56,372 nt of DNA from a virus. Below, piece by piece: positions 1-56,372 of the stretch. The DNA lies in the IMG/VR virus record IMGVR_UViG_3300034111_001022, positions 1-56,372 of that record. The stretch is one strand, 5' to 3'. Below the pieces are notes generated by a model. That model had not been told where the DNA came from and made no database searches. It worked only from the letters and a program-made list of their open reading frames with translations. Both the position numbers and the translations under genes were made by a program. How positions within the stretch are numbered: position 1 is the first letter of the stretch; each line of letters begins with the position of its first letter.

Positions 1-74
1 CGATTTTCCATCGCACGATCTCCACGACCATCACCTACACTTTTCTTTAAACGTTCATCATTTGTATTTGTCAT
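1..74 (-). CDS. Split virion-associated protein, N-terminal part
   Basis: The ATG at 74 follows a GGAGCAAGTA ribosome site, and the frame stays open to base 1, giving about 24 residues beginning MTNTNDERLKK. The other part of the protein is at 55929-56372 at the far end of the window, reading in the same direction. Joined directly, the two parts are one base out of frame, so a base (or 1+3n bases) is probably missing at the contig ends. It lies between scaffold and capsid genes, which suggests a virion or head-assembly role. I do not recognise a named family. Confidence 0.75.
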   Translation of the reverse strand, partial: MTNTNDERLKKSVGDGRGDRAMEN

Positions 75-141
75 TACTTGCTCCATTCAGCAATTGATTA
101 GAATTATGTTCTAATTTTTATAAAAAGAAAACTACTATTTT
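75..141. other. AT-rich gap with a small inverted repeat
   Basis: A short AT-rich spacer between the scaffold gene and the split gene. Bases 97-103 (ATTAGAA) and 109-115 (TTCTAAT) form a perfect 7-bp inverted repeat with a 5-nt loop. Read on the plus strand it is followed by a T run. On the transcribed minus strand it is a bare hairpin. It may stabilise or separate mRNAs. I see no gene here. Confidence 0.4.
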
Positions 142-1068
142 TTAACTCTTGTTAGCACGATCGTATTCTGCGTACTTTTTAACGTAACGCTGACGCAATA
201 CTGGATCATCCCAAACGCCTGCCTCTTGTAAGGCTGCCTTGCGCTCAGGGCTAATGTAAACCTCTTTCCTGGTCGATACTGGCGCGTGTTCACGACCAGA
301 ACCTACAGCAGGGCCGCCTGTTGGCTTGCGTGCAGTCTTGAACTTCTCTGGTAAGCGACGCTTAACGCGGTCATGCAACTCATCCCAGTACTCTTCCGAG
401 CGAGGATCAAAACCTTCTTGCGCTAGCTTGTTATCAATGGCCAACACAATGGCTGAGTCTTCATCTTTACCTGAAGGATCGTACCAGCTGTGCTCTTCCA
501 TGAACTCTTTAGCGTAGTGCACAACCTCTGAATCAACCTGCGGCTGACGTGGGGCTTGCTGAGATTGCTGTTGCTTGTACTGCGTAAGCTGTTGCATCTT
601 AGCCATCGCTTGATCACGGTACTGCATCGCCTGCACGACATCTTCACCGTTACCTGCTTCTACTGCCTTGGCAATGATTTTTTGTGATGTCTCTACCTCA
701 TAAGCAGCTTGCTGGATTTGCTGATCAATCTGACTCAAGTTAGTTTGTTGGGTGTGTGTTTCAACAGCACCGATACGACGCTCTAGCTCATCGTTACGAC
801 TACGCAAAAAGTTAAGCTCAACTTTGTCGCGGCCGATGGCCTTATCGCGGCGCTCTTTACGTTCTTTTTTCTCTAGTCGACGGCGTTCACGAATTGCTTC
901 GCGGTCGTCCTCACTACTAGCATCGCTCTCTTCTTCAGATGATTTTAAATTACTTTCCTCTTCCTCATCGTCTTCGTCAAGCGGGTTGTCAACGGCCACA
1001 TACTCCGCATCCTTTAGCTCGTCCTCATCGTCTTCGATGAGCGCCTCAACTTCTTTTTCTTTTGCCAT
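142..1068 (-). CDS. Putative capsid scaffolding protein
   Basis: A 308-aa protein with a very acidic N-terminal third (runs of D and E up to about residue 55), then a charged R/K/E-rich helical stretch, then a long Gln-rich helix predicted to coil (about 90-175). The C-terminal part is basic and mixed. This acidic, coiled-coil composition and the position between portal/co-chaperonin and major capsid genes are typical of podovirus scaffolds, which shape the procapsid and then leave it. The ATG at 1068 follows AAAGGAGCTAGGT. The call rests on composition and synteny, because scaffolds diverge strongly in sequence. Confidence 0.75.
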   Translation of the reverse strand: MAKEKEVEALIEDDEDELKDAEYVAVDNPLDEDDEEEESNLKSSEEESDASSEDDREAIRERRRLEKKERKERRDKAIGRDKVELNFLRSRNDELERRIGAVETHTQQTNLSQIDQQIQQAAYEVETSQKIIAKAVEAGNGEDVVQAMQYRDQAMAKMQQLTQYKQQQSQQAPRQPQVDSEVVHYAKEFMEEHSWYDPSGKDEDSAIVLAIDNKLAQEGFDPRSEEYWDELHDRVKRRLPEKFKTARKPTGGPAVGSGREHAPVSTRKEVYISPERKAALQEAGVWDDPVLRQRYVKKYAEYDRANKS

Positions 1069-1086
1069 ACCTAGCTCCTTTATCAG

Positions 1087-1488
1087 CTATAAGAAAGCAC
1101 GAATCGCTAATGGGTCAGCTGTTACTTTACCGATTAGATCCGTGTCTTTAAAAATTACGAACATTGCGGTCGTGTCGCTATCAACGCGCACTTCCCAACG
1201 ATCACCACCGTACTTGGCCACTCGAACAAAGTCACCCTTTTGACACCAAGCACCTTCAGGCCATAACTCCATAGTGTTACGGTTTTTGAAGGCCAACGGC
1301 CCCACTGTTACTACTCTTCCTACTTGCGTGTTCCACTTTTCTGTCTCTGTGGTTTCAGCCTGTAAAATAATACCGCCTGCTGTTTTTAACTTCGGTGCTC
1401 TAATTTGCACCAAAACATAACTCCCAAAAGGTGTTATTCCTGGGTCTGCATTTGGAAACGCATCATCCAGCGTTTGATCAGACATCAT
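1087..1488 (-). CDS. GroES-like co-chaperonin (Cpn10 fold)
   Basis: A 133-aa protein with Cpn10 features: a 'P-FGSYVLVQI' first strand (about 20-29), a mobile-loop-like segment KTAGGIIL (35-42) with the hydrophobic GGI tripeptide that docks GroEL, a V-G-R-V-V-T-V-G-P strand (56-64), and a C-terminal VIFKDTDLIGKV strand. GroES caps host GroEL. Phage versions such as T4 gp31 enlarge the folding cage for capsid proteins. Its place between portal and scaffold fits a role in capsid folding. It starts with ATGATG at 1488 after AGAGGATAACG and overlaps the upstream gene's end by 11 nt. The family assignment is firm; the role is inferred. Confidence 0.85.
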   Translation of the reverse strand: MMSDQTLDDAFPNADPGITPFGSYVLVQIRAPKLKTAGGIILQAETTETEKWNTQVGRVVTVGPLAFKNRNTMELWPEGAWCQKGDFVRVAKYGGDRWEVRVDSDTTAMFVIFKDTDLIGKVTADPLAIRAFL

Positions 1489-1663
1489 CGTTATCCTCTT
1501 TAATTGTTGACAAAATTACTTCTATAGCACGCTCAATTCCAGCGTACATCCCCACCATGCGTCCATACTCAAACGCATCGTGCGAATTTGGTGTACGAAG
1601 CGCAGATATTGCCAACTCTTGCTGCGCCGTCGTTAATAAATTCAAAATCTTATCGATCGTCAT
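1478..1663 (-). CDS. Small helical protein, unknown
   Basis: A 61-aa, probably all-helical protein (MTIDKILNLLTTAQQ...) with an acidic C-terminus. It overlaps both neighbours (4 nt upstream, 11 nt into the GroES-like gene), so it is translated as part of the packaging/head operon. I see no known domain. The length and lack of low-complexity sequence support a real gene, but the function is unknown. Confidence 0.65.
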   Translation of the reverse strand: MTIDKILNLLTTAQQELAISALRTPNSHDAFEYGRMVGMYAGIERAIEVILSTIKEDNDDV

Positions 1664-1848
1664 TTCTTATTTGTCCGATTCTCATAGTCCTGTCTGCACC
1701 CAACGCTACACCACCGGGCCCCATTTACTGTACTATCTAAGCAATTCAAACACACATTGCTTGTCGGTATCGTCAAATCAACTGAATACCTAGCTCTAAT
1801 TAAGTCTTCGCGCTCTTGGCGCTCTTGACTTACGTCCGCATCATCCAT
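1660..1848 (-). CDS. Small four-cysteine zinc-finger-like protein
   Basis: A 62-aa protein with an acidic, helical N-terminus followed by CLNC (33-36) and WCSVGC (46-51), a C-x2-C-x10-C-x3-C arrangement that should bind one zinc ion. The RWCS-x2-CR-x2-YE ending resembles short zinc proteins often found in phage structural operons. It overlaps the next gene by 4 nt. The function is unknown; it could be a nucleic-acid or protein-binding accessory. Confidence 0.7.
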   Translation of the reverse strand: MDDADVSQERQEREDLIRARYSVDLTIPTSNVCLNCLDSTVNGARWCSVGCRQDYENRTNKK

Positions 1849-1851
1849 AAG

Positions 1852-1986
1852 TTACTTAGGGATTGATTGTGTTTTAACTGGTGTACCGGGTAATGATTTG
1901 CCGTCTAACTTAGCGCCCATTGCCATACGTTGGTGCTGTGATACGCCTTGTGAATTTTTGCAATTGCATTTATCTGTTGTTGCCAT
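1852..1986 (-). CDS. Very small conserved-looking protein
   Basis: A 44-aa ORF (MATTDKCNCKNSQ...) preceded by AAGGAGCAACAAA, a strong ribosome site, and filling the gap between portal and the zinc-finger gene. It has a CNC pair near the N-terminus and ends in a Pro/Thr-rich basic tail. I cannot assign a function. The strong SD and tight packing with its neighbours argue that it is translated. Confidence 0.6.
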   Translation of the reverse strand: MATTDKCNCKNSQGVSQHQRMAMGAKLDGKSLPGTPVKTQSIPK

Positions 1987-1997
1987 TTTGTTGCTCC

Positions 1998-4505
1998 TTA
2001 AAAGTTAGGATTTGGGTTAATGCCCGTGCCAGTTGACACGTCTACTTTGTTACCGCTCAATATCTCAGCTGCTGCAAGGTCCTTGGCCGTAGCGTTGTCT
2101 TCTTGGTTCATTTGCAAGCGTGCTGTTAAATCGGCCTGCTTACGTGCGTCCTCACGGTCTTGTTTAAGCAGCTCGGTTTGCATATCAAGCTCGTCCTGGC
2201 GAAGTTGCAAGCTAGCTTTGACCGCGTCACGCTGTGCTTGTGTCTGCGCTTGAACTTGATCACGCTGACCTTGCGCCTGTATCTTCATCTGATCAGACTG
2301 GGCACGTTGTGCAATAGATTGTTTTTGTACTTCTACTGCGGCCATAGTTGGATCTTGTGGTTGCTGTGGCTGCATTTGTTGCGCCATAGCGAACGCCTCT
2401 GAAACAATTTGCAAGAACTCTGGCGGTATCGCGCTTTCAATCGCTTGCTGTATCTCAACCGCTGCTTGTGCCTCAATCATCGCGTCGTCATTCAACTGGC
2501 CACTTTCGCTAGCCACGCTGAGGCCTTGGTTGGTGACCTTCATGTAGTGCATTAACAAGTGGTCTTTAATGTGCGCCACTATTGCCGGTACAAACATCGG
2601 TGCGATGATTGGATTTTGACCAAACATGGGCGACTGTAAGAACGCTAAGTGTACGCGCAAGTGGGCGATGTGCTCTTGCTCAAGCAACGCGCCGATTGGC
2701 TTGCCAACGGAGGCCGCAAAGTTCTCTTGTATGGGGTCGATGTTCTTAGGCTCAGGTTTTGGTATCAATAACTCAGAACCCTCTGGTATTTTTAGTTGTT
2801 TTAAGAATAATTCCTCAACCTTACGCACGTCATACAGCTGTGGCATCGCCATTGCGCGCTGTTGAACCGCCTGAATTTGCGCAAAACGCTGTGTTTCACT
2901 GAAAATATTGGGGTCTGAGACAGGAATAACGTCCATCGGACCGTCAAAATCTGACGGATCGACCATTTTCTCGCCAACTTCGTCAATTACCATCTCGTCT
3001 GTCAAATAAGCAGAGTTTAGGCGGTGCATTACCTTAAGAACTTGCGCCATTGAGTTGTGTAAGCGTGAGTGGATAGATGAAAACACCACCATGCCCTGCT
3101 CAATCAACGCTAAAGTCGTGCCAACTGGCATATTTGGGTTCTGATCTGACAGTTTTTCGAACGATGTCTGAACAACACCCTTACCTGCGTCAACCAAGAA
3201 GCCAAGCAACTGCATAAGTACTGGGCTTGGTGGGTTAAATGGTATCGGCATTGCAATCTTACGCACGTCGTCAACGTTGATGCCGCCCTCAATCTCTACA
3301 ACCTCTGTTGGTTGTGGGTTCAAGTTTTGGCCGTTAGGGCCACCCTTAAGCTTAAGCAACGTTGGGATGTTAGATATGTGTGCAGAGTCAAGCAACGCAC
3401 GCAGTGCGCCAGTGGCAGCGCCTGATAGGCCGCCAATCATATGTGTCAAGCCAATTGGGTACGCGCCGCGCCAGGGTACGAACGGGAACTCAACGATAGA
3501 GACCAGTGGCTCCTTGATTGTTGCGTCGCTCTCTGCCCAGTTACGGTACACGGACAAGCACTTTTCTGTGGCCTTGTCTACTGTGATGACGTACGGTAAG
3601 AACTCGTCGCCCTCAAGGTCAGCCGCCGTAGTGATTTCAAACACCGTGCGTAGGCCATCCTCGTTGTAAGAGTTGTCATTGCGACCTTCAATCTTGTCGT
3701 TGGCCTTGGTGGCCTTAGAGTAATCAATGTCATCCGCCATGCCGAGGTCAACCTCGCGGTACATGCCTGAGCGTACGCGTTTCTCGTACTCATACTTGGT
3801 GATGTACTGGACGTGCGTCTTGCGCTCGGCCGTGTGGAAGTTAGACGCAGCGAACGGTAGGTAGATGTCATCCACTGGAATGAACACTGACTCCGTGCGG
3901 TTAAGGTCCTTGTTCCAGAACAGCTTCATGTACTGCACGCCGCCTAGTGGCAACTGTGTCGTTAGCTGCTCAAGCTCAGAGCGGAACTCAGGCATCTGCT
4001 CGGTGAGCTGCCAGTTCATGTACTTGGCCTTGCGCTCAGCCTTCTCAAGCTTGGACTTGTTCTGTGTGCCTATGATTTTGCTGCGTACTGGGCCGTTCGG
4101 TGGGAACAGCTCCTTCATGGCGCGCGCTGAGAAGTCAACGCAGGCCTCTGTCATTAGTGGGTGCACGACCTTGTTGGCGCCTGTGAATGATGCGCCGCCT
4201 GGGGCGTCATCACCAAGGCCAGTACGACGAATGCCCTCTTCGTATTGCTCGTCGCGTTTTTTACGTGCGTCTTTGTCGCGCTCAATCTTTGTTATCAAGT
4301 CATCGACAATAGCAGCAAGGACACTAGGGTCGATGTCGTCAACGATGTTGGCAAAGTGCTCACTTTGGGTTTGATGGTCCTCTTCGTTCTCAAGCGTAAC
4401 CATCACGCCGCCGTCGTCAGTGTCACGGATGTCCGTGACCTCTTCGTCTAGCTCAACCGTCTCGCCCTTGAGTTCTTCCTCATCGTCCATCATGTCTTTA
4501 GCCAT
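1998..4505 (-). CDS. Portal protein (podovirus/SU10-type)
   Basis: An 835-aa protein that forms the dodecameric DNA channel at one capsid vertex. The region from about 60 to 560 has portal features: GASFTGANKVVHPLMTEA, a PPNGPVRS segment and a LPLGGVQYMKLFWN stretch, with acidic N- and Gln-rich C-terminal extensions. The last about 150 residues are a Q/A/E-rich coiled coil, probably the barrel or a scaffold/DNA contact. The length matches large portals of phiEco32/SU10-like podoviruses. It lies downstream of the terminase and polyvalent genes. The ATG at 4505 follows AAGGATTATAA. The assignment uses residue pattern and synteny. Confidence 0.9.
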   Translation of the reverse strand: MAKDMMDDEEELKGETVELDEEVTDIRDTDDGGVMVTLENEEDHQTQSEHFANIVDDIDPSVLAAIVDDLITKIERDKDARKKRDEQYEEGIRRTGLGDDAPGGASFTGANKVVHPLMTEACVDFSARAMKELFPPNGPVRSKIIGTQNKSKLEKAERKAKYMNWQLTEQMPEFRSELEQLTTQLPLGGVQYMKLFWNKDLNRTESVFIPVDDIYLPFAASNFHTAERKTHVQYITKYEYEKRVRSGMYREVDLGMADDIDYSKATKANDKIEGRNDNSYNEDGLRTVFEITTAADLEGDEFLPYVITVDKATEKCLSVYRNWAESDATIKEPLVSIVEFPFVPWRGAYPIGLTHMIGGLSGAATGALRALLDSAHISNIPTLLKLKGGPNGQNLNPQPTEVVEIEGGINVDDVRKIAMPIPFNPPSPVLMQLLGFLVDAGKGVVQTSFEKLSDQNPNMPVGTTLALIEQGMVVFSSIHSRLHNSMAQVLKVMHRLNSAYLTDEMVIDEVGEKMVDPSDFDGPMDVIPVSDPNIFSETQRFAQIQAVQQRAMAMPQLYDVRKVEELFLKQLKIPEGSELLIPKPEPKNIDPIQENFAASVGKPIGALLEQEHIAHLRVHLAFLQSPMFGQNPIIAPMFVPAIVAHIKDHLLMHYMKVTNQGLSVASESGQLNDDAMIEAQAAVEIQQAIESAIPPEFLQIVSEAFAMAQQMQPQQPQDPTMAAVEVQKQSIAQRAQSDQMKIQAQGQRDQVQAQTQAQRDAVKASLQLRQDELDMQTELLKQDREDARKQADLTARLQMNQEDNATAKDLAAAEILSGNKVDVSTGTGINPNPNF

Positions 4506-4514
4506 TTATAATCC

Positions 4515-7500
4515 TTAACAATTCCAACGTTTTAATGAGGCCGCCTTACGAGTTGGGTTACCTTGCTCGTCCTTCATCGGCCCCGGCATGCCAGACATTC
4601 TAGCGCAGAATGACTTGCGTCTACCGGCGTCCGCGTCTGTCTTTGGGTGCGGGGCCGGTGCCTTTAGGTTCGAGCCAGTGGCGTTGTTATACTTCGCGCG
4701 GCCCTTTGCAGTCAGCCCGGCGCCTTGTGACACCGGCAACTTCTCGCCTCTGCCTACTGATAAAACAGGGCCGCCTTTAGCGAAGCCTGGTGCGTTATCT
4801 TTAAACTCGTACATCGCATCATAGTCTACCTCGCCACCTTCTGCAAATGCGGGCTCATCTTTTTTATTCCAAAACGGTGACTGCCCACTTGCCTCACGCT
4901 TGTTAGCGCTGCGAATGGCCGTGGCCACTGCGTCTTCAGGAACGATACCGGTCTCACGGATGTAGTTCAAGTCAGCCGGGTGCATCCCCTCAATAATGCT
5001 CGGCATCTCGCGGCCGTCGACATTAATGGAGTACTCGGTCATCACGTCACGGCCGTTAGGCATACGGATCTCGCCCAAGGCACCAGTGTCCTTAGCCTCG
5101 CCAGTCTCACGGTCGCCGTAGTCTTTAAACTCGTACATGGAATCGTAGTCGATATCATCGGTCTCAACCGCGCCACCCTCTGCGTAGTTCGGCTCTTCGT
5201 ACTGCGGCAGCATCTTCGATACGCCACGGCCGTACTCGGCTGATCGTCTTTGTATCTCGGCCTCGGTTGCGCGTCTGCCGCGCTCCTTGATACCAGCCTC
5301 AACGCCGGCCATGTTCTCGTAGTAGTCACCGACGGCGTCGCTCTTAGGACCGGTGAACGGTGAGAAGAAGTAGTCTGTGTACTGGTAGGCCTTGCCCATG
5401 TCTCTAGCCACGTCAGCTGGGATGTCTTGTCTGACGCCGAAGTCGTAGCCACCGCCGTAGTTCAACGCCGCATCAAGCGGTGAGCGGTTCACTCGTGAGT
5501 TGCCGACCGTGTCTAGGTAGTTCTTCTTGAGCTCGCTCGATAGCGCGTCTGGGTACTTGCCGTGCTCGACCGCTTGCTTGTTGTACTGAATGCGATACTT
5601 GGCAGCCTTAGCTAGCAGCTTGGCCTTGTCCATCATTGATAGGCTGGCGAACGGGTCGCTAACCTTGCCGCCCTCTGCGAAGTTCTTGGTGTAGTTGATA
5701 CCCTTGTAGTAAGGCGACACGTTAACGCCAACGCTTGACTGATCGCGTGGGTCGGAACGGTAAACAGATAAGTTCTTGTATTGAGGCGACACGTTAAACC
5801 CTACCGTTGCCTGAGTGCGTGGGTCGGTGCGGTAAGCAGACCAGCCCTTCGCTAGTGGCTGGCGACCAACGCCATACTGCACACCGTCGTCTGTCATGTA
5901 ACGAGCGCGTAGCTCGCTGATGTCGTCACGCTTAATTTTTTGGCCTGGCTGCGTTACGGTGTAGCCGTCGTCGAACGTGTAGGTTCGAGCAGGCAACTTA
6001 AACACTTGGCCCTCTTTGGTAACACCGAAGCCGTACTTGTTTAGGATGTCAACGTCGGTGCTAAAGTTGTAGTGGCTGCCTGACGAGCTCGCACTGTCAA
6101 AGTTGCCGTAGTCACCTGACGCTCTAACGTTCAAGCCACCTTCGTCCATGTGAACTGGTCCGCCGCCAGCGAACTTCTGCTCGCTCTTGACGGCGTACGC
6201 TGGGTTCTTGGCGATAACCAACGGGCCAATCTGTAGTATCTCTTCGGCGCCGGATACAGGCTCCATCGTGTTACGGTCGTAGAAGTAGCCGTGACGCTCA
6301 GGGTCGTATCCAACCTGGACCCACTCACCACTGGCCAAGTTCTCTTGGGCCTTCTTGACCGCGTCCTCTTGGCTTATTGGGTTCCACTCGCCACGGATAA
6401 CAGCGAACGGCGCCTTGGGTCCGCCCTTGGCTACCTTTAACGCCTTGTCCGGTGCGCCTATCATGGTCGCGTTCTTAACTGACGACACTGAGTCGTATAC
6501 CGTCGGCGCGTTCTTGCGGTGAATAGAGTTAACCCACACGCCGTGATCCTTGTAGGCTGGGATGTCTAGGCGTAGGTCTGTCTGCTCACCAGCTGGGATC
6601 TCTGATGCCTTGCCGTACATTGGTTGCTTGTTCTTGGTGAGCGCGCGCATCGCGTCTTCGTATGTTGCTGGTGCTGGCACAAACGAGTACGGCTCAACTG
6701 GCTTGAGTGAGTTGACTAACCTGTCGTACTCGCTCGCGGTGATCTCGCCTCTGTCTAACTGATTGGCCGCCTTTGTCAGCTCAGGGACGCGCTTGGTGAC
6801 GTCCTTGAAGTTCATGTCTATGCGACTGACAGCCGGCGCAGCCTTGGGTGTTATGTACTGCTCGGCCATCTCACGTAAGCCCTTGGCTGCAGCCTTGACC
6901 ACACCGCCACCAGCGAACGCAGGTAGGCCTTGGTTGATCACATAGTCGCGTATCTCTGGCGTAATCTCGAAGCCCATCTGCTCAGACACGTTATTGCCAA
7001 GCTGCACGCCGATAGGTTTAACGCGCTCCGTTACACCCATTGATTTCAGTATATCGTTGGCAGTGCTGGGTATAATCTGATCGTAGTATGTCTTCATGCC
7101 CTCGCCGCCGACTCTAAGTGCATCAGCGTTATAAACTTCGCCACCAAGCCCTTGGGCTTCAATTTGTTTAGCCAAGTCGCTGCCGATGTAATCAGACACC
7201 GAACTCATAGGGATGTTCTTACCGATGCTATGCTCACCGCCACCTGGCAACGTTGCGAGCATTGATACTGTGTTGTCTGGATTCTTTGTAACCATTAGCT
7301 CATCAATCTGCTTAGCTAAGTTGTAACGATCAGCCTGCTGCGCGCCAGTAGTCCAGGCCAAATGGCTTTGCCCCTCGTCAACCGCGCGCTCGATGGCCTT
7401 CTTCAAGCCCAACGCTGTCCAGTCGCCTGTGTCTTCGACGTATGGGCCACGAGGTATGCCTCTTAGCTGAGGTATTTCACGTAGCGCTGCCCGCAATTCG

Positions 7501-8312
7501 CGAACCTTTTGAACCATAGGTGTAGAATCCTCACCGCGATTACGCATAGCCATGACTTCTAAATCTGCATTTTCTAACTCATTTTCCAATTGAATGCGAC
7601 GTTCTGCATTCAAGTCTGGTTCTAAGAACCCTTTCTTCCTACCCTGCTGCGCCCAGTCTGACTGCAGCTCCTCTAGGAACAGCACGTCCTTGTTGTCAGG
7701 TGTAAGCTTAATGTTGGTGCGCAGGTGAGCCAAGATGTTGGGCTCGTCGAAGTGACCAGAACTAAAGTTAGATGGGTCACGGAGTACATCGCTAAGGTTG
7801 GGCTGATCATACTCGCGTACCACCCAATCAGGATTGTTGTTGAGCTTCTCAAGCGTGCGCGCCGGTATGGGCATTGTGCCACTAGCAAGGACGGTTCCGT
7901 TAGCGTCTTTGATTTCAAAGGCCTTATCCATTCTTATTCTAGGTGAGCTTGTGTTTGGAGGCAGATGGATGAGCGTCTCGGTGTAGTCCTCGCCGCCTGG
8001 TAACACGTACTTGCCGTACTGGGTCTCATCGATACCATAACCATCAGCGCGGAGGTTCTTGGTATTAATCTTGGGTGAGTTCTCTTGAATGTGTTTGACG
8101 ATGTCCGCCTTGGACACCTTAGACTGCCGCGCTAGTAGCTCGTCTAGCTTGATCGCTAGTGCTTCTTTCTTCGCGGCCTTGGGTGCGTTAGCCTTGATGT
8201 ACGCTGCCCACTGTGAGCTGGGCATGGTCTCCATCTTATGCGCGATGATCGTTCTCTCTAGTGGAGAGAACATGTTCTTGATCTTGTTGAGTGCGCTAAC
8301 TGGGTTTGGCAT
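4515..8312 (-). CDS. Large polyvalent-type virion protein with C-terminal DUF6321-like domain
   Basis: A 1265-aa protein between terminase and portal. Residues about 215-440 resemble the 'FLEELQSDW...GR-KG...WTTG-QQADRY' region of phage and mobile-element polyvalent proteins, interrupted by an E/R-rich coiled-coil insert (about 235-285). Later come short tandem repeats (two 'YR-DPR-Q-VG-NVSP-YK' units, two 'YD-MYEFKD' units) and six [FY]A-x-GG motifs acting as linkers. The last about 75 residues (VSQGAGLTAKGRAKYN..., ending RKAASLKRWNC) match the small DUF6321-type domain seen in podophages. It may be co-packaged and injected. The enzymatic activity is unproven. The start at 8312 follows AGGGAATGCT. 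Confidence 0.75.
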   Translation of the reverse strand: MPNPVSALNKIKNMFSPLERTIIAHKMETMPSSQWAAYIKANAPKAAKKEALAIKLDELLARQSKVSKADIVKHIQENSPKINTKNLRADGYGIDETQYGKYVLPGGEDYTETLIHLPPNTSSPRIRMDKAFEIKDANGTVLASGTMPIPARTLEKLNNNPDWVVREYDQPNLSDVLRDPSNFSSGHFDEPNILAHLRTNIKLTPDNKDVLFLEELQSDWAQQGRKKGFLEPDLNAERRIQLENELENADLEVMAMRNRGEDSTPMVQKVRELRAALREIPQLRGIPRGPYVEDTGDWTALGLKKAIERAVDEGQSHLAWTTGAQQADRYNLAKQIDELMVTKNPDNTVSMLATLPGGGEHSIGKNIPMSSVSDYIGSDLAKQIEAQGLGGEVYNADALRVGGEGMKTYYDQIIPSTANDILKSMGVTERVKPIGVQLGNNVSEQMGFEITPEIRDYVINQGLPAFAGGGVVKAAAKGLREMAEQYITPKAAPAVSRIDMNFKDVTKRVPELTKAANQLDRGEITASEYDRLVNSLKPVEPYSFVPAPATYEDAMRALTKNKQPMYGKASEIPAGEQTDLRLDIPAYKDHGVWVNSIHRKNAPTVYDSVSSVKNATMIGAPDKALKVAKGGPKAPFAVIRGEWNPISQEDAVKKAQENLASGEWVQVGYDPERHGYFYDRNTMEPVSGAEEILQIGPLVIAKNPAYAVKSEQKFAGGGPVHMDEGGLNVRASGDYGNFDSASSSGSHYNFSTDVDILNKYGFGVTKEGQVFKLPARTYTFDDGYTVTQPGQKIKRDDISELRARYMTDDGVQYGVGRQPLAKGWSAYRTDPRTQATVGFNVSPQYKNLSVYRSDPRDQSSVGVNVSPYYKGINYTKNFAEGGKVSDPFASLSMMDKAKLLAKAAKYRIQYNKQAVEHGKYPDALSSELKKNYLDTVGNSRVNRSPLDAALNYGGGYDFGVRQDIPADVARDMGKAYQYTDYFFSPFTGPKSDAVGDYYENMAGVEAGIKERGRRATEAEIQRRSAEYGRGVSKMLPQYEEPNYAEGGAVETDDIDYDSMYEFKDYGDRETGEAKDTGALGEIRMPNGRDVMTEYSINVDGREMPSIIEGMHPADLNYIRETGIVPEDAVATAIRSANKREASGQSPFWNKKDEPAFAEGGEVDYDAMYEFKDNAPGFAKGGPVLSVGRGEKLPVSQGAGLTAKGRAKYNNATGSNLKAPAPHPKTDADAGRRKSFCARMSGMPGPMKDEQGNPTRKAASLKRWNC

Positions 8313-8372
8313 AGCATTCCCTAAAGAGGATTGGCTTTTCGCGATTTTAACCCAGTATTAATTAAAATACAA

Positions 8373-9914
8373 CTACACAGCGTACGGATTACTTCTTTCT
8401 TTTGGTGGCGCTTGTCCGTACTCAACCTGGTTGCCGTCGATGCTCAGCATGCGCGTGTCACGCAAGTAAATCAACGCCTGCGTCATGCTGTCGACCATGT
8501 CGTCGTGCTCGCCGTTAGGGAAGATCATCAGCTCGTGCATCATCGCGTCTGTCCACGCCGGTGCGCGGCCTGGGTTCTTCTTCGACTCAGGCAAGTACAC
8601 CAGGCCAGACTCAAGCAAGGGCGCAACCGCGTGAACGCGTGTCACCTTGTCTGCGCGACCAGGGTTGTACGGATGGCAAGGCACACCGCTGCGACGCAAG
8701 TCTTGCATAAGACTTATGCCCGATCCCTTCTCCTCGATCAGCACCACGTCGACCGTCTTGTCCTTGTCGCCGTACTTGGACCGGTACTCGTCGCCCATCT
8801 TCTTACGCAGGTCAGGGTAACCGAGGTGCTCCTTCCAACAGTCAAGCAGCACGACCGCCTTGCCGCCCTCGGTGTTGATCACGCCCCAGGTGCTGCAGGC
8901 CGTTGGGTCGTTCTGTGTCTTCTCGGTGAAGGCCGTGTCGTAAGACTGCACAACGTACATGAGCTTAGGTAACGGCTTATCTGCTGGCAGCAGCTTGAAC
9001 CAGTCACGCTTGATGATACCACCAGCGGCCGGTGACGGACGTTGCTGCAACTGGCCAGACGTGCCGTACTCGCCAAGCTGTACCTTCAGCTCGTCAATCT
9101 CTTTCATGCCGAAGCGACCCTTCCACAGCAGCTCACCGTCCTCGGTGCGTGGGTCGTAGTTGCCTAGCGTGGTCTTGCTGCGTCGACCCTTCTCGAACTG
9201 AGCTGGCAAGCAGAGGTGATCCCAGCCGCCCTGTCTGAGTATGTGGCCAGAGAGGTCGTTCTCGTGCAGCCGTTGCATCACGATCACCTTGCAGCCGGTC
9301 TTTGGATTGTTGAGACGCGTGCTCATCGCCTGGTCCCACCACTCAAGCGTGGACTCGCGCATCGTGTCTGACTGCGCCTCCATCGAGTTGTGCGGGTCAT
9401 CGACAACCAGCACGTCACCGCCGTGGCCAGTGGTCGACGCGCCAACAGAGGTCGCGAACCGGTAGCCGGACTTGTCGTTCTCGAAGAAGGTCTTAGCGTT
9501 CTGGTCACCAGTCAGCGCGAACCTGTGGCCCCAGCGCTCTTGGAACCAGGGCGACTCGATCAGTCGGCGGCACTTGAGTGAGTCACGCACCGACAGACTG
9601 ATCGCGTACGAGGCGAACAGCCAACGGAACTGCGGCTGCGTCATCCACACCCACACCGGCCACATCACAGCGACCTGTATCGACTTCATGTGCCGAGGTG
9701 GCACGTTGATGAGCAGGTTGCGTATCTCGCCGCGCGTGACGGCCTCCAGGTGCTCGGAGATGGTATCGAGGTGCCAGTTGCCGATGTAAGGCGTGCCAGG
9801 CTCGATGACGTGCCAGGCCATCTTAGTGAACTCGCTCAATGACCGCTCAGCGCGGCGCCTGTCGTGCTCAAGCTGGATGTCCCGCAGCGGGATCACGTTG
9901 GACATGTCAATCAT
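8373..9914 (-). CDS. terL: Terminase large subunit
   Basis: A 513-aa packaging ATPase/nuclease. Walker A-like NVPPRHMKS is at 70-78 and Walker B DVLVVDD at 167-173. The RNase H-like nuclease has acidic residues in SYDTAF (D326), IEEKGSG (E394/E395) and HDDMVDS (D471/D472). It pumps DNA through the portal and cuts the concatemer. It overlaps the small subunit by 4 nt and starts at 9914 (an internal ATG at 9905 is an alternative), with AAGGTGGT upstream. The motif set is complete, so it should be active. Confidence 0.96.
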   Translation of the reverse strand: MIDMSNVIPLRDIQLEHDRRRAERSLSEFTKMAWHVIEPGTPYIGNWHLDTISEHLEAVTRGEIRNLLINVPPRHMKSIQVAVMWPVWVWMTQPQFRWLFASYAISLSVRDSLKCRRLIESPWFQERWGHRFALTGDQNAKTFFENDKSGYRFATSVGASTTGHGGDVLVVDDPHNSMEAQSDTMRESTLEWWDQAMSTRLNNPKTGCKVIVMQRLHENDLSGHILRQGGWDHLCLPAQFEKGRRSKTTLGNYDPRTEDGELLWKGRFGMKEIDELKVQLGEYGTSGQLQQRPSPAAGGIIKRDWFKLLPADKPLPKLMYVVQSYDTAFTEKTQNDPTACSTWGVINTEGGKAVVLLDCWKEHLGYPDLRKKMGDEYRSKYGDKDKTVDVVLIEEKGSGISLMQDLRRSGVPCHPYNPGRADKVTRVHAVAPLLESGLVYLPESKKNPGRAPAWTDAMMHELMIFPNGEHDDMVDSMTQALIYLRDTRMLSIDGNQVEYGQAPPKERSNPYAV

Positions 9915-10444
9915 ACGTCGGTCACCACCTTAAGACCATCTAGGCTCTCGTCTGAGGCCTTCGCGGTTAGTCTGAGGTACTCGGCTAGCTCGTCATCAGT
10001 TAAGCGGCTCAGCTTGATCTCACTAGCCAGCGAGCCGTTGATGTTGATGTTCTTGCTCTCGACCTTGTCAACGTAGAGGCCGCTGACCTTCCCTCGTAGC
10101 ATCTCGCCGTTGATGGCAGCAGAGTACTGATCCTTGGCTGCAGCGAGGTCACTCAGCTGGCCCAACTTGATTAGGTGCTCTTCGAGTGTGATCTGCACCT
10201 TCTTGATCACAGGAGCGCGTAGCTCGGCAATCCTTGCAATTAGCTTGGGTTTTGACATGAGCTCATTTGCAGCTCGATAAATGGTTGAATCCTTGTAGCG
10301 ACTGGTGTCGTAGGCCGCTCTGTAGGCATCTGACTGGTTGTTGCCCCTGACAATGTTCTGACAGAAGACCTCCTCTTGCGCGGTAAGACCGCTTGGCATT
10401 AGCGCCTTTGACGCTGTCTTGCGTGACTCACTTACTTCACTCAT
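9911..10444 (-). CDS. terS: Terminase small subunit
   Basis: A 177-aa DNA-recognition subunit of the packaging motor. The N-terminal half has the Terminase_2-type pattern: LTAQEEVFCQNIV, then N-Q-S-D-AYRAAY, then an 'A-ELMSKPKLIARIAELR' helix pair forming the HTH region (about 20-80). The C-terminal half is helical and ends in an acidic segment. It overlaps TerL (ATGA) and the upstream HTH gene, so the three are co-translated. The assignment is strong from pattern and position. Confidence 0.9.
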   Translation of the reverse strand: MSEVSESRKTASKALMPSGLTAQEEVFCQNIVRGNNQSDAYRAAYDTSRYKDSTIYRAANELMSKPKLIARIAELRAPVIKKVQITLEEHLIKLGQLSDLAAAKDQYSAAINGEMLRGKVSGLYVDKVESKNININGSLASEIKLSRLTDDELAEYLRLTAKASDESLDGLKVVTDV

Positions 10445-10695
10445 GCTTTAAGCCCTGACAAATGTTCGATCGTGAGTGTAAACCCTTCTCGTCTTGCGAT
10501 GTGCATAATCTCTATCCAGTACTTCTGCGGGATGTGACCGTCTGTGCCCTTCATGATCTTAGGATACGTCCATCGAGTGATCGTGCTCGGACTGATACCA
10601 AGCTTCTTGGCCAGTGAGCGATTGCTCTTGAACTTAGCTAGGACCGTGGCCGCCGGCTTTTTGTTCATTAGGTGACTGTACTCTTCGTTGCCCAT
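10441..10695 (-). CDS. HTH DNA-binding regulator at the head of the packaging operon
   Basis: An 84-aa protein from the ATG at 10695 (an upstream TTG at 10716 would add 7 residues). A helix-turn-helix is visible in 'SNRSLAKKLGISPSTITRWTYPKI' (about 25-48), of the Cro/YdaS kind. It is the first gene of the minus-strand late operon and overlaps TerS by 4 nt. It sits beside a degenerate copy of the early operator (10736-10756), so it is a good candidate to bind the GTGTTG/CAACAC operator family and balance early against late transcription. Which HTH protein binds which operator is inference. Confidence 0.75.
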   Translation of the reverse strand: MGNEEYSHLMNKKPAATVLAKFKSNRSLAKKLGISPSTITRWTYPKIMKGTDGHIPQKYWIEIMHIARREGFTLTIEHLSGLKA

Positions 10696-10699
10696 TTGC

Positions 10700-10760
10700 G
10701 TTCCAATAATATTCAACAGCGAGTAGTCTAAACTAGTTGTGCGTTTTACTCAACATACAA
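10700..10760 (-). promoter_or_regulatory. Candidate promoter of the packaging operon with operator-like repeat
   Basis: On the minus strand TTGAGT (-35), a 17-bp spacer and TAGACT (-10) precede the HTH/terminase operon. The -35 lies inside bases 10736-10756, which match 17 of 21 positions of the operator core of the three early modules (GTTG...CTCAACAT against GTGTTG...CTCAACAC). A repressor of the early promoters could therefore also act here. The -10 match is imperfect (4 of 6). Confidence 0.5.
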
Positions 10761-10830
10761 AAGCATTTTAAATAAAATTAGCCTTGAAACCTAGTCATAG
10801 TGTCATCGTTAAAAATAATTAAAAATAATT

Positions 10831-10910
10831 GAAAATAAGTGTTGCGTTTTTCTCAACACTCTGTATAATCGTTTCTGTGGTTGGGCAACACAATAAAACT
10901 AAAAGGACTA
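10831..10910 (+). promoter_or_regulatory. Early promoter/operator module, copy 1
   Basis: TTGCGT (10842-10847), a 16-bp spacer and a perfect TATAAT (10864-10869). The -35 is embedded in an inverted repeat, GTGTTG (10839-10844) to CAACAC (10854-10859). A third half-site, CAACAC, lies at 10886-10891 in the leader. It is followed by the shared ribosome cassette AAAAGGACTAAACAAAATG. Two AAAAATAATT repeats just upstream (10811-10830) could be an UP element. The layout is nearly identical to copies at 11403 and 22341. Confidence 0.85.
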
Positions 10911-10916
10911 AACAAA

Positions 10917-11099
10917 ATGAACGAAGATGAATACACAAACTACGGTACCGAACAAGATCGAGTGGATCAATACACTTACGTTTACGGCGCCGAAAGAACA
11001 GACTCTCAATGGATTCTTTCACCGTACGACACTTGGGAACGCAACCCACACTACACAGGCCCAGATCAGGGTCATCCAGAAGACGATTACGACGATTAA
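10917..11099 (+). CDS. Small acidic early protein, unknown
   Basis: A 60-aa acidic, Tyr- and Asp-rich protein (MNEDEYTNYGTEQD...DDYDD), the first product of early promoter copy 1. The ATG at 10917 is set by AAAAGGA upstream. Strongly acidic small early proteins can be DNA mimics or inhibitors of host enzymes, but nothing in the sequence proves this. I do not recognise a family. Confidence 0.7.
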   Translation: MNEDEYTNYGTEQDRVDQYTYVYGAERTDSQWILSPYDTWERNPHYTGPDQGHPEDDYDD

Positions 11100-11104
11100 T
11101 TAAA

Positions 11105-11122
11105 TAGGGCCTTCGGGCCCTA
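11105..11122 (+). terminator. UUCG-tetraloop hairpin between early genes
   Basis: TAGGGCC-TTCG-GGCCCTA forms a perfect 7-bp stem with the very stable UUCG loop, right after the first early gene. No T run follows, and the next gene's ribosome site (CAAGGAG) starts within a few bases. It is therefore more likely an mRNA processing or stability element, or a partial attenuator, than a full terminator. Confidence 0.55.
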
Positions 11123-11137
11123 CTCAAGGAGATTAAA

Positions 11138-11401
11138 ATGAACAGCAAACTAAAAAGAAAAGCAAACCAAATAACTAACCGTTTCCCTGGCGTGTGGCTA
11201 AAAGACGGTGAAGACTTTAACGGCAGCACGAACGCGCTATGGTCTGGCGAGGGCTCAGAGATCAACGGCAACTACGCGTTTGACTACTACGGCTTTCGTG
11301 ACACGATGGGCGTGCACCCAGAGTTGTTTGAGTACCTACACAAGATAGGCCTACACTCTGAATGGTACGATAGCGGTACAGTTTTAATTTATGTAAATTA
11401 A
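11138..11401 (+). CDS. Small early protein, unknown
   Basis: An 87-aa protein with a basic N-terminus (MNSKLKRKANQ) followed by an aromatic-rich, probably mixed alpha/beta body with 'YAFDYYGFRD' and a C-terminal strand. The ATG at 11138 follows AAGGAGATTAAA. It ends exactly where early promoter copy 2 begins, so the two units are separately promoted. No family is recognised. Confidence 0.7.
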   Translation: MNSKLKRKANQITNRFPGVWLKDGEDFNGSTNALWSGEGSEINGNYAFDYYGFRDTMGVHPELFEYLHKIGLHSEWYDSGTVLIYVN

Positions 11402-11402
11402 T

Positions 11403-11482
11403 TGAAAATAAGTGTTGCGTTTCTCTCAACACTCTGTATAATGACTTCTGTGGTAGGACAACACAATAAAACTAAAAGGACT
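11403..11482 (+). promoter_or_regulatory. Early promoter/operator module, copy 2
   Basis: The same architecture as copy 1: TTGCGT (11415-11420), a 16-bp spacer, TATAAT (11437-11442), inverted repeat GTGTTG (11412-11417)/CAACAC (11427-11432) and leader half-site CAACAC (11459-11464), then AAAAGGACTAAATAAAATG. Conservation spans about 85 bases including the leader, with differences mainly around the start region and loop. Confidence 0.85.
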
Positions 11483-11489
11483 AAATAAA

Positions 11490-11774
11490 ATGACAAATCT
11501 AGCTAAACTTCAAGCAACAACTCAAATCGACCAACTAGGCATCTTGTTAGCTCAAATCGCTGACCTTGAGGCACAGGCCGAGATCATCAAGAACGAACTT
11601 AAATCAAACGAAGGCGTTATTGAGGGCGACCTCTTCCGTGGTGTTGTAACACTGTCAGAAAGAAAGACAGTAGACAACAAGGCAGTATTCATCGCTGCTG
11701 ACGTACCAGCTGAGTTAATCGCTAAGTACACAAAGACAACAGCTGTTATTACCTTAAAAGTAACTTCACGCTAG
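11490..11774 (+). CDS. Small early protein with N-terminal coiled coil
   Basis: A 94-aa protein. Residues about 8-42 form a heptad-like helix (IDQLGILLAQIADLEAQAE...) and the rest is a small beta-rich domain (DLFRGVVTLSERKTV, AVITLKVTSR). It is the first gene after early promoter copy 2 and is followed after 9 nt by the SprT-like gene. The shape suggests an oligomeric binding protein. No function can be assigned. Confidence 0.7.
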   Translation: MTNLAKLQATTQIDQLGILLAQIADLEAQAEIIKNELKSNEGVIEGDLFRGVVTLSERKTVDNKAVFIAADVPAELIAKYTKTTAVITLKVTSR

Positions 11775-11783
11775 GAGTCAATC

Positions 11784-12242
11784 ATGAAACTATCAAGCGC
11801 AACTAAAATAGCTACGACACTAATGAAAGAACATGGCTTGTTGACCCAAGGTTGGAAGTTCACTTACGACAGAGCCGTTCGCAGGTTCGGCTGCTGCAAC
11901 TACAGCAACAAGACAATCAGCTTAAGCAAACACCTGGTAGAGCTTAACGATGAAAAGCAAATGATTGACACCATGCTGCATGAGATTGCTCACGCGTTGG
12001 TTGGCAAGGGCCACGGCCACAATCGTACCTGGCAGCGTCAGGCTGTAAGCATCGGCTGCAGTGGAACTAGATGCTACGGCAGCGAGGTTGTTAAGCCAAA
12101 AGCTAAGTACAAGCTTACCTGCCCTAACTGTGACCGCGTAACAACTCGATCAAAGCTTCGCAGCGGACTTGCTTGTGGTGCCTGCTGCAGACAATACAAC
12201 GGCGGAAAATACTCTGCTGCTTACCAATTTATAGTTCACTAA
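11784..12242 (+). CDS. SprT-like zinc metalloprotease
   Basis: A 152-aa protein with the zincin motif HEIAH (66-70) followed by the third ligand region GHGHNRTW (76-83), then a C-terminal zinc ribbon of CPNC (113-116) and CGAC (131-134). This is the SprT/Spartan-like layout, whose eukaryotic relatives cut proteins crosslinked to DNA. The role in phage is not established; it could clear host DNA-bound proteins during early infection. It sits in the early operon from promoter copy 2, with a ribosome site of AGGAGTCAATC. All key residues are present. Confidence 0.88.
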   Translation: MKLSSATKIATTLMKEHGLLTQGWKFTYDRAVRRFGCCNYSNKTISLSKHLVELNDEKQMIDTMLHEIAHALVGKGHGHNRTWQRQAVSIGCSGTRCYGSEVVKPKAKYKLTCPNCDRVTTRSKLRSGLACGACCRQYNGGKYSAAYQFIVH

Positions 12243-12252
12243 GGAGAACATC

Positions 12253-12465
12253 ATGACAACATCAACACAAACAACTTGGACCCCATACGACGCCTCAGCG
12301 TGCGTGGAAGGCTTCGACGGCGAAGAACACGATCAGGACACAATCATCTCAGCCTGGCAGTACCTACTCGACACCGGACTCGTCTGGCAGCTGCAAGGTT
12401 GGTACGGCCGTACCGCTACTCAACTGATCGAAGCCGGCTACATCATCCCACCAGCCACACACTAG
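12253..12465 (+). CDS. Small phage protein of the DUF7417 type
   Basis: A 70-aa protein whose middle 'AWQYLLDTGLVWQLQGWYGRTATQLIEAG' matches a small family common in phage early regions. The N-terminus is Thr-rich and acidic. The function of the family is unknown. It lies 11 nt after the SprT-like gene with an AAGGAGAACATC ribosome site. Confidence 0.75.
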   Translation: MTTSTQTTWTPYDASACVEGFDGEEHDQDTIISAWQYLLDTGLVWQLQGWYGRTATQLIEAGYIIPPATH

Positions 12466-12475
12466 GGACTACATC

Positions 12476-12829
12476 ATGACTAAAGACGAAGCATTAAAGA
12501 TGGCGATTGAAGCGTTAGAAAAGTCATTAGACTACATAGAAGAAGAAACCATTGAGTCTATTTATATAAGGCAATCACTTGGATATTCAATCAACGCTTG
12601 CAAAGAAGCACTAGAACAACCAGCGCAAGAATCTGTGGAATACTTGGGTGCGTTACCAAATGTAGATGGTTCAGTAAATCTTTATTTCAAAAAAGACCAA
12701 TGGCAAGGATTAACGGATGATGAAGATAATGCAATCATTAAAAAGATTTGGATATGGGGCAATGATTTCCCTTATGAAAAATACAGAATTGCTATTGAAC
12801 AAGCATTAAAGCAGAAGAACTTTAACTAG
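12476..12829 (+). CDS. Hypothetical acidic protein
   Basis: A 117-aa acidic protein with two helical ends and a middle strand region; the N-terminus reads MTKDEALKMAIEALEKS. Base composition is richer in A+T than the genes just before it, which hints at separate acquisition. It is the last gene of the early unit before a convergent terminator. The fragment 'DEALK-AIEALE' and 'IEQALKQ' is common in short phage proteins of unknown role. Confidence 0.7.
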   Translation: MTKDEALKMAIEALEKSLDYIEEETIESIYIRQSLGYSINACKEALEQPAQESVEYLGALPNVDGSVNLYFKKDQWQGLTDDEDNAIIKKIWIWGNDFPYEKYRIAIEQALKQKNFN

Positions 12830-13028
12830 GGGTGCGGTGCTCGGTTATTCTTATACTACTTAAATGTGTAATGTGTGTGTGTTTTATGTCTGTACCAACT
12901 CTAAAATATACACACTCATTTCTCATATGAATACTTTTTACTATTTAACTGATAACCGATATCTAAAATAAAAAATATATAATAAAAACAAAGAATTAAA
13001 TAGGGGCGCGGTTAGGGGCGCAGTTGCA
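12830..13028. other. AT-rich non-coding stretch, possible replication origin
   Basis: About 200 bases with no ORF. It holds a TG/CA-rich part (12868-12912) with long alternating GT, an inverted pair CGGTTAT (near 12853)/ATAACCG (near 12953), then a strongly A+T-rich tract (12960-13000), then two copies of GGGGCGC-[AG]-GTT next to the terminator. A melted AT tract with flanking repeats beside the primase/helicase gene would suit an origin. This is inference only. Confidence 0.35.
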
Positions 13029-13057
13029 AAAAAGGGCGCGGTCACTGCGCCCTTTTT
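13029..13057. terminator. Bidirectional intrinsic terminator
   Basis: AAAAAGGGCGC (13029-13039), a 7-nt loop and GCGCCCTTTTT (13047-13057) form a perfect 11-bp stem with A/T tails on both sides. It lies between the convergent plus-strand early unit and the minus-strand primase gene, so it can end transcription from both directions. Confidence 0.9.
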
Positions 13058-13059
13058 AC

Positions 13060-15507
13060 TTAGAATTCTACCTTTTCTAAAAATCCACCACTTTTGTTGC
13101 TGTGAAAGTCTCGCACGATGTTTTTTACCTCCGTCACTCGTGGGTCATCGACCGCGCCCCTAATCCACACATAATGATGCCCATCGTTGTAGATCTTTAT
13201 CTTACGTCCAGGGATGGGTGAGTACCCCATCTCAGACAAGATAATAGAGGCCGTCCTATTCTTAGGTAGCTCGCCGCCCTGGCCCAAGACAACCTTATTC
13301 ATCCAGGTAACATCAACAATCTTATCGTTAATAACCTCGCAGTTGTTGTTGCTGATAGCGTCGTCGATTAGATCCCAATCAGGCGACACGCTCAAGGCTT
13401 TCATCTCGCGCTTGGCCCCGGTGTCCGGCGCACGTCCGCTAGGATCAAAGCTGTCGGCAATCTTCCTGTTAAGCAAGAACCTAGCGATAGCGTCTGGACG
13501 ACGACGCGTGTTAGCGAACAGGTCGTCGAAGTACTCGCGGGCTTTCTCACGGCCACCGAAGGCGTCGAACAACTCCTCCTCGCTCTGTATCCTAGAGAAC
13601 ATAGCGCAATAGCGGCGCTCACCGTCGCCCAAGGGCACGGCGTCCTTGTGGTTAGTCAGCAGCAAGTACGACGTGAAGTTAGGCACGGTCCGATGATCGC
13701 GGCCCTTCTCCTCGATCTGAATGGTCGAGTTCGATATGATCGGCTTCAACTTGTCCAGTATCTCGTACTTGTTAGTGCCGGCGATACGGATCTCTTCGAC
13801 GACCGTCACGATAGAGCCGTGAGCCCAGCCGGTGAATCGGCCAGAGATGGCCTGCGTGTCTAGCGACCGAACATTGCTGCCGAGCAGCTCCTCGAAGACG
13901 TTACCGAAGTAACTCTTGCCGGTACCAGGTGCACCCTGCAGCAGCATCGCCCAGCCCACGCGCTTGCCTGGGTTCTGATAGATGTAGGCCATCCAATCTA
14001 GTAACAGGTCCTGCTCGTACTGCGACTCAAGCGTGAAGGCGACGTGCTTCAAGAACATGTCGACCACCATCTGACCGTCGTCGTCAATCGTCTCGCATGG
14101 GCTGACGCCCTTGGGTGAGTACGAGTTCATCATGCGCTTGTGCTCGTACGTGAAGAACTTACCGGCAGCGGGGAAGAACATAACGTCCACCACGGTCTGA
14201 AGGTTGTAGTTAACCAATGCAAGCTGTGAGGCCTGACGCTCGGCAGCCAAGCACTCAGGCTCGCGGTCGAACTTAGCGTTGAAGGCCTCGCGCTTGATCA
14301 TGTAGTCGGCCACGTCAGCGTTAGCGAACGAGCAGGTGTTCTCGACGTAGACCCAAGGGTCCAGCCAGTCCGGCTGCACGACGGTGTTAGCCCTGGCGAC
14401 GCGAGAGGCCTGCATCTCTTTGGTGATGGCGCCCTTGGCGACCTTGTTAATCTTACCGAAGTGATCAGCGAGCTCACTCACGACACCGGACCGGTAGACC
14501 GGCGGTAGGACGTGGTCGCTCATGGCGGTGATCTTGTCCTTGAACTTCTGGTACTCGTCGAAGGTGGCGACCTTCGAGGCCTCAAGCAGCAAGGTCTCGA
14601 ACATGTTATCCACAGCCACGACGCCGCCGGCCTCTTTGACCCAGTGCATGATAGAGGCGAACGTGATGGGCGACTCGGCGCCACCGAACGACTGCCACTT
14701 GGGAGCCATCTCTGCCTCATCGAACCGATCACTGTCAGCGCTGGACCAGGCGACCCAACGCTCAAAGCCTGCGGCCGAGCCTTGGAACTGATGAAAGAGC
14801 GCCATCCCTACCTTGACCCAAGTGTCGTACGGGGCCTGGGTAGGGTCGAGCGCGGACAGGTAGGCGTCGACCATCTCAGGTGTGATGTCGAGCGGCTGGT
14901 TGGCGAGCGCGGAGCTGAGCTCATCGAGCTCGTCGTCTGAAGAGTCTACCGTGACGTGTCTCTCGACGCCGTGTATGACGTCGGGCACGAGTAGCTCGTC
15001 GCCCTCTTGCGTCATGGACCAGTGATCACCGCCCTCAGGGTGCTGAGGCAAGAACATAGCCTGGTTAGGCACGGAGGAGCACTTGTCGAAGGCCTCGAAG
15101 GGGATGGTCGTGCCCAGCATGAAGTTAATCGCCAGCGCGCGGTACTCGTCAGGCGTGACCTCACGGCTGAGCGGGAGCACAACGCGGATGCGTGGGCGCT
15201 TGCTGTCGTGACGGTAGCTTGAGTAGGCGACGAAGGTGCCGCGAATGCTTATCTCTAAGTCAAACGCCAGATCGTCAATCGTGCCAACGTAGCCGTCGAT
15301 GTCTAGGACCATCAGCGTACGGGCGATCATGAACTCTTCCTTGCGCACGTCACCGCTGTAGTATCCACCGACCAAGTACTTGCCGCCCTTCTTATCGGCG
15401 ACCGCGTGAGTCGATAGCTGCTTCATTATATGTTGCCAACCGCGAACGACGGCGGCTACCTTATTACTCGATTCTGTCTTACCAATCGAGAGCTTGTATG
15501 TTTTCAT
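13060..15507 (-). CDS. Primase-helicase (AEP-type primase, PriCT-2, SF3/DUF5906 helicase)
   Basis: An 815-aa replication protein from the ATG at 15507 (a TTG at 15519 would add four residues). The N-terminal archaeo-eukaryotic primase-like region has LDIDG (about 67-71) and PRIRVVLPL. A PriCT-2-like helical domain covers about 200-295. The C-terminal D5/DUF5906-like helicase has Walker A GAPGTGKS (about 520-527), a hydrophobic Walker B ending VVEE, and a conserved 'LLTNHKDAVPL-DGERR' sensor/arginine region. It primes and unwinds phage DNA. It is on the minus strand inside the early plus-strand block, downstream of the Cro-like gene, and ends in a shared terminator. Confidence 0.9.
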   Translation of the reverse strand: MKTYKLSIGKTESSNKVAAVVRGWQHIMKQLSTHAVADKKGGKYLVGGYYSGDVRKEEFMIARTLMVLDIDGYVGTIDDLAFDLEISIRGTFVAYSSYRHDSKRPRIRVVLPLSREVTPDEYRALAINFMLGTTIPFEAFDKCSSVPNQAMFLPQHPEGGDHWSMTQEGDELLVPDVIHGVERHVTVDSSDDELDELSSALANQPLDITPEMVDAYLSALDPTQAPYDTWVKVGMALFHQFQGSAAGFERWVAWSSADSDRFDEAEMAPKWQSFGGAESPITFASIMHWVKEAGGVVAVDNMFETLLLEASKVATFDEYQKFKDKITAMSDHVLPPVYRSGVVSELADHFGKINKVAKGAITKEMQASRVARANTVVQPDWLDPWVYVENTCSFANADVADYMIKREAFNAKFDREPECLAAERQASQLALVNYNLQTVVDVMFFPAAGKFFTYEHKRMMNSYSPKGVSPCETIDDDGQMVVDMFLKHVAFTLESQYEQDLLLDWMAYIYQNPGKRVGWAMLLQGAPGTGKSYFGNVFEELLGSNVRSLDTQAISGRFTGWAHGSIVTVVEEIRIAGTNKYEILDKLKPIISNSTIQIEEKGRDHRTVPNFTSYLLLTNHKDAVPLGDGERRYCAMFSRIQSEEELFDAFGGREKAREYFDDLFANTRRRPDAIARFLLNRKIADSFDPSGRAPDTGAKREMKALSVSPDWDLIDDAISNNNCEVINDKIVDVTWMNKVVLGQGGELPKNRTASIILSEMGYSPIPGRKIKIYNDGHHYVWIRGAVDDPRVTEVKNIVRDFHSNKSGGFLEKVEF

Positions 15508-15533
15508 TGGAGTGTCCAATCTATTAATTGTTT

Positions 15534-15737
15534 TTATAGGTCCGCTGACTCGCTAGGTGCTACAATATCCAGCGCCTTAAAGCGGCCCTTAGTGATGCGT
15601 TCAATCTCAATCGCTCGACGGGCAGGCAAGCCACCCGTGGCTAACCACTGACTGACGGCGCCCTGCGTTACCTCTAGCGCGTCGGCCATCTTGTCCTGTG
15701 TACCGAAGTACGCGACCAACTCTATCAACTTACTCAT
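15534..15737 (-). CDS. Cro/YdaS-like repressor
   Basis: A 67-aa protein that is essentially one helix-turn-helix domain: 'GTQDKMADALEVTQGAVSQWLATGGLPARRAIEIERIT' (12-49), the Cro/YdaS pattern. It lies just upstream of the primase gene (26 nt) and divergent from the recombination operon, with two palindromic operators between. By analogy with Cro it likely binds them and controls both directions. The sequence-to-operator match is inferred from position. Confidence 0.85.
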   Translation of the reverse strand: MSKLIELVAYFGTQDKMADALEVTQGAVSQWLATGGLPARRAIEIERITKGRFKALDIVAPSESADL

Positions 15738-15845
15738 TATGATTTACCCTTTAGTTAATTTACCCAAATATATTAGCACAAGTAATATTAGCTGTGGTAA
15801 TATTATTTTGCAACACATCACTTAAAACATAAAAGGAAAACTAAA
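15738..15845. promoter_or_regulatory. Divergent control region with two palindromic operators
   Basis: Two operator copies: TTAGC-ACA-AGTAA (15773-15785) and TTAGC-TGT-GGTAA (15788-15800), the second inside a longer AATATTA...TAATATT palindrome (15784-15804). Their centres are 15 bp apart. Each TAATAT doubles as a -10 hexamer: rightward at 15798-15803 for the recombination operon, leftward for the Cro-like gene. The -35 hexamers are weak. A leader CAACAC half-site (15811-15816) recalls the other operator family. The rightward gene uses AAAAGGAAAACTAAAATG. Confidence 0.75.
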
Positions 15846-16229
15846 ATGTCACTAGAAGATAACATCAAAGAGCTAACCCTAGCCATCCACCGCCTTACTG
15901 TAGCGCTAGACGTTACAACCGCGAGCGTAACGCCGGCACCGACCGAGACCGTCTACGAGGTAGAGCTAACGGCCCCGGCGCCTAAGAAGCCTAAGGCCGA
16001 GCTTAAGGTTGTACAGAACGATCCGCCGGCAGCCGAGAAGGTCAAAGATACACCAGAGCAAACGCACGACAAGCTAAAGGCGCTGTGCCTGGACCTAGTG
16101 CGCAAAGACCCAGCGAACAGAGACAAGATTAAGGCAGTGATCTCTAGCTTTGGCGCCACCTTGGTGAGCGACGTCGCAGCCGACAAGCTACCATCATTGG
16201 CTAAGCAGCTATTGGAGCTAGGAGCATGA
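15846..16229 (+). CDS. Hypothetical protein of the recombination operon
   Basis: A 127-aa protein: a short N-terminal helix (SLEDNIKELTLAIHRL), a Pro/Ala/Thr/Lys-rich linker (about 30-70), and a C-terminal helical domain (HDKLKALCLDLVRKDPANRDKIKAVISSFG...). The linker-plus-helical-domain plan resembles adaptor proteins. It overlaps the DUF2800 gene by 4 nt (ATGA), so it probably acts with that nuclease and the DUF2815 protein. The function is unknown. Confidence 0.75.
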   Translation: MSLEDNIKELTLAIHRLTVALDVTTASVTPAPTETVYEVELTAPAPKKPKAELKVVQNDPPAAEKVKDTPEQTHDKLKALCLDLVRKDPANRDKIKAVISSFGATLVSDVAADKLPSLAKQLLELGA

Positions 16230-17350
16230 GCACCGCCCACGCAAAGCTAAGCGCTAGCGGTAGCGCGAAGTGGTCCCTCTGTGCCGGCAGCGTGTTCGCC
16301 GAGAAGGACTACCCCAACACAACCTCTGTCTTTGCCGAGGAGGGCACGGCTGCTCACGAGCTGGCTGAGATGCTGCTGCGAGGCGACAGTTGGAATAACG
16401 TAATTGGCGAAACGCTGTTAGAAAGCAACGTGGTTGTCACCCAAGACATGTACGACTACGTTATGACCTACGTCAGCTACGTCAACTCAATCAGCGGCGA
16501 GCTGTTCGTCGAGCAGCGCGTGGACTTCAGTCACATCGCGCCAGAGGGGTTCGGCACCAGCGACGCCATCGTGATCAACGACGAGACCATGACCATCGTC
16601 GACCTTAAGTACGGCAAGGGCGTACGCGTTGACGCAGAGAACAACACGCAGGGCATACTGTACGCCCTCGGTGCGGTGAACGACTACGGCATGCTGTTCA
16701 ACATCAAGACTATTAATATAGTTATTGTGCAGCCGCGCCTCGATCACATCTCAGAGTGGTCCATTGGCATCGACGAGCTTAACCGCTGGGGTGAGCGCCT
16801 AAAGCAAGCCGCCGAGCTAGCGTTAACTGACAACGCGCCGAGGGTGCCAGGTGAGAAACAATGCCAATGGTGTCGAGCCAAGGCCACCTGCCCAGCGCTA
16901 GCCAAGCTAACCGAGAGCACGCTGATGACCTCGTTCGATAACCTAGACACCAGCAAGCCGGAGCAGCTGACAGACGAGCAGCTTAAGACGGCGCTAGACA
17001 ACAAGAAGCTGATTGTCTCATGGTTCGACGCCATCGAGACCTTAGTGACCGACCGCCTAAGCACCGGCCAAGGGTTCAACGGTTACAAGCTGGTAGCCGG
17101 TAGGGCCAACCGTGCCTGGCGTGATGAGGTAGCGACAGCGGCCGCACTGCGTGACGTGCTAGGCGAGGACACGCTCTACACGCGCAAGATCATCTCACCG
17201 GCGCAGGCTGAGAAAGAGCTGGGCAAGTCACGCGCTGAGTTGCTGGACGACCTAGTCACCAAGCCAGAGGGCGCGCCAACGCTAGTGCCGGAGTCAGATA
17301 AGCGTCCTCCGGTCAACGTCAGTAAAAATGACTTTGACTTAATTAATTAG
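16226..17350 (+). CDS. DUF2800 family, Cas4/AddB-like Fe-S PD-(D/E)XK nuclease
   Basis: A 374-aa protein. The nuclease core shows GTSDAIVI (about 109-116) and IVDLKYGKG (about 124-132), the D...DxK signature of PD-(D/E)XK enzymes. One cysteine near the N-terminus (C19) and CQWCRAKATC (about 212-221) match the one-plus-three cysteine layout that holds an Fe-S cluster in Cas4 and AddB. It likely resects DNA ends for recombination or concatemer replication, feeding the DUF2815 protein encoded next. The starts of this gene and its neighbour overlap (ATGA). Confidence 0.85.
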   Translation: MSTAHAKLSASGSAKWSLCAGSVFAEKDYPNTTSVFAEEGTAAHELAEMLLRGDSWNNVIGETLLESNVVVTQDMYDYVMTYVSYVNSISGELFVEQRVDFSHIAPEGFGTSDAIVINDETMTIVDLKYGKGVRVDAENNTQGILYALGAVNDYGMLFNIKTINIVIVQPRLDHISEWSIGIDELNRWGERLKQAAELALTDNAPRVPGEKQCQWCRAKATCPALAKLTESTLMTSFDNLDTSKPEQLTDEQLKTALDNKKLIVSWFDAIETLVTDRLSTGQGFNGYKLVAGRANRAWRDEVATAAALRDVLGEDTLYTRKIISPAQAEKELGKSRAELLDDLVTKPEGAPTLVPESDKRPPVNVSKNDFDLIN

Positions 17351-17388
17351 CTGTGCTAATATTCTTTTTGTGCGCAGTCTAGGCACAA
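17334..17388 (+). promoter_or_regulatory. Promoter with third TTAGC-N3-GCTAA operator
   Basis: TTGACT (17334-17339), a 17-bp spacer and TAATAT (17357-17362) form the best -35/-10 pair in this family. The perfect palindrome TTAGC-TGT-GCTAA (17347-17359) lies on the spacer and -10, so a bound repressor would block polymerase. A further inverted pair TTGTGC (17368-17373)/GCACAA (17383-17388) follows in the leader. The promoter starts inside the last codons of the DUF2800 gene and serves the DUF2815 gene. Confidence 0.8.
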
Positions 17389-17418
17389 TAAACTTCAAAC
17401 GTAAAAGGAAAAAGTAAA

Positions 17419-17934
17419 ATGTCTCAAATTAAACTTAAAAATGTACGACTATCATTCCCCTCACTGTTTCACAAGGCGTCTTTCCAAGGCAACGAAACTA
17501 AGTACGAGGCAACCTTCCTACTAAACAAAAAGACACACGCGGAAACAATCGCCGAGATTCAGTCTGCAATCGCTGAGAAAGTTAAGACAGACTTAAAAGG
17601 TGCCAAGCTTGGCTCCGACAAGATCTGCCTTAAAGATGGCGACGAGATTGACTACGACGGGTACGCCGGTCACTTTAGTATCAAGGGCGCTAACGGCAAA
17701 CGTCCGTTGGTTATCGGCAAGGACAAGTCACCAGTAACAGAAGACGACAATGTTTTCTACGCTGGTTGCTACGTCAACGCAATAATTGAGCTTTGGGCAC
17801 AGGACAACGGCTTCGGTAAGCGTATCAACGCTAACCTATTGGCTGTTCAGTTTGCCGGTGACGGTGAGCCGTTCGGTGACGGCGGTACGAGTGTTGGTGT
17901 TGACGATTTTGATATTGTTGACGACGACTTTTAA
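17419..17934 (+). CDS. DUF2815 single-stranded DNA-binding protein
   Basis: A 171-aa protein beginning with the diagnostic 'IKLKNVRLSFPSLFHKASFQGNETKYEATFLLNK' pattern of DUF2815, an OB-fold-like ssDNA-binding family. The acidic tail (VDDFDIVDDDF) is like the tips of SSB proteins that recruit partners. It has its own promoter plus read-through from DUF2800. It is probably made in quantity to coat ssDNA during replication and recombination. Its leader AAAAGGAAAAAGTAAAATG matches that of the 15846 gene. Confidence 0.9.
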   Translation: MSQIKLKNVRLSFPSLFHKASFQGNETKYEATFLLNKKTHAETIAEIQSAIAEKVKTDLKGAKLGSDKICLKDGDEIDYDGYAGHFSIKGANGKRPLVIGKDKSPVTEDDNVFYAGCYVNAIIELWAQDNGFGKRINANLLAVQFAGDGEPFGDGGTSVGVDDFDIVDDDF

Positions 17935-17939
17935 TACGC

Positions 17940-17979
17940 GTTACATGTAACACCGCCCCTCGATGCTGAGGGGCGTTTT
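17940..17979 (+). terminator. Intrinsic terminator after DUF2815, with adjacent palindrome
   Basis: CGCCCCTC (17954-17961), a 6-nt loop and GAGGGGCG (17968-17975) then TTTT: a perfect 8-bp GC-rich stem with a short T run. Just before it is the perfect palindrome GTTACATGTAAC (17940-17951). This probably limits read-through so that the ssDNA-binding protein is made in excess over the polymerase. Confidence 0.85.
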
Positions 17980-17999
17980 AACTAAAAGGCTACCCCTTA

Positions 18000-19769
18000 A
18001 TGTTTGTAATCGATACCGAGGTCTACTCGGATTATTTTCTACTCTCGATGCTGCGCCTAGATGATGGCAAGATCCGTCACTTTGAATTTCACGCAGACGC
18101 CAAGCTTGATGTAAATAAAATCACGGCACTGTTTAAGACAGAGACCGTTATCAGCTTCAACGGCAACAGCTACGACATACCTATTATCAGTGCAGCCCTA
18201 GCTGGCTACACCAACCAAAAGATTAAAGACCTATCCGACAGTATCATTAAGAGCAACCAGCCGAGCTGGACGATACTGCGTGCGCATAAGTTTGAGCTAC
18301 TAAAGACAGACCACATCGACCTAATCGAGGTCGCCCCTGGGCGCTCTAGCCTTAAGATCTACGGCGGCCGCATGAACGCCCCTAAGATGCAAGACCTACC
18401 GATTGACCCTAGCAGCAGAATATCCCCAAGCCAACGAGCTGAGCTACGCCAGTACTGCGAGAACGACCTACACACGACGGCCATGCTGTACAAGGCGCTG
18501 AAGCCGCAGATTGACTTGCGCGTCACAATGAGCAAGCAGTACGGCATGGACTTACGCAGTAAGAGCGATGCGCAGATTGCCGAGACGGTGATCATCAGCG
18601 AGCTGACTAAGATCACGAACGAGGGCTACGGCAAGGTAACGCTGAAGGACAACACGACCTTTAACTACACCGACCCTAAGATTGTTAACTTCACCGACAC
18701 GGCGCTTAACCTACTGATCAACAGCCTGTGCGAGCACAAGTTCACGCTAGGGTTGAACGGCGCGGTGCAGATGCCGGACTGGCTACGCAACACTAAGATT
18801 AATATCGGCACGGCCGAGTATCAGATGGGCATCGGTGGCCTGCACAGCTGCGAGAAGTCGCAGTACATCAAGGCAGACGACGAGAACATACTGCTAGAGC
18901 TAGACGTGGCCAGCTACTACCCGAACATTATCCTGCAGCAGCGATTGGCGCCTAAGAGTATGGGCGCGCCGTTCTTGCGCGTGTATCAGACAATAGTCAC
19001 TAGGCGCCTAGAGGCCAAGCACCGTGGCGACAAGGTAACGGCCGACGTGCTTAAGATTGCCGTCAACGGTAGCTTCGGCAAGCTTGGCAGTAAGTACAGC
19101 GCGCTGTTCGCGCCTGAGCTACTGATACAGACAACCATCACCGGTCAGCTTGCGCTGCTTATGCTGATCGAGGCCGTAGAGCTAGCGGGCGCCAGGGTAG
19201 TCAGCGCCAACACCGACGGCGTGGTGATCCTATGCCCACGCAAGCTAGAGCACAAGATTGAGGTGGTGGCGTTCGACTGGATGCTTCGTACCTCGTTTGA
19301 CCTAGAGCGGACAGACTACCGAGCACTAGCCAGCCGTGACGTGAACAGCTACGTGGCCGTCAAGCTAGACGGAAAGACCAAGGGCAAGGGCGTCTTCGCT
19401 AGCACTAGCCTGGCTAAGAACCCAGACGACCCGATCATCGCCCACGCGGTGGCCCAGTACGTCGCGCACGAGATCCCGCTAGAGATAACGATACGCAACT
19501 GCCGTGACATCACGCAGTTCATTACCATACGACGCGTCCAGGGTGGCGCCACGTGGCAGGGCGAGTACCTAGGTAAGGCGGTGAGGTTCTATCACAGCAA
19601 CGCCGTACCGAGCGCGCAGTGCATTCACTACGCTAGTAACAGTAACCGCGTACCGAACTCAGCGGGTGCGCGACCATTGATGGAGTTGCCAGACACGTTC
19701 CCGACGGACGTTGACTACAACTACTACCTGGTTGAGGCTGAGAAACTTTTATGTGAGGTAGGATTGTGA
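18000..19769 (+). CDS. Family B DNA polymerase with 3'-5' exonuclease
   Basis: A 589-aa replicative polymerase, short for the family. Exonuclease motifs: FVIDTE (2-7), ISFNGNSYD (about 51-59) and YCENDLHTT (about 156-164). Polymerase motif A is DVASYYPNI (about 301-309), motif B KIAVNGSFGKLG (about 351-362) and motif C SANTDGV (about 400-406). The first Asp of the usual DTD is Asn, but the second, catalytic Asp is kept. The ATG at 18000 follows AAAAGG. The gene overlaps the methyltransferase start (TGA within GTGA). Confidence 0.9.
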   Translation: MFVIDTEVYSDYFLLSMLRLDDGKIRHFEFHADAKLDVNKITALFKTETVISFNGNSYDIPIISAALAGYTNQKIKDLSDSIIKSNQPSWTILRAHKFELLKTDHIDLIEVAPGRSSLKIYGGRMNAPKMQDLPIDPSSRISPSQRAELRQYCENDLHTTAMLYKALKPQIDLRVTMSKQYGMDLRSKSDAQIAETVIISELTKITNEGYGKVTLKDNTTFNYTDPKIVNFTDTALNLLINSLCEHKFTLGLNGAVQMPDWLRNTKINIGTAEYQMGIGGLHSCEKSQYIKADDENILLELDVASYYPNIILQQRLAPKSMGAPFLRVYQTIVTRRLEAKHRGDKVTADVLKIAVNGSFGKLGSKYSALFAPELLIQTTITGQLALLMLIEAVELAGARVVSANTDGVVILCPRKLEHKIEVVAFDWMLRTSFDLERTDYRALASRDVNSYVAVKLDGKTKGKGVFASTSLAKNPDDPIIAHAVAQYVAHEIPLEITIRNCRDITQFITIRRVQGGATWQGEYLGKAVRFYHSNAVPSAQCIHYASNSNRVPNSAGARPLMELPDTFPTDVDYNYYLVEAEKLLCEVGL

Positions 19770-20764
19770 AATACTTATCGGTTTGTAGTGGAATAGAGGC
19801 TGCGTCAGTAGCATGGCATCATATGGGATGGGAGGCCGTTGGGTATTCAGAGATTGAAAAGTTTCCAAGCCAACTGTTAGAACATCATTACCCAAACGTC
19901 ACTAATTACGGCGACATGACAAAATTTAAGGAGTGGAATATAAATGAACCAGTTAACCTTTTGGTCGGAGGAACCCCCTGTCAATCCTTCTCAGTCGCAG
20001 GACTCAGAAAAGGATTGGAAGACCCTCGTGGAAACCTCATGCTTACCTATCTCGCAATGGCTGACCACTTTAAACCCAAATGGCTTCTATGGGAAAACGT
20101 ACCAGGAGTACTCTCTAGCAACGGAGGACATGACTTCGCAGCCTTACTTCAAGGGATGGTTGAATGCGGGTATGGGGTCGCCTACAGGGTTCTTGACGCT
20201 CAACATTTCGGAGTGCCACAAAGACGCAGGCGGGTGTTCGTTGTCGGATGTCTTGGAGACTGGCGAAGTGCTGCCAAAGTACTTTTTGAGTCAGAGAGCT
20301 TGTGCAGGGATATTAAACCGAGCAGAAAAACACAACAAAAAGATGCCAGCAATGCTAATAGCAGCATTGAAGAATGCGTAGCTTTAGATGAAAGAAATGT
20401 CAGAATGTTTAGCAATGAAAATTTAAAGACATTCCCAAGTTTAACTGCAACAGATTATAAAGGCGCAAAATCTATTTGTTTTAAAGTTCGTGGCGGTTGT
20501 GCTGGAGGTGGTAAAGGTTATTTAGGTAGTGAAGAAAAAGCATTTACTATTAGCACGGCGCAAGATCAGCAATTGTTTAATGATATGCGTGTTCGTAGGC
20601 TAACTCCTATGGAATGTGAACGCCTACAAGGATTTCCTGATAACTACACTAACACACCTACATCAAGCGACACTACGCGCTATAAAGCTTTAGGTAACTC
20701 TATGGCTGTGCCTGTAATGAAATGGATAGGCGAAAGGATAAACGAGGTAAATTCGCAATGCTAG
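19766..20764 (+). CDS. dcm: DNA (cytosine-5) methyltransferase
   Basis: A 332-aa C5-methyltransferase starting at GTG 19766. Motif I is SVCSGIEAAS (about 5-14), motif IV GGTPCQSFS with the catalytic Cys (about 68-76), motif VI WENVPG (about 109-114), motif VIII QRRRRVFVVG (about 151-160), motif IX RRLTPMECERLQGFPD and motif X ALGNSMAVPV. It is complete and probably active, protecting phage DNA from host restriction. It is richer in A+T than the polymerase before and the helicase after, suggesting later acquisition. It carries a second ORF in another frame and overlaps the VRR-NUC gene by 7 nt. Confidence 0.95.
   Translation: MKYLSVCSGIEAASVAWHHMGWEAVGYSEIEKFPSQLLEHHYPNVTNYGDMTKFKEWNINEPVNLLVGGTPCQSFSVAGLRKGLEDPRGNLMLTYLAMADHFKPKWLLWENVPGVLSSNGGHDFAALLQGMVECGYGVAYRVLDAQHFGVPQRRRRVFVVGCLGDWRSAAKVLFESESLCRDIKPSRKTQQKDASNANSSIEECVALDERNVRMFSNENLKTFPSLTATDYKGAKSICFKVRGGCAGGGKGYLGSEEKAFTISTAQDQQLFNDMRVRRLTPMECERLQGFPDNYTNTPTSSDTTRYKALGNSMAVPVMKWIGERINEVNSQC
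19944..20381 (+). CDS. Overlapping ORF nested inside the methyltransferase gene
   Basis: A 145-aa ORF wholly inside the methyltransferase gene, in another frame. It has its own AAGGAG (19928-19933) 10 nt before the ATG. Its sequence ('PPVNPSQSQDSEKDW', 'GMGSPTGFLTLN', 'CSLSDVLETGEVLPKYFLSQRACAGILNRAEK') looks like a family of phage hypothetical proteins I recall as being near cytosine methyltransferases. Codon by codon, those conserved stretches lie over motifs IV and VIII of the enzyme. It may be a true overlapping gene, or a conserved shadow of the enzyme's DNA that databases list as a protein. The SD favours translation. Confidence 0.55.
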   Translation: MNQLTFWSEEPPVNPSQSQDSEKDWKTLVETSCLPISQWLTTLNPNGFYGKTYQEYSLATEDMTSQPYFKGWLNAGMGSPTGFLTLNISECHKDAGGCSLSDVLETGEVLPKYFLSQRACAGILNRAEKHNKKMPAMLIAALKNA

Positions 20765-21024
20765 AGCGTGACATAGAGAAGGCGTTTGTTAAGCGGGTTA
20801 AGTCACTAGGTGGCATGGCTGAGAAGTTCACGTCACCCGCCAAGCGCTCAGTGCCTGATCGAATTGTCACGCTGCCTGGCGGCAAGATTATCTTTGTTGA
20901 ACTAAAGAAGCCAGGCGCAAAGCCTACCGAGCTGCAGGTGCGCGACCATGACATCCGTCGTGCATTCGGCTGCGACGTCAGGGTTATCTCTACTATGGAG
21001 CAGGTCGATGCGTTCCCTGAGTGA
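20758..21024 (+). CDS. VRR-NUC domain nuclease
   Basis: An 88-aa stand-alone VRR-NUC protein. Visible motifs: E3 in LERDIE, VPDRI (32-36), the nuclease signature FVELKKPG (46-53), and Q60 in the following helix. These small phage enzymes are PD-(D/E)XK Holliday-junction-type or structure-specific nucleases and are commonly paired with a SNF2 helicase, as here. The ATG at 20758 follows GAGGTAAATTCGCA. It overlaps the methyltransferase and helicase genes. Confidence 0.9.
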   Translation: MLERDIEKAFVKRVKSLGGMAEKFTSPAKRSVPDRIVTLPGGKIIFVELKKPGAKPTELQVRDHDIRRAFGCDVRVISTMEQVDAFPE

Positions 21025-22348
21025 TCTACACCAGTACCAGCTGCACGCGATTAATTTTATCAAGCAACAGAAGCGCTGCCTGCTAGCCATCTCGATGGGC
21101 CTAGGCAAGACCATCTCAACGCTGACGGCCGTCAACGACTTGATAGACTCGTTCACGATACACAAGACCCTAATCATCGCACCACTGCGCGTGGCTAACA
21201 GCGTATGGGCGCAAGAGGCCGAGCTGTGGGAGCACACCAAGCACTTAAAGATTAGCGTCTGCACGGGCAACGAGCGGCAGCGGCTGACGGCGCTTATGCA
21301 AGACGCTGACGTCTTCGTGATCAACCGTGAGAACGTCGAGTGGCTAGTCAAGTCGCAGAAGAAGTGGCGTTTTGATTGCGTGGTGGTCGACGAGTCCGAC
21401 TCATTCAAGAACTCTAGCTCTAAGCGCTTTAGGGCGCTACGCAAGGTGCTGCCAGACACGACGCACATGATTTTATTGTCAGGCACCCCGTCACCCAATG
21501 GCCTACTCGATGTCTGGGCGCAGATGTACCTGATTGACTTCGGTGAGCGCCTAGGTAGGACCATGACGGCGTACAAGGACCGGTTCTTCGAGAAGGACTA
21601 CATGGGCTACAACTTCACACTACGTGAGGGTAGCGCCGGTAAGATACACGCCCTGCTTAGGGATAAGGTGTTGAGCATGAGCAGCGAGGACTACCTTGAG
21701 CTGCCTGATCGTATTAGCCTGGTCGAGGCCGTAGACTTACCGCCGACAGCACTGCGCGAGTACAAGGACTTTGAGACCACGCTACTGGCGACCTTGCCCG
21801 ATGGCGAAGAGATCGAGGCCATGAACGCGGCCGTGCTAGCCGGCAAGCTACTGCAGTACGCCAACGGCGCCATCTACACCGACGAGCACCACAACTGGAC
21901 TCACATTCACGACGTTAAGCTGGACGCACTAGCCGAGATCATTGAGAACAACAGCGGTGAGAACATACTGGTCGCGTACAACTTTAAGCACGATCTGGCC
22001 AAGCTTCAGCAGCGGTTCCCTACCGGCGTCGCGTTAGACAAGGACCCCAACACCGTCACGCGTTGGCAGCAGGGTAAGATTAAGCTTATGTTCGCTCACC
22101 CACAGAGCGCCGGTCACGGGCTTAACCTTCAAGACGGTGGCTGCCTAGCCGTTTGGTTTGGCTTGACGTGGTCACTTGGCCACTACCAGCAGTTCAACGC
22201 GCGGCTGCACAGGCAAGGTCAGCAGCGCCCAGTGCGAATTATTCACATAATTGCTAACGGTACGATAGACGAGCGAGTGGTGTCAGTATTGAGTTTGAAG
22301 GGCGCCGTACAAAATAATTTGCTAAATGCGTTAAAAGTACAAAAATAA
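21008..22348 (+). CDS. SNF2-type DNA helicase/ATPase
   Basis: A 446-aa SF2/SNF2 helicase from the ATG at 21008. Motif I is SMGLGKT (about 29-35), motif II VVDESDSFKN (about 126-135, DESD in place of DEAH), motif III LLSGTPSPNG (about 156-165) and motif VI QFNARLHRQGQ (about 395-405). It probably remodels replication or recombination intermediates with the VRR-NUC nuclease, whose gene it overlaps by 17 nt. Its 3' end overlaps the third early promoter module. All motifs are intact. Confidence 0.93.
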   Translation: MRSLSDLHQYQLHAINFIKQQKRCLLAISMGLGKTISTLTAVNDLIDSFTIHKTLIIAPLRVANSVWAQEAELWEHTKHLKISVCTGNERQRLTALMQDADVFVINRENVEWLVKSQKKWRFDCVVVDESDSFKNSSSKRFRALRKVLPDTTHMILLSGTPSPNGLLDVWAQMYLIDFGERLGRTMTAYKDRFFEKDYMGYNFTLREGSAGKIHALLRDKVLSMSSEDYLELPDRISLVEAVDLPPTALREYKDFETTLLATLPDGEEIEAMNAAVLAGKLLQYANGAIYTDEHHNWTHIHDVKLDALAEIIENNSGENILVAYNFKHDLAKLQQRFPTGVALDKDPNTVTRWQQGKIKLMFAHPQSAGHGLNLQDGGCLAVWFGLTWSLGHYQQFNARLHRQGQQRPVRIIHIIANGTIDERVVSVLSLKGAVQNNLLNALKVQK

Positions 22349-22420
22349 GTGTTGCGTTTCCCTCAACACTCTGTATAATCGTTTTTGTGGTTGGGCAACA
22401 CGATAAAATTAAAAGGACTA
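22341..22420 (+). promoter_or_regulatory. Early promoter/operator module, copy 3
   Basis: TTGCGT (22352-22357), a 16-bp spacer and TATAAT (22374-22379); inverted repeat GTGTTG (22349-22354)/CAACAC (22364-22369); leader half-site CAACAC (22396-22401); then AAAAGGACTAAATAAAATG. Nearly the same as copies at 10831 and 11403, about 11 kb away. It drives the cluster of small ORFs to about 25.4 kb. Its first bases include the stop codon of the helicase. Confidence 0.85.
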
Positions 22421-22426
22421 AATAAA

Positions 22427-22858
22427 ATGGCTTATGTATCAAACTTAAAAAAATTAAACATTAGTGCAGCACTAAGACCTATATTTAAAAGTTACGGTGT
22501 TAAGGCTACAATCGCTCGCAGTTCTAACAAGTCAACCTTGGTTGTAAACATTTCCGCCGGTGACATCGACTTCGGTACAGACTACCAACAAGTCAATGTG
22601 TACCACATAGACAAGAACCACACTGGTAAAGCTAGGTTGTTCTTAAACCACGTAATAAACACCATCAAAAATACCGGCGAGTGGTACGACAACTCAGACG
22701 CAATGACAGACTACTTCAACACCGCGTTTTATATCGACATCAACGTCGGCCGTTGGGACAAGCCTTACAAAAACACCGCAGTTAACCTATTGGAAAACAT
22801 GCTAGAGTTTAAGGCGTTGCGCGAGCTTGGTAAACTTCAAATCGTACACATTAAGTAA
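22427..22858 (+). CDS. Hypothetical early protein
   Basis: A 143-aa mixed alpha/beta protein (MAYVSNLKKLNISAALRPIFKSYGVKATIARSS...), the first gene after early promoter copy 3. It shows a 'STLVVNISAGDIDFG' strand pair, a 'WYDNSDAMTDYFNTAFYIDINVGRWDKPY' segment and a C-terminal helix. It resembles hypothetical proteins in other phage early regions. No function is known. Its own strong promoter suggests high early expression. Confidence 0.75.
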   Translation: MAYVSNLKKLNISAALRPIFKSYGVKATIARSSNKSTLVVNISAGDIDFGTDYQQVNVYHIDKNHTGKARLFLNHVINTIKNTGEWYDNSDAMTDYFNTAFYIDINVGRWDKPYKNTAVNLLENMLEFKALRELGKLQIVHIK

Positions 22859-22868
22859 GGGGGCTGAC

Positions 22869-22985
22869 ATGGACATTAACGAAGAGTTAGCAGAAATTAT
22901 CCGTCAAATACAAGAGGCTCGTAAAGAGTTTGAACAACTAGAGATGCGCATGGCGCAAAGGGAAAAAGAAAATGGTACAGATTGA
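22869..22985 (+). CDS. Tiny coiled-coil protein
   Basis: A 38-aa highly charged helical peptide (MDINEELAEIIRQIQEARK...), 10 nt after the previous gene with a GGGGG-type leader. Heptad spacing of I/L suggests a coiled coil. It overlaps the next ORF by 14 nt. Charged small helical peptides of this sort can be inhibitors or adaptors, but no function can be given. Confidence 0.55.
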   Translation: MDINEELAEIIRQIQEARKEFEQLEMRMAQREKENGTD

Positions 22986-23151
22986 TTATTCAGAGCACAT
23001 GAAACACCTAGGTGCAGGCATGACAGAGCAAGAAAAATTAGACGCCACGCTTAACGGCATACACAACAACATTGGCGCATTGATTAGCATGTTTCAAATT
23101 TTAGATCACCGTGTTAAAGAGCTTGAGGAGAAACTAAATGAACTACCGTGA
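22972..23151 (+). CDS. Small helical protein
   Basis: A 59-aa protein (MVQIDYSEHMKHLG...) ending in a Leu-heptad helix 'ISMFQILDHRVKELEEKLNELP'. The start overlaps the previous gene and the end overlaps the next by 14 nt, in the manner of translational coupling. Upstream GGGAAAAAGAA could serve as ribosome site. The function is unknown. Confidence 0.6.
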   Translation: MVQIDYSEHMKHLGAGMTEQEKLDATLNGIHNNIGALISMFQILDHRVKELEEKLNELP

Positions 23152-23314
23152 GCCGTGGGATAAGAGCAACTACCACTTCAATCGCCAGGACGAGTGGTCA
23201 GGCGCAACATTCGTAGAGGAAGACCACTGGGATGCAGATCACTTACGCCTTTACACTGGCCGCTGGATTATGGTTTGCTTGGTCGCCTTGGGTGCGCTGC
23301 TATGGATAATGTAG
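23138..23314 (+). CDS. Small C-tail-anchored membrane protein
   Basis: A 58-aa protein with an aromatic, charged N-terminal part and a single C-terminal membrane helix (about 42-58: 'GRWIMVCLVALGALLWIM') running to the last residue. This is a tail-anchor topology with the soluble part in the cytoplasm. The ribosome site GAGGAG lies upstream. It could act at the inner membrane, for example in superinfection exclusion. This is inference. Confidence 0.65.
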   Translation: MNYREPWDKSNYHFNRQDEWSGATFVEEDHWDADHLRLYTGRWIMVCLVALGALLWIM

Positions 23315-23679
23315 CCTCGTTTATTAAGTCTATATCGTCGTCTGAAGACCTAGCTAAGGTGCGGATGGCCCTTTACGCAGAGCTGCTGATTGCTAATCGT
23401 AGTGGTAGAAGCTTGATGGACCAAGGCTTTAGCCGGTCTGACATTCAGTACAGCATGCAGATGCTTGTTTCCGAGGGGCTGGTGTTTAAGTACGGCGTGG
23501 GTAGGAACACCTACTACTCTGTAACGAAAGACGAAAGCAAAGAGCGCTCTAACAAGATTGATCCGGTGATTATTCCAGAGCAGTACGTTGGCAACTTGCA
23601 GCTTGGCCTTCGTATGGGGTACACAGACATTGAACCGCCCAAGGGCAGAAGAATTAAGGGGATACTAAATGGCCAATAA
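23302..23679 (+). CDS. Winged-helix-like DNA-binding protein
   Basis: A 125-aa protein. Residues about 10-75 read as a winged helix: 'VRMALYAELLIANRSGRSLMDQGFSRSDIQYSMQMLVSEGLVFKYGVGRNTYYSV', that is helices, recognition helix and a beta wing. The C-terminal half is basic and unstructured. It likely regulates phage or host genes. It overlaps the previous gene by 13 nt and the next by 11. The fold call is from pattern only. Confidence 0.65.
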   Translation: MDNVASFIKSISSSEDLAKVRMALYAELLIANRSGRSLMDQGFSRSDIQYSMQMLVSEGLVFKYGVGRNTYYSVTKDESKERSNKIDPVIIPEQYVGNLQLGLRMGYTDIEPPKGRRIKGILNGQ

Positions 23680-23848
23680 CCGCAACTCAATAACTGGTGA
23701 CAAGATTATCACCAAGCACAAGTCTAAGTCGTTTGACGATAACTTTGACGCCATCTTTCGAAAGCCTGAAGAGCCTACATGGATCGACGTGTTAGAGATG
23801 ACAGACGACGAGCTTAACCAGGTAGACAAAGATGCAAATCCGACGTAG
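23669..23848 (+). CDS. Small protein, unknown
   Basis: A 59-aa protein with a basic N-terminal half (MANNRNSITGDKIITKHKSKS) and acidic C-terminal half (DVLEMTDDELNQVDKD). It overlaps both neighbours (11 and 17 nt) and has AAGGGGAT upstream of the ATG. No family is recognised. Confidence 0.6.
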   Translation: MANNRNSITGDKIITKHKSKSFDDNFDAIFRKPEEPTWIDVLEMTDDELNQVDKDANPT

Positions 23849-23996
23849 GTACGCCAAGACGCGCATGACTAGCATGCGCAGAGACCACCTACCGCACAAC
23901 GTCAGATTCTTAGCGTACACGGCTTTTCGTACTAGGATGCAATACGGGCGTCGCCCAAACGTGTACCGGTGGCACTTTAAAGGAAAAAAGCAATGA
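23832..23996 (+). CDS. Small highly basic protein
   Basis: A 54-aa strongly basic, Arg- and Tyr-rich protein (MQIRRRYAKTRMTSMRR..., ending WHFKGKKQ). It should bind nucleic acid or another acidic surface. Overlaps of 17 nt upstream and 4 nt downstream place it in the coupled cluster. The role is unknown. Confidence 0.55.
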   Translation: MQIRRRYAKTRMTSMRRDHLPHNVRFLAYTAFRTRMQYGRRPNVYRWHFKGKKQ

Positions 23997-24139
23997 AGAC
24001 TAATCAAATAATTTGGATGATAGTAGACTTTCTAGCAATCACTTGCAGCGTTTACTATGCACTGACAGGTAACTTTCAAGTGGCTGGCTATTTCGTGGCC
24101 CTTGCAATATATGCCATGATGGCAGCAAAGGAGGTTTAA
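23993..24139 (+). CDS. Small two-helix membrane protein
   Basis: A 48-aa hydrophobic protein with two probable membrane helices (about 5-23 and 30-45) separated by a short polar loop (ALTGNFQ). The ribosome site AAAGGAAAAAAG precedes the ATG. The size and topology would suit a membrane-acting early protein or a small holin-like factor, but the true lysis genes are elsewhere in the genome. Confidence 0.6.
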   Translation: MKTNQIIWMIVDFLAITCSVYYALTGNFQVAGYFVALAIYAMMAAKEV

Positions 24140-24141
24140 TA

Positions 24142-24303
24142 ATGGGTAAGTTTGAAAAAAGATTTTGTCTCATTTTAGCAATTATTATGTTTGGAGCTGC
24201 CTTTTACGGTATGTACTATAACTATCAACATAAAGGTCAAGGCTGCGCAATTGAAATCCAGTTCAAGGACAGCCGGGCTACATATATAGGCAGGACAGTA
24301 TGA
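24142..24303 (+). CDS. Small single-TM protein
   Basis: A 53-aa protein with one N-terminal membrane helix (about 8-25) after a basic stretch (MGKFEKRF), then a polar domain with one Cys that would lie in the periplasm. It starts two bases after the preceding stop, behind GGAGGTTTAATA, and ends in an ATGA overlap with the next gene. Confidence 0.6.
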   Translation: MGKFEKRFCLILAIIMFGAAFYGMYYNYQHKGQGCAIEIQFKDSRATYIGRTV

Positions 24304-24491
24304 ATGAGGTCTGGCAGTTAACGGAACATATTCGTTTTCTAACAGAGGGCATGGCGTCAGACCATTATATAATTATGGATTTGAAAAACGAATTGAAACT
24401 AGCAAGGGAAATTATGACTGAAGAGCAACTGAAAGAACTACGAGAACTACTTTTAAAGGCGCAACAACACAAACAAGGAGAAACAAAATGA
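24300..24491 (+). CDS. Small coiled-coil protein
   Basis: A 63-aa helical protein; the C-terminal half 'EEQLKELRELLLKAQQHKQ' is a clear amphipathic helix. It starts within the previous stop codon (ATGA) and ends in the same way with the next. I see no known domain. Confidence 0.6.
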   Translation: MNEVWQLTEHIRFLTEGMASDHYIIMDLKNELKLAREIMTEEQLKELRELLLKAQQHKQGETK

Positions 24492-24709
24492 GTGGATACA
24501 CAAAAGCAGCAACATTAATCGCTAACGCAATGCACCAGGCGTATCAAGAAGGTGTAAATCTAGATGAGATGTTTGGTGTCTTGTCTGTACAAAAAGAAGT
24601 CACCTCTGTACATTTAGCTCAGGCTGCATTACGTCAACAGGAAGTCTTAGCTAAGCAGGCGCAAGAACAAGCGGACTTAGCGGAGGAAATAGAAAATGGC
24701 GCCAACTAG
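24488..24709 (+). CDS. Small helical protein
   Basis: A 73-aa all-alpha protein (MSGYTKAATLIANAMHQAYQEGVNLDEMFG...) with an acidic, Ala/Gln-rich C-terminal helix. The ribosome site CAAGGAGAAACAAA is strong. The overall pattern 'A-LIANAMHQAYQEG-NLDEMF' resembles other small phage helical proteins of unknown role. Confidence 0.65.
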   Translation: MSGYTKAATLIANAMHQAYQEGVNLDEMFGVLSVQKEVTSVHLAQAALRQQEVLAKQAQEQADLAEEIENGAN

Positions 24710-24848
24710 ACAAGAACTTGTTTTAAGTTTTATGCAAGCGCTAGCGACCAATCCTGAGCTGTTAAACCCTAGCGTATCAAAAGCACCGGAACGCATTATT
24801 AATATGGCTGGTGCGTTAGCCGACGAGTACCTGAAAAGTTTGGGATGA
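24696..24848 (+). CDS. Small helical protein
   Basis: A 50-aa protein (MAPTRQELVLSFMQALATNPEL...) with two helices linked by a Pro/Ser segment. The GCGGAGGAAATAGAAA leader is a good ribosome site. It overlaps the gene before by 14 nt and the one after by 4 nt. No function can be assigned. Confidence 0.6.
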   Translation: MAPTRQELVLSFMQALATNPELLNPSVSKAPERIINMAGALADEYLKSLG

Positions 24849-25036
24849 ATAGCCTCAAGCAATTAATTGATGACTGTCGATCGGTAGGGATGGAAATACC
24901 TGAAAAGTTAAGCGAAAGTGATTATGAGGTACTTTTTGCAATTCAGGCGATTGTGTTCCTACAAATCGGCAGAAATCAGCTCTCTACAACGAATAATTTA
25001 TCTAGTGTCAATGCTACGACATTAGAAAAAACATAA
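24845..25036 (+). CDS. Small protein, unknown
   Basis: A 63-aa protein (MNSLKQLIDDCRSVGMEIP...) with a helical N-terminal two thirds and a Ser/Thr/Asn-rich tail. It is the last member of the overlapping small-gene train, starting inside the previous stop codon. A strong hairpin follows it at 25056. Confidence 0.6.
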   Translation: MNSLKQLIDDCRSVGMEIPEKLSESDYEVLFAIQAIVFLQIGRNQLSTTNNLSSVNATTLEKT

Positions 25037-25055
25037 AACCAGCCTATCGCGCTAG

Positions 25056-25076
25056 AAATGGCCAGTACGGCCATTT
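25056..25076. terminator. Perfect hairpin after the small-gene train
   Basis: AAATGGCC (25056-25063), a 5-nt loop AGTAC, and GGCCATTT (25069-25076) form a perfect 8-bp stem. There is no long T run on either strand, so it may pause or protect RNA rather than end it. It could help insulate the converging early and late transcription units. Confidence 0.5.
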
Positions 25077-25097
25077 GCGGTGAAAAAGGAGAAAGAT

Positions 25098-25433
25098 ATG
25101 ACAATAAAACTACTAATACGGTTAATAGAAATAATTATTAACCCATCACTTTGGTTTTCATACAACGAGTGGGTTAAACCATTTTGTAAACAACATGCCG
25201 TTTACGTTGAAAACGATCAACAGAAGTCGCTTCGATACAAATTTATTATTTGGCGGCAACTTAATCGTATACGAGCCCGCCACTGCGCAGTTTACTTAAA
25301 TATAGCGTACCCAATATATTGTGAGTACGAATTAGGCAAACGAGCAATTCCAAGTGACGTTATTTCTTTTTTCGAGCGTCGTGAGATCTTGCTTTTTGTT
25401 CTACAGAAACAAGTTTCGGTGTTTTCGGATTAA
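25098..25433 (+). CDS. Hypothetical protein at the convergent junction
   Basis: A 111-aa protein from the ATG at 25098 (AAAAAGGAGAAAGAT upstream; a GTG at 25080 is less likely because it lies before this SD). It has an N-terminal hydrophobic/aromatic helix (LLIRLIEIIINPSLWFSYNEWV), a basic middle and a hydrophobic C-terminus. Its last 74 bases overlap the end of the minus-strand ejection-type gene, tail to tail. The function is unknown. Confidence 0.65.
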   Translation: MTIKLLIRLIEIIINPSLWFSYNEWVKPFCKQHAVYVENDQQKSLRYKFIIWRQLNRIRARHCAVYLNIAYPIYCEYELGKRAIPSDVISFFERREILLFVLQKQVSVFSD

Positions 25434-28400
25434 CATTATAGCTAGGGTAGTCTTTTTTATCGACAAGACTTGATTCATATGTGCCAAACTTGAATTTTTT
25501 ATTTGCGTCTTTTCCGTAGATATTATATAGGGTATGCTCAATGTCTCCAGTCGAGTCGGTCATAAAATTAAAGATAACAGCTGATCCATCTTGTGGTCGA
25601 TGTTGTATTGCAACATCCTCCCCTAGTATTTTGCCAAGTGTAACAATATCTTTTTCAGTAACATTATTAACCTTAATGGCTGTACTACCAGCTGGTTTTT
25701 TTTGTGGAACAAAACGAACAACACTCATCGCTTCTTGATCTGTGTCACTACCAAATTGAGCAAGTTGTGCATTGTAGTCTGATAATGGTCCTAATTTTCT
25801 AGGTAATTTAACGGAGTACGCTCGATTAAACTCTATTCCTTTATTACCACCCCAAGCACCTTGACCAGTCTCGACGTTATAGTTACCTAATCCTGACGTA
25901 CGCAACGCCTCTTGTGCGCGCTCATCTGCTAACTCTAAACCTGCTGGGTCGTTTGCTAATTCGCCAGTATTTCTCATGCGGTACGTGTTTTGTAATAAGC
26001 CTGGCGACGTTGATTCCATCACAGCCACTGGTGGGTTCATTACTTTTCTTAGTAATGGGCTAGCTGCTTTATAGGCAGCTTTACCAGCTTTTACAAATGG
26101 GACCTGCATACCAGCTAAGTTAAGAAAATCAAACGCGTTAACATCACCGTATACGTTTTCATACGTCATCCCCCCTGTAGCCGGGCTAGGTACCCACTTA
26201 CCACCACGTACAAAGCCAGGTTGTCCAGAGGTAGTGTAGTCATATACGGTTTCTGGTAGTTGACCAAATAAAAGATCAGTGCCTATTTTTAATTCACCGT
26301 TTACTACATCGGACTCTCTTGTTGGTCTAGAAGAGGCTACGATTGAGCCAACAACAGGCACGTAGTTTGGATCAATACCCATCGAAGAAAGTGTTTTACC
26401 TGTAAAAGATGGCGCCTTATCTAACGCTGTTCGCAAATATTCTAAACCCTTAGATGCAAGGCGCCCAGTGCTACCAAGGTATTTATCTGTCAATCTGTCT
26501 CTTTCAGCGACCATATTGTGTACAAGATTACCCCGGTCTGAAATGTTTGCGCGATCTAACGTTGTCCTTGGAGGCACATCCATAAAACTGTTGCTAGCAT
26601 CTAACACATAACCATACGGGTTATTTACACGAGAACTACCATCAATGTATTTTGAACTATTAGCAAGATCAACCTTGCCGCCATCATCGTAGCCTTGTAC
26701 TAGGCCGCCTTCTGCCAAGTGTGTTTTTTTCAATATGACTAAGTCTCTAGCTGTTTCAGGTGATACACCAAGGCGATTTGCAGTGTCGCCAATTAATTTT
26801 GATATTAGTTCTAATTTAGGTGCGCCTATCGGCGATGTTACACCCGTGGCTCCAGAGCCTGACCCCCACACAACTGCTTGCGCAGGTACACTTTCTAGCT
26901 CCATTGGTTTTGCAATTTTCTCTTCCCACCAAGGGCCGAGTGACACCATTTCTGGTACCGAAGCACTTGCGTTTGGTAAAACTTCTACTCCTTTTTTAGT
27001 TCTTGCTCCACGTACATCGGGTAGACCTACTAATCTTGACCAGTGCGCGTCACCTACGGGCCAGCTTGTTTGAAATCCTGTTTCTGGTACACCTGACGCG
27101 GCTATGTAGCTCGGCACTTTTGCAGAGCCCATATCTAAAAAACCAGACTCAAGGTACTTACTCATTGGCAACCCATGTGCTGTGGAATGATATGGATGCC
27201 CAAGAATATTTTGCATATCTGCCGGGCCAGTTCCGGCTTTACGGCCATATTTTAAAAAGTCAGAAAAACGATTTTCGGAATCTAACCAATTTGCAGCGGA
27301 GCCTCTATTAAGTTCAACTAATACTTCTGACCCTGGTGATGCCATACCAGTAAGCGTGTTAAATCTGTTATATTCTTTAATTGCGTTTTCTAAACCATAC
27401 AGTTCAACATACCTATTAAAAAGCGGGTCCATTGTGTACCATGACGCCATGCCTTTATATAACTCTGGTGAATTTTTTGATTCACCAATAATATCTTGTA
27501 TCCTTTGTACATTTCTTGGGTTCATTACCTCTTCTGCGTGACCTGCCCCAGTAGCATTTGGCGCTGCTTTAAATGGACGTTCAGTAATATTCCCCTTACG
27601 CCTGCCTTGTTCTGTTATATTAAATAAATCATCTCTAGTTACGCCAAATAATCTTTTAAGTAATGGCGATTCTTCCTCAACGCGAGATGTTGCTTCCGCA
27701 ACTAGTTGTTTAGGGTCGGAATATATGCCTGGGTACGCTACTCGTTTTGGACGCATTACCGTTGCTGATTTTTTAGCGGCGACGTCTGCTGCTTTTTTAG
27801 CAGCTGCTTTTTTTGCAAGGATTGCTGCAACAGCACCACCAGCCCCAAACTTAGCCGGTTCTTGTTCTGGTTCTCTACTGTCACGGTAGTAGTTTAAGGC
27901 AGGGGCAGCGAGTGACGTTAAGCCACCGATGACTTTAAGGCCTGCACCAACGGGGCCAATCGGTGGAATCATAGACAACGCACCGCCAACAGCACCAACG
28001 CCACTGATTGCTGCACCAGGGTAGTCGCCTTGCTTAAAGCGCTCACGGGCTTCAACAACATCTAAGCCAGCACCGGCACCCGGCAACATAGACATACCAG
28101 GTATTCTGCTCAAGTAACGAGCGACGGTTGTACCAACACCAGGGGCTTTATTAGCCGCAGCCTTAGCGTAGTCTGCTTTAGCCACATCTAAATTAGCTTG
28201 CGCTATGGTCTTGCCGGTTGGGCCTTTCTCTGTTAGGTTGCGTAAGCGATCCGCCTCTTTTTGAGCAGCGCCTTCTGCTTTCTCTGCAGCCTTGATTAAA
28301 CGTTGGTGCTCTGCATCAGCGGCGGCCAACTCTTTTTGTGCAGCAAGCTGCTCTGGATTATAGACAGACGCGCCAGAGTATTTGTCAGGAACAATTAGGC

Positions 28401-29421
28401 GTGACTTTTGTGAGTACCCAGGGCCTGCGCTCTCGGTACCTTTACGCACAACGTTTGCCTCATGCACCTCACCCATAACGTTAGAGTGACGCATCGCGCC
28501 AGAGCCAATACCACCTTGCTGCGTAACGCCACCAGGGGTAGTCTTAACTGTCTCTTCTAACACACCGTAGCGACGAGCGTTTTCTGTAGCCTTAGCCAAG
28601 CGTTCTTCTGCGGCCAATTGCGCCTGGCGTAAACGAGCAGCCTCTTTTACTGAGTTCTCTGTGGCGGCGGATTGTATTTTAAGACGACCAGTGTGCTCAC
28701 CCTCTCTTGCTGACACGCGAGTCTCACCAGCCACGACGCGTTTTTCCGCAGCGGCCGCTTGACGTTGTGCTACTTTTTCTGCAGCCTCGGCTTGTTTAAG
28801 CTTAGTCTCAGTGTAGGCACCACTAGCCGCACCGGCTGTTGCACCAGTTACGGCACCAGCTGCCTCAGCGCCAATATCACGTTGAAACGCGGCATTCTCT
28901 TCCGGTAATGACTGAATAACTGGCACATCATTTACATCAATGTCAGCGCCTTTTGGTTTATACAGTCTATCTAGCTGATCAATATAGTCAAGTGTTTCTA
29001 TATCAAGACCGCTAAGGTCATCTGTCTCTAAAAACTTGTCCGCTACACCAGGGCCAGCGTTGTAAGCAATGCCTGCAACGTATGGGTCCTTATACTTGTC
29101 GAGCATTGTCTTAAAGTAAGTGACCCCACCAGCAATATTTTGATCGATGTTATTAGGGTCAACGCCTAAGTCTTTAGCCGTGCCAGGCATAAGTTGCATT
29201 GGTCCTAACGCACCCTTGGGGGATGGGCCAGTTTTAAAACGGTTCTCTATGTGCGCAAGAGACAACATAAGATCAGGGTCGACACCCTGTCTTTCTGCCT
29301 CGTCAAAGATTTTATTGGCTATAAGCTTTTGATCGTCGGTTAACTTGTCGTAATTAATAGATGAGGTATCATCAGGCGTGACGGGTACTGGTTTAAGCGT
29401 CATCTTTACATTGTCAGCCAT
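25360..29421 (-). CDS. Giant internal/ejection-type protein with lytic transglycosylase domain
   Basis: A 1353-aa protein. Residues about 25-130 form a SLT-type lytic transglycosylase: catalytic E59 in AHIENRF, GPMQLMPGT (73-81) and AYNAGPG (119-125). This cuts peptidoglycan so DNA can cross the wall. Then come Ala-rich coiled coils (190-430), a Gly/Pro hydrophobic segment (about 455-505), and AEGG-type linkers. The C-terminal about 800 residues have no family I recognise and are encoded by more A+T-rich DNA, so the gene looks mosaic. By analogy with T7 gp16 it is probably injected at infection. It is the last late gene. Confidence 0.85.
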   Translation of the reverse strand: MADNVKMTLKPVPVTPDDTSSINYDKLTDDQKLIANKIFDEAERQGVDPDLMLSLAHIENRFKTGPSPKGALGPMQLMPGTAKDLGVDPNNIDQNIAGGVTYFKTMLDKYKDPYVAGIAYNAGPGVADKFLETDDLSGLDIETLDYIDQLDRLYKPKGADIDVNDVPVIQSLPEENAAFQRDIGAEAAGAVTGATAGAASGAYTETKLKQAEAAEKVAQRQAAAAEKRVVAGETRVSAREGEHTGRLKIQSAATENSVKEAARLRQAQLAAEERLAKATENARRYGVLEETVKTTPGGVTQQGGIGSGAMRHSNVMGEVHEANVVRKGTESAGPGYSQKSRLIVPDKYSGASVYNPEQLAAQKELAAADAEHQRLIKAAEKAEGAAQKEADRLRNLTEKGPTGKTIAQANLDVAKADYAKAAANKAPGVGTTVARYLSRIPGMSMLPGAGAGLDVVEARERFKQGDYPGAAISGVGAVGGALSMIPPIGPVGAGLKVIGGLTSLAAPALNYYRDSREPEQEPAKFGAGGAVAAILAKKAAAKKAADVAAKKSATVMRPKRVAYPGIYSDPKQLVAEATSRVEEESPLLKRLFGVTRDDLFNITEQGRRKGNITERPFKAAPNATGAGHAEEVMNPRNVQRIQDIIGESKNSPELYKGMASWYTMDPLFNRYVELYGLENAIKEYNRFNTLTGMASPGSEVLVELNRGSAANWLDSENRFSDFLKYGRKAGTGPADMQNILGHPYHSTAHGLPMSKYLESGFLDMGSAKVPSYIAASGVPETGFQTSWPVGDAHWSRLVGLPDVRGARTKKGVEVLPNASASVPEMVSLGPWWEEKIAKPMELESVPAQAVVWGSGSGATGVTSPIGAPKLELISKLIGDTANRLGVSPETARDLVILKKTHLAEGGLVQGYDDGGKVDLANSSKYIDGSSRVNNPYGYVLDASNSFMDVPPRTTLDRANISDRGNLVHNMVAERDRLTDKYLGSTGRLASKGLEYLRTALDKAPSFTGKTLSSMGIDPNYVPVVGSIVASSRPTRESDVVNGELKIGTDLLFGQLPETVYDYTTSGQPGFVRGGKWVPSPATGGMTYENVYGDVNAFDFLNLAGMQVPFVKAGKAAYKAASPLLRKVMNPPVAVMESTSPGLLQNTYRMRNTGELANDPAGLELADERAQEALRTSGLGNYNVETGQGAWGGNKGIEFNRAYSVKLPRKLGPLSDYNAQLAQFGSDTDQEAMSVVRFVPQKKPAGSTAIKVNNVTEKDIVTLGKILGEDVAIQHRPQDGSAVIFNFMTDSTGDIEHTLYNIYGKDANKKFKFGTYESSLVDKKDYPSYNVNPKTPKLVSVEQKARSHDARKKK

Positions 29422-29423
29422 GA

Positions 29424-32060
29424 TTATTTTCCTTCTTTGTTTTTACGATTAACGCGCTCTTGTCTTATCCGTTCTGCTAAGCTACCGCCAGCAGAGCTGG
29501 CTGCAACAGGTATGCCATTCTTCTCAGCAAACGCACGGTATTTAGTTTCGTAGTTGTCGTTGATACGTTTATACTCAGGCGTTTGATAGAAAGAACGTGG
29601 GCCAGCCTCTGGGTGCTGCTCTTTGTATTTTTCAAAGGCGTCAACAATTTTTTCTTGCTTCTCAGCGCCAATAGTAATCATACCCGCTTTAAGTTGAACG
29701 GTCTTAGCGTTATCAGAAAGCTGTGGACCAATGAACTTGGTTAACGCACCCTCCATGTTAGACACAGCGCCTTCGCCTTTTAAGAACATCTTACGGTAAC
29801 CAACCTCAATCAACGCTATAGGTGCAGCGGCTAATTGACGAACAGCGGCCTCTGGGCCAGTTAGTTTAAGCTTAGCGATAGGCTCTTCAACGGCCAAACC
29901 AACGCTACCCCACGGCGTATTAACACCAGTATCAACTAGGCTAGCCAGTGCGTTTGAGAACGTAGGATCGGCAAGGATACCAAATGATTTAGGGCTCTTT
30001 GTAGCGTAACCAAGTACAAGGTTTGCCGCATCTTTTTGTTGCTTAGCAAACGATTTTTGAGCTAACAAGTCACCACTCGCCGCAATGTCGGCTTTAGACT
30101 GCTCAACCAAACCAGTCTTTTTAGCTTCCATTTGCTCTTGCGATAACGGCACTTGTCTAGACGCAGCAGGTGCCGCTTGAGCAGGCTCAGCAGTAGGCGC
30201 TGTCGTTGGAGCTAAACGAGTAGGCAATGTGTTTGTGGCATAGAACGTACGAGCCTCAGGGCCAGTAAGTTTAAACGTACCGCCTAACTCAGGGATAGCC
30301 ACGTCAACCATTTCAAGTTTACCCTGTAGGTTCTCTTGAATAATCGCGTCACCCTGCTGAGGGGTTAATGAGTTGTTAGCAACTAAGAATTTAACGCCTC
30401 TGATTAAATCAGACGGTTTGTTTTGTTCTTTTGCCATCTCGACCAATGTTTTAACCGCATCAGCTGGATCTTGAGATAACAACAACGCCTTCATGTTGTC
30501 TGGAATACCTGTATCATACCCGCTAACTTTGCCACCATCAGTTGAACGAGGTGTTGGTGTTAGGTATTGCTCAATCATGCGACGTTTACCCTCGTCCATT
30601 TCCATCTCGTATTGTTTTTGAGCTAACTCTGAGCGAGCCTGTAGGCGTTGCAAGTCTGCAGCTTGGTTGGCAATCCTAGCCTTGCGTTTTTCAGCTTGGT
30701 GACCTGCCTCAACGGCAGTCATGTGCTGCAAGCCCTCACCGAAAGAGCCAGTCTTGCCTGGATCCAAGAACGCTGCGGCACGATTTAACCACATCTCAGA
30801 CTCAGTAGGGCCAGTGTCTCGGCCAACTGGCGCGGTAGACAAAGACGTTTGTAATTGTTTTAGTAACGCCTTGCGCTCAGCATTAGCTCGCATTACCTCA
30901 GGGTCTTGCGTGTAAGACGTCGTTGGCGCTGCCATTACTGGCGCGTCTTGTTGTGTTGGGTACTCCAACTGACCTTGTGCGTACTGATCAGCGAACGCTT
31001 GGCCACCGTCGACCAGTTCCGCTGGGTCTTGTGTGTCAACGTAACCCTCTTCAGCGTAGCCTGGTACCATGCCACCGCGTTTAAAGTATTGACCGTAGTC
31101 AGTCATAACAGAGCCGTGTAAGTCTTCACCACCTGATACCGCTCCACCTTCAGCGTAACCATCAATTAGTCCACCCTTGGCTGCACCAGTTAAACCTTTA
31201 TAAGTAGCAAACGCACCCGCAACTTGAGACAACGGGCTAGGCGTGTATTGTGTTTGATAGCCTGAAGATGTGCCTGTTGTTGGAATTGCAGCTGGAGGAA
31301 GTCCACGCAACGTGGTACTCATGTTGTTAATTTGCGTTTGAGGATAGTTTATTTGATTTTGAAAATCTTGATAAGCTACGTCTAAACCTTTTTGTTGTCT
31401 TGCTTCTTGAGATGCACCTACAGACTCTAATGCAGCAGCGTCGGCAATACTTAAACCTTGTTGCATTTTGGCTAAATCGCCAGCTTGAGATAGCGCACCT
31501 TGTTGGCGAGTTAAATCGGCTGCACTTGCGTTCAGCGCTTGTGTATACCCTGTATTTAGTGCTTGTGTTTGATTGGCTAATATTGCCTCTTGCGTGTCAC
31601 GCAACGCTCTTCCGCCAAAGTCTCCCATGCCTGTTGAGCCAAATTGACCGGCCTTAATAAATTGATCGCTTACCCCCGGCAATAGATTTTCAGACAAGTT
31701 GCGGGCACCAAGCTTAGCGATTTGATCCGTCACGTTTTGAGTGTACGGATTCATGTACGCATTTATATTGCCGACAGATGTTGCGCCAGCTAAGTTTTGA
31801 GTGCCTGCAATTGCATTTTGTATAGTAGGCTGATAGGCACCTGAAGTGCTTCTTATCAAATCCTGTGCTTGTGTGGTTGCGGCAGATTGTCCTGCAATCC
31901 TTGGCAATTGATATTGCTGATACGGAGTTGCAGAAACAGCGCGTTGTTGCGAGAACAAATCTACCGTATAGTCTTGTAGCCATTTTGGCACGTCCGCCGT
32001 GGTTGCGGCGTAACTAGGTGCCTGAAGCGGTTGCCCTGCAAATAAAGAAGAAGAAGCCAT
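29424..32060 (-). CDS. Internal virion/ejection-type protein
   Basis: An 878-aa protein. The N-terminal about 240 residues are rich in Gln/Ala and helical ('LARQ-Q', 'LSQAGDLAKMQQGL'). Next come Gly motifs (AKGGLIDGYAEGGAV, KRGGMVPGYAEEG), then a long charged coiled coil (about 390-500) and further helical regions. The architecture and the place between two other large internal-type proteins suggest a podovirus inner-core or DNA-ejection protein. It overlaps the upstream stop by one base (TAATG). No enzymatic domain is visible. Confidence 0.7.
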   Translation of the reverse strand: MASSSLFAGQPLQAPSYAATTADVPKWLQDYTVDLFSQQRAVSATPYQQYQLPRIAGQSAATTQAQDLIRSTSGAYQPTIQNAIAGTQNLAGATSVGNINAYMNPYTQNVTDQIAKLGARNLSENLLPGVSDQFIKAGQFGSTGMGDFGGRALRDTQEAILANQTQALNTGYTQALNASAADLTRQQGALSQAGDLAKMQQGLSIADAAALESVGASQEARQQKGLDVAYQDFQNQINYPQTQINNMSTTLRGLPPAAIPTTGTSSGYQTQYTPSPLSQVAGAFATYKGLTGAAKGGLIDGYAEGGAVSGGEDLHGSVMTDYGQYFKRGGMVPGYAEEGYVDTQDPAELVDGGQAFADQYAQGQLEYPTQQDAPVMAAPTTSYTQDPEVMRANAERKALLKQLQTSLSTAPVGRDTGPTESEMWLNRAAAFLDPGKTGSFGEGLQHMTAVEAGHQAEKRKARIANQAADLQRLQARSELAQKQYEMEMDEGKRRMIEQYLTPTPRSTDGGKVSGYDTGIPDNMKALLLSQDPADAVKTLVEMAKEQNKPSDLIRGVKFLVANNSLTPQQGDAIIQENLQGKLEMVDVAIPELGGTFKLTGPEARTFYATNTLPTRLAPTTAPTAEPAQAAPAASRQVPLSQEQMEAKKTGLVEQSKADIAASGDLLAQKSFAKQQKDAANLVLGYATKSPKSFGILADPTFSNALASLVDTGVNTPWGSVGLAVEEPIAKLKLTGPEAAVRQLAAAPIALIEVGYRKMFLKGEGAVSNMEGALTKFIGPQLSDNAKTVQLKAGMITIGAEKQEKIVDAFEKYKEQHPEAGPRSFYQTPEYKRINDNYETKYRAFAEKNGIPVAASSAGGSLAERIRQERVNRKNKEGK

Positions 32061-33892
32061 TATCGTAATCCGCCTTTCATATAAGCTAATGGGGATTTAG
32101 CATCTGGGCTGAATTTACCCTTAGCCAATGCCCTGCCTTTTTGTTGTCTAATACCTTGCCGCATTTGGTCTAGCATTGCCGCACCTGCTTTGGTTGAACC
32201 GTTGCCTAATAATGCCACAGTTTCGGCGTCAATAACGTACTCGCCGTCAGATAATCTTGCCTCTATGCTGTCTGATCTGCCAGTGCCTGGACCTTGTACG
32301 GCGTATGACATCTGGCTTAACGCTCCCTGTGGTTTTCTATTTGCTCGACCGCCTTTAGCTTTTTGCACAGTATATGTTGGCGCAGTATAAGTCTGCTCAA
32401 TACCTTGCGACAAGTTAGCCATCAGTTTTTCATATTCTGGAGTGCCTTGTGCTGGGAAAGTAGTCATGTTTGGGCTAAATGTGTAATTGGTCAGCGAGCG
32501 CAGCATGCCTTCTTTTTGTTGTGCAGTTAATGCAGGGTCTTGCATGATTGCATCATTTGCTTGTTGTGGTGTTTTACCAGCAATCAAACTGCCGATCAAA
32601 CCTAATTTAGCAATGTCGCCAAAACTAACCCCTGTCGATGGCACAGCACCAGCATTAGCAGTTTGAGCTAATGCGCCTGTAGCTTGCGGAGTTGGAGTCG
32701 GTGCTAAATTTGCAGCGTAACCGCCTGTGTTGGAAGTAATGTCTAGCTTATTGCCAACTTGACCGTCACCATATGTTCCAGTATTTGTTGCAGCACCTAA
32801 ATCAAATTTTCCTGTAGCTGAATTATACATACCATCTTCAGGACTTACAGTAGGCGCACCTTTAACTGTGTCTGACGCTTGATTGACAGGATCCCCTGGG
32901 AATAAATTAGAGGCCAAGCTAGCTAATCCAGAAGCACCTGCGCTAGTTGCAATACCTTTTAAACCTTGACCAGTATTTGCCGCTGCTTGCGCACCAATAG
33001 CCATGTTTTGTGCCATGCCTTCTGGCAATACATTTCCATATTTATCAACAAGACCAGGAGCGTAGTTAGCTAAAGCCCCTGCAGTTAGTGCACCAGTTAT
33101 TGGGTTTTTACCTGCCAATGCCGATGTTGCACCGCCTAGTATGCCAGAGCCAAGCACTTCGTTGCTTAGTCCTCCAAAATTGCTAATAGCACTATTCGCG
33201 TAAGAACCTAGACTTGCTGTTAGTCCTTTGCCTAGACCTCCTGGACCTAGTGCTGCGCCTAAGCCACCTAATATTGCACCGCCAAATCCACCGCTCTTAG
33301 CCCCTTGGATAGCACCATATGCTGCACCTAAATATGGTCCTACCACTGGTATAAAATTAAGAGCTATCGGTGCAACAGCTTTTACAATAGACTTAACTGC
33401 TTTTTTAAATTTCTTGAAAAGCCCAAACTCCATTAAACCTGTTTGTGGATTGATAGTACCTGAACCGCCTAAGCGTTTAAGGAACATCGCTTCGTGCGGA
33501 CTGATGTGAGCTAGCATGGTATCTGAATCACGACCTTGTGACTGAACTTGCTGCGCAGCTTGTGATAACCCTCCCCGCGCAAATCCTTGACCACCACGTT
33601 GTTGTAGCCCTTGTAAGGCAAGCAGGAAGATAGCAATAAACAACGGATCAAACTGTTCTGGGAAGTCCCCTTCATCAAGCACACCCGCCTGAATAGTCTC
33701 TTGAATGACACTCTCATAGCTTTCAGGATTCTCAGCAACCTGACTAAACAGGTTAATCATCTGCGTAATCACCTCTGGCGTGACGTCGGGGTCTTGTCCC
33801 AGTGCCTGCGCAGCTTGGTCCACCATCTGTTTAAGATTGTCTGGTCCTAATTTCTGTGCGACCAGTTTGATTAAATTGTCTTTGTTTGCCAT
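32060..33892 (-). CDS. Structural/ejection-type protein with membrane-active segment
   Basis: 610 aa from the ATG at 33892 (ATAGGGGTAATAAA upstream; the longer open frame is not needed). The acidic helical N-terminus is followed by FARGG, then a basic amphipathic segment (FKKFKKAVKSIVKAV) and a Gly/Ala/Pro-rich hydrophobic stretch (about 185-255) that could enter membranes. The C-terminus has 'ARLSDGEYVIDAETVALLGNGSTKAG', a pattern seen in virion proteins of related environmental phages, and ends KGGLR. Probably virion-internal or tail-associated and used in DNA entry. Confidence 0.7.
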   Translation of the reverse strand: MANKDNLIKLVAQKLGPDNLKQMVDQAAQALGQDPDVTPEVITQMINLFSQVAENPESYESVIQETIQAGVLDEGDFPEQFDPLFIAIFLLALQGLQQRGGQGFARGGLSQAAQQVQSQGRDSDTMLAHISPHEAMFLKRLGGSGTINPQTGLMEFGLFKKFKKAVKSIVKAVAPIALNFIPVVGPYLGAAYGAIQGAKSGGFGGAILGGLGAALGPGGLGKGLTASLGSYANSAISNFGGLSNEVLGSGILGGATSALAGKNPITGALTAGALANYAPGLVDKYGNVLPEGMAQNMAIGAQAAANTGQGLKGIATSAGASGLASLASNLFPGDPVNQASDTVKGAPTVSPEDGMYNSATGKFDLGAATNTGTYGDGQVGNKLDITSNTGGYAANLAPTPTPQATGALAQTANAGAVPSTGVSFGDIAKLGLIGSLIAGKTPQQANDAIMQDPALTAQQKEGMLRSLTNYTFSPNMTTFPAQGTPEYEKLMANLSQGIEQTYTAPTYTVQKAKGGRANRKPQGALSQMSYAVQGPGTGRSDSIEARLSDGEYVIDAETVALLGNGSTKAGAAMLDQMRQGIRQQKGRALAKGKFSPDAKSPLAYMKGGLR

Positions 33893-33905
33893 TTTATTAC
33901 CCCTA

Positions 33906-34139
33906 TTATGCCTGCAGTGCCTTGCACAAGCCGTCTGCCCAATCATTCCATTCAAAAAATGCGTACGGGCTTGGGACGTTATACCCCGCTAACCCTGGGG
34001 TTGTTACGAATTGTACACCCCAATTTTGCCAATAATCATCATTATCTAACCGCTGAATAACAATATACTCGGCTAAATCATACGATACTTGATCCGCCCA
34101 ATCGCGCAATCCCATATTTTTTGGCAGCGTAATAATCAT
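33906..34139 (-). CDS. Small virion-associated protein, unknown
   Basis: A 77-aa acidic, Trp-rich protein (MIITLPKNMGLRDWADQVSYDLAEY...) with repeated 'DWAD' and 'DWADGL'. It overlaps the nozzle-like gene's stop (ATGA). The position between nozzle and ejection-type proteins suggests a tail-tip or assembly part. No family is recognised. Confidence 0.65.
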   Translation of the reverse strand: MIITLPKNMGLRDWADQVSYDLAEYIVIQRLDNDDYWQNWGVQFVTTPGLAGYNVPSPYAFFEWNDWADGLCKALQA

Positions 34140-35686
34140 CCGCCAAGTACAGTCCCGTCGCCTGGTTCAACGTGTAGTAACACTTGCCCCATTTGGTAGT
34201 CGCCGCCTAATGTATTGCTTTCAAACTTAAGTCGTAGCTCACGACGCTGCTCTTTCATCATTACGACTTGCTTAGACGGCAACAACGTTGCATCCTCAGG
34301 GAATGTCACGGTGTTACTGTCTTCTGTTTTAGCACGAGCATTGGCACGGCCAGTGACAGTCACGTTCATATCGCCTTTTTGCACAAAATCCGGCTCAATA
34401 GCATTAATTTTAAGCTTACGATTTTGATTATTCATAACAGCCAACGAGATGTCTGAAGTCACAAAGTTAGATTTAATAGGGTTGATTAGCAACCCACTAA
34501 TTGAGTTTAAACCAATCTCGTGCCGCCACACATTATAAACAGGATCACCCTCTGTATTAAGTGTCGTACTAGCAGACGTCATAATTGGTGCAGCGTACAA
34601 TTGACTGAAAGAAGCAGCAGTACGGCCATCCGCAGGTAAAATAGTGTCGTACCATGTGTTTTCACGCACATTATAAATGATTGCGTGAGTACACTCTGTA
34701 GCATCACCGAATGGGAAGCACCACCAAATTTCACCAAAGCGCGGCACCTTCATTGCAAATACTTTTTCACGCTGTGTCTGATTTAAGTTATCAAAGAACC
34801 AGTTAACGTTCATGGTGTTTGGCACTTCGCGCACCACACCGTTAAATGACAAGAATCGATCTACGCCAATCCAATAGTAAATACCGTCGTACTCAATCAC
34901 GCAGTTTTTAGATAAAATTGAGGTTTCAGTAGAGATAGTATCAAACTGAAATACTGTTGCGCCACCTGTAAATGACACACGAATCAATGAATCGTAAGAC
35001 CAAAATAGCCCGGCTGGAGCAGAGCCAGCGCCGGCACGAAGAGGCATGGCTTTAACTACCTTTTGCCCTGTTACACGAGCTTGCCCAGAGCCTGATCCAG
35101 TCAAGTCGCCAGGTTTACCAGCAACAGACCATCCTACAATTCCATTTTCACCGTAGTAGAAAAGATAAGGGTGCAACACGACGATGCCGCCGTTAGGGTT
35201 GATGCCTGCAGGCAATGTAACTGCGGTTAAAGCAGATGTACCTACAATATCACCCTGGTAAATGTAACCAGCCTCAGAACTAACAATATTGTTTAAGTCG
35301 CTTGTTACGTGTGCAATTAATTGGTTAGTGGTTGAGACAGACGAAAACATCACATCAAACATCCACTCGTTGTAGCCTGGTGATGGTAACCCAGACGGAG
35401 TTCGATCAATAATAACAGAGGTATTGTTGTTAGAATCCAGTAAAAAACGACTCAAAAGATTTTCTGATCCTGAGTGGCAATAGATAGCGTTATTTTTAGA
35501 GTACGTGTGAAACCCACGTGATATTTCAGTTAGCCACGTTTGAATAGCTCGACAGCCGCCAATTTTACGTGGCAAGCCGCGTTGAAAACGAGTCCACTCG
35601 CCGTCAACATAATAATCGCCCTCAAATACAGTCCCATCCCGTTTAATACCAGGATTAGTTTTAAGGACCATTACATTGGCGGCCAT
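34136..35686 (-). CDS. Tail nozzle/hub-like protein (packaged DNA stabilisation)
   Basis: 516 aa from the ATG at 35686 (one base after the previous stop). A beta-rich protein with repeated W/Y-G-x hydrophobic strands, beginning with the typical 'GIKRDGT-FEGDYYVDGEWTRF-RGLPRKIGG' module and later 'YYWIGVDRFLSFNG' and 'GEIWWCFPFGDATECTHAIIYN'. This pattern fits beta-propeller nozzle proteins of SU10/phiEco32-like podoviruses and the role of P22 gp10, closing the tail channel below the adaptor. The function is inferred from pattern and position. Confidence 0.75.
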   Translation of the reverse strand: MAANVMVLKTNPGIKRDGTVFEGDYYVDGEWTRFQRGLPRKIGGCRAIQTWLTEISRGFHTYSKNNAIYCHSGSENLLSRFLLDSNNNTSVIIDRTPSGLPSPGYNEWMFDVMFSSVSTTNQLIAHVTSDLNNIVSSEAGYIYQGDIVGTSALTAVTLPAGINPNGGIVVLHPYLFYYGENGIVGWSVAGKPGDLTGSGSGQARVTGQKVVKAMPLRAGAGSAPAGLFWSYDSLIRVSFTGGATVFQFDTISTETSILSKNCVIEYDGIYYWIGVDRFLSFNGVVREVPNTMNVNWFFDNLNQTQREKVFAMKVPRFGEIWWCFPFGDATECTHAIIYNVRENTWYDTILPADGRTAASFSQLYAAPIMTSASTTLNTEGDPVYNVWRHEIGLNSISGLLINPIKSNFVTSDISLAVMNNQNRKLKINAIEPDFVQKGDMNVTVTGRANARAKTEDSNTVTFPEDATLLPSKQVVMMKEQRRELRLKFESNTLGGDYQMGQVLLHVEPGDGTVLGG

Positions 35687-35687
35687 G

Positions 35688-36767
35688 TTAGAACGTACCG
35701 CCGTTAATTGCGCCAACAACAGCTGCGGCAGAAGTAGGCCATACGTCTGAACCATCGCAATAAGTAATAATGTGATCGCCACGTACCAACGCCAGCTCAT
35801 TGCCTAAGGCTTTTTGTGCAGCCGTAGCGATTGATAATACGTCACCGTTGTCTACGGTGTTGTTGTATACCCAGTATTGCTGAACGGTAGGCGGCACAAT
35901 CACCGTAATTGAAGCACCAAGTGTACCTTCAAAACCATACCCTACTCGATTTAACTCAGAACCGGCCAATACATAATCTGTTGCTACAGTGTCTAAATCA
36001 ACAACAATGTATTCAAAAGCAAACGAGGCCCCTTGGCCAAATCCGACGGTGTAGTAGTTAGTACCATCACAAAGAATAAAGGCTGAAAAGCCAGGGTTAA
36101 ATGTTAATGAAGACAACCCGTCAATTGTTTCAGAAGCAAAAGGTACTAACGAAATAGACGCCTCGCCAGAGTTGCGAAGTTGCACAAACCAATCGTTGCC
36201 TACAACAGATGGATCAGGCAGCGTTACTGTGACTCCAGCGGCGGACAATTCAAAGTTAAACATTTGAGCCCGGTCTGTGTCAGCCAAAGCAAAGCTACTT
36301 GTAAATCCGGTAACGTTAGCACTTTGAGCCAACCTAGAGTTAATCGCTTTAAGGCCCGCACCAGCTAAAGCTGAGGCGTTAGCAGTAGATGTACCTGCAC
36401 CAAATTGATAAACCTCAAATACACCAGCTAATGTTGTATTGTTTGCTAAATAAATTTGCCACTGCGTGCCAGGATCAAGCGAAACAATCTGCGTACCGCC
36501 GGCATCATTAATAATAACAACTTGACTAGACAAGTTGTTAAATAAGGTAGTGTCACCAATAGAAGTACGACGCGCGTCAGGCATCGTGATGACCCAGTTA
36601 GCAGCCGTAGAGCTATCAATTTGAACAATGCTAGAGGCAATTGGTTGATTTGGCTGGGCCTCTTGTGGCCACCAAAGGGTAATGCTTGCGGTTAAATCTA
36701 CCTTAGTAAGGGAGATGTCGGTCGGATAGATATTTGATCCGGTAAACACGTCTACATAGGTTGTCAT
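35688..36767 (-). CDS. Beta-rich tail structural protein
   Basis: A 359-aa protein built of beta segments with few charges: 'ITLWWPQEAQPNQP', 'NWVITMPDA', 'LFNNLSSQVVIINDAGGTQ', 'VTVTLPDPSVVGNDWFVQLRN', 'ITVIVPPTVQQYWVYNN'. Similar strand modules repeat about every 90 residues, suggesting duplicated beta-sandwich domains. It lies between adaptor and nozzle genes and has the ribosome site GGAGGCCTAACAA. Probably a tail or fibre-attachment protein. Confidence 0.65.
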   Translation of the reverse strand: MTTYVDVFTGSNIYPTDISLTKVDLTASITLWWPQEAQPNQPIASSIVQIDSSTAANWVITMPDARRTSIGDTTLFNNLSSQVVIINDAGGTQIVSLDPGTQWQIYLANNTTLAGVFEVYQFGAGTSTANASALAGAGLKAINSRLAQSANVTGFTSSFALADTDRAQMFNFELSAAGVTVTLPDPSVVGNDWFVQLRNSGEASISLVPFASETIDGLSSLTFNPGFSAFILCDGTNYYTVGFGQGASFAFEYIVVDLDTVATDYVLAGSELNRVGYGFEGTLGASITVIVPPTVQQYWVYNNTVDNGDVLSIATAAQKALGNELALVRGDHIITYCDGSDVWPTSAAAVVGAINGGTF

Positions 36768-36770
36768 TTG

Positions 36771-37415
36771 TTAGGCCTCCGTTCTAGTCGCGTCGCGATC
36801 TAGAATTTTGTTTAGGTCTTCGTTATTAATAGCTTGAGCTGCGCGATCATAGAACGCTTGCCAAGTTTGAATGCGGTCATCATTCTTAAGGAACGGGGTA
36901 GCCTCTAACAATGCGCCGTATAACAATAAGTTTGGAGCAAACGCAGACAACCAATTTGTTTGATTCTCATCGTCTAGAAGAGGTGGCAATTGATAGTAAA
37001 GGATTTCGGCAGTGTAATCAGTGTCTGGAGTAGGTACAATTAGCCAGTGGCTGTAGTCGTAGTCAGCATAAAACTCAGGCTGACCTGTTTGTGATTCATC
37101 AGGCCAGTAATTGCGGCAATACTCATAGGATCTAGTAAACACCGGCACGCGGCCAGCATCTGTATCTACAAATACGCTAATTGTGTCGCGCCAACGATCA
37201 GGTTTTGAGTAAACTGAGACGCCAGTGACAAAATCAGTGGCTACGGCTGAGATAAAACCTTGGATTTTTAATTCACGAGCAATGCGGCGCTCGGCACGAT
37301 TGATTAACCGTGGTAGCTGCTCGTAAACGTACGGATCGTCTTCTTCAGTAAAGCCGCGCTCTAAATACTGACGTAAATCCTGTTTCAAGCTATCAAAAGT
37401 TGTCACATAAGCCAT
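36771..37415 (-). CDS. Head-tail adaptor (SU10 adaptor-like)
   Basis: A 214-aa mainly helical protein with the pattern of SU10-type adaptors: 'LKQDLRQYLERG', 'LPRLINRAERRIARELKI-GF', 'YSKPDRWRDTISV', 'SYEYCRNYWPD', 'HWLIVPTPDTDY', and C-terminal 'FAPNLLLYGALLEATPFLKNDDR'. The ring of this protein sits between portal and nozzle. It has a candidate promoter of its own in the gap just upstream (37469-37484) and an AGGGATC ribosome site. Confidence 0.85.
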   Translation of the reverse strand: MAYVTTFDSLKQDLRQYLERGFTEEDDPYVYEQLPRLINRAERRIARELKIQGFISAVATDFVTGVSVYSKPDRWRDTISVFVDTDAGRVPVFTRSYEYCRNYWPDESQTGQPEFYADYDYSHWLIVPTPDTDYTAEILYYQLPPLLDDENQTNWLSAFAPNLLLYGALLEATPFLKNDDRIQTWQAFYDRAAQAINNEDLNKILDRDATRTEA

Positions 37416-37439
37416 AATGATCCCTCACTAGTGACTTGC

Positions 37440-37491
37440 TCTAGACAGCATGTCGACAGTACTATTAATTTTCAGCCTATTATAAGGCATA
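37440..37491 (-). promoter_or_regulatory. Candidate late promoter, copy 1
   Basis: The minus strand has TATAATAGGCTGAAAA (complement of 37469-37484), which shares 15 of 16 bases with the gap at 52466-52481. A perfect TATAAT is present, but the best -35 (TTGTTT, 16-bp spacer) is weak. CGTAGTAT lies upstream in both copies. It lies between endolysin and adaptor genes. Confidence 0.55.
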
Positions 37492-37983
37492 CTACGATAA
37501 AAACAAAGCCTTCTCGTCTTTTCTACGAGTGTCTAAACCTTTTAAGACCTTACCACCAGCTTTGTTATACTTGAGTAAGCTTTCCATAGCCCCTGTTTTA
37601 TCGCCACGATTGATTTTTTGACGAACGGGACTTCTTTGCATCCAGCCACTGCCAAGATTGTAAACAGCAGATATAAGAGCGTTAAATTCATTTTGTCTAA
37701 GCGGAACAGTAATGTATCGGTCAACTGCTCGCTCAAATCGTACGACATCCTTAACCAATAATGCGTCAATTTCTTCTTTACTCCATATACGATTGTCTTC
37801 AGGCTTTAATGGGAACGCTTTACGGGCAGCCATCCCTTCAGGTGTAGAGGGTATCTTTAACTGCTCCGCATACATAGCATGGCCGTAACCAATTGTCCAG
37901 ATTCCAGCTGCGCACTGATAGGGCTTCTTACGAAAACCCTCGTGGTGCTTTAGTAACTTAAGACCTTCTTCACTTACTTTCAT
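37492..37983 (-). CDS. T4-type endolysin (lysozyme, GH24)
   Basis: A 163-aa phage lysozyme. The catalytic triad pattern E-x8-C-x5-T is visible as E15, C24, T30 in 'HHEGFRKKPYQCAAGIWTIGYGH', followed by helices with 'RFERAVDRYITVPLRQNEFNALISAVYNLG'. It cleaves the glycan chain of peptidoglycan at lysis. It has no signal peptide, so it needs the adjacent holin for export. It starts next to the holin stop codon. Confidence 0.95.
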   Translation of the reverse strand: MKVSEEGLKLLKHHEGFRKKPYQCAAGIWTIGYGHAMYAEQLKIPSTPEGMAARKAFPLKPEDNRIWSKEEIDALLVKDVVRFERAVDRYITVPLRQNEFNALISAVYNLGSGWMQRSPVRQKINRGDKTGAMESLLKYNKAGGKVLKGLDTRRKDEKALFLS

Positions 37984-38468
37984 TACTTCTTATTCCAACC
38001 ATCACGACCGTAGTAAAAACCTACTATCGTAAAAGTAATAGCCATTTCATCGGCACTAAATACTAATTCAAGTGCGGTGTTAAAATCCACACCAGTCTTC
38101 ATAGCCCAAAACAACGACACCAAGTTGATTACTAAAAGCTCACCTACAAATATAAAAGCAATAGCAGGGCGAACAATAGCATTAAAGTTAACAACCCATT
38201 GTGAGGCTTTAGATACAACGGCAGTATCATGTGCGTGTAGGGCTTCTGTCTCGCGGATTTGTGCGTCTACTATGGTGCTTTCGTATTCAATCGCTGCAAT
38301 CTTTTCTTGTGATGCAAAGCCAGCTGCAGCCATAGCAAGTTCACGTTCGTTCTGCAAACGAGCCATAGTTAGCTCATGCTTTTGGTCGCCCTTTTGTTGA
38401 AAGAAACTTAAGACGCTTGGTAGACCTGCAGTAGCAAAGCCCATTAAACCTGATAGTATAGATAACAT
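37983..38468 (-). CDS. Holin (3-TM, gene-transfer-agent type)
   Basis: A 161-aa protein with hydrophobic N-terminus (1-22), a long charged middle helix (25-80, 'HELTMARLQNERELAMAAAGFASQEK'), and two C-terminal membrane helices (about 92-120 and 136-154). This matches the GTA-type 3-TM holin family. It forms inner-membrane holes that release the endolysin encoded immediately after it. Confidence 0.8.
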   Translation of the reverse strand: MLSILSGLMGFATAGLPSVLSFFQQKGDQKHELTMARLQNERELAMAAAGFASQEKIAAIEYESTIVDAQIRETEALHAHDTAVVSKASQWVVNFNAIVRPAIAFIFVGELLVINLVSLFWAMKTGVDFNTALELVFSADEMAITFTIVGFYYGRDGWNKK

Positions 38469-38470
38469 AA

Positions 38471-38941
38471 TTAATTCCCCAGTGGATTTGATGTTGCCCG
38501 TTTAAGAGCTTTTAGTTGTGACTCTATGCCTTCGCGGGTGGCTTTCATTTCCTCACGCACACCCATCAAGGACGCTGCCGTTTCACGCACGTTGCCGTTA
38601 GTGATAGCCTTGGCTTCATTAGCTGTACCGATAGCGTTTGACACCTTCTCTTGCATTGATACAAGCTGGTTAGAAGTAGTCACCATAGAGTCTTTAACCG
38701 TATTTACAGAAGACTGCTGGGCAGACAACTGCACCTTTAGTGCGTTGACATCTGCTTTCAGTTCTGCATCGTCATACGGCTTGGCCGCCTCAATCGCTTC
38801 AGTCGCAGCTATAACACGGTTGTAGGTCGTTATTCCTACGTAGATTGTTCCACCTATCGGCGCTAATACTCCAAAAAGAACTACTAATAGCGTTTTCGCT
38901 GAGTAATTCGAGAAGGATTCCTTGGTTTCCTCTAAGCTCAT
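38471..38941 (-). CDS. Membrane protein with periplasmic coiled coil, spanin-like
   Basis: 156 aa from the ATG at 38941. A membrane helix at about 18-45 is followed by a long heptad-rich coiled coil (50-150) facing the periplasm. Topology and place in the lysis cassette suggest an i-spanin or holin partner, but no o-spanin lipoprotein is obvious. The start overlaps, as ATGA, an ORF in the 38938-39531 frame, and the first 143 bases overlap the end of the Cys-rich gene. Confidence 0.75.
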   Translation of the reverse strand: MSLEETKESFSNYSAKTLLVVLFGVLAPIGGTIYVGITTYNRVIAATEAIEAAKPYDDAELKADVNALKVQLSAQQSSVNTVKDSMVTTSNQLVSMQEKVSNAIGTANEAKAITNGNVRETAASLMGVREEMKATREGIESQLKALKRATSNPLGN

Positions 38942-40031
38942 ATGGTAACTCCTGCTGGTATGCCAGTGCATCGTTCAACTGAATCTCTTGAGTCTGCATT
39001 GGCTTGTTTAAAATTTCTAGGCTCAACACTATCCCAAACCCTGGCACCAGCTCCTTGCCCTTGGGTACCTGTGGCTGCGATGTAGTCGGCGTAGTCCCGC
39101 TCGATGTAGTCGGTGACGGTGTTGCACTCACCGCTGGTTGTGTTGAAGTGCTGGCTGATGATGCTGCCGGCGCAGCTGTTGCTGGTGGTGGCGCCTCTGC
39201 TGCTGGAGGCGGTGCTTCTGCAGGTGGTGGCGCTTCCACAGGTGGCGGTTCCGGTGGTGGCTCCGGTGCAGGGGCAGGAGGCATTGCTTCCTGGGTCGCA
39301 GGCACACTTAACGGACTCGCAGGGTTTACCGGGCTGCTCATGTTCGTTGGATTGGTTGCACTCTTGACGCACGAGTTCATTGTTTCCGTCCAAGGAGAAA
39401 CCACAGGCTGACTGTAAGGTGTAGGACAAGTCGTTGTCTGTTGTTCTGTTATCGTTCCCACAAACCCTGCTTGACATGCTACTTGCCTTTCTTCGACGTT
39501 TGCTTGGCAGGTTGCTGGCGCTGCTTGGCACGACCTTGCGATTTCAAACCAGCCGGAGTCGACTGGAGAACCATAGGGGTCTGGGCAGTTTTGTTCTTTC
39601 TTGAACGTGATCGAGCCGACTTGGTTGACCCCACAGGTCTGCCTCTCTTCGGTGACGACGCTGTAGGTGCAGGTTGGTGGATTTGGAGTACAGTTATTAG
39701 ACGCGGTAGTCCAAGGCGTATAGCTTTCACTTTGGCACTGATAAGTGCGCGACTGGTTGATAATGCCTGAGTAATTAGGCTCACAAGCCAAGCTTTGATA
39801 CTCAACACGGTCTGAACAACTTGGCGGCAGAGGCTGCCCGCACTCTGGTATACCTGGGTAAAGTTGACAAGCAAGCTGTTGACAAGCTTGCAACGTAGTG
39901 CCTTGAGCGACGCCAAGACTTGAGTATACAGGGCCGTAATCCGCCCACTGATTTGCGAAACAATATGCGTAAACATAACTACTCCTTAGAAGAATCAGGC
40001 AGAGGAGTGATAAGGACAAAGTCTTTGCCAT
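38799..40031 (-). CDS. Secreted Cys-rich repeat protein with Pro-rich region
   Basis: 410 aa from the ATG at 40031 (GAGGAAATAT upstream). A signal-peptide-like start (MAKTLSLSLLCLILLRSSYVYA) is followed by four Cys repeats of about 45 residues, each with '[ER]-x-x-C-x(4,6)-G-x-I...C-P...W-x(5)-C', like bacterial thrombospondin-type modules. Then a Pro/Ala/Glu-rich stalk (about 265-310) and a C-terminal helical part. It is probably an exported or virion adhesin. The end overlaps the spanin-like gene by 143 bases, which is unusually long. Confidence 0.75.
   Translation of the reverse strand: MAKTLSLSLLCLILLRSSYVYAYCFANQWADYGPVYSSLGVAQGTTLQACQQLACQLYPGIPECGQPLPPSCSDRVEYQSLACEPNYSGIINQSRTYQCQSESYTPWTTASNNCTPNPPTCTYSVVTEERQTCGVNQVGSITFKKEQNCPDPYGSPVDSGWFEIARSCQAAPATCQANVEERQVACQAGFVGTITEQQTTTCPTPYSQPVVSPWTETMNSCVKSATNPTNMSSPVNPASPLSVPATQEAMPPAPAPEPPPEPPPVEAPPPAEAPPPAAEAPPPATAAPAASSASTSTQPAVSATPSPTTSSGTTPTTSQPQVPKGKELVPGFGIVLSLEILNKPMQTQEIQLNDALAYQQELPYELRGNQGILLELLSENAISSSFWSISADRWNNLRRNNDLQPCYSCD
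39479..39976 (-). CDS. Candidate overlapping gene inside the Cys-rich gene (AT-hook-like)
   Basis: A 165-aa ORF in another frame of the Cys-rich gene. Its ATG at 39976 lies three bases after the stop of the secreted protein gene, behind AAGGAG with 5-nt spacing, the best ribosome site in this area. The N-terminal half is amphipathic/hydrophobic. The C-terminal half is strongly basic and holds SPKRGRPVGSTK, an AT-hook-like core (RGRP). It may be a real DNA-binding product or a shadow made possible by Cys/Pro-rich codon use. Confidence 0.4.
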   Translation of the reverse strand: MFTHIVSQISGRITALYTQVLASLKALRCKLVNSLLVNFTQVYQSAGSLCRQVVQTVLSIKAWLVSLITQALSTSRALISAKVKAIRLGLPRLITVLQIHQPAPTASSPKRGRPVGSTKSARSRSRKNKTAQTPMVLQSTPAGLKSQGRAKQRQQPAKQTSKKGK

Positions 40032-40461
40032 ATATTTCCTCAAACCAGTTTGGATGTAAGTCATACCATGCCTTTCTTGCTGCATCACCAATAGCACCCC
40101 CTATAGGACAAGGACTGCCGCTCATCTCCATTGCAACCCAGTTGTCATGGTTGGCAGCACAAGCAAGGGACACCGCCGCTACCTTGAGGCCACTGTCACT
40201 TAGAAACTTAGCCCAACGAAGTTTAACGCAGTTGTTATCTGTGACCATTGTACCCCCAGCGACAGAGAATATACCGCCATTGACAGCGCCACTGATACCA
40301 ATACTACATACGTCTTGACTAAAGGCTGACATCGATGGGGCCATAGCAGATGGCACTGGTTGACCCTTATAGTTGATGGTAGTCTCATCTGCATACGCCA
40401 CTTCAACCGCTAATAAGCCGCCTAATAGTAGACTTAATAAAAATAATGTTAGCTTTTTCAT
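39979..40461 (-). CDS. Secreted protein, unknown
   Basis: A 160-aa protein with a clear signal peptide (MKKLTLFLLSLLLGGLLAVEVAYA, cleavage after AYA) and four Cys that could form disulfides. The mature part includes 'SIGISGAVNGGIFSVAGGTMVTDNNCVKLRW', an 'A-KFLSDSGLKVAAVSLACAANHDNWVAMEMSG' helix/strand region and a C-terminal 'LHPNWFEEIYGK'. It resembles exported phage proteins seen near lysis genes. It overlaps the XhlA-like gene by 4 nt and contains the start of the next gene. Confidence 0.75.
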   Translation of the reverse strand: MKKLTLFLLSLLLGGLLAVEVAYADETTINYKGQPVPSAMAPSMSAFSQDVCSIGISGAVNGGIFSVAGGTMVTDNNCVKLRWAKFLSDSGLKVAAVSLACAANHDNWVAMEMSGSPCPIGGAIGDAARKAWYDLHPNWFEEIYGKDFVLITPLPDSSKE

Positions 40462-40619
40462 TTGAGCATCTGCGATAACAAAAACACGATGATAAAACCT
40501 GCAGTGCCAATTAGTATTTGCTCTAAACGTTTTAAGCGAGCATTAATAGTCTCATACCGAAAAGCACAAACAGCCTCGTGTGAATTAAGACGTGCGTCAG
40601 TTTCGTTGATAGATGCCAT
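40458..40619 (-). CDS. XhlA-like small membrane protein
   Basis: A 53-aa protein with a soluble N-terminal heptad helix (MASINETDARLNSHE..., ARLKRLEQI) and a C-terminal membrane helix (about 35-50, 'LIGTAGFIIVFLLSQML'). This plan matches XhlA-type hemolysin/holin accessory proteins. It is encoded at the 5' side of the lysis and export block and ends in an ATGA overlap. The true ATG is at 40619. Confidence 0.7.
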   Translation of the reverse strand: MASINETDARLNSHEAVCAFRYETINARLKRLEQILIGTAGFIIVFLLSQMLK

Positions 40620-40623
40620 TTGT

Positions 40624-41088
40624 TTAGTACCCTTCTGGCCAAATCGCCTCGACCGCTGCCACAGCGTCTACATTAGCGGCGTTGTTAATAGAATTTACTG
40701 CAGCCTTTGATGCTGCACGCACTGCGTCTCGCCAAGCTACAACCTCTGGCTTGTAAGCTGGATCGCGCAAGTTGCGTGCATCAACATAGTCTGTGCCGCT
40801 TAACGTAGCCTTAACGTGTGACTTGATTTGATCAATACGGACAGCCTTAACGTTATCCAAATCGCGTGGATCGGCCACGTAAGTAAGCGTGCCGTTCTCT
40901 AAAACAGTCGAGTTGCTGTAGTAAAGTTCAGGCTTAGGTGCACCAATTACTTGAACAGGGACCACGCCAAGTGCAGCTAAATCTTCCTCTGATGCTAGGT
41001 TAAACCAGTTAGCCGGGTACTGAATATCATCAACTGTAAAGGCCACTCCGCGTGGGATGTATTGATTTGATTGTGCTCTATAAAACAT
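40624..41088 (-). CDS. Tail-fibre-associated protein
   Basis: 154 aa from the ATG at 41088 (GAGGTAACACA upstream). The start 'MFYRAQSNQYIPRGVAFTVDDIQYPANWFNLASEEDLAALGV' and the C-terminal 'YKPEVVAWRDAVRAASKAAV' resemble small proteins that follow tail-fibre genes in environmental phages and may act as fibre chaperones or assembly factors. It lies right after the large LamG/SPRY adhesin gene. The role is inferred. Confidence 0.65.
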   Translation of the reverse strand: MFYRAQSNQYIPRGVAFTVDDIQYPANWFNLASEEDLAALGVVPVQVIGAPKPELYYSNSTVLENGTLTYVADPRDLDNVKAVRIDQIKSHVKATLSGTDYVDARNLRDPAYKPEVVAWRDAVRAASKAAVNSINNAANVDAVAAVEAIWPEGY

Positions 41089-41092
41089 TGTG

Positions 41093-43432
41093 TTACCTCG
41101 CGTTAGTATAGTTAAACGGATTTTCAGCAAAGGCCATGTAAGTGTAGACCACCGTGCTAGTGTTAATGCCCACGTTAGTGCCTCTAATTTTAAAGCCGTT
41201 ACATAAGAAGTCTACATCCACTGCGGTAGCTCCAACAGCTGTAGCGTCTGGGTAAAGCTCTTCTCCTAGCACATTATATGTGTTTCTAGCACTATCTAAA
41301 ACATACCAATTTCGAGCGGTGCTTGTAATAGCCTTAATTAAAATATACTTAGGAGTAAAATCACAAAAAACCAACGCTCCCGTTAAATTATCACCTGTTC
41401 CAGTGTACGCACCAAATTGAGAAAACCCTGGTGTTTCAGCAAAAACGTAAGCCACATAGTCTGATAAATTGGCGTTAACTATTGCATTTGATCCAATCGT
41501 AAAGGTAGTGGTTGTTGGAGAAGTATTATTCCAAACGGTAGTATCGGTTGTAGGATTAGCTGTAGTATTTAAGATTAAATATGCTTGTTCAGGGGCGACC
41601 ACACTTGAAATAGAAGAGCTATAAACAGCCCAGTTAGCAGCGGTTGTTGTTAATCGTTTAACAATAATCATATCAGGCGAAACACCTAGATTATGCGATA
41701 TTGCTTGAGATGTACCATTCCCTACGTATGTGACAATGTCAAACCCAGCAGATGGTGATTCTTTCCAGGTCCAAGCGACATACTTAGACGCAGACGCATT
41801 TAAGTTATCGTTGGTCGCAGAACCTTTAGCCAGCGTTAAACCGGTGCCAGTAAATGCAGAGGCGTTACCGGCAGTACCTAGCGTGTCATCTTGTGTGTTA
41901 GTAAGATTTGAATAAATAGTCTTAAGTGACGTAGATCCTGCTCCGCGAACAGTATCGAACAAGAAGTGATTACCTACTGCAACGTCTCTACGTTTTAACC
42001 AAAAAAAGTTAGGCGTAAAGTTGCCATTCTGTAAAACTTCTCTAGAGACAGTGCCGTCACCTGTGTATAACAACGCATCAAAATATCTATTTGGAACTGT
42101 AATGCCATACAATGGTTTTGTGTAAGCGCAAAGAGGTGTGCCTACTTCAGAGGGCGTGTACACATAAGTATATTGACCAAAGTTAGCTGTTGTTACTACC
42201 GAATAAAATGTTCCAGCCAAATATTGATCTTGTTTTCTAACATAAAGCGACGTGTTTGCGGTAAAACTAAACGATCCCTGGAGGGTGTTGTTTTTATAAA
42301 AGTATACATTGCCACCGTTGATATCTACAACCATACCTATTACATCGGCAGTGGTGTACGTTGCACCCGTGGCAACCGTTGATCCTGATAAATTTACAAT
42401 GGCTCCGTCAGATTTGTAATACCCAAAAGAACTACTTGCTACACCAATGTAAATGCGACCAGTGCCAGACACACTACCTATTGTAAATTCAATGTAATAC
42501 TTGCCTGTTTTGCCTGTGCTAATGCTAGAGGTTACTGTCGCTATAGTATTTCCACCGCCACCACTAGTCGTTGTTGCTGTATACGTATTGCCAAGACGGA
42601 TTGTTATAGATGGAAGTCCTGTGGCTGAAAAATTACCCCAGTTTGCAAAGTTGCCATAAATTTTACCGTCAGCTACCCCTACAACAGGAGAGTCTGTGCT
42701 TGGTGTCATACTTGATGAGTTTATTGATGTCCAATTATTTCCTAGACCTGAATTATCTGTCCCGTAGCCACTAGCTTGCCCAGTTGCAAACGTTAAATAG
42801 TAACCAGTTGTGCCATACGAACCCGTATATTTAATAGGCTGCCATTGGTTATATGTCGCAGTGCTGTACCCAAAAGAAGACGCAGACAACGCTGCATTAT
42901 CAATAAAATTAAACTCAGCAAAAATACTATTAAGATTATAAATGTAGGCTGACGAAACATAATCATAGTAAGAACCAATGGTTGTTACGTTGGTGTCATT
43001 GATAAGCTGGTTAGTGTTTTGCGGAGGATACGTACTGCCCGCAGTGTTAGGTATTAACGCACCATTTACATAAAATTTAACACGGTTGGCGGCTGTAGCT
43101 TGCGTCATGTCAATGGTTAAAACAACGTGATACCAGGCGCTAGGATCGCGTAAAAAACTATTGCTTGTTGCAGTGTATAACGTGCCAGCATTAAATTTAT
43201 AGGTTAACGCACCATCTACAAGAGAAAAGTTATTGTAGTTAGTAGAAGATGTTCCTGTTCCAATAATTGGCTCAGTCCCAGTTACGTCAGTAGCCTTCAT
43301 CCAAAAAGACAAAGTGAACGTCTTTTGATTGCCCGCAGAAGCTAGAGTTTTGCTTAAATACGCACCGCTTGAAAAAATCAACGCGCTTTTAATTAAATAC
43401 GGATTGGCTGATCCAGCGGAATAGACAAGCAT
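41093..43432 (-). CDS. Tail adhesin with LamG-like, SPRY-like and DUF7483-like domains
   Basis: 779 aa from the ATG at 43432, which overlaps the previous stop by one base (TAATG). Residues about 15-215 form a laminin-G/concanavalin-like lectin domain ('FTLSFWMKATDV', 'WYHVVLTIDMT', 'KFYVNGAL'). About 270-430 is SPRY-like ('GKYYIEFTIG', 'GRIYIGVASS', 'GMVVDINGGNVYFYKNNT'). The rest resembles DUF7483, common in phage fibres ('YVAWTWKESPSAGFDIVTYVGNG', 'HNLGVSPDMIIVKR', 'DFLCNGFKIRG'). A likely receptor- or glycan-binding tail protein. Confidence 0.8.
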   Translation of the reverse strand: MLVYSAGSANPYLIKSALIFSSGAYLSKTLASAGNQKTFTLSFWMKATDVTGTEPIIGTGTSSTNYNNFSLVDGALTYKFNAGTLYTATSNSFLRDPSAWYHVVLTIDMTQATAANRVKFYVNGALIPNTAGSTYPPQNTNQLINDTNVTTIGSYYDYVSSAYIYNLNSIFAEFNFIDNAALSASSFGYSTATYNQWQPIKYTGSYGTTGYYLTFATGQASGYGTDNSGLGNNWTSINSSSMTPSTDSPVVGVADGKIYGNFANWGNFSATGLPSITIRLGNTYTATTTSGGGGNTIATVTSSISTGKTGKYYIEFTIGSVSGTGRIYIGVASSSFGYYKSDGAIVNLSGSTVATGATYTTADVIGMVVDINGGNVYFYKNNTLQGSFSFTANTSLYVRKQDQYLAGTFYSVVTTANFGQYTYVYTPSEVGTPLCAYTKPLYGITVPNRYFDALLYTGDGTVSREVLQNGNFTPNFFWLKRRDVAVGNHFLFDTVRGAGSTSLKTIYSNLTNTQDDTLGTAGNASAFTGTGLTLAKGSATNDNLNASASKYVAWTWKESPSAGFDIVTYVGNGTSQAISHNLGVSPDMIIVKRLTTTAANWAVYSSSISSVVAPEQAYLILNTTANPTTDTTVWNNTSPTTTTFTIGSNAIVNANLSDYVAYVFAETPGFSQFGAYTGTGDNLTGALVFCDFTPKYILIKAITSTARNWYVLDSARNTYNVLGEELYPDATAVGATAVDVDFLCNGFKIRGTNVGINTSTVVYTYMAFAENPFNYTNAR

Positions 43433-44634
43433 TATGCAACCCCTAAAGAACGACCTTGTTCGTACAAGTTCGTGCCGTCTGATCGGAACACAAAGTAATC
43501 TTTTGCCCCAGCGGCTGTGGATAAAATAGGGGATGCCCCGCCATTCCATTTAAACACGCTGTTCCAGGTAAGTGTATTAGATCCTGCATTTTGAATAACA
43601 GCCAATGCGTAAAAACCACCACTCACGAGATTGGTTGGCGCACCAACAGTTCTGTTAGATGACACAAAAGTAAACGTTGCCACTTGCCCGTTTTGAGTGT
43701 CCCAAGCAATGGTGGTTGCATCTGTTAATGCAATGTTTGGTGAGTAGCCTGTTCCAACAACGGCCAACTTGGCACTTGGTGAGGATGTTCCTAAGCCTAC
43801 AAATCCGCCTGACACACCTGTGCCACCAGTGATGGCCATTTTAATGGTGTCGTTAGTTCTGACGTAAAGCGGAACGTCAGTGACTGTACCAAAGTCTACT
43901 TCACCTGAAGTGGCATAAAAACTACCTATTCTTGTAGCGTTGACGCTTAAATCAAGCACTGGCGATGTCGTAGCTCCAACTACAAAATTGACGTATCCAG
44001 TGCCATAATTGACAGGCGCTGACCCAACACCTAAATTGCCATTGGTATCTAACTGTACGCGTTGAGCGCCACCCGTGTATAAAGCCAGCGGTAAATACGA
44101 TCCTGAACCTAATTTTCCAGCAGCCAATATAGAGGCTGTAGCATTGACCAATACTTGTGTGGTAGATGAATTGGTTGGCGTGCTATTATTAATAGCTGTG
44201 AATCCTGAGCTTGCACTAGTTCCGTTTGGAATAGCAGCAATAGACGTGTCGCCGTTGACAGTGCTTGATTTAAACAACACCTGGTTGGCAATAGTCCCGT
44301 TGCTGAAATCACCAAGGATGCGATTGCCTGTAGACGTAAATGTTAAGTCGTTAGAGATATTGACGTCTACAAACGTTCCTGTGGTAATCGGTGTAATCCC
44401 GCCAATTGTAACGTTATCAATTGTGCCACCAGTGATGGCCACATCATCTGCGTCTTGGCTGCCCAAAGAGCCAACCATCGTGACAACAGCAGAGGTGCTG
44501 CTTATTAAAGAATAAATCTTTTTATCGGTAACGTTGACAGCTAGCTCACCCTGTTTTAAATTACCGGCAAGTGGCACCGCAGCTGCTGTGGCGCTGTTGT
44601 ATAAAATAATTTCTGTGGATCCTGGTGCGGCCAT
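43432..44634 (-). CDS. Tail fibre protein
   Basis: A 400-aa Ser/Thr/Gly/Asn-rich beta protein. The N-terminus ('STEIILYNSATAAAVPLAGNLKQGELAVNVTDKKIYSL') is the common head of environmental phage fibres that hold the stalk. Further strands repeat as 'GNLGVGSAPV...GTGYVNF', 'VGLGTSSPSAKLAV', which read like fibre shaft repeats. The end carries 'GAKDYFVFRSDGTNLYEQGRSLGVA'. It is expressed with the next adhesin by a one-base overlap. Confidence 0.75.
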   Translation of the reverse strand: MAAPGSTEIILYNSATAAAVPLAGNLKQGELAVNVTDKKIYSLISSTSAVVTMVGSLGSQDADDVAITGGTIDNVTIGGITPITTGTFVDVNISNDLTFTSTGNRILGDFSNGTIANQVLFKSSTVNGDTSIAAIPNGTSASSGFTAINNSTPTNSSTTQVLVNATASILAAGKLGSGSYLPLALYTGGAQRVQLDTNGNLGVGSAPVNYGTGYVNFVVGATTSPVLDLSVNATRIGSFYATSGEVDFGTVTDVPLYVRTNDTIKMAITGGTGVSGGFVGLGTSSPSAKLAVVGTGYSPNIALTDATTIAWDTQNGQVATFTFVSSNRTVGAPTNLVSGGFYALAVIQNAGSNTLTWNSVFKWNGGASPILSTAAGAKDYFVFRSDGTNLYEQGRSLGVA

Positions 44635-44636
44635 GT

Positions 44637-44879
44637 TTAATTACCTCCTGTTGCAGCAAACGCTTGATTTGCTTTTTCAATCAACCTATCAAGGTCTCCT
44701 GAACTTGTTAAATCATCAAAAATAGATGACAGTATTATATCTTTTTCAGGGTCTGTTTGCACAAAAGACGCAACGCTGTGACCAGCGTCGTTAGGGTTAT
44801 AGATATTTATTTGATTTGCCGCATTATTTGGAACGACTGATATGCGTATTTTATAGTTTTGGTATTCAAAATATTCCAT
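44637..44879 (-). CDS. Small protein between fibre genes
   Basis: An 80-aa protein with a short beta N-terminal half (MEYFEYQNYKIRISVVPNNAA) and a helical acidic C-terminal half. It is tightly packed between two fibre genes. Its size and place suggest a fibre chaperone or adaptor. No family is recognised. Confidence 0.6.
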   Translation of the reverse strand: MEYFEYQNYKIRISVVPNNAANQINIYNPNDAGHSVASFVQTDPEKDIILSSIFDDLTSSGDLDRLIEKANQAFAATGGN

Positions 44880-44887
44880 AATTTTTC

Positions 44888-45775
44888 CTAAACGGATATA
44901 ACTTTAACTTCGTATGCATAGGTAGTAAAAGAAGTGCCAGCCGGGGAAGTTCTATTAGTAAAGCGTAATAAGACTTGTGTAGCTGTTACAATTGTTTGCA
45001 CTTTTACAGCATTGACAGCACCAGCAGGGAAGTTGGTAGCGTCAGAGTTATATGCTGCATACATAAGGACTGCTCCAGCAATTGCATATGTTGACCCTGT
45101 ATAGTTAATGTTTTGTGCCCAAGCCTTAAACAGTCTATTTATTGTAACAGGAGTAGCTGGATTATCTACGTACACTCCGTTAACCCTAGCTTCCATAAAA
45201 TAATTAGAAAGTAGATTAGCACTAAAATACCCTGTGATATCTACATCGATAGTAGTGTCCCCACCCCCCATAGTTAGTGAACCCGCAAAAGTAACTCCAT
45301 TACCTTGGGAAAATTGCCCATCAACACCTATACTCATAAAAGTCGATTGTAAGCTAGTTGCGCTTACAGTAGACCCCGATATTGCTAATCCTTGCGTTAA
45401 TGTTGTGGTGTTAGAGGTTGCGGTGTAAAACCGTAATGACGTTCCGCCTGTTGCAGATGTTGCATAAGCTGAAATTTTAGCTCTGACCCCGTTAGCGTTT
45501 GTGCTGTTATCGTTACCAAAAAATTCAACGTTTCCTAGGAAATTGCCTATAGCAACAGAAGTTAGTGTGTTTTCTAAACGTACTGTACCGCCGGAGGTCG
45601 TTCCGTTGGCTATGTGTAAATCAGTAACTGGAACAGCTTTATTAATACCAACTTTATTTGCCCCATCGGTTACTAGGGTATTTGACGCTACATTAAGCGT
45701 GTCTGTACCTGCGTCCCCTAGTACGGCGTTGCCCGTGGAAGTAATTCCTGTTGTTCCATCTAAAACTATAGCCAT
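44888..45775 (-). CDS. Tail fibre protein
   Basis: A 295-aa fibre with the 'MAIVLDGTTGITSTGNAVLGDAG' start shared by many environmental phage fibres, followed by shaft repeats ('NKVGINKAVPVTDLHIANG'), and a C-terminal beta domain ('DITGYFSANLLSNYFMEARVNGVYV', 'VLLRFTNRTSPAGTSFTTYAYEVKV') that may bind the receptor. The ribosome site GGAAACACT precedes the start. Confidence 0.75.
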   Translation of the reverse strand: MAIVLDGTTGITSTGNAVLGDAGTDTLNVASNTLVTDGANKVGINKAVPVTDLHIANGTTSGGTVRLENTLTSVAIGNFLGNVEFFGNDNSTNANGVRAKISAYATSATGGTSLRFYTATSNTTTLTQGLAISGSTVSATSLQSTFMSIGVDGQFSQGNGVTFAGSLTMGGGDTTIDVDITGYFSANLLSNYFMEARVNGVYVDNPATPVTINRLFKAWAQNINYTGSTYAIAGAVLMYAAYNSDATNFPAGAVNAVKVQTIVTATQVLLRFTNRTSPAGTSFTTYAYEVKVISV

Positions 45776-45794
45776 AGTGTTTCCTTAATTTGCT

Positions 45795-46187
45795 TTATGC
45801 TGCTGCTTTAGCTTCTTCAGTTATTTTCTTTTCGGCAAGTACCGCATCGTAGTCTAAACCACCAGCAATGATTTGTGCTTTTAATGCTTCTAATACTAAT
45901 CGTGCTTTGTTTTGTTCAACCCTTTCAGAACGCAACAATGACCGCAATTTGTCACGGTATTGATATTGCGATACCGTTTGAACATCAGCATCTTCCATAT
46001 CCCAAGGTAAATTTTGTGTTTCTGTATTGCTATGTATGGCTAAATTACTAGGAATAGCATCTTGCGGCAATCCTGTAAGCATAACAGTATAGTTATCTAC
46101 ATTAACTTGATATTGATAAACTTCTTTTTCACGATGATACGCGTTTGTAACTAGTGTATCTAAATGTTCTGATTGTGTTACTACCAT
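45795..46187 (-). CDS. Fibre-associated helical protein
   Basis: A 130-aa protein: an N-terminal region with 'YHREKEVYQYQVNVDNYTVMLTGLP' and a helical C-terminal half ('YRDKLRSLLRSERVEQNKARLVLEALKAQI') ending in a basic/acidic Ala tail. It lies between the propeller-type adhesin and a fibre, which suits a tail-fibre assembly chaperone. That role is inference. Confidence 0.6.
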   Translation of the reverse strand: MVVTQSEHLDTLVTNAYHREKEVYQYQVNVDNYTVMLTGLPQDAIPSNLAIHSNTETQNLPWDMEDADVQTVSQYQYRDKLRSLLRSERVEQNKARLVLEALKAQIIAGGLDYDAVLAEKKITEEAKAAA

Positions 46188-46213
46188 AATTATTTCTCCT
46201 GATTAAAAAAATA

Positions 46214-47410
46214 TTAAACATTGTTAAATGCAACACTTTGACCCGCACCGCCACTTCCACCATCTGGAAGTGGCACAGGGTTAGCATACTTAGTACCAAA
46301 ACCAGCACTCCAAGGATATGCTGAAACCCATGGTGTTGAGCCATGTCCTACTACAATGGCTGTTCCTGCTGGATTAAATGTAACACTTTCACCTTGACCA
46401 CCTGGAAGTGTTGCAGGGTTAGCATATTTAGCTCCAAAACCAGCCGACCAAGGGTAAGTTGAAATAAAAGGTGTTCCGGTATGCGCTACTGCAATAACTG
46501 TTCCTGCTGGGTTAAATGCAACACCTTGACCAAAACTAGCTGGAAGTGTTGCAGGGTTAGCGTATTTAGTACCAAAACCAGCACTCCAAGGGTAAGCTGA
46601 TATAAAAGGTGTTCCGGCATGTGCTATTGCAATAACTGTTCCTGCTGGATTAAATGTAACTCCAAACCCAGTACCAGTTGGAAGTGTTGCAGGGTTAGCA
46701 TACTTAGTGCCAAAACCAGCACTCCAAGGGTAAGTTGATATATTTGGGAAAGCATTATGCACTACTGCAATGGCTGTTCCTGCTGGGTTAAATGCAACAC
46801 CATAACCCTCACCAGTTGGAAGTGTTGCAGGGTTAGCATACTTAGTGCCAAAACCAGCCGACCAAGGGTAAGTTGAAATAAAAGGTGTTCCGGTATGCGC
46901 TACTGCAATAACTGTTCCTGCTGGGTTAAATGCAACACCTTGACCAAAACCAGTTGGAAGTGTTGCAGGGTTAGCATACTTAGTGCCAAAACCAGCCGAC
47001 CAAGGGTAAGTTGATATACGTGGTGTTACGGAATGTGCTACTGCAATAACTGTTCCTGCTGGGTTAAATGCAACTCCAAGCCCAGTACCAGTTGGAAGTG
47101 TTGCAGGGTTAGCATACTTAGTGCCAAAACCAGCACTCCTGGGAGGACTTATACTAGATGTTACTTCAAAAGGATAAGTTGATATAAATGGGGTATTATT
47201 ATGTGCTATTGCAATAACTGATTGAGCCATACTTTTACCCCAAAAATTAGTAGGCATTGTAATAGCTCCACTAGCAACGCCAGCAAGCGTTCTTACCGCA
47301 GTATCGTTAAGGCTAATTTGCGTTGAAGTGCCTAGGCTTAATTCTAAGGCAATAGACTGCCCTGTAATTGCGCCAGCAAGGCTTATCGGACCTGATGAAT
47401 TAAGTGCCAT
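46214..47410 (-). CDS. Adhesin with seven-repeat beta-propeller
   Basis: A 398-aa protein. The first about 60 residues ('GPISLAGAITGQSIALELSLG') are a tail-attachment head seen on other phage adhesins. The rest is seven 46-aa repeats of the form 'GVAFNPAGTVIAVAHTGTP-[FI]S-YPWSAGFGTKYANPATLPT', like WD/YncE blades. The first blade lacks its 'VAFNPAG' strand, and the C-terminus supplies exactly that strand (GQSVAFN), a Velcro closure. It is probably a tail adhesin with a variable top face. Confidence 0.85.
   Translation of the reverse strand: MALNSSGPISLAGAITGQSIALELSLGTSTQISLNDTAVRTLAGVASGAITMPTNFWGKSMAQSVIAIAHNNTPFISTYPFEVTSSISPPRSAGFGTKYANPATLPTGTGLGVAFNPAGTVIAVAHSVTPRISTYPWSAGFGTKYANPATLPTGFGQGVAFNPAGTVIAVAHTGTPFISTYPWSAGFGTKYANPATLPTGEGYGVAFNPAGTAIAVVHNAFPNISTYPWSAGFGTKYANPATLPTGTGFGVTFNPAGTVIAIAHAGTPFISAYPWSAGFGTKYANPATLPASFGQGVAFNPAGTVIAVAHTGTPFISTYPWSAGFGAKYANPATLPGGQGESVTFNPAGTAIVVGHGSTPWVSAYPWSAGFGTKYANPVPLPDGGSGGAGQSVAFNNV
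46254..47170 (-). repeat. Seven direct repeats of 138 bp
   Basis: The core TTAGCATACTTAGT (plus strand) begins at 46281, 46419, 46557, 46695, 46833, 46971 and 47109, an exact 138-bp period, encoding the propeller blades. Many stretches are identical between units while the bases for loop residues after AVAH differ. Such arrays can expand, shrink or exchange by recombination. Confidence 0.95.
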
Positions 47411-47412
47411 TA

Positions 47413-47694
47413 TTAAACTGTTCCGTATGCTGTTACGTTTGCTAGGGCTGTAAAGTTACCTGATGAGTCTAACTTGGCAACGTTAGTGCCGTTATAATTA
47501 AAGAATAACGTAGTTCCGCTAGGTGTTACACTCCAACCACCAGAGTTTGTGATGTTGTTAGCATTAATTGTACTAGCGCTTGTTAAAACCGTACCAGACG
47601 TTGCAGGTAATGTTAATACCGTTGTTCCCGCTACAGCTGGTGCGCTTAGGGTTACTGTTCCGCTGGTATCGCCTGCTATGATTACTGAACTCAT
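47413..47694 (-). CDS. Small fibre-type beta protein
   Basis: A 93-aa protein made of typical fibre elements: 'GDTSGTVTLSAPAVAGTTVLTLPATSGTVLTSAS' then a short end 'NGTNVAKLDSSGNFTALANVTAYGTV'. This start is found on many longer fibres in environmental phages, so this copy looks like a stand-alone head or a trimmed paralogue. It lies directly upstream of the propeller gene. Confidence 0.65.
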   Translation of the reverse strand: MSSVIIAGDTSGTVTLSAPAVAGTTVLTLPATSGTVLTSASTINANNITNSGGWSVTPSGTTLFFNYNGTNVAKLDSSGNFTALANVTAYGTV

Positions 47695-47695
47695 G

Positions 47696-47989
47696 CTATG
47701 CTCCTAGTGCTTGTATTTTAGCTGTTAAGGCTGCAAGTTCAGCCATCAATTCTGCTTTGGTTGGTTCTGGTGGGGCTGCATATTCTAATACTGGCTGCTC
47801 AATAGGTAATGTAGTTATATCCCAAACTTCTCCATCCCAAGTGCAAGATTCTAATTCTGTAAATGTAGGTGGCTCTATTGGTGTTGAATCAGCAGGAGTA
47901 ATATATACACCAAGTTCTAAGGGGCTTTCTTGACAATCATAAAAACCTGCATATTTAAAAGTAACACCATCAAATAAATAAACTCTCAT
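47696..47989 (-). CDS. Possible tail-fibre assembly protein
   Basis: A 97-aa acidic protein: 'MRVYLFDGVTFKYAGFYDCQESPLE', Pro-rich middle, 'CTWDGEVWDI', and a C-terminal Ala/Leu/Glu helix ('PTKAELMAELAALTAKIQALGA'). This order (strand, PP, W-x3-W, helix) is like tail-fibre assembly chaperones. It lies 8 nt downstream of the collar-domain gene. Confidence 0.65.
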   Translation of the reverse strand: MRVYLFDGVTFKYAGFYDCQESPLELGVYITPADSTPIEPPTFTELESCTWDGEVWDITTLPIEQPVLEYAAPPEPTKAELMAELAALTAKIQALGA

Positions 47990-47997
47990 ATTAATTC

Positions 47998-48561
47998 CTA
48001 AAATTTAACGCAGAATAATACTGCAGTTGATGCTGCCAAGTTGGCAGTTCCACCATTTGAAGATGTTGTTGTTGTTACTGGAACTGAAGCAACAGCAGCA
48101 GCAGATGAGTTACCCCCACCAGTAGCTTGATATTGTGTAAATGAGTGAGTATGTGCTAAGTTTTGACCAACTGTAGCTGTAGCTACGTTAGAGTTGGCTT
48201 GTGTCATAGCATAACCAGCAGCAAACCAAGGAATACCAAAAGTAGTAGAGCCGTCACCAGCGCCCCACGTTGTACCTATAGCTGCAAATAAAGCCGCATA
48301 AGTAGTTCTTGATATTGTCGTGGCGGAAGTAGGGCAAGTTAAGTAACCTGTCGGAGGAGTAGTTCCAGAAAATTGAATAATAGTTCCCGCTGGAATTAAA
48401 CTTGCTCCGTTTACAGTCAATGTGCCAGTAACTGCAACTCCAGTAGAAGTTATCGCAGCAATGGTAGTGCCACTGCTTTGTATGTTTAAATCGCCACTAC
48501 TGTCTGCTGTAGTGATTACTCCTCCGCCTGAGGCTGTTGTTGCGTTTATTGTAGATGCCAT
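47998..48561 (-). CDS. Phage tail collar domain protein
   Basis: A 187-aa protein. The C-terminal two thirds show the tail collar pattern: 'IPAGTIIQFSGTTPPTGYLTCPT', 'SRTTYAALFAAIGTTWGAGDGSTTFGIP', then 'HTHSFTQYQATGGG' near the end. Collar domains cap short fibres and often bind receptors. It overlaps the long fibre's stop by one base and was probably a domain of the same fibre in other phages. Confidence 0.85.
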   Translation of the reverse strand: MASTINATTASGGGVITTADSSGDLNIQSSGTTIAAITSTGVAVTGTLTVNGASLIPAGTIIQFSGTTPPTGYLTCPTSATTISRTTYAALFAAIGTTWGAGDGSTTFGIPWFAAGYAMTQANSNVATATVGQNLAHTHSFTQYQATGGGNSSAAAVASVPVTTTTSSNGGTANLAASTAVLFCVKF

Positions 48562-51119
48562 TATAAAATCACCAATCTAGATCCATTAGGGACAGTAATA
48601 TTCATTCCTGAAGGCACTGTAATAGGACCAACAGTCATAGAACTCTTGTTTGTGCTTACAGTATAGCTTGCTGTTATAGTCTGATTATTTTCTAAAAATA
48701 CATTATCTATTTGCGGACTGCTAGCAGTTGCAGCTAGTGTGCCTGCTGTAAACGTAAGATTTGCGCCTACAGTTACATTGCTGAAGCCACCTGCGCCATT
48801 GCCATAAAGAATAGACGTGCCAGAAGTTGCAGGGGCGTAATCAGTGCCAGAAGTAGCCGCAGAGATGGCTGTGCCGTTACCTTTTAATAAACCAGTGATA
48901 GTTGTTGAAAGTGTAATCGCTGGGGTTGTTGTTGATGTTGCTACAGTGCCTGCAAATCCGTTAGCGCTAACAACAGATACGTCAGTAACAGTTCCGCCAC
49001 TAGCAGCACCATTAGCTGCAGCAGTAATCCTACCTTTTGCATCAACTGTAATATTAGCGTTAGTAAATGCACCAACATTAGCGTTCACTGTAGCTAGTGT
49101 CAAACTTCCTGTGCTTGCCAATGTTGCGTCGCTAGACATTGCAACAGGTGCATACGCAGTGCCACCAGCATTGCCTACAAGAATTTGTCCTGAGGCAGGT
49201 GCGGTATTAGGGACTATAGCTTCTTTTGTTTGAATGTCATTGGTGACGTTGCTTAAACCTACATCTGTTTTTGTAGGTGTTGAATAACTGAATGTGCCTG
49301 AACCGTTATTATATAGCCAACCTGTAGCGTTTGCTAAAGAGCCGATAGTTGTTAAATTTGTATACGCAGCTTGTTTGCCGTTAAATGTCGACCAATCAGC
49401 AGAGCTTAATGCTCCTCTATTGGCTGCTGATGCAGTTGGCACGTTCAGTGTGATGACAGGCGTTGTTGTGCTGTTGGCAACTGTAGATGATAAATCTGTT
49501 CCTGTTGTGCCTAGTGTTAATGCGGCTACAGAAGTGACTGATCCGCCCGCTGATGTAGAAGACAAAGTGCCTGCAGAAAAAGACAACCCTGATCCTACGG
49601 TGACATTGCTAAAACCACCTGCACCGTTGCCGTAAAGAATGCTTGTGCCAGAAGTTGCAGGGGCGTAATCCGTTCCACTTGTTGCAGCAGTAAATGCAGT
49701 TGTGCCGTTACCTTTTACAAGACCAGTAATTGTTGAAACTCCTGTACCTCCATTTGCAACACCAAGCTCACCAGAAACAGCCGTAGTTTGATTTAACGGA
49801 ACGGCGTTCCACTCTACTTGAGTGCCTGACGCATTAATTATCAATGATTTGTATGCAACCCCTAGCGGTAACTTGGACCATGTGTCTGTAGCTGAACCAT
49901 ACAACAAATCGCCTGTAGCAACTGTGCTAGTGCCAGTACCCCCGTTAGTGGCTGCAACTGTGTCAATAGCAATTGTGCCAGACGTTGTAATCGTGCCGCC
50001 AGTTAAACCTGTGCCAGCCGTAATGCTAGTTACTGTGCCTCCAGTCCCTGTCAGCGTAAAATTAGGATACGTACCAGTAACGGCAACTGTGCCAGCGCCA
50101 GTTAAAACCACTGTTTGATCAGGTGCTGTGTTGGTGATTGTAACGGCAGAAGAGCCGTTATAACTAGTCCCAGACAATCCACTGCCAATAGTCAAAGCAT
50201 AAGGTGCCGCCGCAGTGATTGTGCCTGAGCTACCCAAAGTAACTGGCGTACCATTAATTGTTAATGAGTCGTACTGTAAATCAGCGTTAACTAAGTTCCT
50301 GTAGGTTGGAATAGCATCCACTCCACTTGCAGGACCAGCTTTAACTAAGTTGGCTCCGACAGGAATGCTTAAATCTACATTAGCCCAATATGGGGCACCT
50401 GTGCCTGACGAGGCTAATACTTGATTAAGTGAGCCAGCGCTACTTATTAATATATTGCTGCCGTCAGAGTAAGCGATACCGCCATCGGCTGGTGCAGTTA
50501 ACGCTGTGCCTGTGCCGCCACGGGTAGGGCTTAAAACACCATTTGTTTGATCAGTGTCTGTTAAATCAATAGAAGGGTGAACGTGATCAGCACGTGCCAT
50601 TGTGTTGCTTACACCTGCAGTAGCGTCGCCTACAGCTAGCGGGGTAGCGTTAGATAATGCAGCAGAAAGCGTTACATCGCTTGTTAATGTTCCGCCGCCT
50701 GTTAACCCAATACCCGCAATTACTTGGCGTGAGGTAGGTACAAAGCCCGACGTAGAGGGTAAAGGTAAGGTCGTTGCCGCTGTTAAACGACCGTTTGCGT
50801 CAACTGTAATAACCGGGTAGTTGTTAGAGTTGCCATAGACACCAGCTGAAACGCCTGTCAAATCAAGCTGCGTTGAGCCAATCCCACCAACAGCAACAGA
50901 AATTGTGATGTTAGATGACAGTGCCCCACCGCCTGTAAGCCCGGTCCCAGCAGCTACAACACGTGACGTAGGCACACCAGACACATTTAATAGTGCATTT
51001 ACTTGTACTTTATAGGTCTGCCCATCTCGGACATACACCATCCACCCCGTTTCTGATGGGGCTGGATCCTCTTGTAGTTGAGTAATCTTTAATGGTATCT
51101 GGCTGTATGGTTGTGCCAT
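48561..51119 (-). CDS. Long tail fibre with repeated shaft modules
   Basis: An 852-aa fibre. The N-terminus 'YSQIPLKITQLQEDPAPSETGWMVYVRDGQTYKVQVN' is followed by repeats such as 'GTGLTGGG-SS-ITISV', 'VDANGRLTAAT', 'NGGTGTS' and two copies of 'GTDYAPATSGTSILYGNG' encoded by near-identical stretches (about 48780-48850 and 49615-49685). Composition is Gly/Thr/Ser/Ala with few charges, as in trimeric beta-helical shafts. It ends one base before the collar protein, probably its distal partner. Confidence 0.8.
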   Translation of the reverse strand: MAQPYSQIPLKITQLQEDPAPSETGWMVYVRDGQTYKVQVNALLNVSGVPTSRVVAAGTGLTGGGALSSNITISVAVGGIGSTQLDLTGVSAGVYGNSNNYPVITVDANGRLTAATTLPLPSTSGFVPTSRQVIAGIGLTGGGTLTSDVTLSAALSNATPLAVGDATAGVSNTMARADHVHPSIDLTDTDQTNGVLSPTRGGTGTALTAPADGGIAYSDGSNILISSAGSLNQVLASSGTGAPYWANVDLSIPVGANLVKAGPASGVDAIPTYRNLVNADLQYDSLTINGTPVTLGSSGTITAAAPYALTIGSGLSGTSYNGSSAVTITNTAPDQTVVLTGAGTVAVTGTYPNFTLTGTGGTVTSITAGTGLTGGTITTSGTIAIDTVAATNGGTGTSTVATGDLLYGSATDTWSKLPLGVAYKSLIINASGTQVEWNAVPLNQTTAVSGELGVANGGTGVSTITGLVKGNGTTAFTAATSGTDYAPATSGTSILYGNGAGGFSNVTVGSGLSFSAGTLSSTSAGGSVTSVAALTLGTTGTDLSSTVANSTTTPVITLNVPTASAANRGALSSADWSTFNGKQAAYTNLTTIGSLANATGWLYNNGSGTFSYSTPTKTDVGLSNVTNDIQTKEAIVPNTAPASGQILVGNAGGTAYAPVAMSSDATLASTGSLTLATVNANVGAFTNANITVDAKGRITAAANGAASGGTVTDVSVVSANGFAGTVATSTTTPAITLSTTITGLLKGNGTAISAATSGTDYAPATSGTSILYGNGAGGFSNVTVGANLTFTAGTLAATASSPQIDNVFLENNQTITASYTVSTNKSSMTVGPITVPSGMNITVPNGSRLVIL

Positions 51120-51433
51120 TAAAATCTCTTCTTAGCGTATAAATAACCAGTGTCATCTTCAGTGATGAGATACTCTTCACCATCCTGAGTGATGATACCG
51201 TACTGATCTTGTGTTAAAGGTAAGTCTGGACGTACAAAAGGCAGTGTAATCTGATCAGCTGGGCGAGGGGCCAAGCGATAAGGATCGTAGTTATCTAAAT
51301 CTTCTTTACACACCATCAACCCAGGTGAATTTGGGTCAGAATAAAGCTCAGCAAGGGGCATTTTGCGACTACAACGAGCGCACAATGCAACACCTAAGGT
51401 AGAATTTCCAGTGGTATCAAGAAAAATAGCCAT
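51119..51433 (-). CDS. Zinc-ribbon-like structural-operon protein
   Basis: 104 aa from the ATG at 51433. 'LCARCSRKMPLAELYSDPNSPGLMVCKEDLDNYDPYRL' holds a CxxC plus a later C, a pattern repeated in small proteins between neck and fibre genes of related phages. The C-terminal half has short strands ('QDQYGIITQDGEEYLITEDDTGYLY'). It may help attach or assemble fibres. It overlaps the fibre start by one base. Confidence 0.7.
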   Translation of the reverse strand: MAIFLDTTGNSTLGVALCARCSRKMPLAELYSDPNSPGLMVCKEDLDNYDPYRLAPRPADQITLPFVRPDLPLTQDQYGIITQDGEEYLITEDDTGYLYAKKRF

Positions 51434-51435
51434 AT

Positions 51436-52419
51436 TTACCTTGTGTACGGTGAAATCCAAGGCTGAATAGTAGTTGGGCTACCATCGTTGTCACCATCCC
51501 ATGCTGTACGCATTGAAATTTCAGCAACTTGCATTAATTGAACAGACAAATTAGGATCAACAGTTTCTGTTTCCATTGCTAGTTTAGATGCAAGCTTCAT
51601 TACGATAGCATCGTACCAACGTTGAGGGATGTCTAGCTCTTGTTGTAAGTTGCCAACGTCCATAATTTGACGATGACGCCACACAATCAACTGAGCATAC
51701 TCAGCATAAGCATTAGGGGCAGGCCAAAGGTTAAGTGTTGGCTGATTAATGTTACGTTGGAACCAATAGGTAGTGGGCCGACCGTTATACACTTTGTTAC
51801 TTTGTGCCACGTAGGTATCACGGTTAAGTAATCCAAATGGAATCTCAGTAGGCGTGTTACCTAAAAACACAGTCTCTACAAGAAACGGGTCATTACTTTT
51901 TACTCTAAAGAACGGAAACGCGTTAGCAGGAATAATGTCATACCAAATCCACTCGTTAGCGCCAGCTGATGCAGGAATCTCACCAACCTTAAACCAGATA
52001 TCGCCATCTTCAGACACTTCTAAATCTACGTCAACACTTGGTGTTAGCCACTTAATCCCTACGTTACTAACGATAGTGTCTTGTCCACCAAAGTCGACTT
52101 CGTATGTAGTGGTTGTAATAGTTTCTACACCAACTTGCTGTAATAATGTACGATAGTTAAGATTTAAAACTTCTTCAGTACCCAACGGGAGCGTAACGAT
52201 AGGTTGCCCTTCGTACATAGGTAAGATAAGCTTATCGATACACCAGGATGGGGTCTTGATACTAGCAAGCTCTGAAAGCAACAGGTACAGCAAATCAATT
52301 GCTGTCTGTTGCATCTCAGCGGTTACTTTTTGAGGTGGAATCTTACAACGACGAAAAGCGTGATCAATCACGCGTCTCGTGTTAAAGGTAGTCGTGCTAA
52401 TTGTTCCTGACATTGCCAT
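51436..52419 (-). CDS. Putative head-tail connector/neck protein
   Basis: 327 aa from the ATG at 52419 (GAGGAATATTTTG upstream; a TTG three bases earlier is less likely). The N-terminal helical part 'RRVIDHAFRRCKIPPQKVTAEMQQTAIDLLYLLLSELAS' is connector-like. The middle is beta (inserted domain about 100-190). The C-terminal part 'TYVAQSNKVYNGRPTTYWFQRNINQPTLNLWPAPNAYAEYAQLIVWRHRQI' and 'QRWYDAIVMKLASKLAM' resemble gp11/gp4-type neck proteins. Not certain; a fibre-attachment role is possible. Confidence 0.6.
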   Translation of the reverse strand: MAMSGTISTTTFNTRRVIDHAFRRCKIPPQKVTAEMQQTAIDLLYLLLSELASIKTPSWCIDKLILPMYEGQPIVTLPLGTEEVLNLNYRTLLQQVGVETITTTTYEVDFGGQDTIVSNVGIKWLTPSVDVDLEVSEDGDIWFKVGEIPASAGANEWIWYDIIPANAFPFFRVKSNDPFLVETVFLGNTPTEIPFGLLNRDTYVAQSNKVYNGRPTTYWFQRNINQPTLNLWPAPNAYAEYAQLIVWRHRQIMDVGNLQQELDIPQRWYDAIVMKLASKLAMETETVDPNLSVQLMQVAEISMRTAWDGDNDGSPTTIQPWISPYTR

Positions 52420-52502
52420 CAAAATATTCCTCTAGTTGATGGCCGCTGTTACAGCAAGCCCAATCTTTTCAGCTTATTATACTACGCCAAGTTAAAAAAA
52501 TA
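52420..52502 (-). promoter_or_regulatory. Candidate late promoter, copy 2
   Basis: The minus strand carries TATAATAAGCTGAAAA (complement of 52466-52481), one base different from the motif at 37469-37484, with CGTAG directly before it. No convincing -35 is visible, only a T-rich tract. It lies in one of the few gaps in the late block, upstream of the connector gene and fibres. Confidence 0.55.
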
Positions 52503-52652
52503 CTATTTTTTAGCTGTTTTGGCAGCTTCAGCAAAGTCTTTCTTTGTAGGTGCACCCTTAGAGCCTGGCTTTCTCATCTTTTCACCAGAACCTTCTTCGA
52601 TTCTAGTTTTTTTAGCGTGAATGTTTGCGTATAAACCTTTTTTAGCAGCCAT
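52503..52652 (-). CDS. Small basic protein
   Basis: A 49-aa Lys-rich protein from the ATG at 52652 (AAGGAGCAAACG upstream): 'MAAKKGLYANIHAKKTR', 'RKPGSKGAPTKKDFAEAAKTAKK'. The 'GLYANIHAKK-RI--GSGEKMRKPGSKGAPT' pattern is recurrent in environmental phages. It could bind DNA or act in capsid maturation, but the function is not known. Confidence 0.7.
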   Translation of the reverse strand: MAAKKGLYANIHAKKTRIEEGSGEKMRKPGSKGAPTKKDFAEAAKTAKK

Positions 52653-52662
52653 CGTTTGCTCC

Positions 52663-53073
52663 TTATTTTTTAACCTTACCGCCGCACATAAGCATTGGAA
52701 CGCGTGGATCACGACCGGCAGCCATAGCTGGGCCCTTAACAACGCGCTTTTGAACCAACTCTTCACGCTGCATACGTGGCGTTTCGGTCTTTTCGTGCTT
52801 CATCATCGCTGATTTAGACGCATAACGCTCACCAGTAGCCTTTTCCATCACGCTGCCGCCTTTTTTAAGCTTGGTAAGGGGTTTGCCTGGGTGTTGTGCT
52901 TTTTCGTGCTTGTGGATTGATTCTGCGATCATCTTTTTGTCTTGTTTCATGTCAGCTTTAATGTCGCCACCTTTAGCGTACATTTTAGTTGCGCAGCCGC
53001 CTTCAGCGTAAGCTTTGCCTTTCATCTTACCTGCTGAACCAAAATCAAACTCTTTTACATATGTACATGCCAT
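52663..53073 (-). CDS. Basic protein with AEGG motifs
   Basis: A 136-aa Lys/Met-rich protein. It has 'AYAEGGCATKMYAKGGDI' and 'KLKKGGSVMEKATGERY' linkers, a His/Lys-rich middle ('SIHKHEKAQHPGKPL') and a Cys-containing end. The same [FYA]-x-GG motif occurs in the large internal-type proteins, so it may be a virion part that shares a partner with them. The ribosome site AGGAGCAATATC precedes the ATG. Confidence 0.65.
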   Translation of the reverse strand: MACTYVKEFDFGSAGKMKGKAYAEGGCATKMYAKGGDIKADMKQDKKMIAESIHKHEKAQHPGKPLTKLKKGGSVMEKATGERYASKSAMMKHEKTETPRMQREELVQKRVVKGPAMAAGRDPRVPMLMCGGKVKK

Positions 53074-53083
53074 GATATTGCTC

Positions 53084-53503
53084 CTAGAACGTAGTTGGGT
53101 TGGCGTAGGTTTTAATGCACTCTAAGATGATTGTGTAACGATCACCCGCAGTGGCACCAACTGTCGTGAATACCACGTCGCCAGTTTTGCCTGTACCTGA
53201 GTTGTTTGGAATACCGCCAAAGTCTGAGAAGCACATCTTGTACATCACGTCAGCTGGGACGGTATCAGCGATTACGTTTGTGTCTGCGTCCCAAAGGATG
53301 TCTACAGCAACGCCAAATGTTTGCGCCCAGATCTTGTTAATCTTTACGCCTGTGCAAGCACTGCCGTTGGTGTTAACTGCTAAAGTTGAAACATCTACCT
53401 TAACTACGGCTGATTCGCCTGTGCCGTCAGAGATGTTTGTGAATTTTTGAATGACGAGCCTGTCGCCGTCAAGGATTGTTTGTGTTGTTACTGCATCTGC
53501 CAT
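53084..53503 (-). CDS. Head-associated protein
   Basis: A 139-aa beta-type protein ('MADAVTTQTILDGDRLVIQKFTNISDGTGESAVVKVDVSTL', 'GVAVDILWDADTNVI', 'RYTIILECIK'). The start follows TAGGAGAACGAC and lies inside the end of the previous coiled-coil gene (35-nt overlap). The pattern is typical of small structural proteins encoded after the major capsid gene. The exact function is unknown. Confidence 0.7.
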   Translation of the reverse strand: MADAVTTQTILDGDRLVIQKFTNISDGTGESAVVKVDVSTLAVNTNGSACTGVKINKIWAQTFGVAVDILWDADTNVIADTVPADVMYKMCFSDFGGIPNNSGTGKTGDVVFTTVGATAGDRYTIILECIKTYANPTTF

Positions 53504-53663
53504 GTCGTTCTCCTAAATCAGTAGAGGGTGTTTCAAGTCGGTTGATCAACATTTGATAAGCCACGATAGTCGCTTGGGCTTGAATAACGAAAGTGTTAGC
53601 CTTAGTTAATTCTTGCTCAAGCGACTGTATCTCAGCCACCAAAAAGTCTTTGGTGATTTCCAT
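53469..53663 (-). CDS. Small coiled-coil head protein
   Basis: A 64-aa protein with a heptad helix (MEITKDFLVAEIQSLEQEL..., QAQATIVAYQMLINRLE). Similar short coiled coils follow head-fibre or decoration genes in related phages and may trimerise them. It starts two bases after the previous stop and overlaps the next gene by 35 nt. Confidence 0.7.
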   Translation of the reverse strand: MEITKDFLVAEIQSLEQELTKANTFVIQAQATIVAYQMLINRLETPSTDLGERHGRCSNNTNNP

Positions 53664-53665
53664 TA

Positions 53666-54244
53666 TTACAATGAAGCTGCACAGAGAATGAAGTAGTCAT
53701 TGCCTGCAGCATCAACGATCTTGATACCTTTAGTTGCTGTAGCTGTTGTGTTTTGCAACATAGCAGCTGGAACGTTTAATAAAGTACCTAACGCTGTAGA
53801 GTTAGAGTCAGTTACGCGAATAAACGCAGCTGTACCTGGAACAGTTACGCCAGAAGCGATGTCTGAATCAACTTGGATAGCAGCCAATGTGCCTCCTGGA
53901 GTTACGCCAGAAGCAACACCTAAAGTAGCACGCAATGCGTTAGCTGCACCAGAAATAGTACCGCCAGTGCTAACTGACATAGAGATGTGCGCACCGTTAA
54001 TTGTGCCAGCTGCAGCTGCGCCTGCGCCAGTTACTACAGAGAATGCACGCAATGTTTCTCCTGAACCTGTAGATGTGAATGTCAACTTGTCATAAACAAG
54101 ACGAGTATCACCTGTGGTTGCAGATGTTGTTGCGTAAGCTGAATTAATGTTGCCAGCAGTTGTTACCACTACTGGAGCTGAAGAAGTACCAGAGATAAAG
54201 CCGTTTAAGCTCGTGACTGGACCTGAAAAGGTGCTTGATGCCAT
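53666..54244 (-). CDS. Head fibre/decoration-type protein
   Basis: A 192-aa protein, low in charge and rich in Ala/Ser/Thr/Gly: 'MASSTFSGPVTSLNGFISG', 'GTINGAHISMSVSTGGTISGAANALRATLGV', 'PGTAAFIRVTDSNST', ending 'DAAGNDYFILCAASL'. It reads like a trimeric beta-structured fibre or capsid decoration protein, and its coiled-coil neighbour may be its partner. It is preceded by a structured leader (54245-54368). Confidence 0.7.
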   Translation of the reverse strand: MASSTFSGPVTSLNGFISGTSSAPVVVTTAGNINSAYATTSATTGDTRLVYDKLTFTSTGSGETLRAFSVVTGAGAAAAGTINGAHISMSVSTGGTISGAANALRATLGVASGVTPGGTLAAIQVDSDIASGVTVPGTAAFIRVTDSNSTALGTLLNVPAAMLQNTTATATKGIKIVDAAGNDYFILCAASL

Positions 54245-54368
54245 GATATATTTCCTTTTTGCACAAGTCGCTTATTAGTCTGTGCAACGTCCGCTGGAAC
54301 GGTCTAATAAGCTAAAATAATAATTCCAGAAAGTTGGTAGGGGGCCGAAGCCCCCTGACCATTACAAC
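54245..54368 (-). other. Structured gap between capsid and head-fibre genes
   Basis: Two RNA structures on the transcribed strand. The first is GGGGGC-TTCG-GCCCCC (complement of 54340-54355), a UUCG-capped stem just after the major capsid stop, without a T run. The second is a long-range pair GCTTATTAG/CTAATAAGC closing about 25 nt that contain an inner CGT-CC/GG-ACG stem. They may protect the capsid mRNA 3' end, reduce read-through, or control the next ribosome site. I see no ORF. Confidence 0.6.
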
Positions 54369-55283
54369 TTAGATACCAGCTGTACCGTAAGCGGCACGAG
54401 GATCTGTCCAACCTAGGCTATAACGCTCTGTTGCTTTGTAGCGCATAGAATCAGTTTCAAAGTCCCCTTCCATCGATTTTTCTAAACCACGACGCATAAC
54501 GATTTTCAAGCCTTCTGGCGCGTCTGTTTTCACCCACCAAGCGGTGTTTGAAGTCAAACGAGACATGTTAGCTTGACCACCAGATAATAGACCCATTGAT
54601 TTAATCGGGTTCAAGTCGTTGTCTGCAGTACCAGCTTTTAATACGCTGTTTAGCAATACTTCACCTTGGAACACGTTAGATGGGCTTAATACTAGTTTTT
54701 GTGGTACTAAACGGATACGTTTACCGTTGTTGTCCACTGCCTGACGGATTTGAATCAACATTTGTTCCAATGATGTTTGTGACAAAGCAGCTGCAGTAGT
54801 TAACTGGTTGCTGAATGTACCATTCACGATTGGGTGTGAAGCGTTGATTAATGAAACACCGTCGCCACCAGCGTAAGCGTTGTTGAATGAGTTATTCAAC
54901 ACGTTAGCTGCTAAGGTCTCTTTTGTCTCAACCAAAGATTGAGCTAAATGACGAGCGTATGTTTGACCGATACGGATATGGTCACCGTCTTCTACCAAGA
55001 CTTTAGTCAAGGCAAAAGCTAGGCCATATACTTTGTACCAGTAGCGTTGTGCGAATAACACACCACCAGATTGGTAAGTAACTGCCATACCGTCTGGTAA
55101 TTCAGGTGCTGCACCAAAGCCGTACAATACAGGCTCTTCGTGGTAGTTACGTTTGATACCTTGAACCTCATCAAACACGCCTTTCCACTCGTCAGCACGT
55201 TGGCTGTAAATACCGTCAAAACTTTCGTTAAGGATCGGCTCAACAATGGACCTAAAGTCCGTACTTCTCATTGGGGTTGCCAT
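54369..55283 (-). CDS. Major capsid protein (HK97 fold, Mu gpT-like)
   Basis: A 304-aa protein. It begins 'MATPMRSTDFRSIVEPILNESFDGIYSQRADEWKGVFDE', followed by 'RYWYKVYGLAFALTKVLVEDG', a P-domain helix 'QTYARHLAQSLVETKETLAANVLNN', 'LINASHPIVNGTFSNQ', 'KRIRLVPQKLVLSPSNVFQGEVLLNSV' and a C-terminal 'ERYSLGWTDPRAAYGTAGI'. This order is that of gpT/HK97-fold capsids. The ribosome site AAGGAGGTCTGACAA is the full consensus, which suits the most abundant protein. There is no N-terminal protease-cleaved domain, in keeping with a separate scaffold. Confidence 0.9.
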   Translation of the reverse strand: MATPMRSTDFRSIVEPILNESFDGIYSQRADEWKGVFDEVQGIKRNYHEEPVLYGFGAAPELPDGMAVTYQSGGVLFAQRYWYKVYGLAFALTKVLVEDGDHIRIGQTYARHLAQSLVETKETLAANVLNNSFNNAYAGGDGVSLINASHPIVNGTFSNQLTTAAALSQTSLEQMLIQIRQAVDNNGKRIRLVPQKLVLSPSNVFQGEVLLNSVLKAGTADNDLNPIKSMGLLSGGQANMSRLTSNTAWWVKTDAPEGLKIVMRRGLEKSMEGDFETDSMRYKATERYSLGWTDPRAAYGTAGI

Positions 55284-55296
55284 TTGTCAGACCTCC

Positions 55297-55902
55297 TTAG
55301 ATTGATGCTGTTGGATACTTGTAAGCGTGCTCGTTGAAACGAACGTACGCAACAACATAAGCATCTGTTAGCGATTGGTTAATATTAGTAGCGAAGCCAG
55401 TGATTTGGAACTGACCAGTACCTGAACCTTCGATGGCGCCTAAATAAGCGTCTGAAAGACCTGTACGAGTTGAACCACCTGGAGCTGTGAAACCAGCCCA
55501 GTCACATTGTTCACCAACGGCTGTTTGAACTGAGTCTGTACCAGCTGTGCCTGGATTTGTGTACTGAGCTTCAAACAATGTTTCTGGATCGTCAAACACG
55601 TAAGCAGTGACGTCAGTAGCAGTAGTACCACCAATCCAGTATGGAGAGATAGACGGTTTGCCAGTTGAATCACGGTACTCAACACCAGCTAGTGTACCCA
55701 ATAAGGTAACACCACCAGTAGTGCCTGTACGTGTACCGTCGGTAGTACCCAATTGGATAACACCGTCGTTTGTTAACTTAACAGGATCATTTGAAAAAAT
55801 GTTCGTTGCGTAAGTTGATGCAATTGTATAAGCTTTCGGACGAATCTGACCACTGTTGTGGAAAGAAGGGCGGAAGCCAAAAGGTGCGCTTGTTGAAGGC
55901 AT
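55297..55902 (-). CDS. Capsid-associated protein
   Basis: A 201-aa beta-rich protein ('MPSTSAPFGFRPSFHNSGQIRPKAYTIAS', 'VTLLGTLAGVEYRDSTGKP', 'QFQITGFATNINQSLTDAYVVAYVRF'). The APFGFRP start is common to proteins encoded beside podovirus capsid genes, which probably decorate or stabilise the shell. The ribosome site AAGGAGTATTAAG is strong. It lies 13 nt upstream of the major capsid gene. Confidence 0.75.
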   Translation of the reverse strand: MPSTSAPFGFRPSFHNSGQIRPKAYTIASTYATNIFSNDPVKLTNDGVIQLGTTDGTRTGTTGGVTLLGTLAGVEYRDSTGKPSISPYWIGGTTATDVTAYVFDDPETLFEAQYTNPGTAGTDSVQTAVGEQCDWAGFTAPGGSTRTGLSDAYLGAIEGSGTGQFQITGFATNINQSLTDAYVVAYVRFNEHAYKYPTASI

Positions 55903-55928
55903 CTTAATACTCCTTAAAAAAAATAAAG

Positions 55929-56372
55929 TTAGGTCAAGTCAAATTGAGCTCGACCAGCATTTTTCCTCAAGTCTTGTGTACCATCACCTTCATATAGACG
56001 ACTGCCGGTAGTTTCTGCGTCGCGTTTAAGGAACTCGGAAGTATCCGTCAACTTTTCTAGCTCACGCAAAGGTGCATCGTGGTGCGCCTCTTGCATGTAC
56101 TTCTCATAAAGAGAAAGTGGTAGCTTGAATGCGAGCATTTCATTAACCCCAATAAAGCCAATCCAATCACCTGTTTTAACAGACGTTGATTCCCAGCCAG
56201 GAATGTCTTCTGGCTTAATGGCTTCGTAACCCAACCGCATACGCATATTAATCGTATCTCTTGGGTTTGTAGTGGTCAACCAGCATACGTGGTATCCAGG
56301 TATTTTTGGTAGATCAGGAAGTGAAGATTGAAAGAACTGTTGCCGAAATATATCTAGACGGTCTGCATCCGA
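55929..56372 (-). CDS. Split virion-associated protein, C-terminal part
   Basis: 147 residues open from the window edge (first codon TCG at 56372, reading SDADRLDIFRQQF...) to the stop at 55929. It includes 'SSLPDLPKIPGYHVCWLTTTNPRD', 'MRMRLGYEAIKPEDIPGWE', 'WIGFIGVNEMLAFKLPLSLYEKYMQEAHHDAP'. The 5' end of the gene is at 1-74. In other podophages this protein lies between scaffold and capsid genes and is annotated only as structural. A full-length product would be about 170-180 aa. Confidence 0.8.
   Translation of the reverse strand, partial: SDADRLDIFRQQFFQSSLPDLPKIPGYHVCWLTTTNPRDTINMRMRLGYEAIKPEDIPGWESTSVKTGDWIGFIGVNEMLAFKLPLSLYEKYMQEAHHDAPLRELEKLTDTSEFLKRDAETTGSRLYEGDGTQDLRKNAGRAQFDLT

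What the first reader, a model, noticed from the sequence alone, without database searches (positions are those of the whole stretch)
46214..47410. Tail adhesin with a recombinable seven-blade propeller and Velcro closure
Seven exact 138-bp repeats encode 46-aa WD/YncE-like blades. The first blade lacks the strand that the last residues of the protein supply, so the ring is closed by its own ends. Seven blades is the common closed ring size. The near-identity of DNA units together with change at the residues after AVAH suggests that blade exchange or copy change could shift receptor range.
Basis: partly seen in the sequence, partly recalled or inferred. Interest (0 to 1): 0.65.

Follow-up and report, generated by a model that had tools for sequence, protein, structure and literature searches.

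The report
Seven-blade phage propeller with partner gene
This phage gene makes a closed ring of seven near-alike blades that very probably sits on the tail; four residues per blade on one face change under selection while the ring size stays fixed at seven, and a small uncharacterised gene almost always travels with it, which suggests a widespread, unnamed phage device for recognising bacteria.

Summary
The ORF at 46214-47410 (-), 398 aa, encodes a ~60-aa N-terminal module and seven ~46-aa blades. The 138-bp DNA units are not exact: the six 46-codon windows compared share 74-93%. The predicted fold is a closed seven-bladed propeller, closed by the last residues (strand 392-395; Z 38.5 to designed ring 7bid). 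Blade number is quantised: of 131 distinct complete members, 102 have 7, 17 have 14 and 2 have 21. Four positions per blade (two in the b-c loop, two in the d-a loop, same face) vary with omega 3.4 in the ten least diverged arrays (window 5.8); the rest is 0.32. One pair of otherwise identical loci differs by one exact blade. The gene directly downstream (45795-46187) is a constant companion: 110 of 124 propellers have it, and the 80 best partner hits all adjoin a propeller. Best reading: tail-borne adhesin with a diversifying recognition face and a dedicated helical partner, probably a chaperone. Binding is not shown. Copy number looks constrained, so 'copy change' is weak.

The parts
46214..47410 (-). 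propeller protein gene (398 aa)
   Evidence: ORF; identical protein and 10 kb of identical DNA in a second contig, L002
47231..47410 (-). N-terminal module, residues 1-60 (MALNSSGPISLAG...)
   Evidence: same module carries other C-terminal domains in L098, L099, L100; low confidence in the model
47081..47221 (-). blade 1 (strands b, c, d; strand a missing; 10-aa insertion)
46940..47077 (-). blade 2, 46 aa
46802..46939 (-). blade 3, 46 aa
46664..46801 (-). blade 4, 46 aa
46526..46663 (-). blade 5, 46 aa
46388..46525 (-). blade 6, 46 aa
   Evidence: 92-bp exact tract with blade 3
46238..46387 (-). blade 7, 50 aa (4-aa insertion in the d-a loop)
46217..46237 (-). closing strand (SVAFNNV) that completes blade 1
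   Evidence: model strand 392-395; family-wide permutation
45795..46187 (-). partner gene, 130 aa, helical hairpin
   Evidence: 110 of 124 propellers have it; 224 adjacent vs 2 other hits; the 80 best reverse hits all adjoin a propeller; model pLDDT 96.8
41093..52422 (-). cluster of tail-fibre-type genes around the pair (collar domain 47998-48561; LamG/SPRY/DUF7483 protein 41093-43549)

Best explanation
The gene encodes a tail-borne host-recognition protein. A short N-terminal module docks it to the virion, and a seven-bladed propeller, closed by its own C-terminal strand, presents one face to the host surface. On that face four positions per blade (two in the b-c loop, two in the d-a loop; about 28 residues round the ring) are diversified by selection, while the scaffold and the ring size are held constant. 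In some lineages, including this one, blades have recently been copied or converted into one another within the array. The gene directly downstream makes a small helical protein that works on the propeller domain, most likely as a chaperone for folding or closing the repetitive ring. Shown by computation: fold, closure, quantised blade number, selection pattern, partner linkage, tail-gene context. Inferred: virion location, host binding, which face binds, partner role.
For: Closed ring: AF2 pTM 0.79, seven blades, C-terminal strand 392-395; VIA Z 38.5, rmsd 1.9, 286 of 286 residues of the designed ring 7bid. Ring as unit of selection: 121 of 131 distinct complete members have 7, 14 or 21 blades; among members found with two-blade queries 62 of 70; among partner-query loci 60 of 65 complete ORFs; in the 14- and 21-blade members the longest spacing falls at or beside the ring boundary. 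Diversified face: omega 3.40 (bootstrap 2.93-4.04) at columns 16, 17, 44, 46 in the ten arrays with low synonymous divergence, 0.32 elsewhere; the same columns rank first when those ten arrays are left out. Close orthologue pairs: replacement changes about four-fold enriched in these loops, p = 6e-5 for N against S. Tail context: upstream tail-fibre proteins and downstream tail-fibre assembly chaperones in unrelated loci; window neighbours carry collar, LamG and tail-fibre matches. Docking modules swapped. Partner: 110 of 124, 224 vs 2, 80 of 80. Restricted to viruses: two cellular contigs with blades, both beside phage-type genes.
Against: No experiment shows virion location or binding, and no member has a known receptor. 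Faces were assigned from standard propeller connectivity, not by mapping residues on coordinates. Most arrays have saturated synonymous sites, so blade exchange is not a general habit. Blade pairs within an array are not independent, so bootstrap limits are over proteins only. The partner's fold gives no functional match.
Confidence: 0.68

Rival explanations
1. Multivalent lectin: seven like pockets bind a repeated sugar by avidity, and loop changes are secondary tuning, with no blade-by-blade recognition code.
For: Strongly conserved H15, P19, F/Y20 next to the variable residues in every blade; a five-bladed propeller in the phi11 receptor-binding protein is thought to bind GlcNAc (PMC4901313).
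Against: In the low-divergence arrays the loops differ strongly between blades of the same ring (pN 0.26-0.64 at the four columns), which would make the seven sites unlike each other.
Confidence: 0.2
2. Structural or head-decoration protein, or an enzyme of the lactonase type, not an adhesin; loop variation reflects contacts with other fast-changing proteins.
For: Lactonase-fold chains are among the best structural matches. In phage ZRG1 a distant propeller gene lies between the major capsid and baseplate genes.
Against: No lactonase family matches the window protein, and only one of 30 members weakly matches a gluconolactonase family; variation sits on two loops in every blade rather than round a single pocket; tail-fibre neighbours in several lineages.
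Confidence: 0.1
3. The partner is a component of the finished tail (adaptor or plug), not a chaperone.
For: Same order and close spacing across very different N-terminal docking modules.
Against: Nothing direct. A separate tail-fibre assembly chaperone gene (PF16778) often follows, which fits either reading.
Confidence: 0.35
4. Blade-number outliers and the one-blade deletion are short-read assembly errors, and arrays do not recombine today.
For: Short reads failed to rebuild WD40 arrays of Podospora (PMC12222747).
Against: L168 and L169 differ only by an exact 141-bp unit at a 32-bp shared tract, with no mismatch in 3 kb on each side, a tract shorter than a usual read; the window lineage has been homogenised relative to L003.
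Confidence: 0.3

Closest known systems
Podospora anserina HNWD (het-d/het-e) WD40 sensor domains (PMC12222747)
   Same: near-alike blades, concerted evolution, a few hypervariable codons per repeat under diversifying selection on the interaction face, seven-blade rings predicted
   Different: fungal NLR immune receptors, reactive alleles usually 11 conserved repeats plus cryptic ones; here a phage gene with blade number in multiples of seven and a partner gene
Highly repetitive beta-propellers (Pereira and Lupas, PMC9218822) and WRAP/7bid designs
   Same: fold and amplification from single blades; best structural match
   Different: that paper reports that globally repetitive propellers often exceed the usual blade number; here it is quantised; the word 'phage' does not occur in its text
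phi11 Gp45 receptor-binding protein; PhiKZ gp131C seven-blade domain, as described in PMC4901313
   Same: propeller in a phage host-recognition device; for gp131C seven blades, function not confirmed
   Different: no near-identical blades described there; phi11 has five blades
Tail-fibre chaperones V22 gp27 (PMC7289586) and Pam3 gp25 (PMC9608196)
   Same: gp27 is encoded directly downstream of a receptor-binding protein and needed for its maturation; gp25 complexes with its fibre
   Different: the partner here matches no Pfam family above cut-off and no PHROG family beyond one weak hit in one of 36 members; sequence relation to gp27 or gp25 not tested
Propeller-lectin fibres of contractile injection systems (PMC12923769)
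   Same: propeller as receptor-binding part of a tail fibre
   Different: predicted from structure models; collagen-shaft architecture, no quantised near-identical array described in the passages read

Membership tests
Closed seven-bladed beta-propeller (fold) | seven radial blades, ring closed by joining N- and C-terminal strands | tested here: met
   AF2 model and VIA Z 38.5 to 7bid over model 64-398
WD40 repeat family (Pfam PF00400) | match to the curated WD40 model | tested here: not met
   no match for the window protein; 1 of 30 members, E 2.4e-5
Highly repetitive propellers | blades nearly alike in sequence | tested here: met
   63-91% protein identity between the six 46-residue windows
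Phage receptor-binding tail protein | encoded among tail-fibre genes | tested here: met
Phage receptor-binding tail protein | N-terminal docking module separable from the C-terminal binding domain | tested here: met
   same N-terminal module with other C-terminal parts, and propeller with many N-termini
Phage receptor-binding tail protein | binds a host surface receptor | not testable with these tools
   needs a binding experiment
Diversity-generating retroelement target | reverse transcriptase nearby | tested here: not met
   no RVT_1 match in the 56,372-base record; the record may be incomplete
HNWD-like sensor | hypervariable codons with omega above 1 in otherwise conserved repeats | tested here: met
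   omega 3.4; window 5.8
HNWD-like sensor | NACHT NLR architecture | tested here: not met
   398 aa, no NACHT match
Phage_tail_APC (PF16778) for the partner | match to the curated model | tested here: not met
   window partner and its L008 relative have no match; PF16778 is found in a separate gene further downstream in other loci
Tail-fibre chaperone (V22 gp27, Pam3 gp25 kind) for the partner | gene directly downstream of the binding protein | tested here: met
   102 of the 110 partners lie downstream
Tail-fibre chaperone (V22 gp27, Pam3 gp25 kind) for the partner | needed for maturation of the binding protein | not testable with these tools
   needs co-expression

The most novel reading that the evidence does not exclude
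An uncatalogued two-gene recognition cassette of tailed phages: a seven-blade ring whose face is diversified at four positions per blade, with blades copied within the array, plus a dedicated helical partner that builds or closes the ring; a phage counterpart of fungal WD40 immune sensors.
Probability: 0.4. Interest if true: 0.75.

Novelty: new variant of a known kind. Interest (0 to 1): 0.6.

Why it matters
If right, phages and fungi reached the same solution for recognising changing partners: a rigid near-symmetric ring with a few hypervariable residues per blade. The fixed count of 7, 14 or 21 makes ring closure visible in natural sequence data and gives a clean test of how repeat number is held under recombination. 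The partner gene is a handle for finding more such cassettes and for asking how a repetitive ring is folded. Neither gene has a family in Pfam or PHROGs at useful scores.

Tried and rejected
Diversity-generating retroelement: no reverse transcriptase in the record. PDB by sequence: one chain at E 0.71 for the propeller and no useful hit for the partner. Partner fold search: no Foldseek hit at E <= 0.001, and VIA Z of 8-10 to unrelated helical hairpins, read as a common arrangement. Whole-ring duplication as origin of the 14-blade forms: same-index blades of rings 1 and 2 are barely more alike than other pairs, so not supported. Partner in cultured distant relatives POR1, ZRG1, CGphi29: no match better than E 0.2. 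Co-divergence of partner and propeller: Mantel Spearman 0.23, 0 of 200 permutations as high, but shared phage ancestry alone could give this, so it is not used as evidence. Literature on phage WD40/YVTN in fresh water: none found in one search.

Full report
Observation. The ORF at 46214-47410 (-) encodes 398 aa: about 60 residues of N-terminal module and seven blades. The 138-bp units are regular but not exact. Tandem Repeats Finder gives 6.3 copies at 83% match. Six 46-codon windows starting at strand a of blades 2-7 share 63-91% protein and 74-93% DNA identity; the lower values all involve blade 7, whose repeat is 50 residues long and was cut to 46. The longest exact tract is 103 bp at offset 414. 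The first blade lacks strand a and has a 10-residue insertion.

Fold. A model built on 30 window and locus proteins has pTM 0.79 and mean pLDDT 77.7, with low confidence confined largely to residues 1-60 and a strand at 392-395. VIA-align gives Z 38.5, rmsd 1.9, 286 of 286 residues of the designed seven-blade ring 7bid, covering model 64-398. This supports a closed ring whose last strand completes blade 1. The strongest viral match is a protein of an uncultured Caudovirales phage named WD40/YVTN repeat-like.

Family. The same patterns in 84,980 bacterial and archaeal species genomes gave five loci; only two carry blades, and both lie on contigs with phage-type genes, tail-fibre-like in L096 and, by my reading of the sequence, a terminase-like ORF in L097. 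The 'phages' collection holds five records, the best being MW202701. No Pfam or PHROG family covers the blades at useful scores.

Blade number. Among 138 complete unique ORFs, 131 at 90% identity, the counts are 7: 102, 14: 17, 21: 2, others 10. Members found with two-blade queries, which should not favour any total, give 62 of 70 in multiples of seven. Loci found through the partner gene give 60 of 65 complete ORFs, mostly 14. In 14- and 21-blade members the longest spacing is at or beside the ring boundary, and nearly all chains end just after a strand a. The binomial figure of 3e-89 ignores shared ancestry and is only a guide. The outliers may be real or assembly errors.

Variation. Over 127 arrays the four most variable codons per blade are columns 16 and 17 (b-c loop) and 44 and 46 (d-a loop). 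By standard propeller connectivity (established knowledge, not tested here) these loops share one face; I did not map them on coordinates. In ten arrays with synonymous divergence under 0.25, omega at these columns is 3.40 (2.93-4.04) and 0.32 elsewhere; the window gives 5.8, and random four-column sets reach its value with frequency 5e-5. The columns rank first also when those ten arrays are excluded, and omega falls as synonymous sites saturate. In five close orthologue pairs replacements are enriched in the loops (8.5% against 2.3% of codons; N against S odds ratio 4.1, p = 6e-5), with the pairs from one group not independent.

Exchange. The window's six aligned blades match each other at 63-91% and the blades of L003 at 43-80%, with all six best matched by the same L003 blade, although the downstream gene is 92% identical. 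This points to recent copying within the array. L017 and L019, by contrast, keep blade order, and most arrays have saturated synonymous sites, so exchange is not general. L168 and L169 are identical for 3 kb on each side and differ by one exact 141-bp blade at a 32-bp shared tract: a probable natural deletion.

Partner. The gene at 45795-46187, 26 bases after the propeller stop, has relatives next to propellers in 110 of 124 members, 102 of them downstream. Of 226 hits among 20,592 small ORFs, 224 adjoin a propeller. The reverse scan gave 476 relatives; the best 80, the only ones kept, all have a propeller adjacent. The profile was iterated on nearby ORFs, so the first two figures are somewhat favourable; the reverse scan starts from the partner and is a fairer test, though 396 weaker relatives were not looked at. 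The N-termini of the propellers vary widely while the partner stays, so the partner most likely acts on the propeller domain. Its model is a confident helical hairpin without a telling structural match. Chaperones encoded downstream of receptor-binding proteins are known (PMC7289586; a fibre-chaperone complex in PMC9608196); that is the basis for my guess.

Context. Window neighbours include a collar-domain protein and a LamG/SPRY/DUF7483 protein. In unrelated loci the propeller follows tail-fibre proteins or precedes tail-fibre assembly chaperones. The N-terminal module carries other domains in L098-L100. Tail location is therefore likely, not proven.

Known relatives. Fungal HNWD sensors show the same combination of conserved repeats and hypervariable codons (PMC12222747). 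Propellers occur in phage receptor-binding proteins (PMC4901313) and injection-system fibres (PMC12923769). New propellers arise from single blades in all lineages (PMC9218822). The quantised number, the phage setting and the partner gene are what I could not find described, within the few papers read.

Noticed in passing
window 45795-46187 (-): Uncatalogued 130-aa helical partner gene constantly next to the propeller.
   Followed up: yes
window 41093-43549 (-): Protein with LamG, SPRY and DUF7483 matches, another candidate surface-binding tail protein.
   Followed up: no
window 5703-5840: 72-bp direct repeat, 1.9 copies, inside ORF 4515-8312.
   Followed up: no
L098, L099, L100: The MALNSSGPISLAG-type N-terminal module is joined to other C-terminal domains.
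   Followed up: partly
L066:6996-7526: Partner start appears fused to a tail-fibre assembly chaperone end; possible deletion or assembly join.
   Followed up: no
L025 and L027: Two propeller genes in tandem, with the partner between them in L025.
   Followed up: no
L097:6639-9533: Contig labelled Nitrosotalea MAG with two propeller genes and a partner-like ORF between them, next to phage-type genes.
   Followed up: partly
L094:5394-10320: Very long blade protein, over 1,600 aa, running off the locus end.
   Followed up: no
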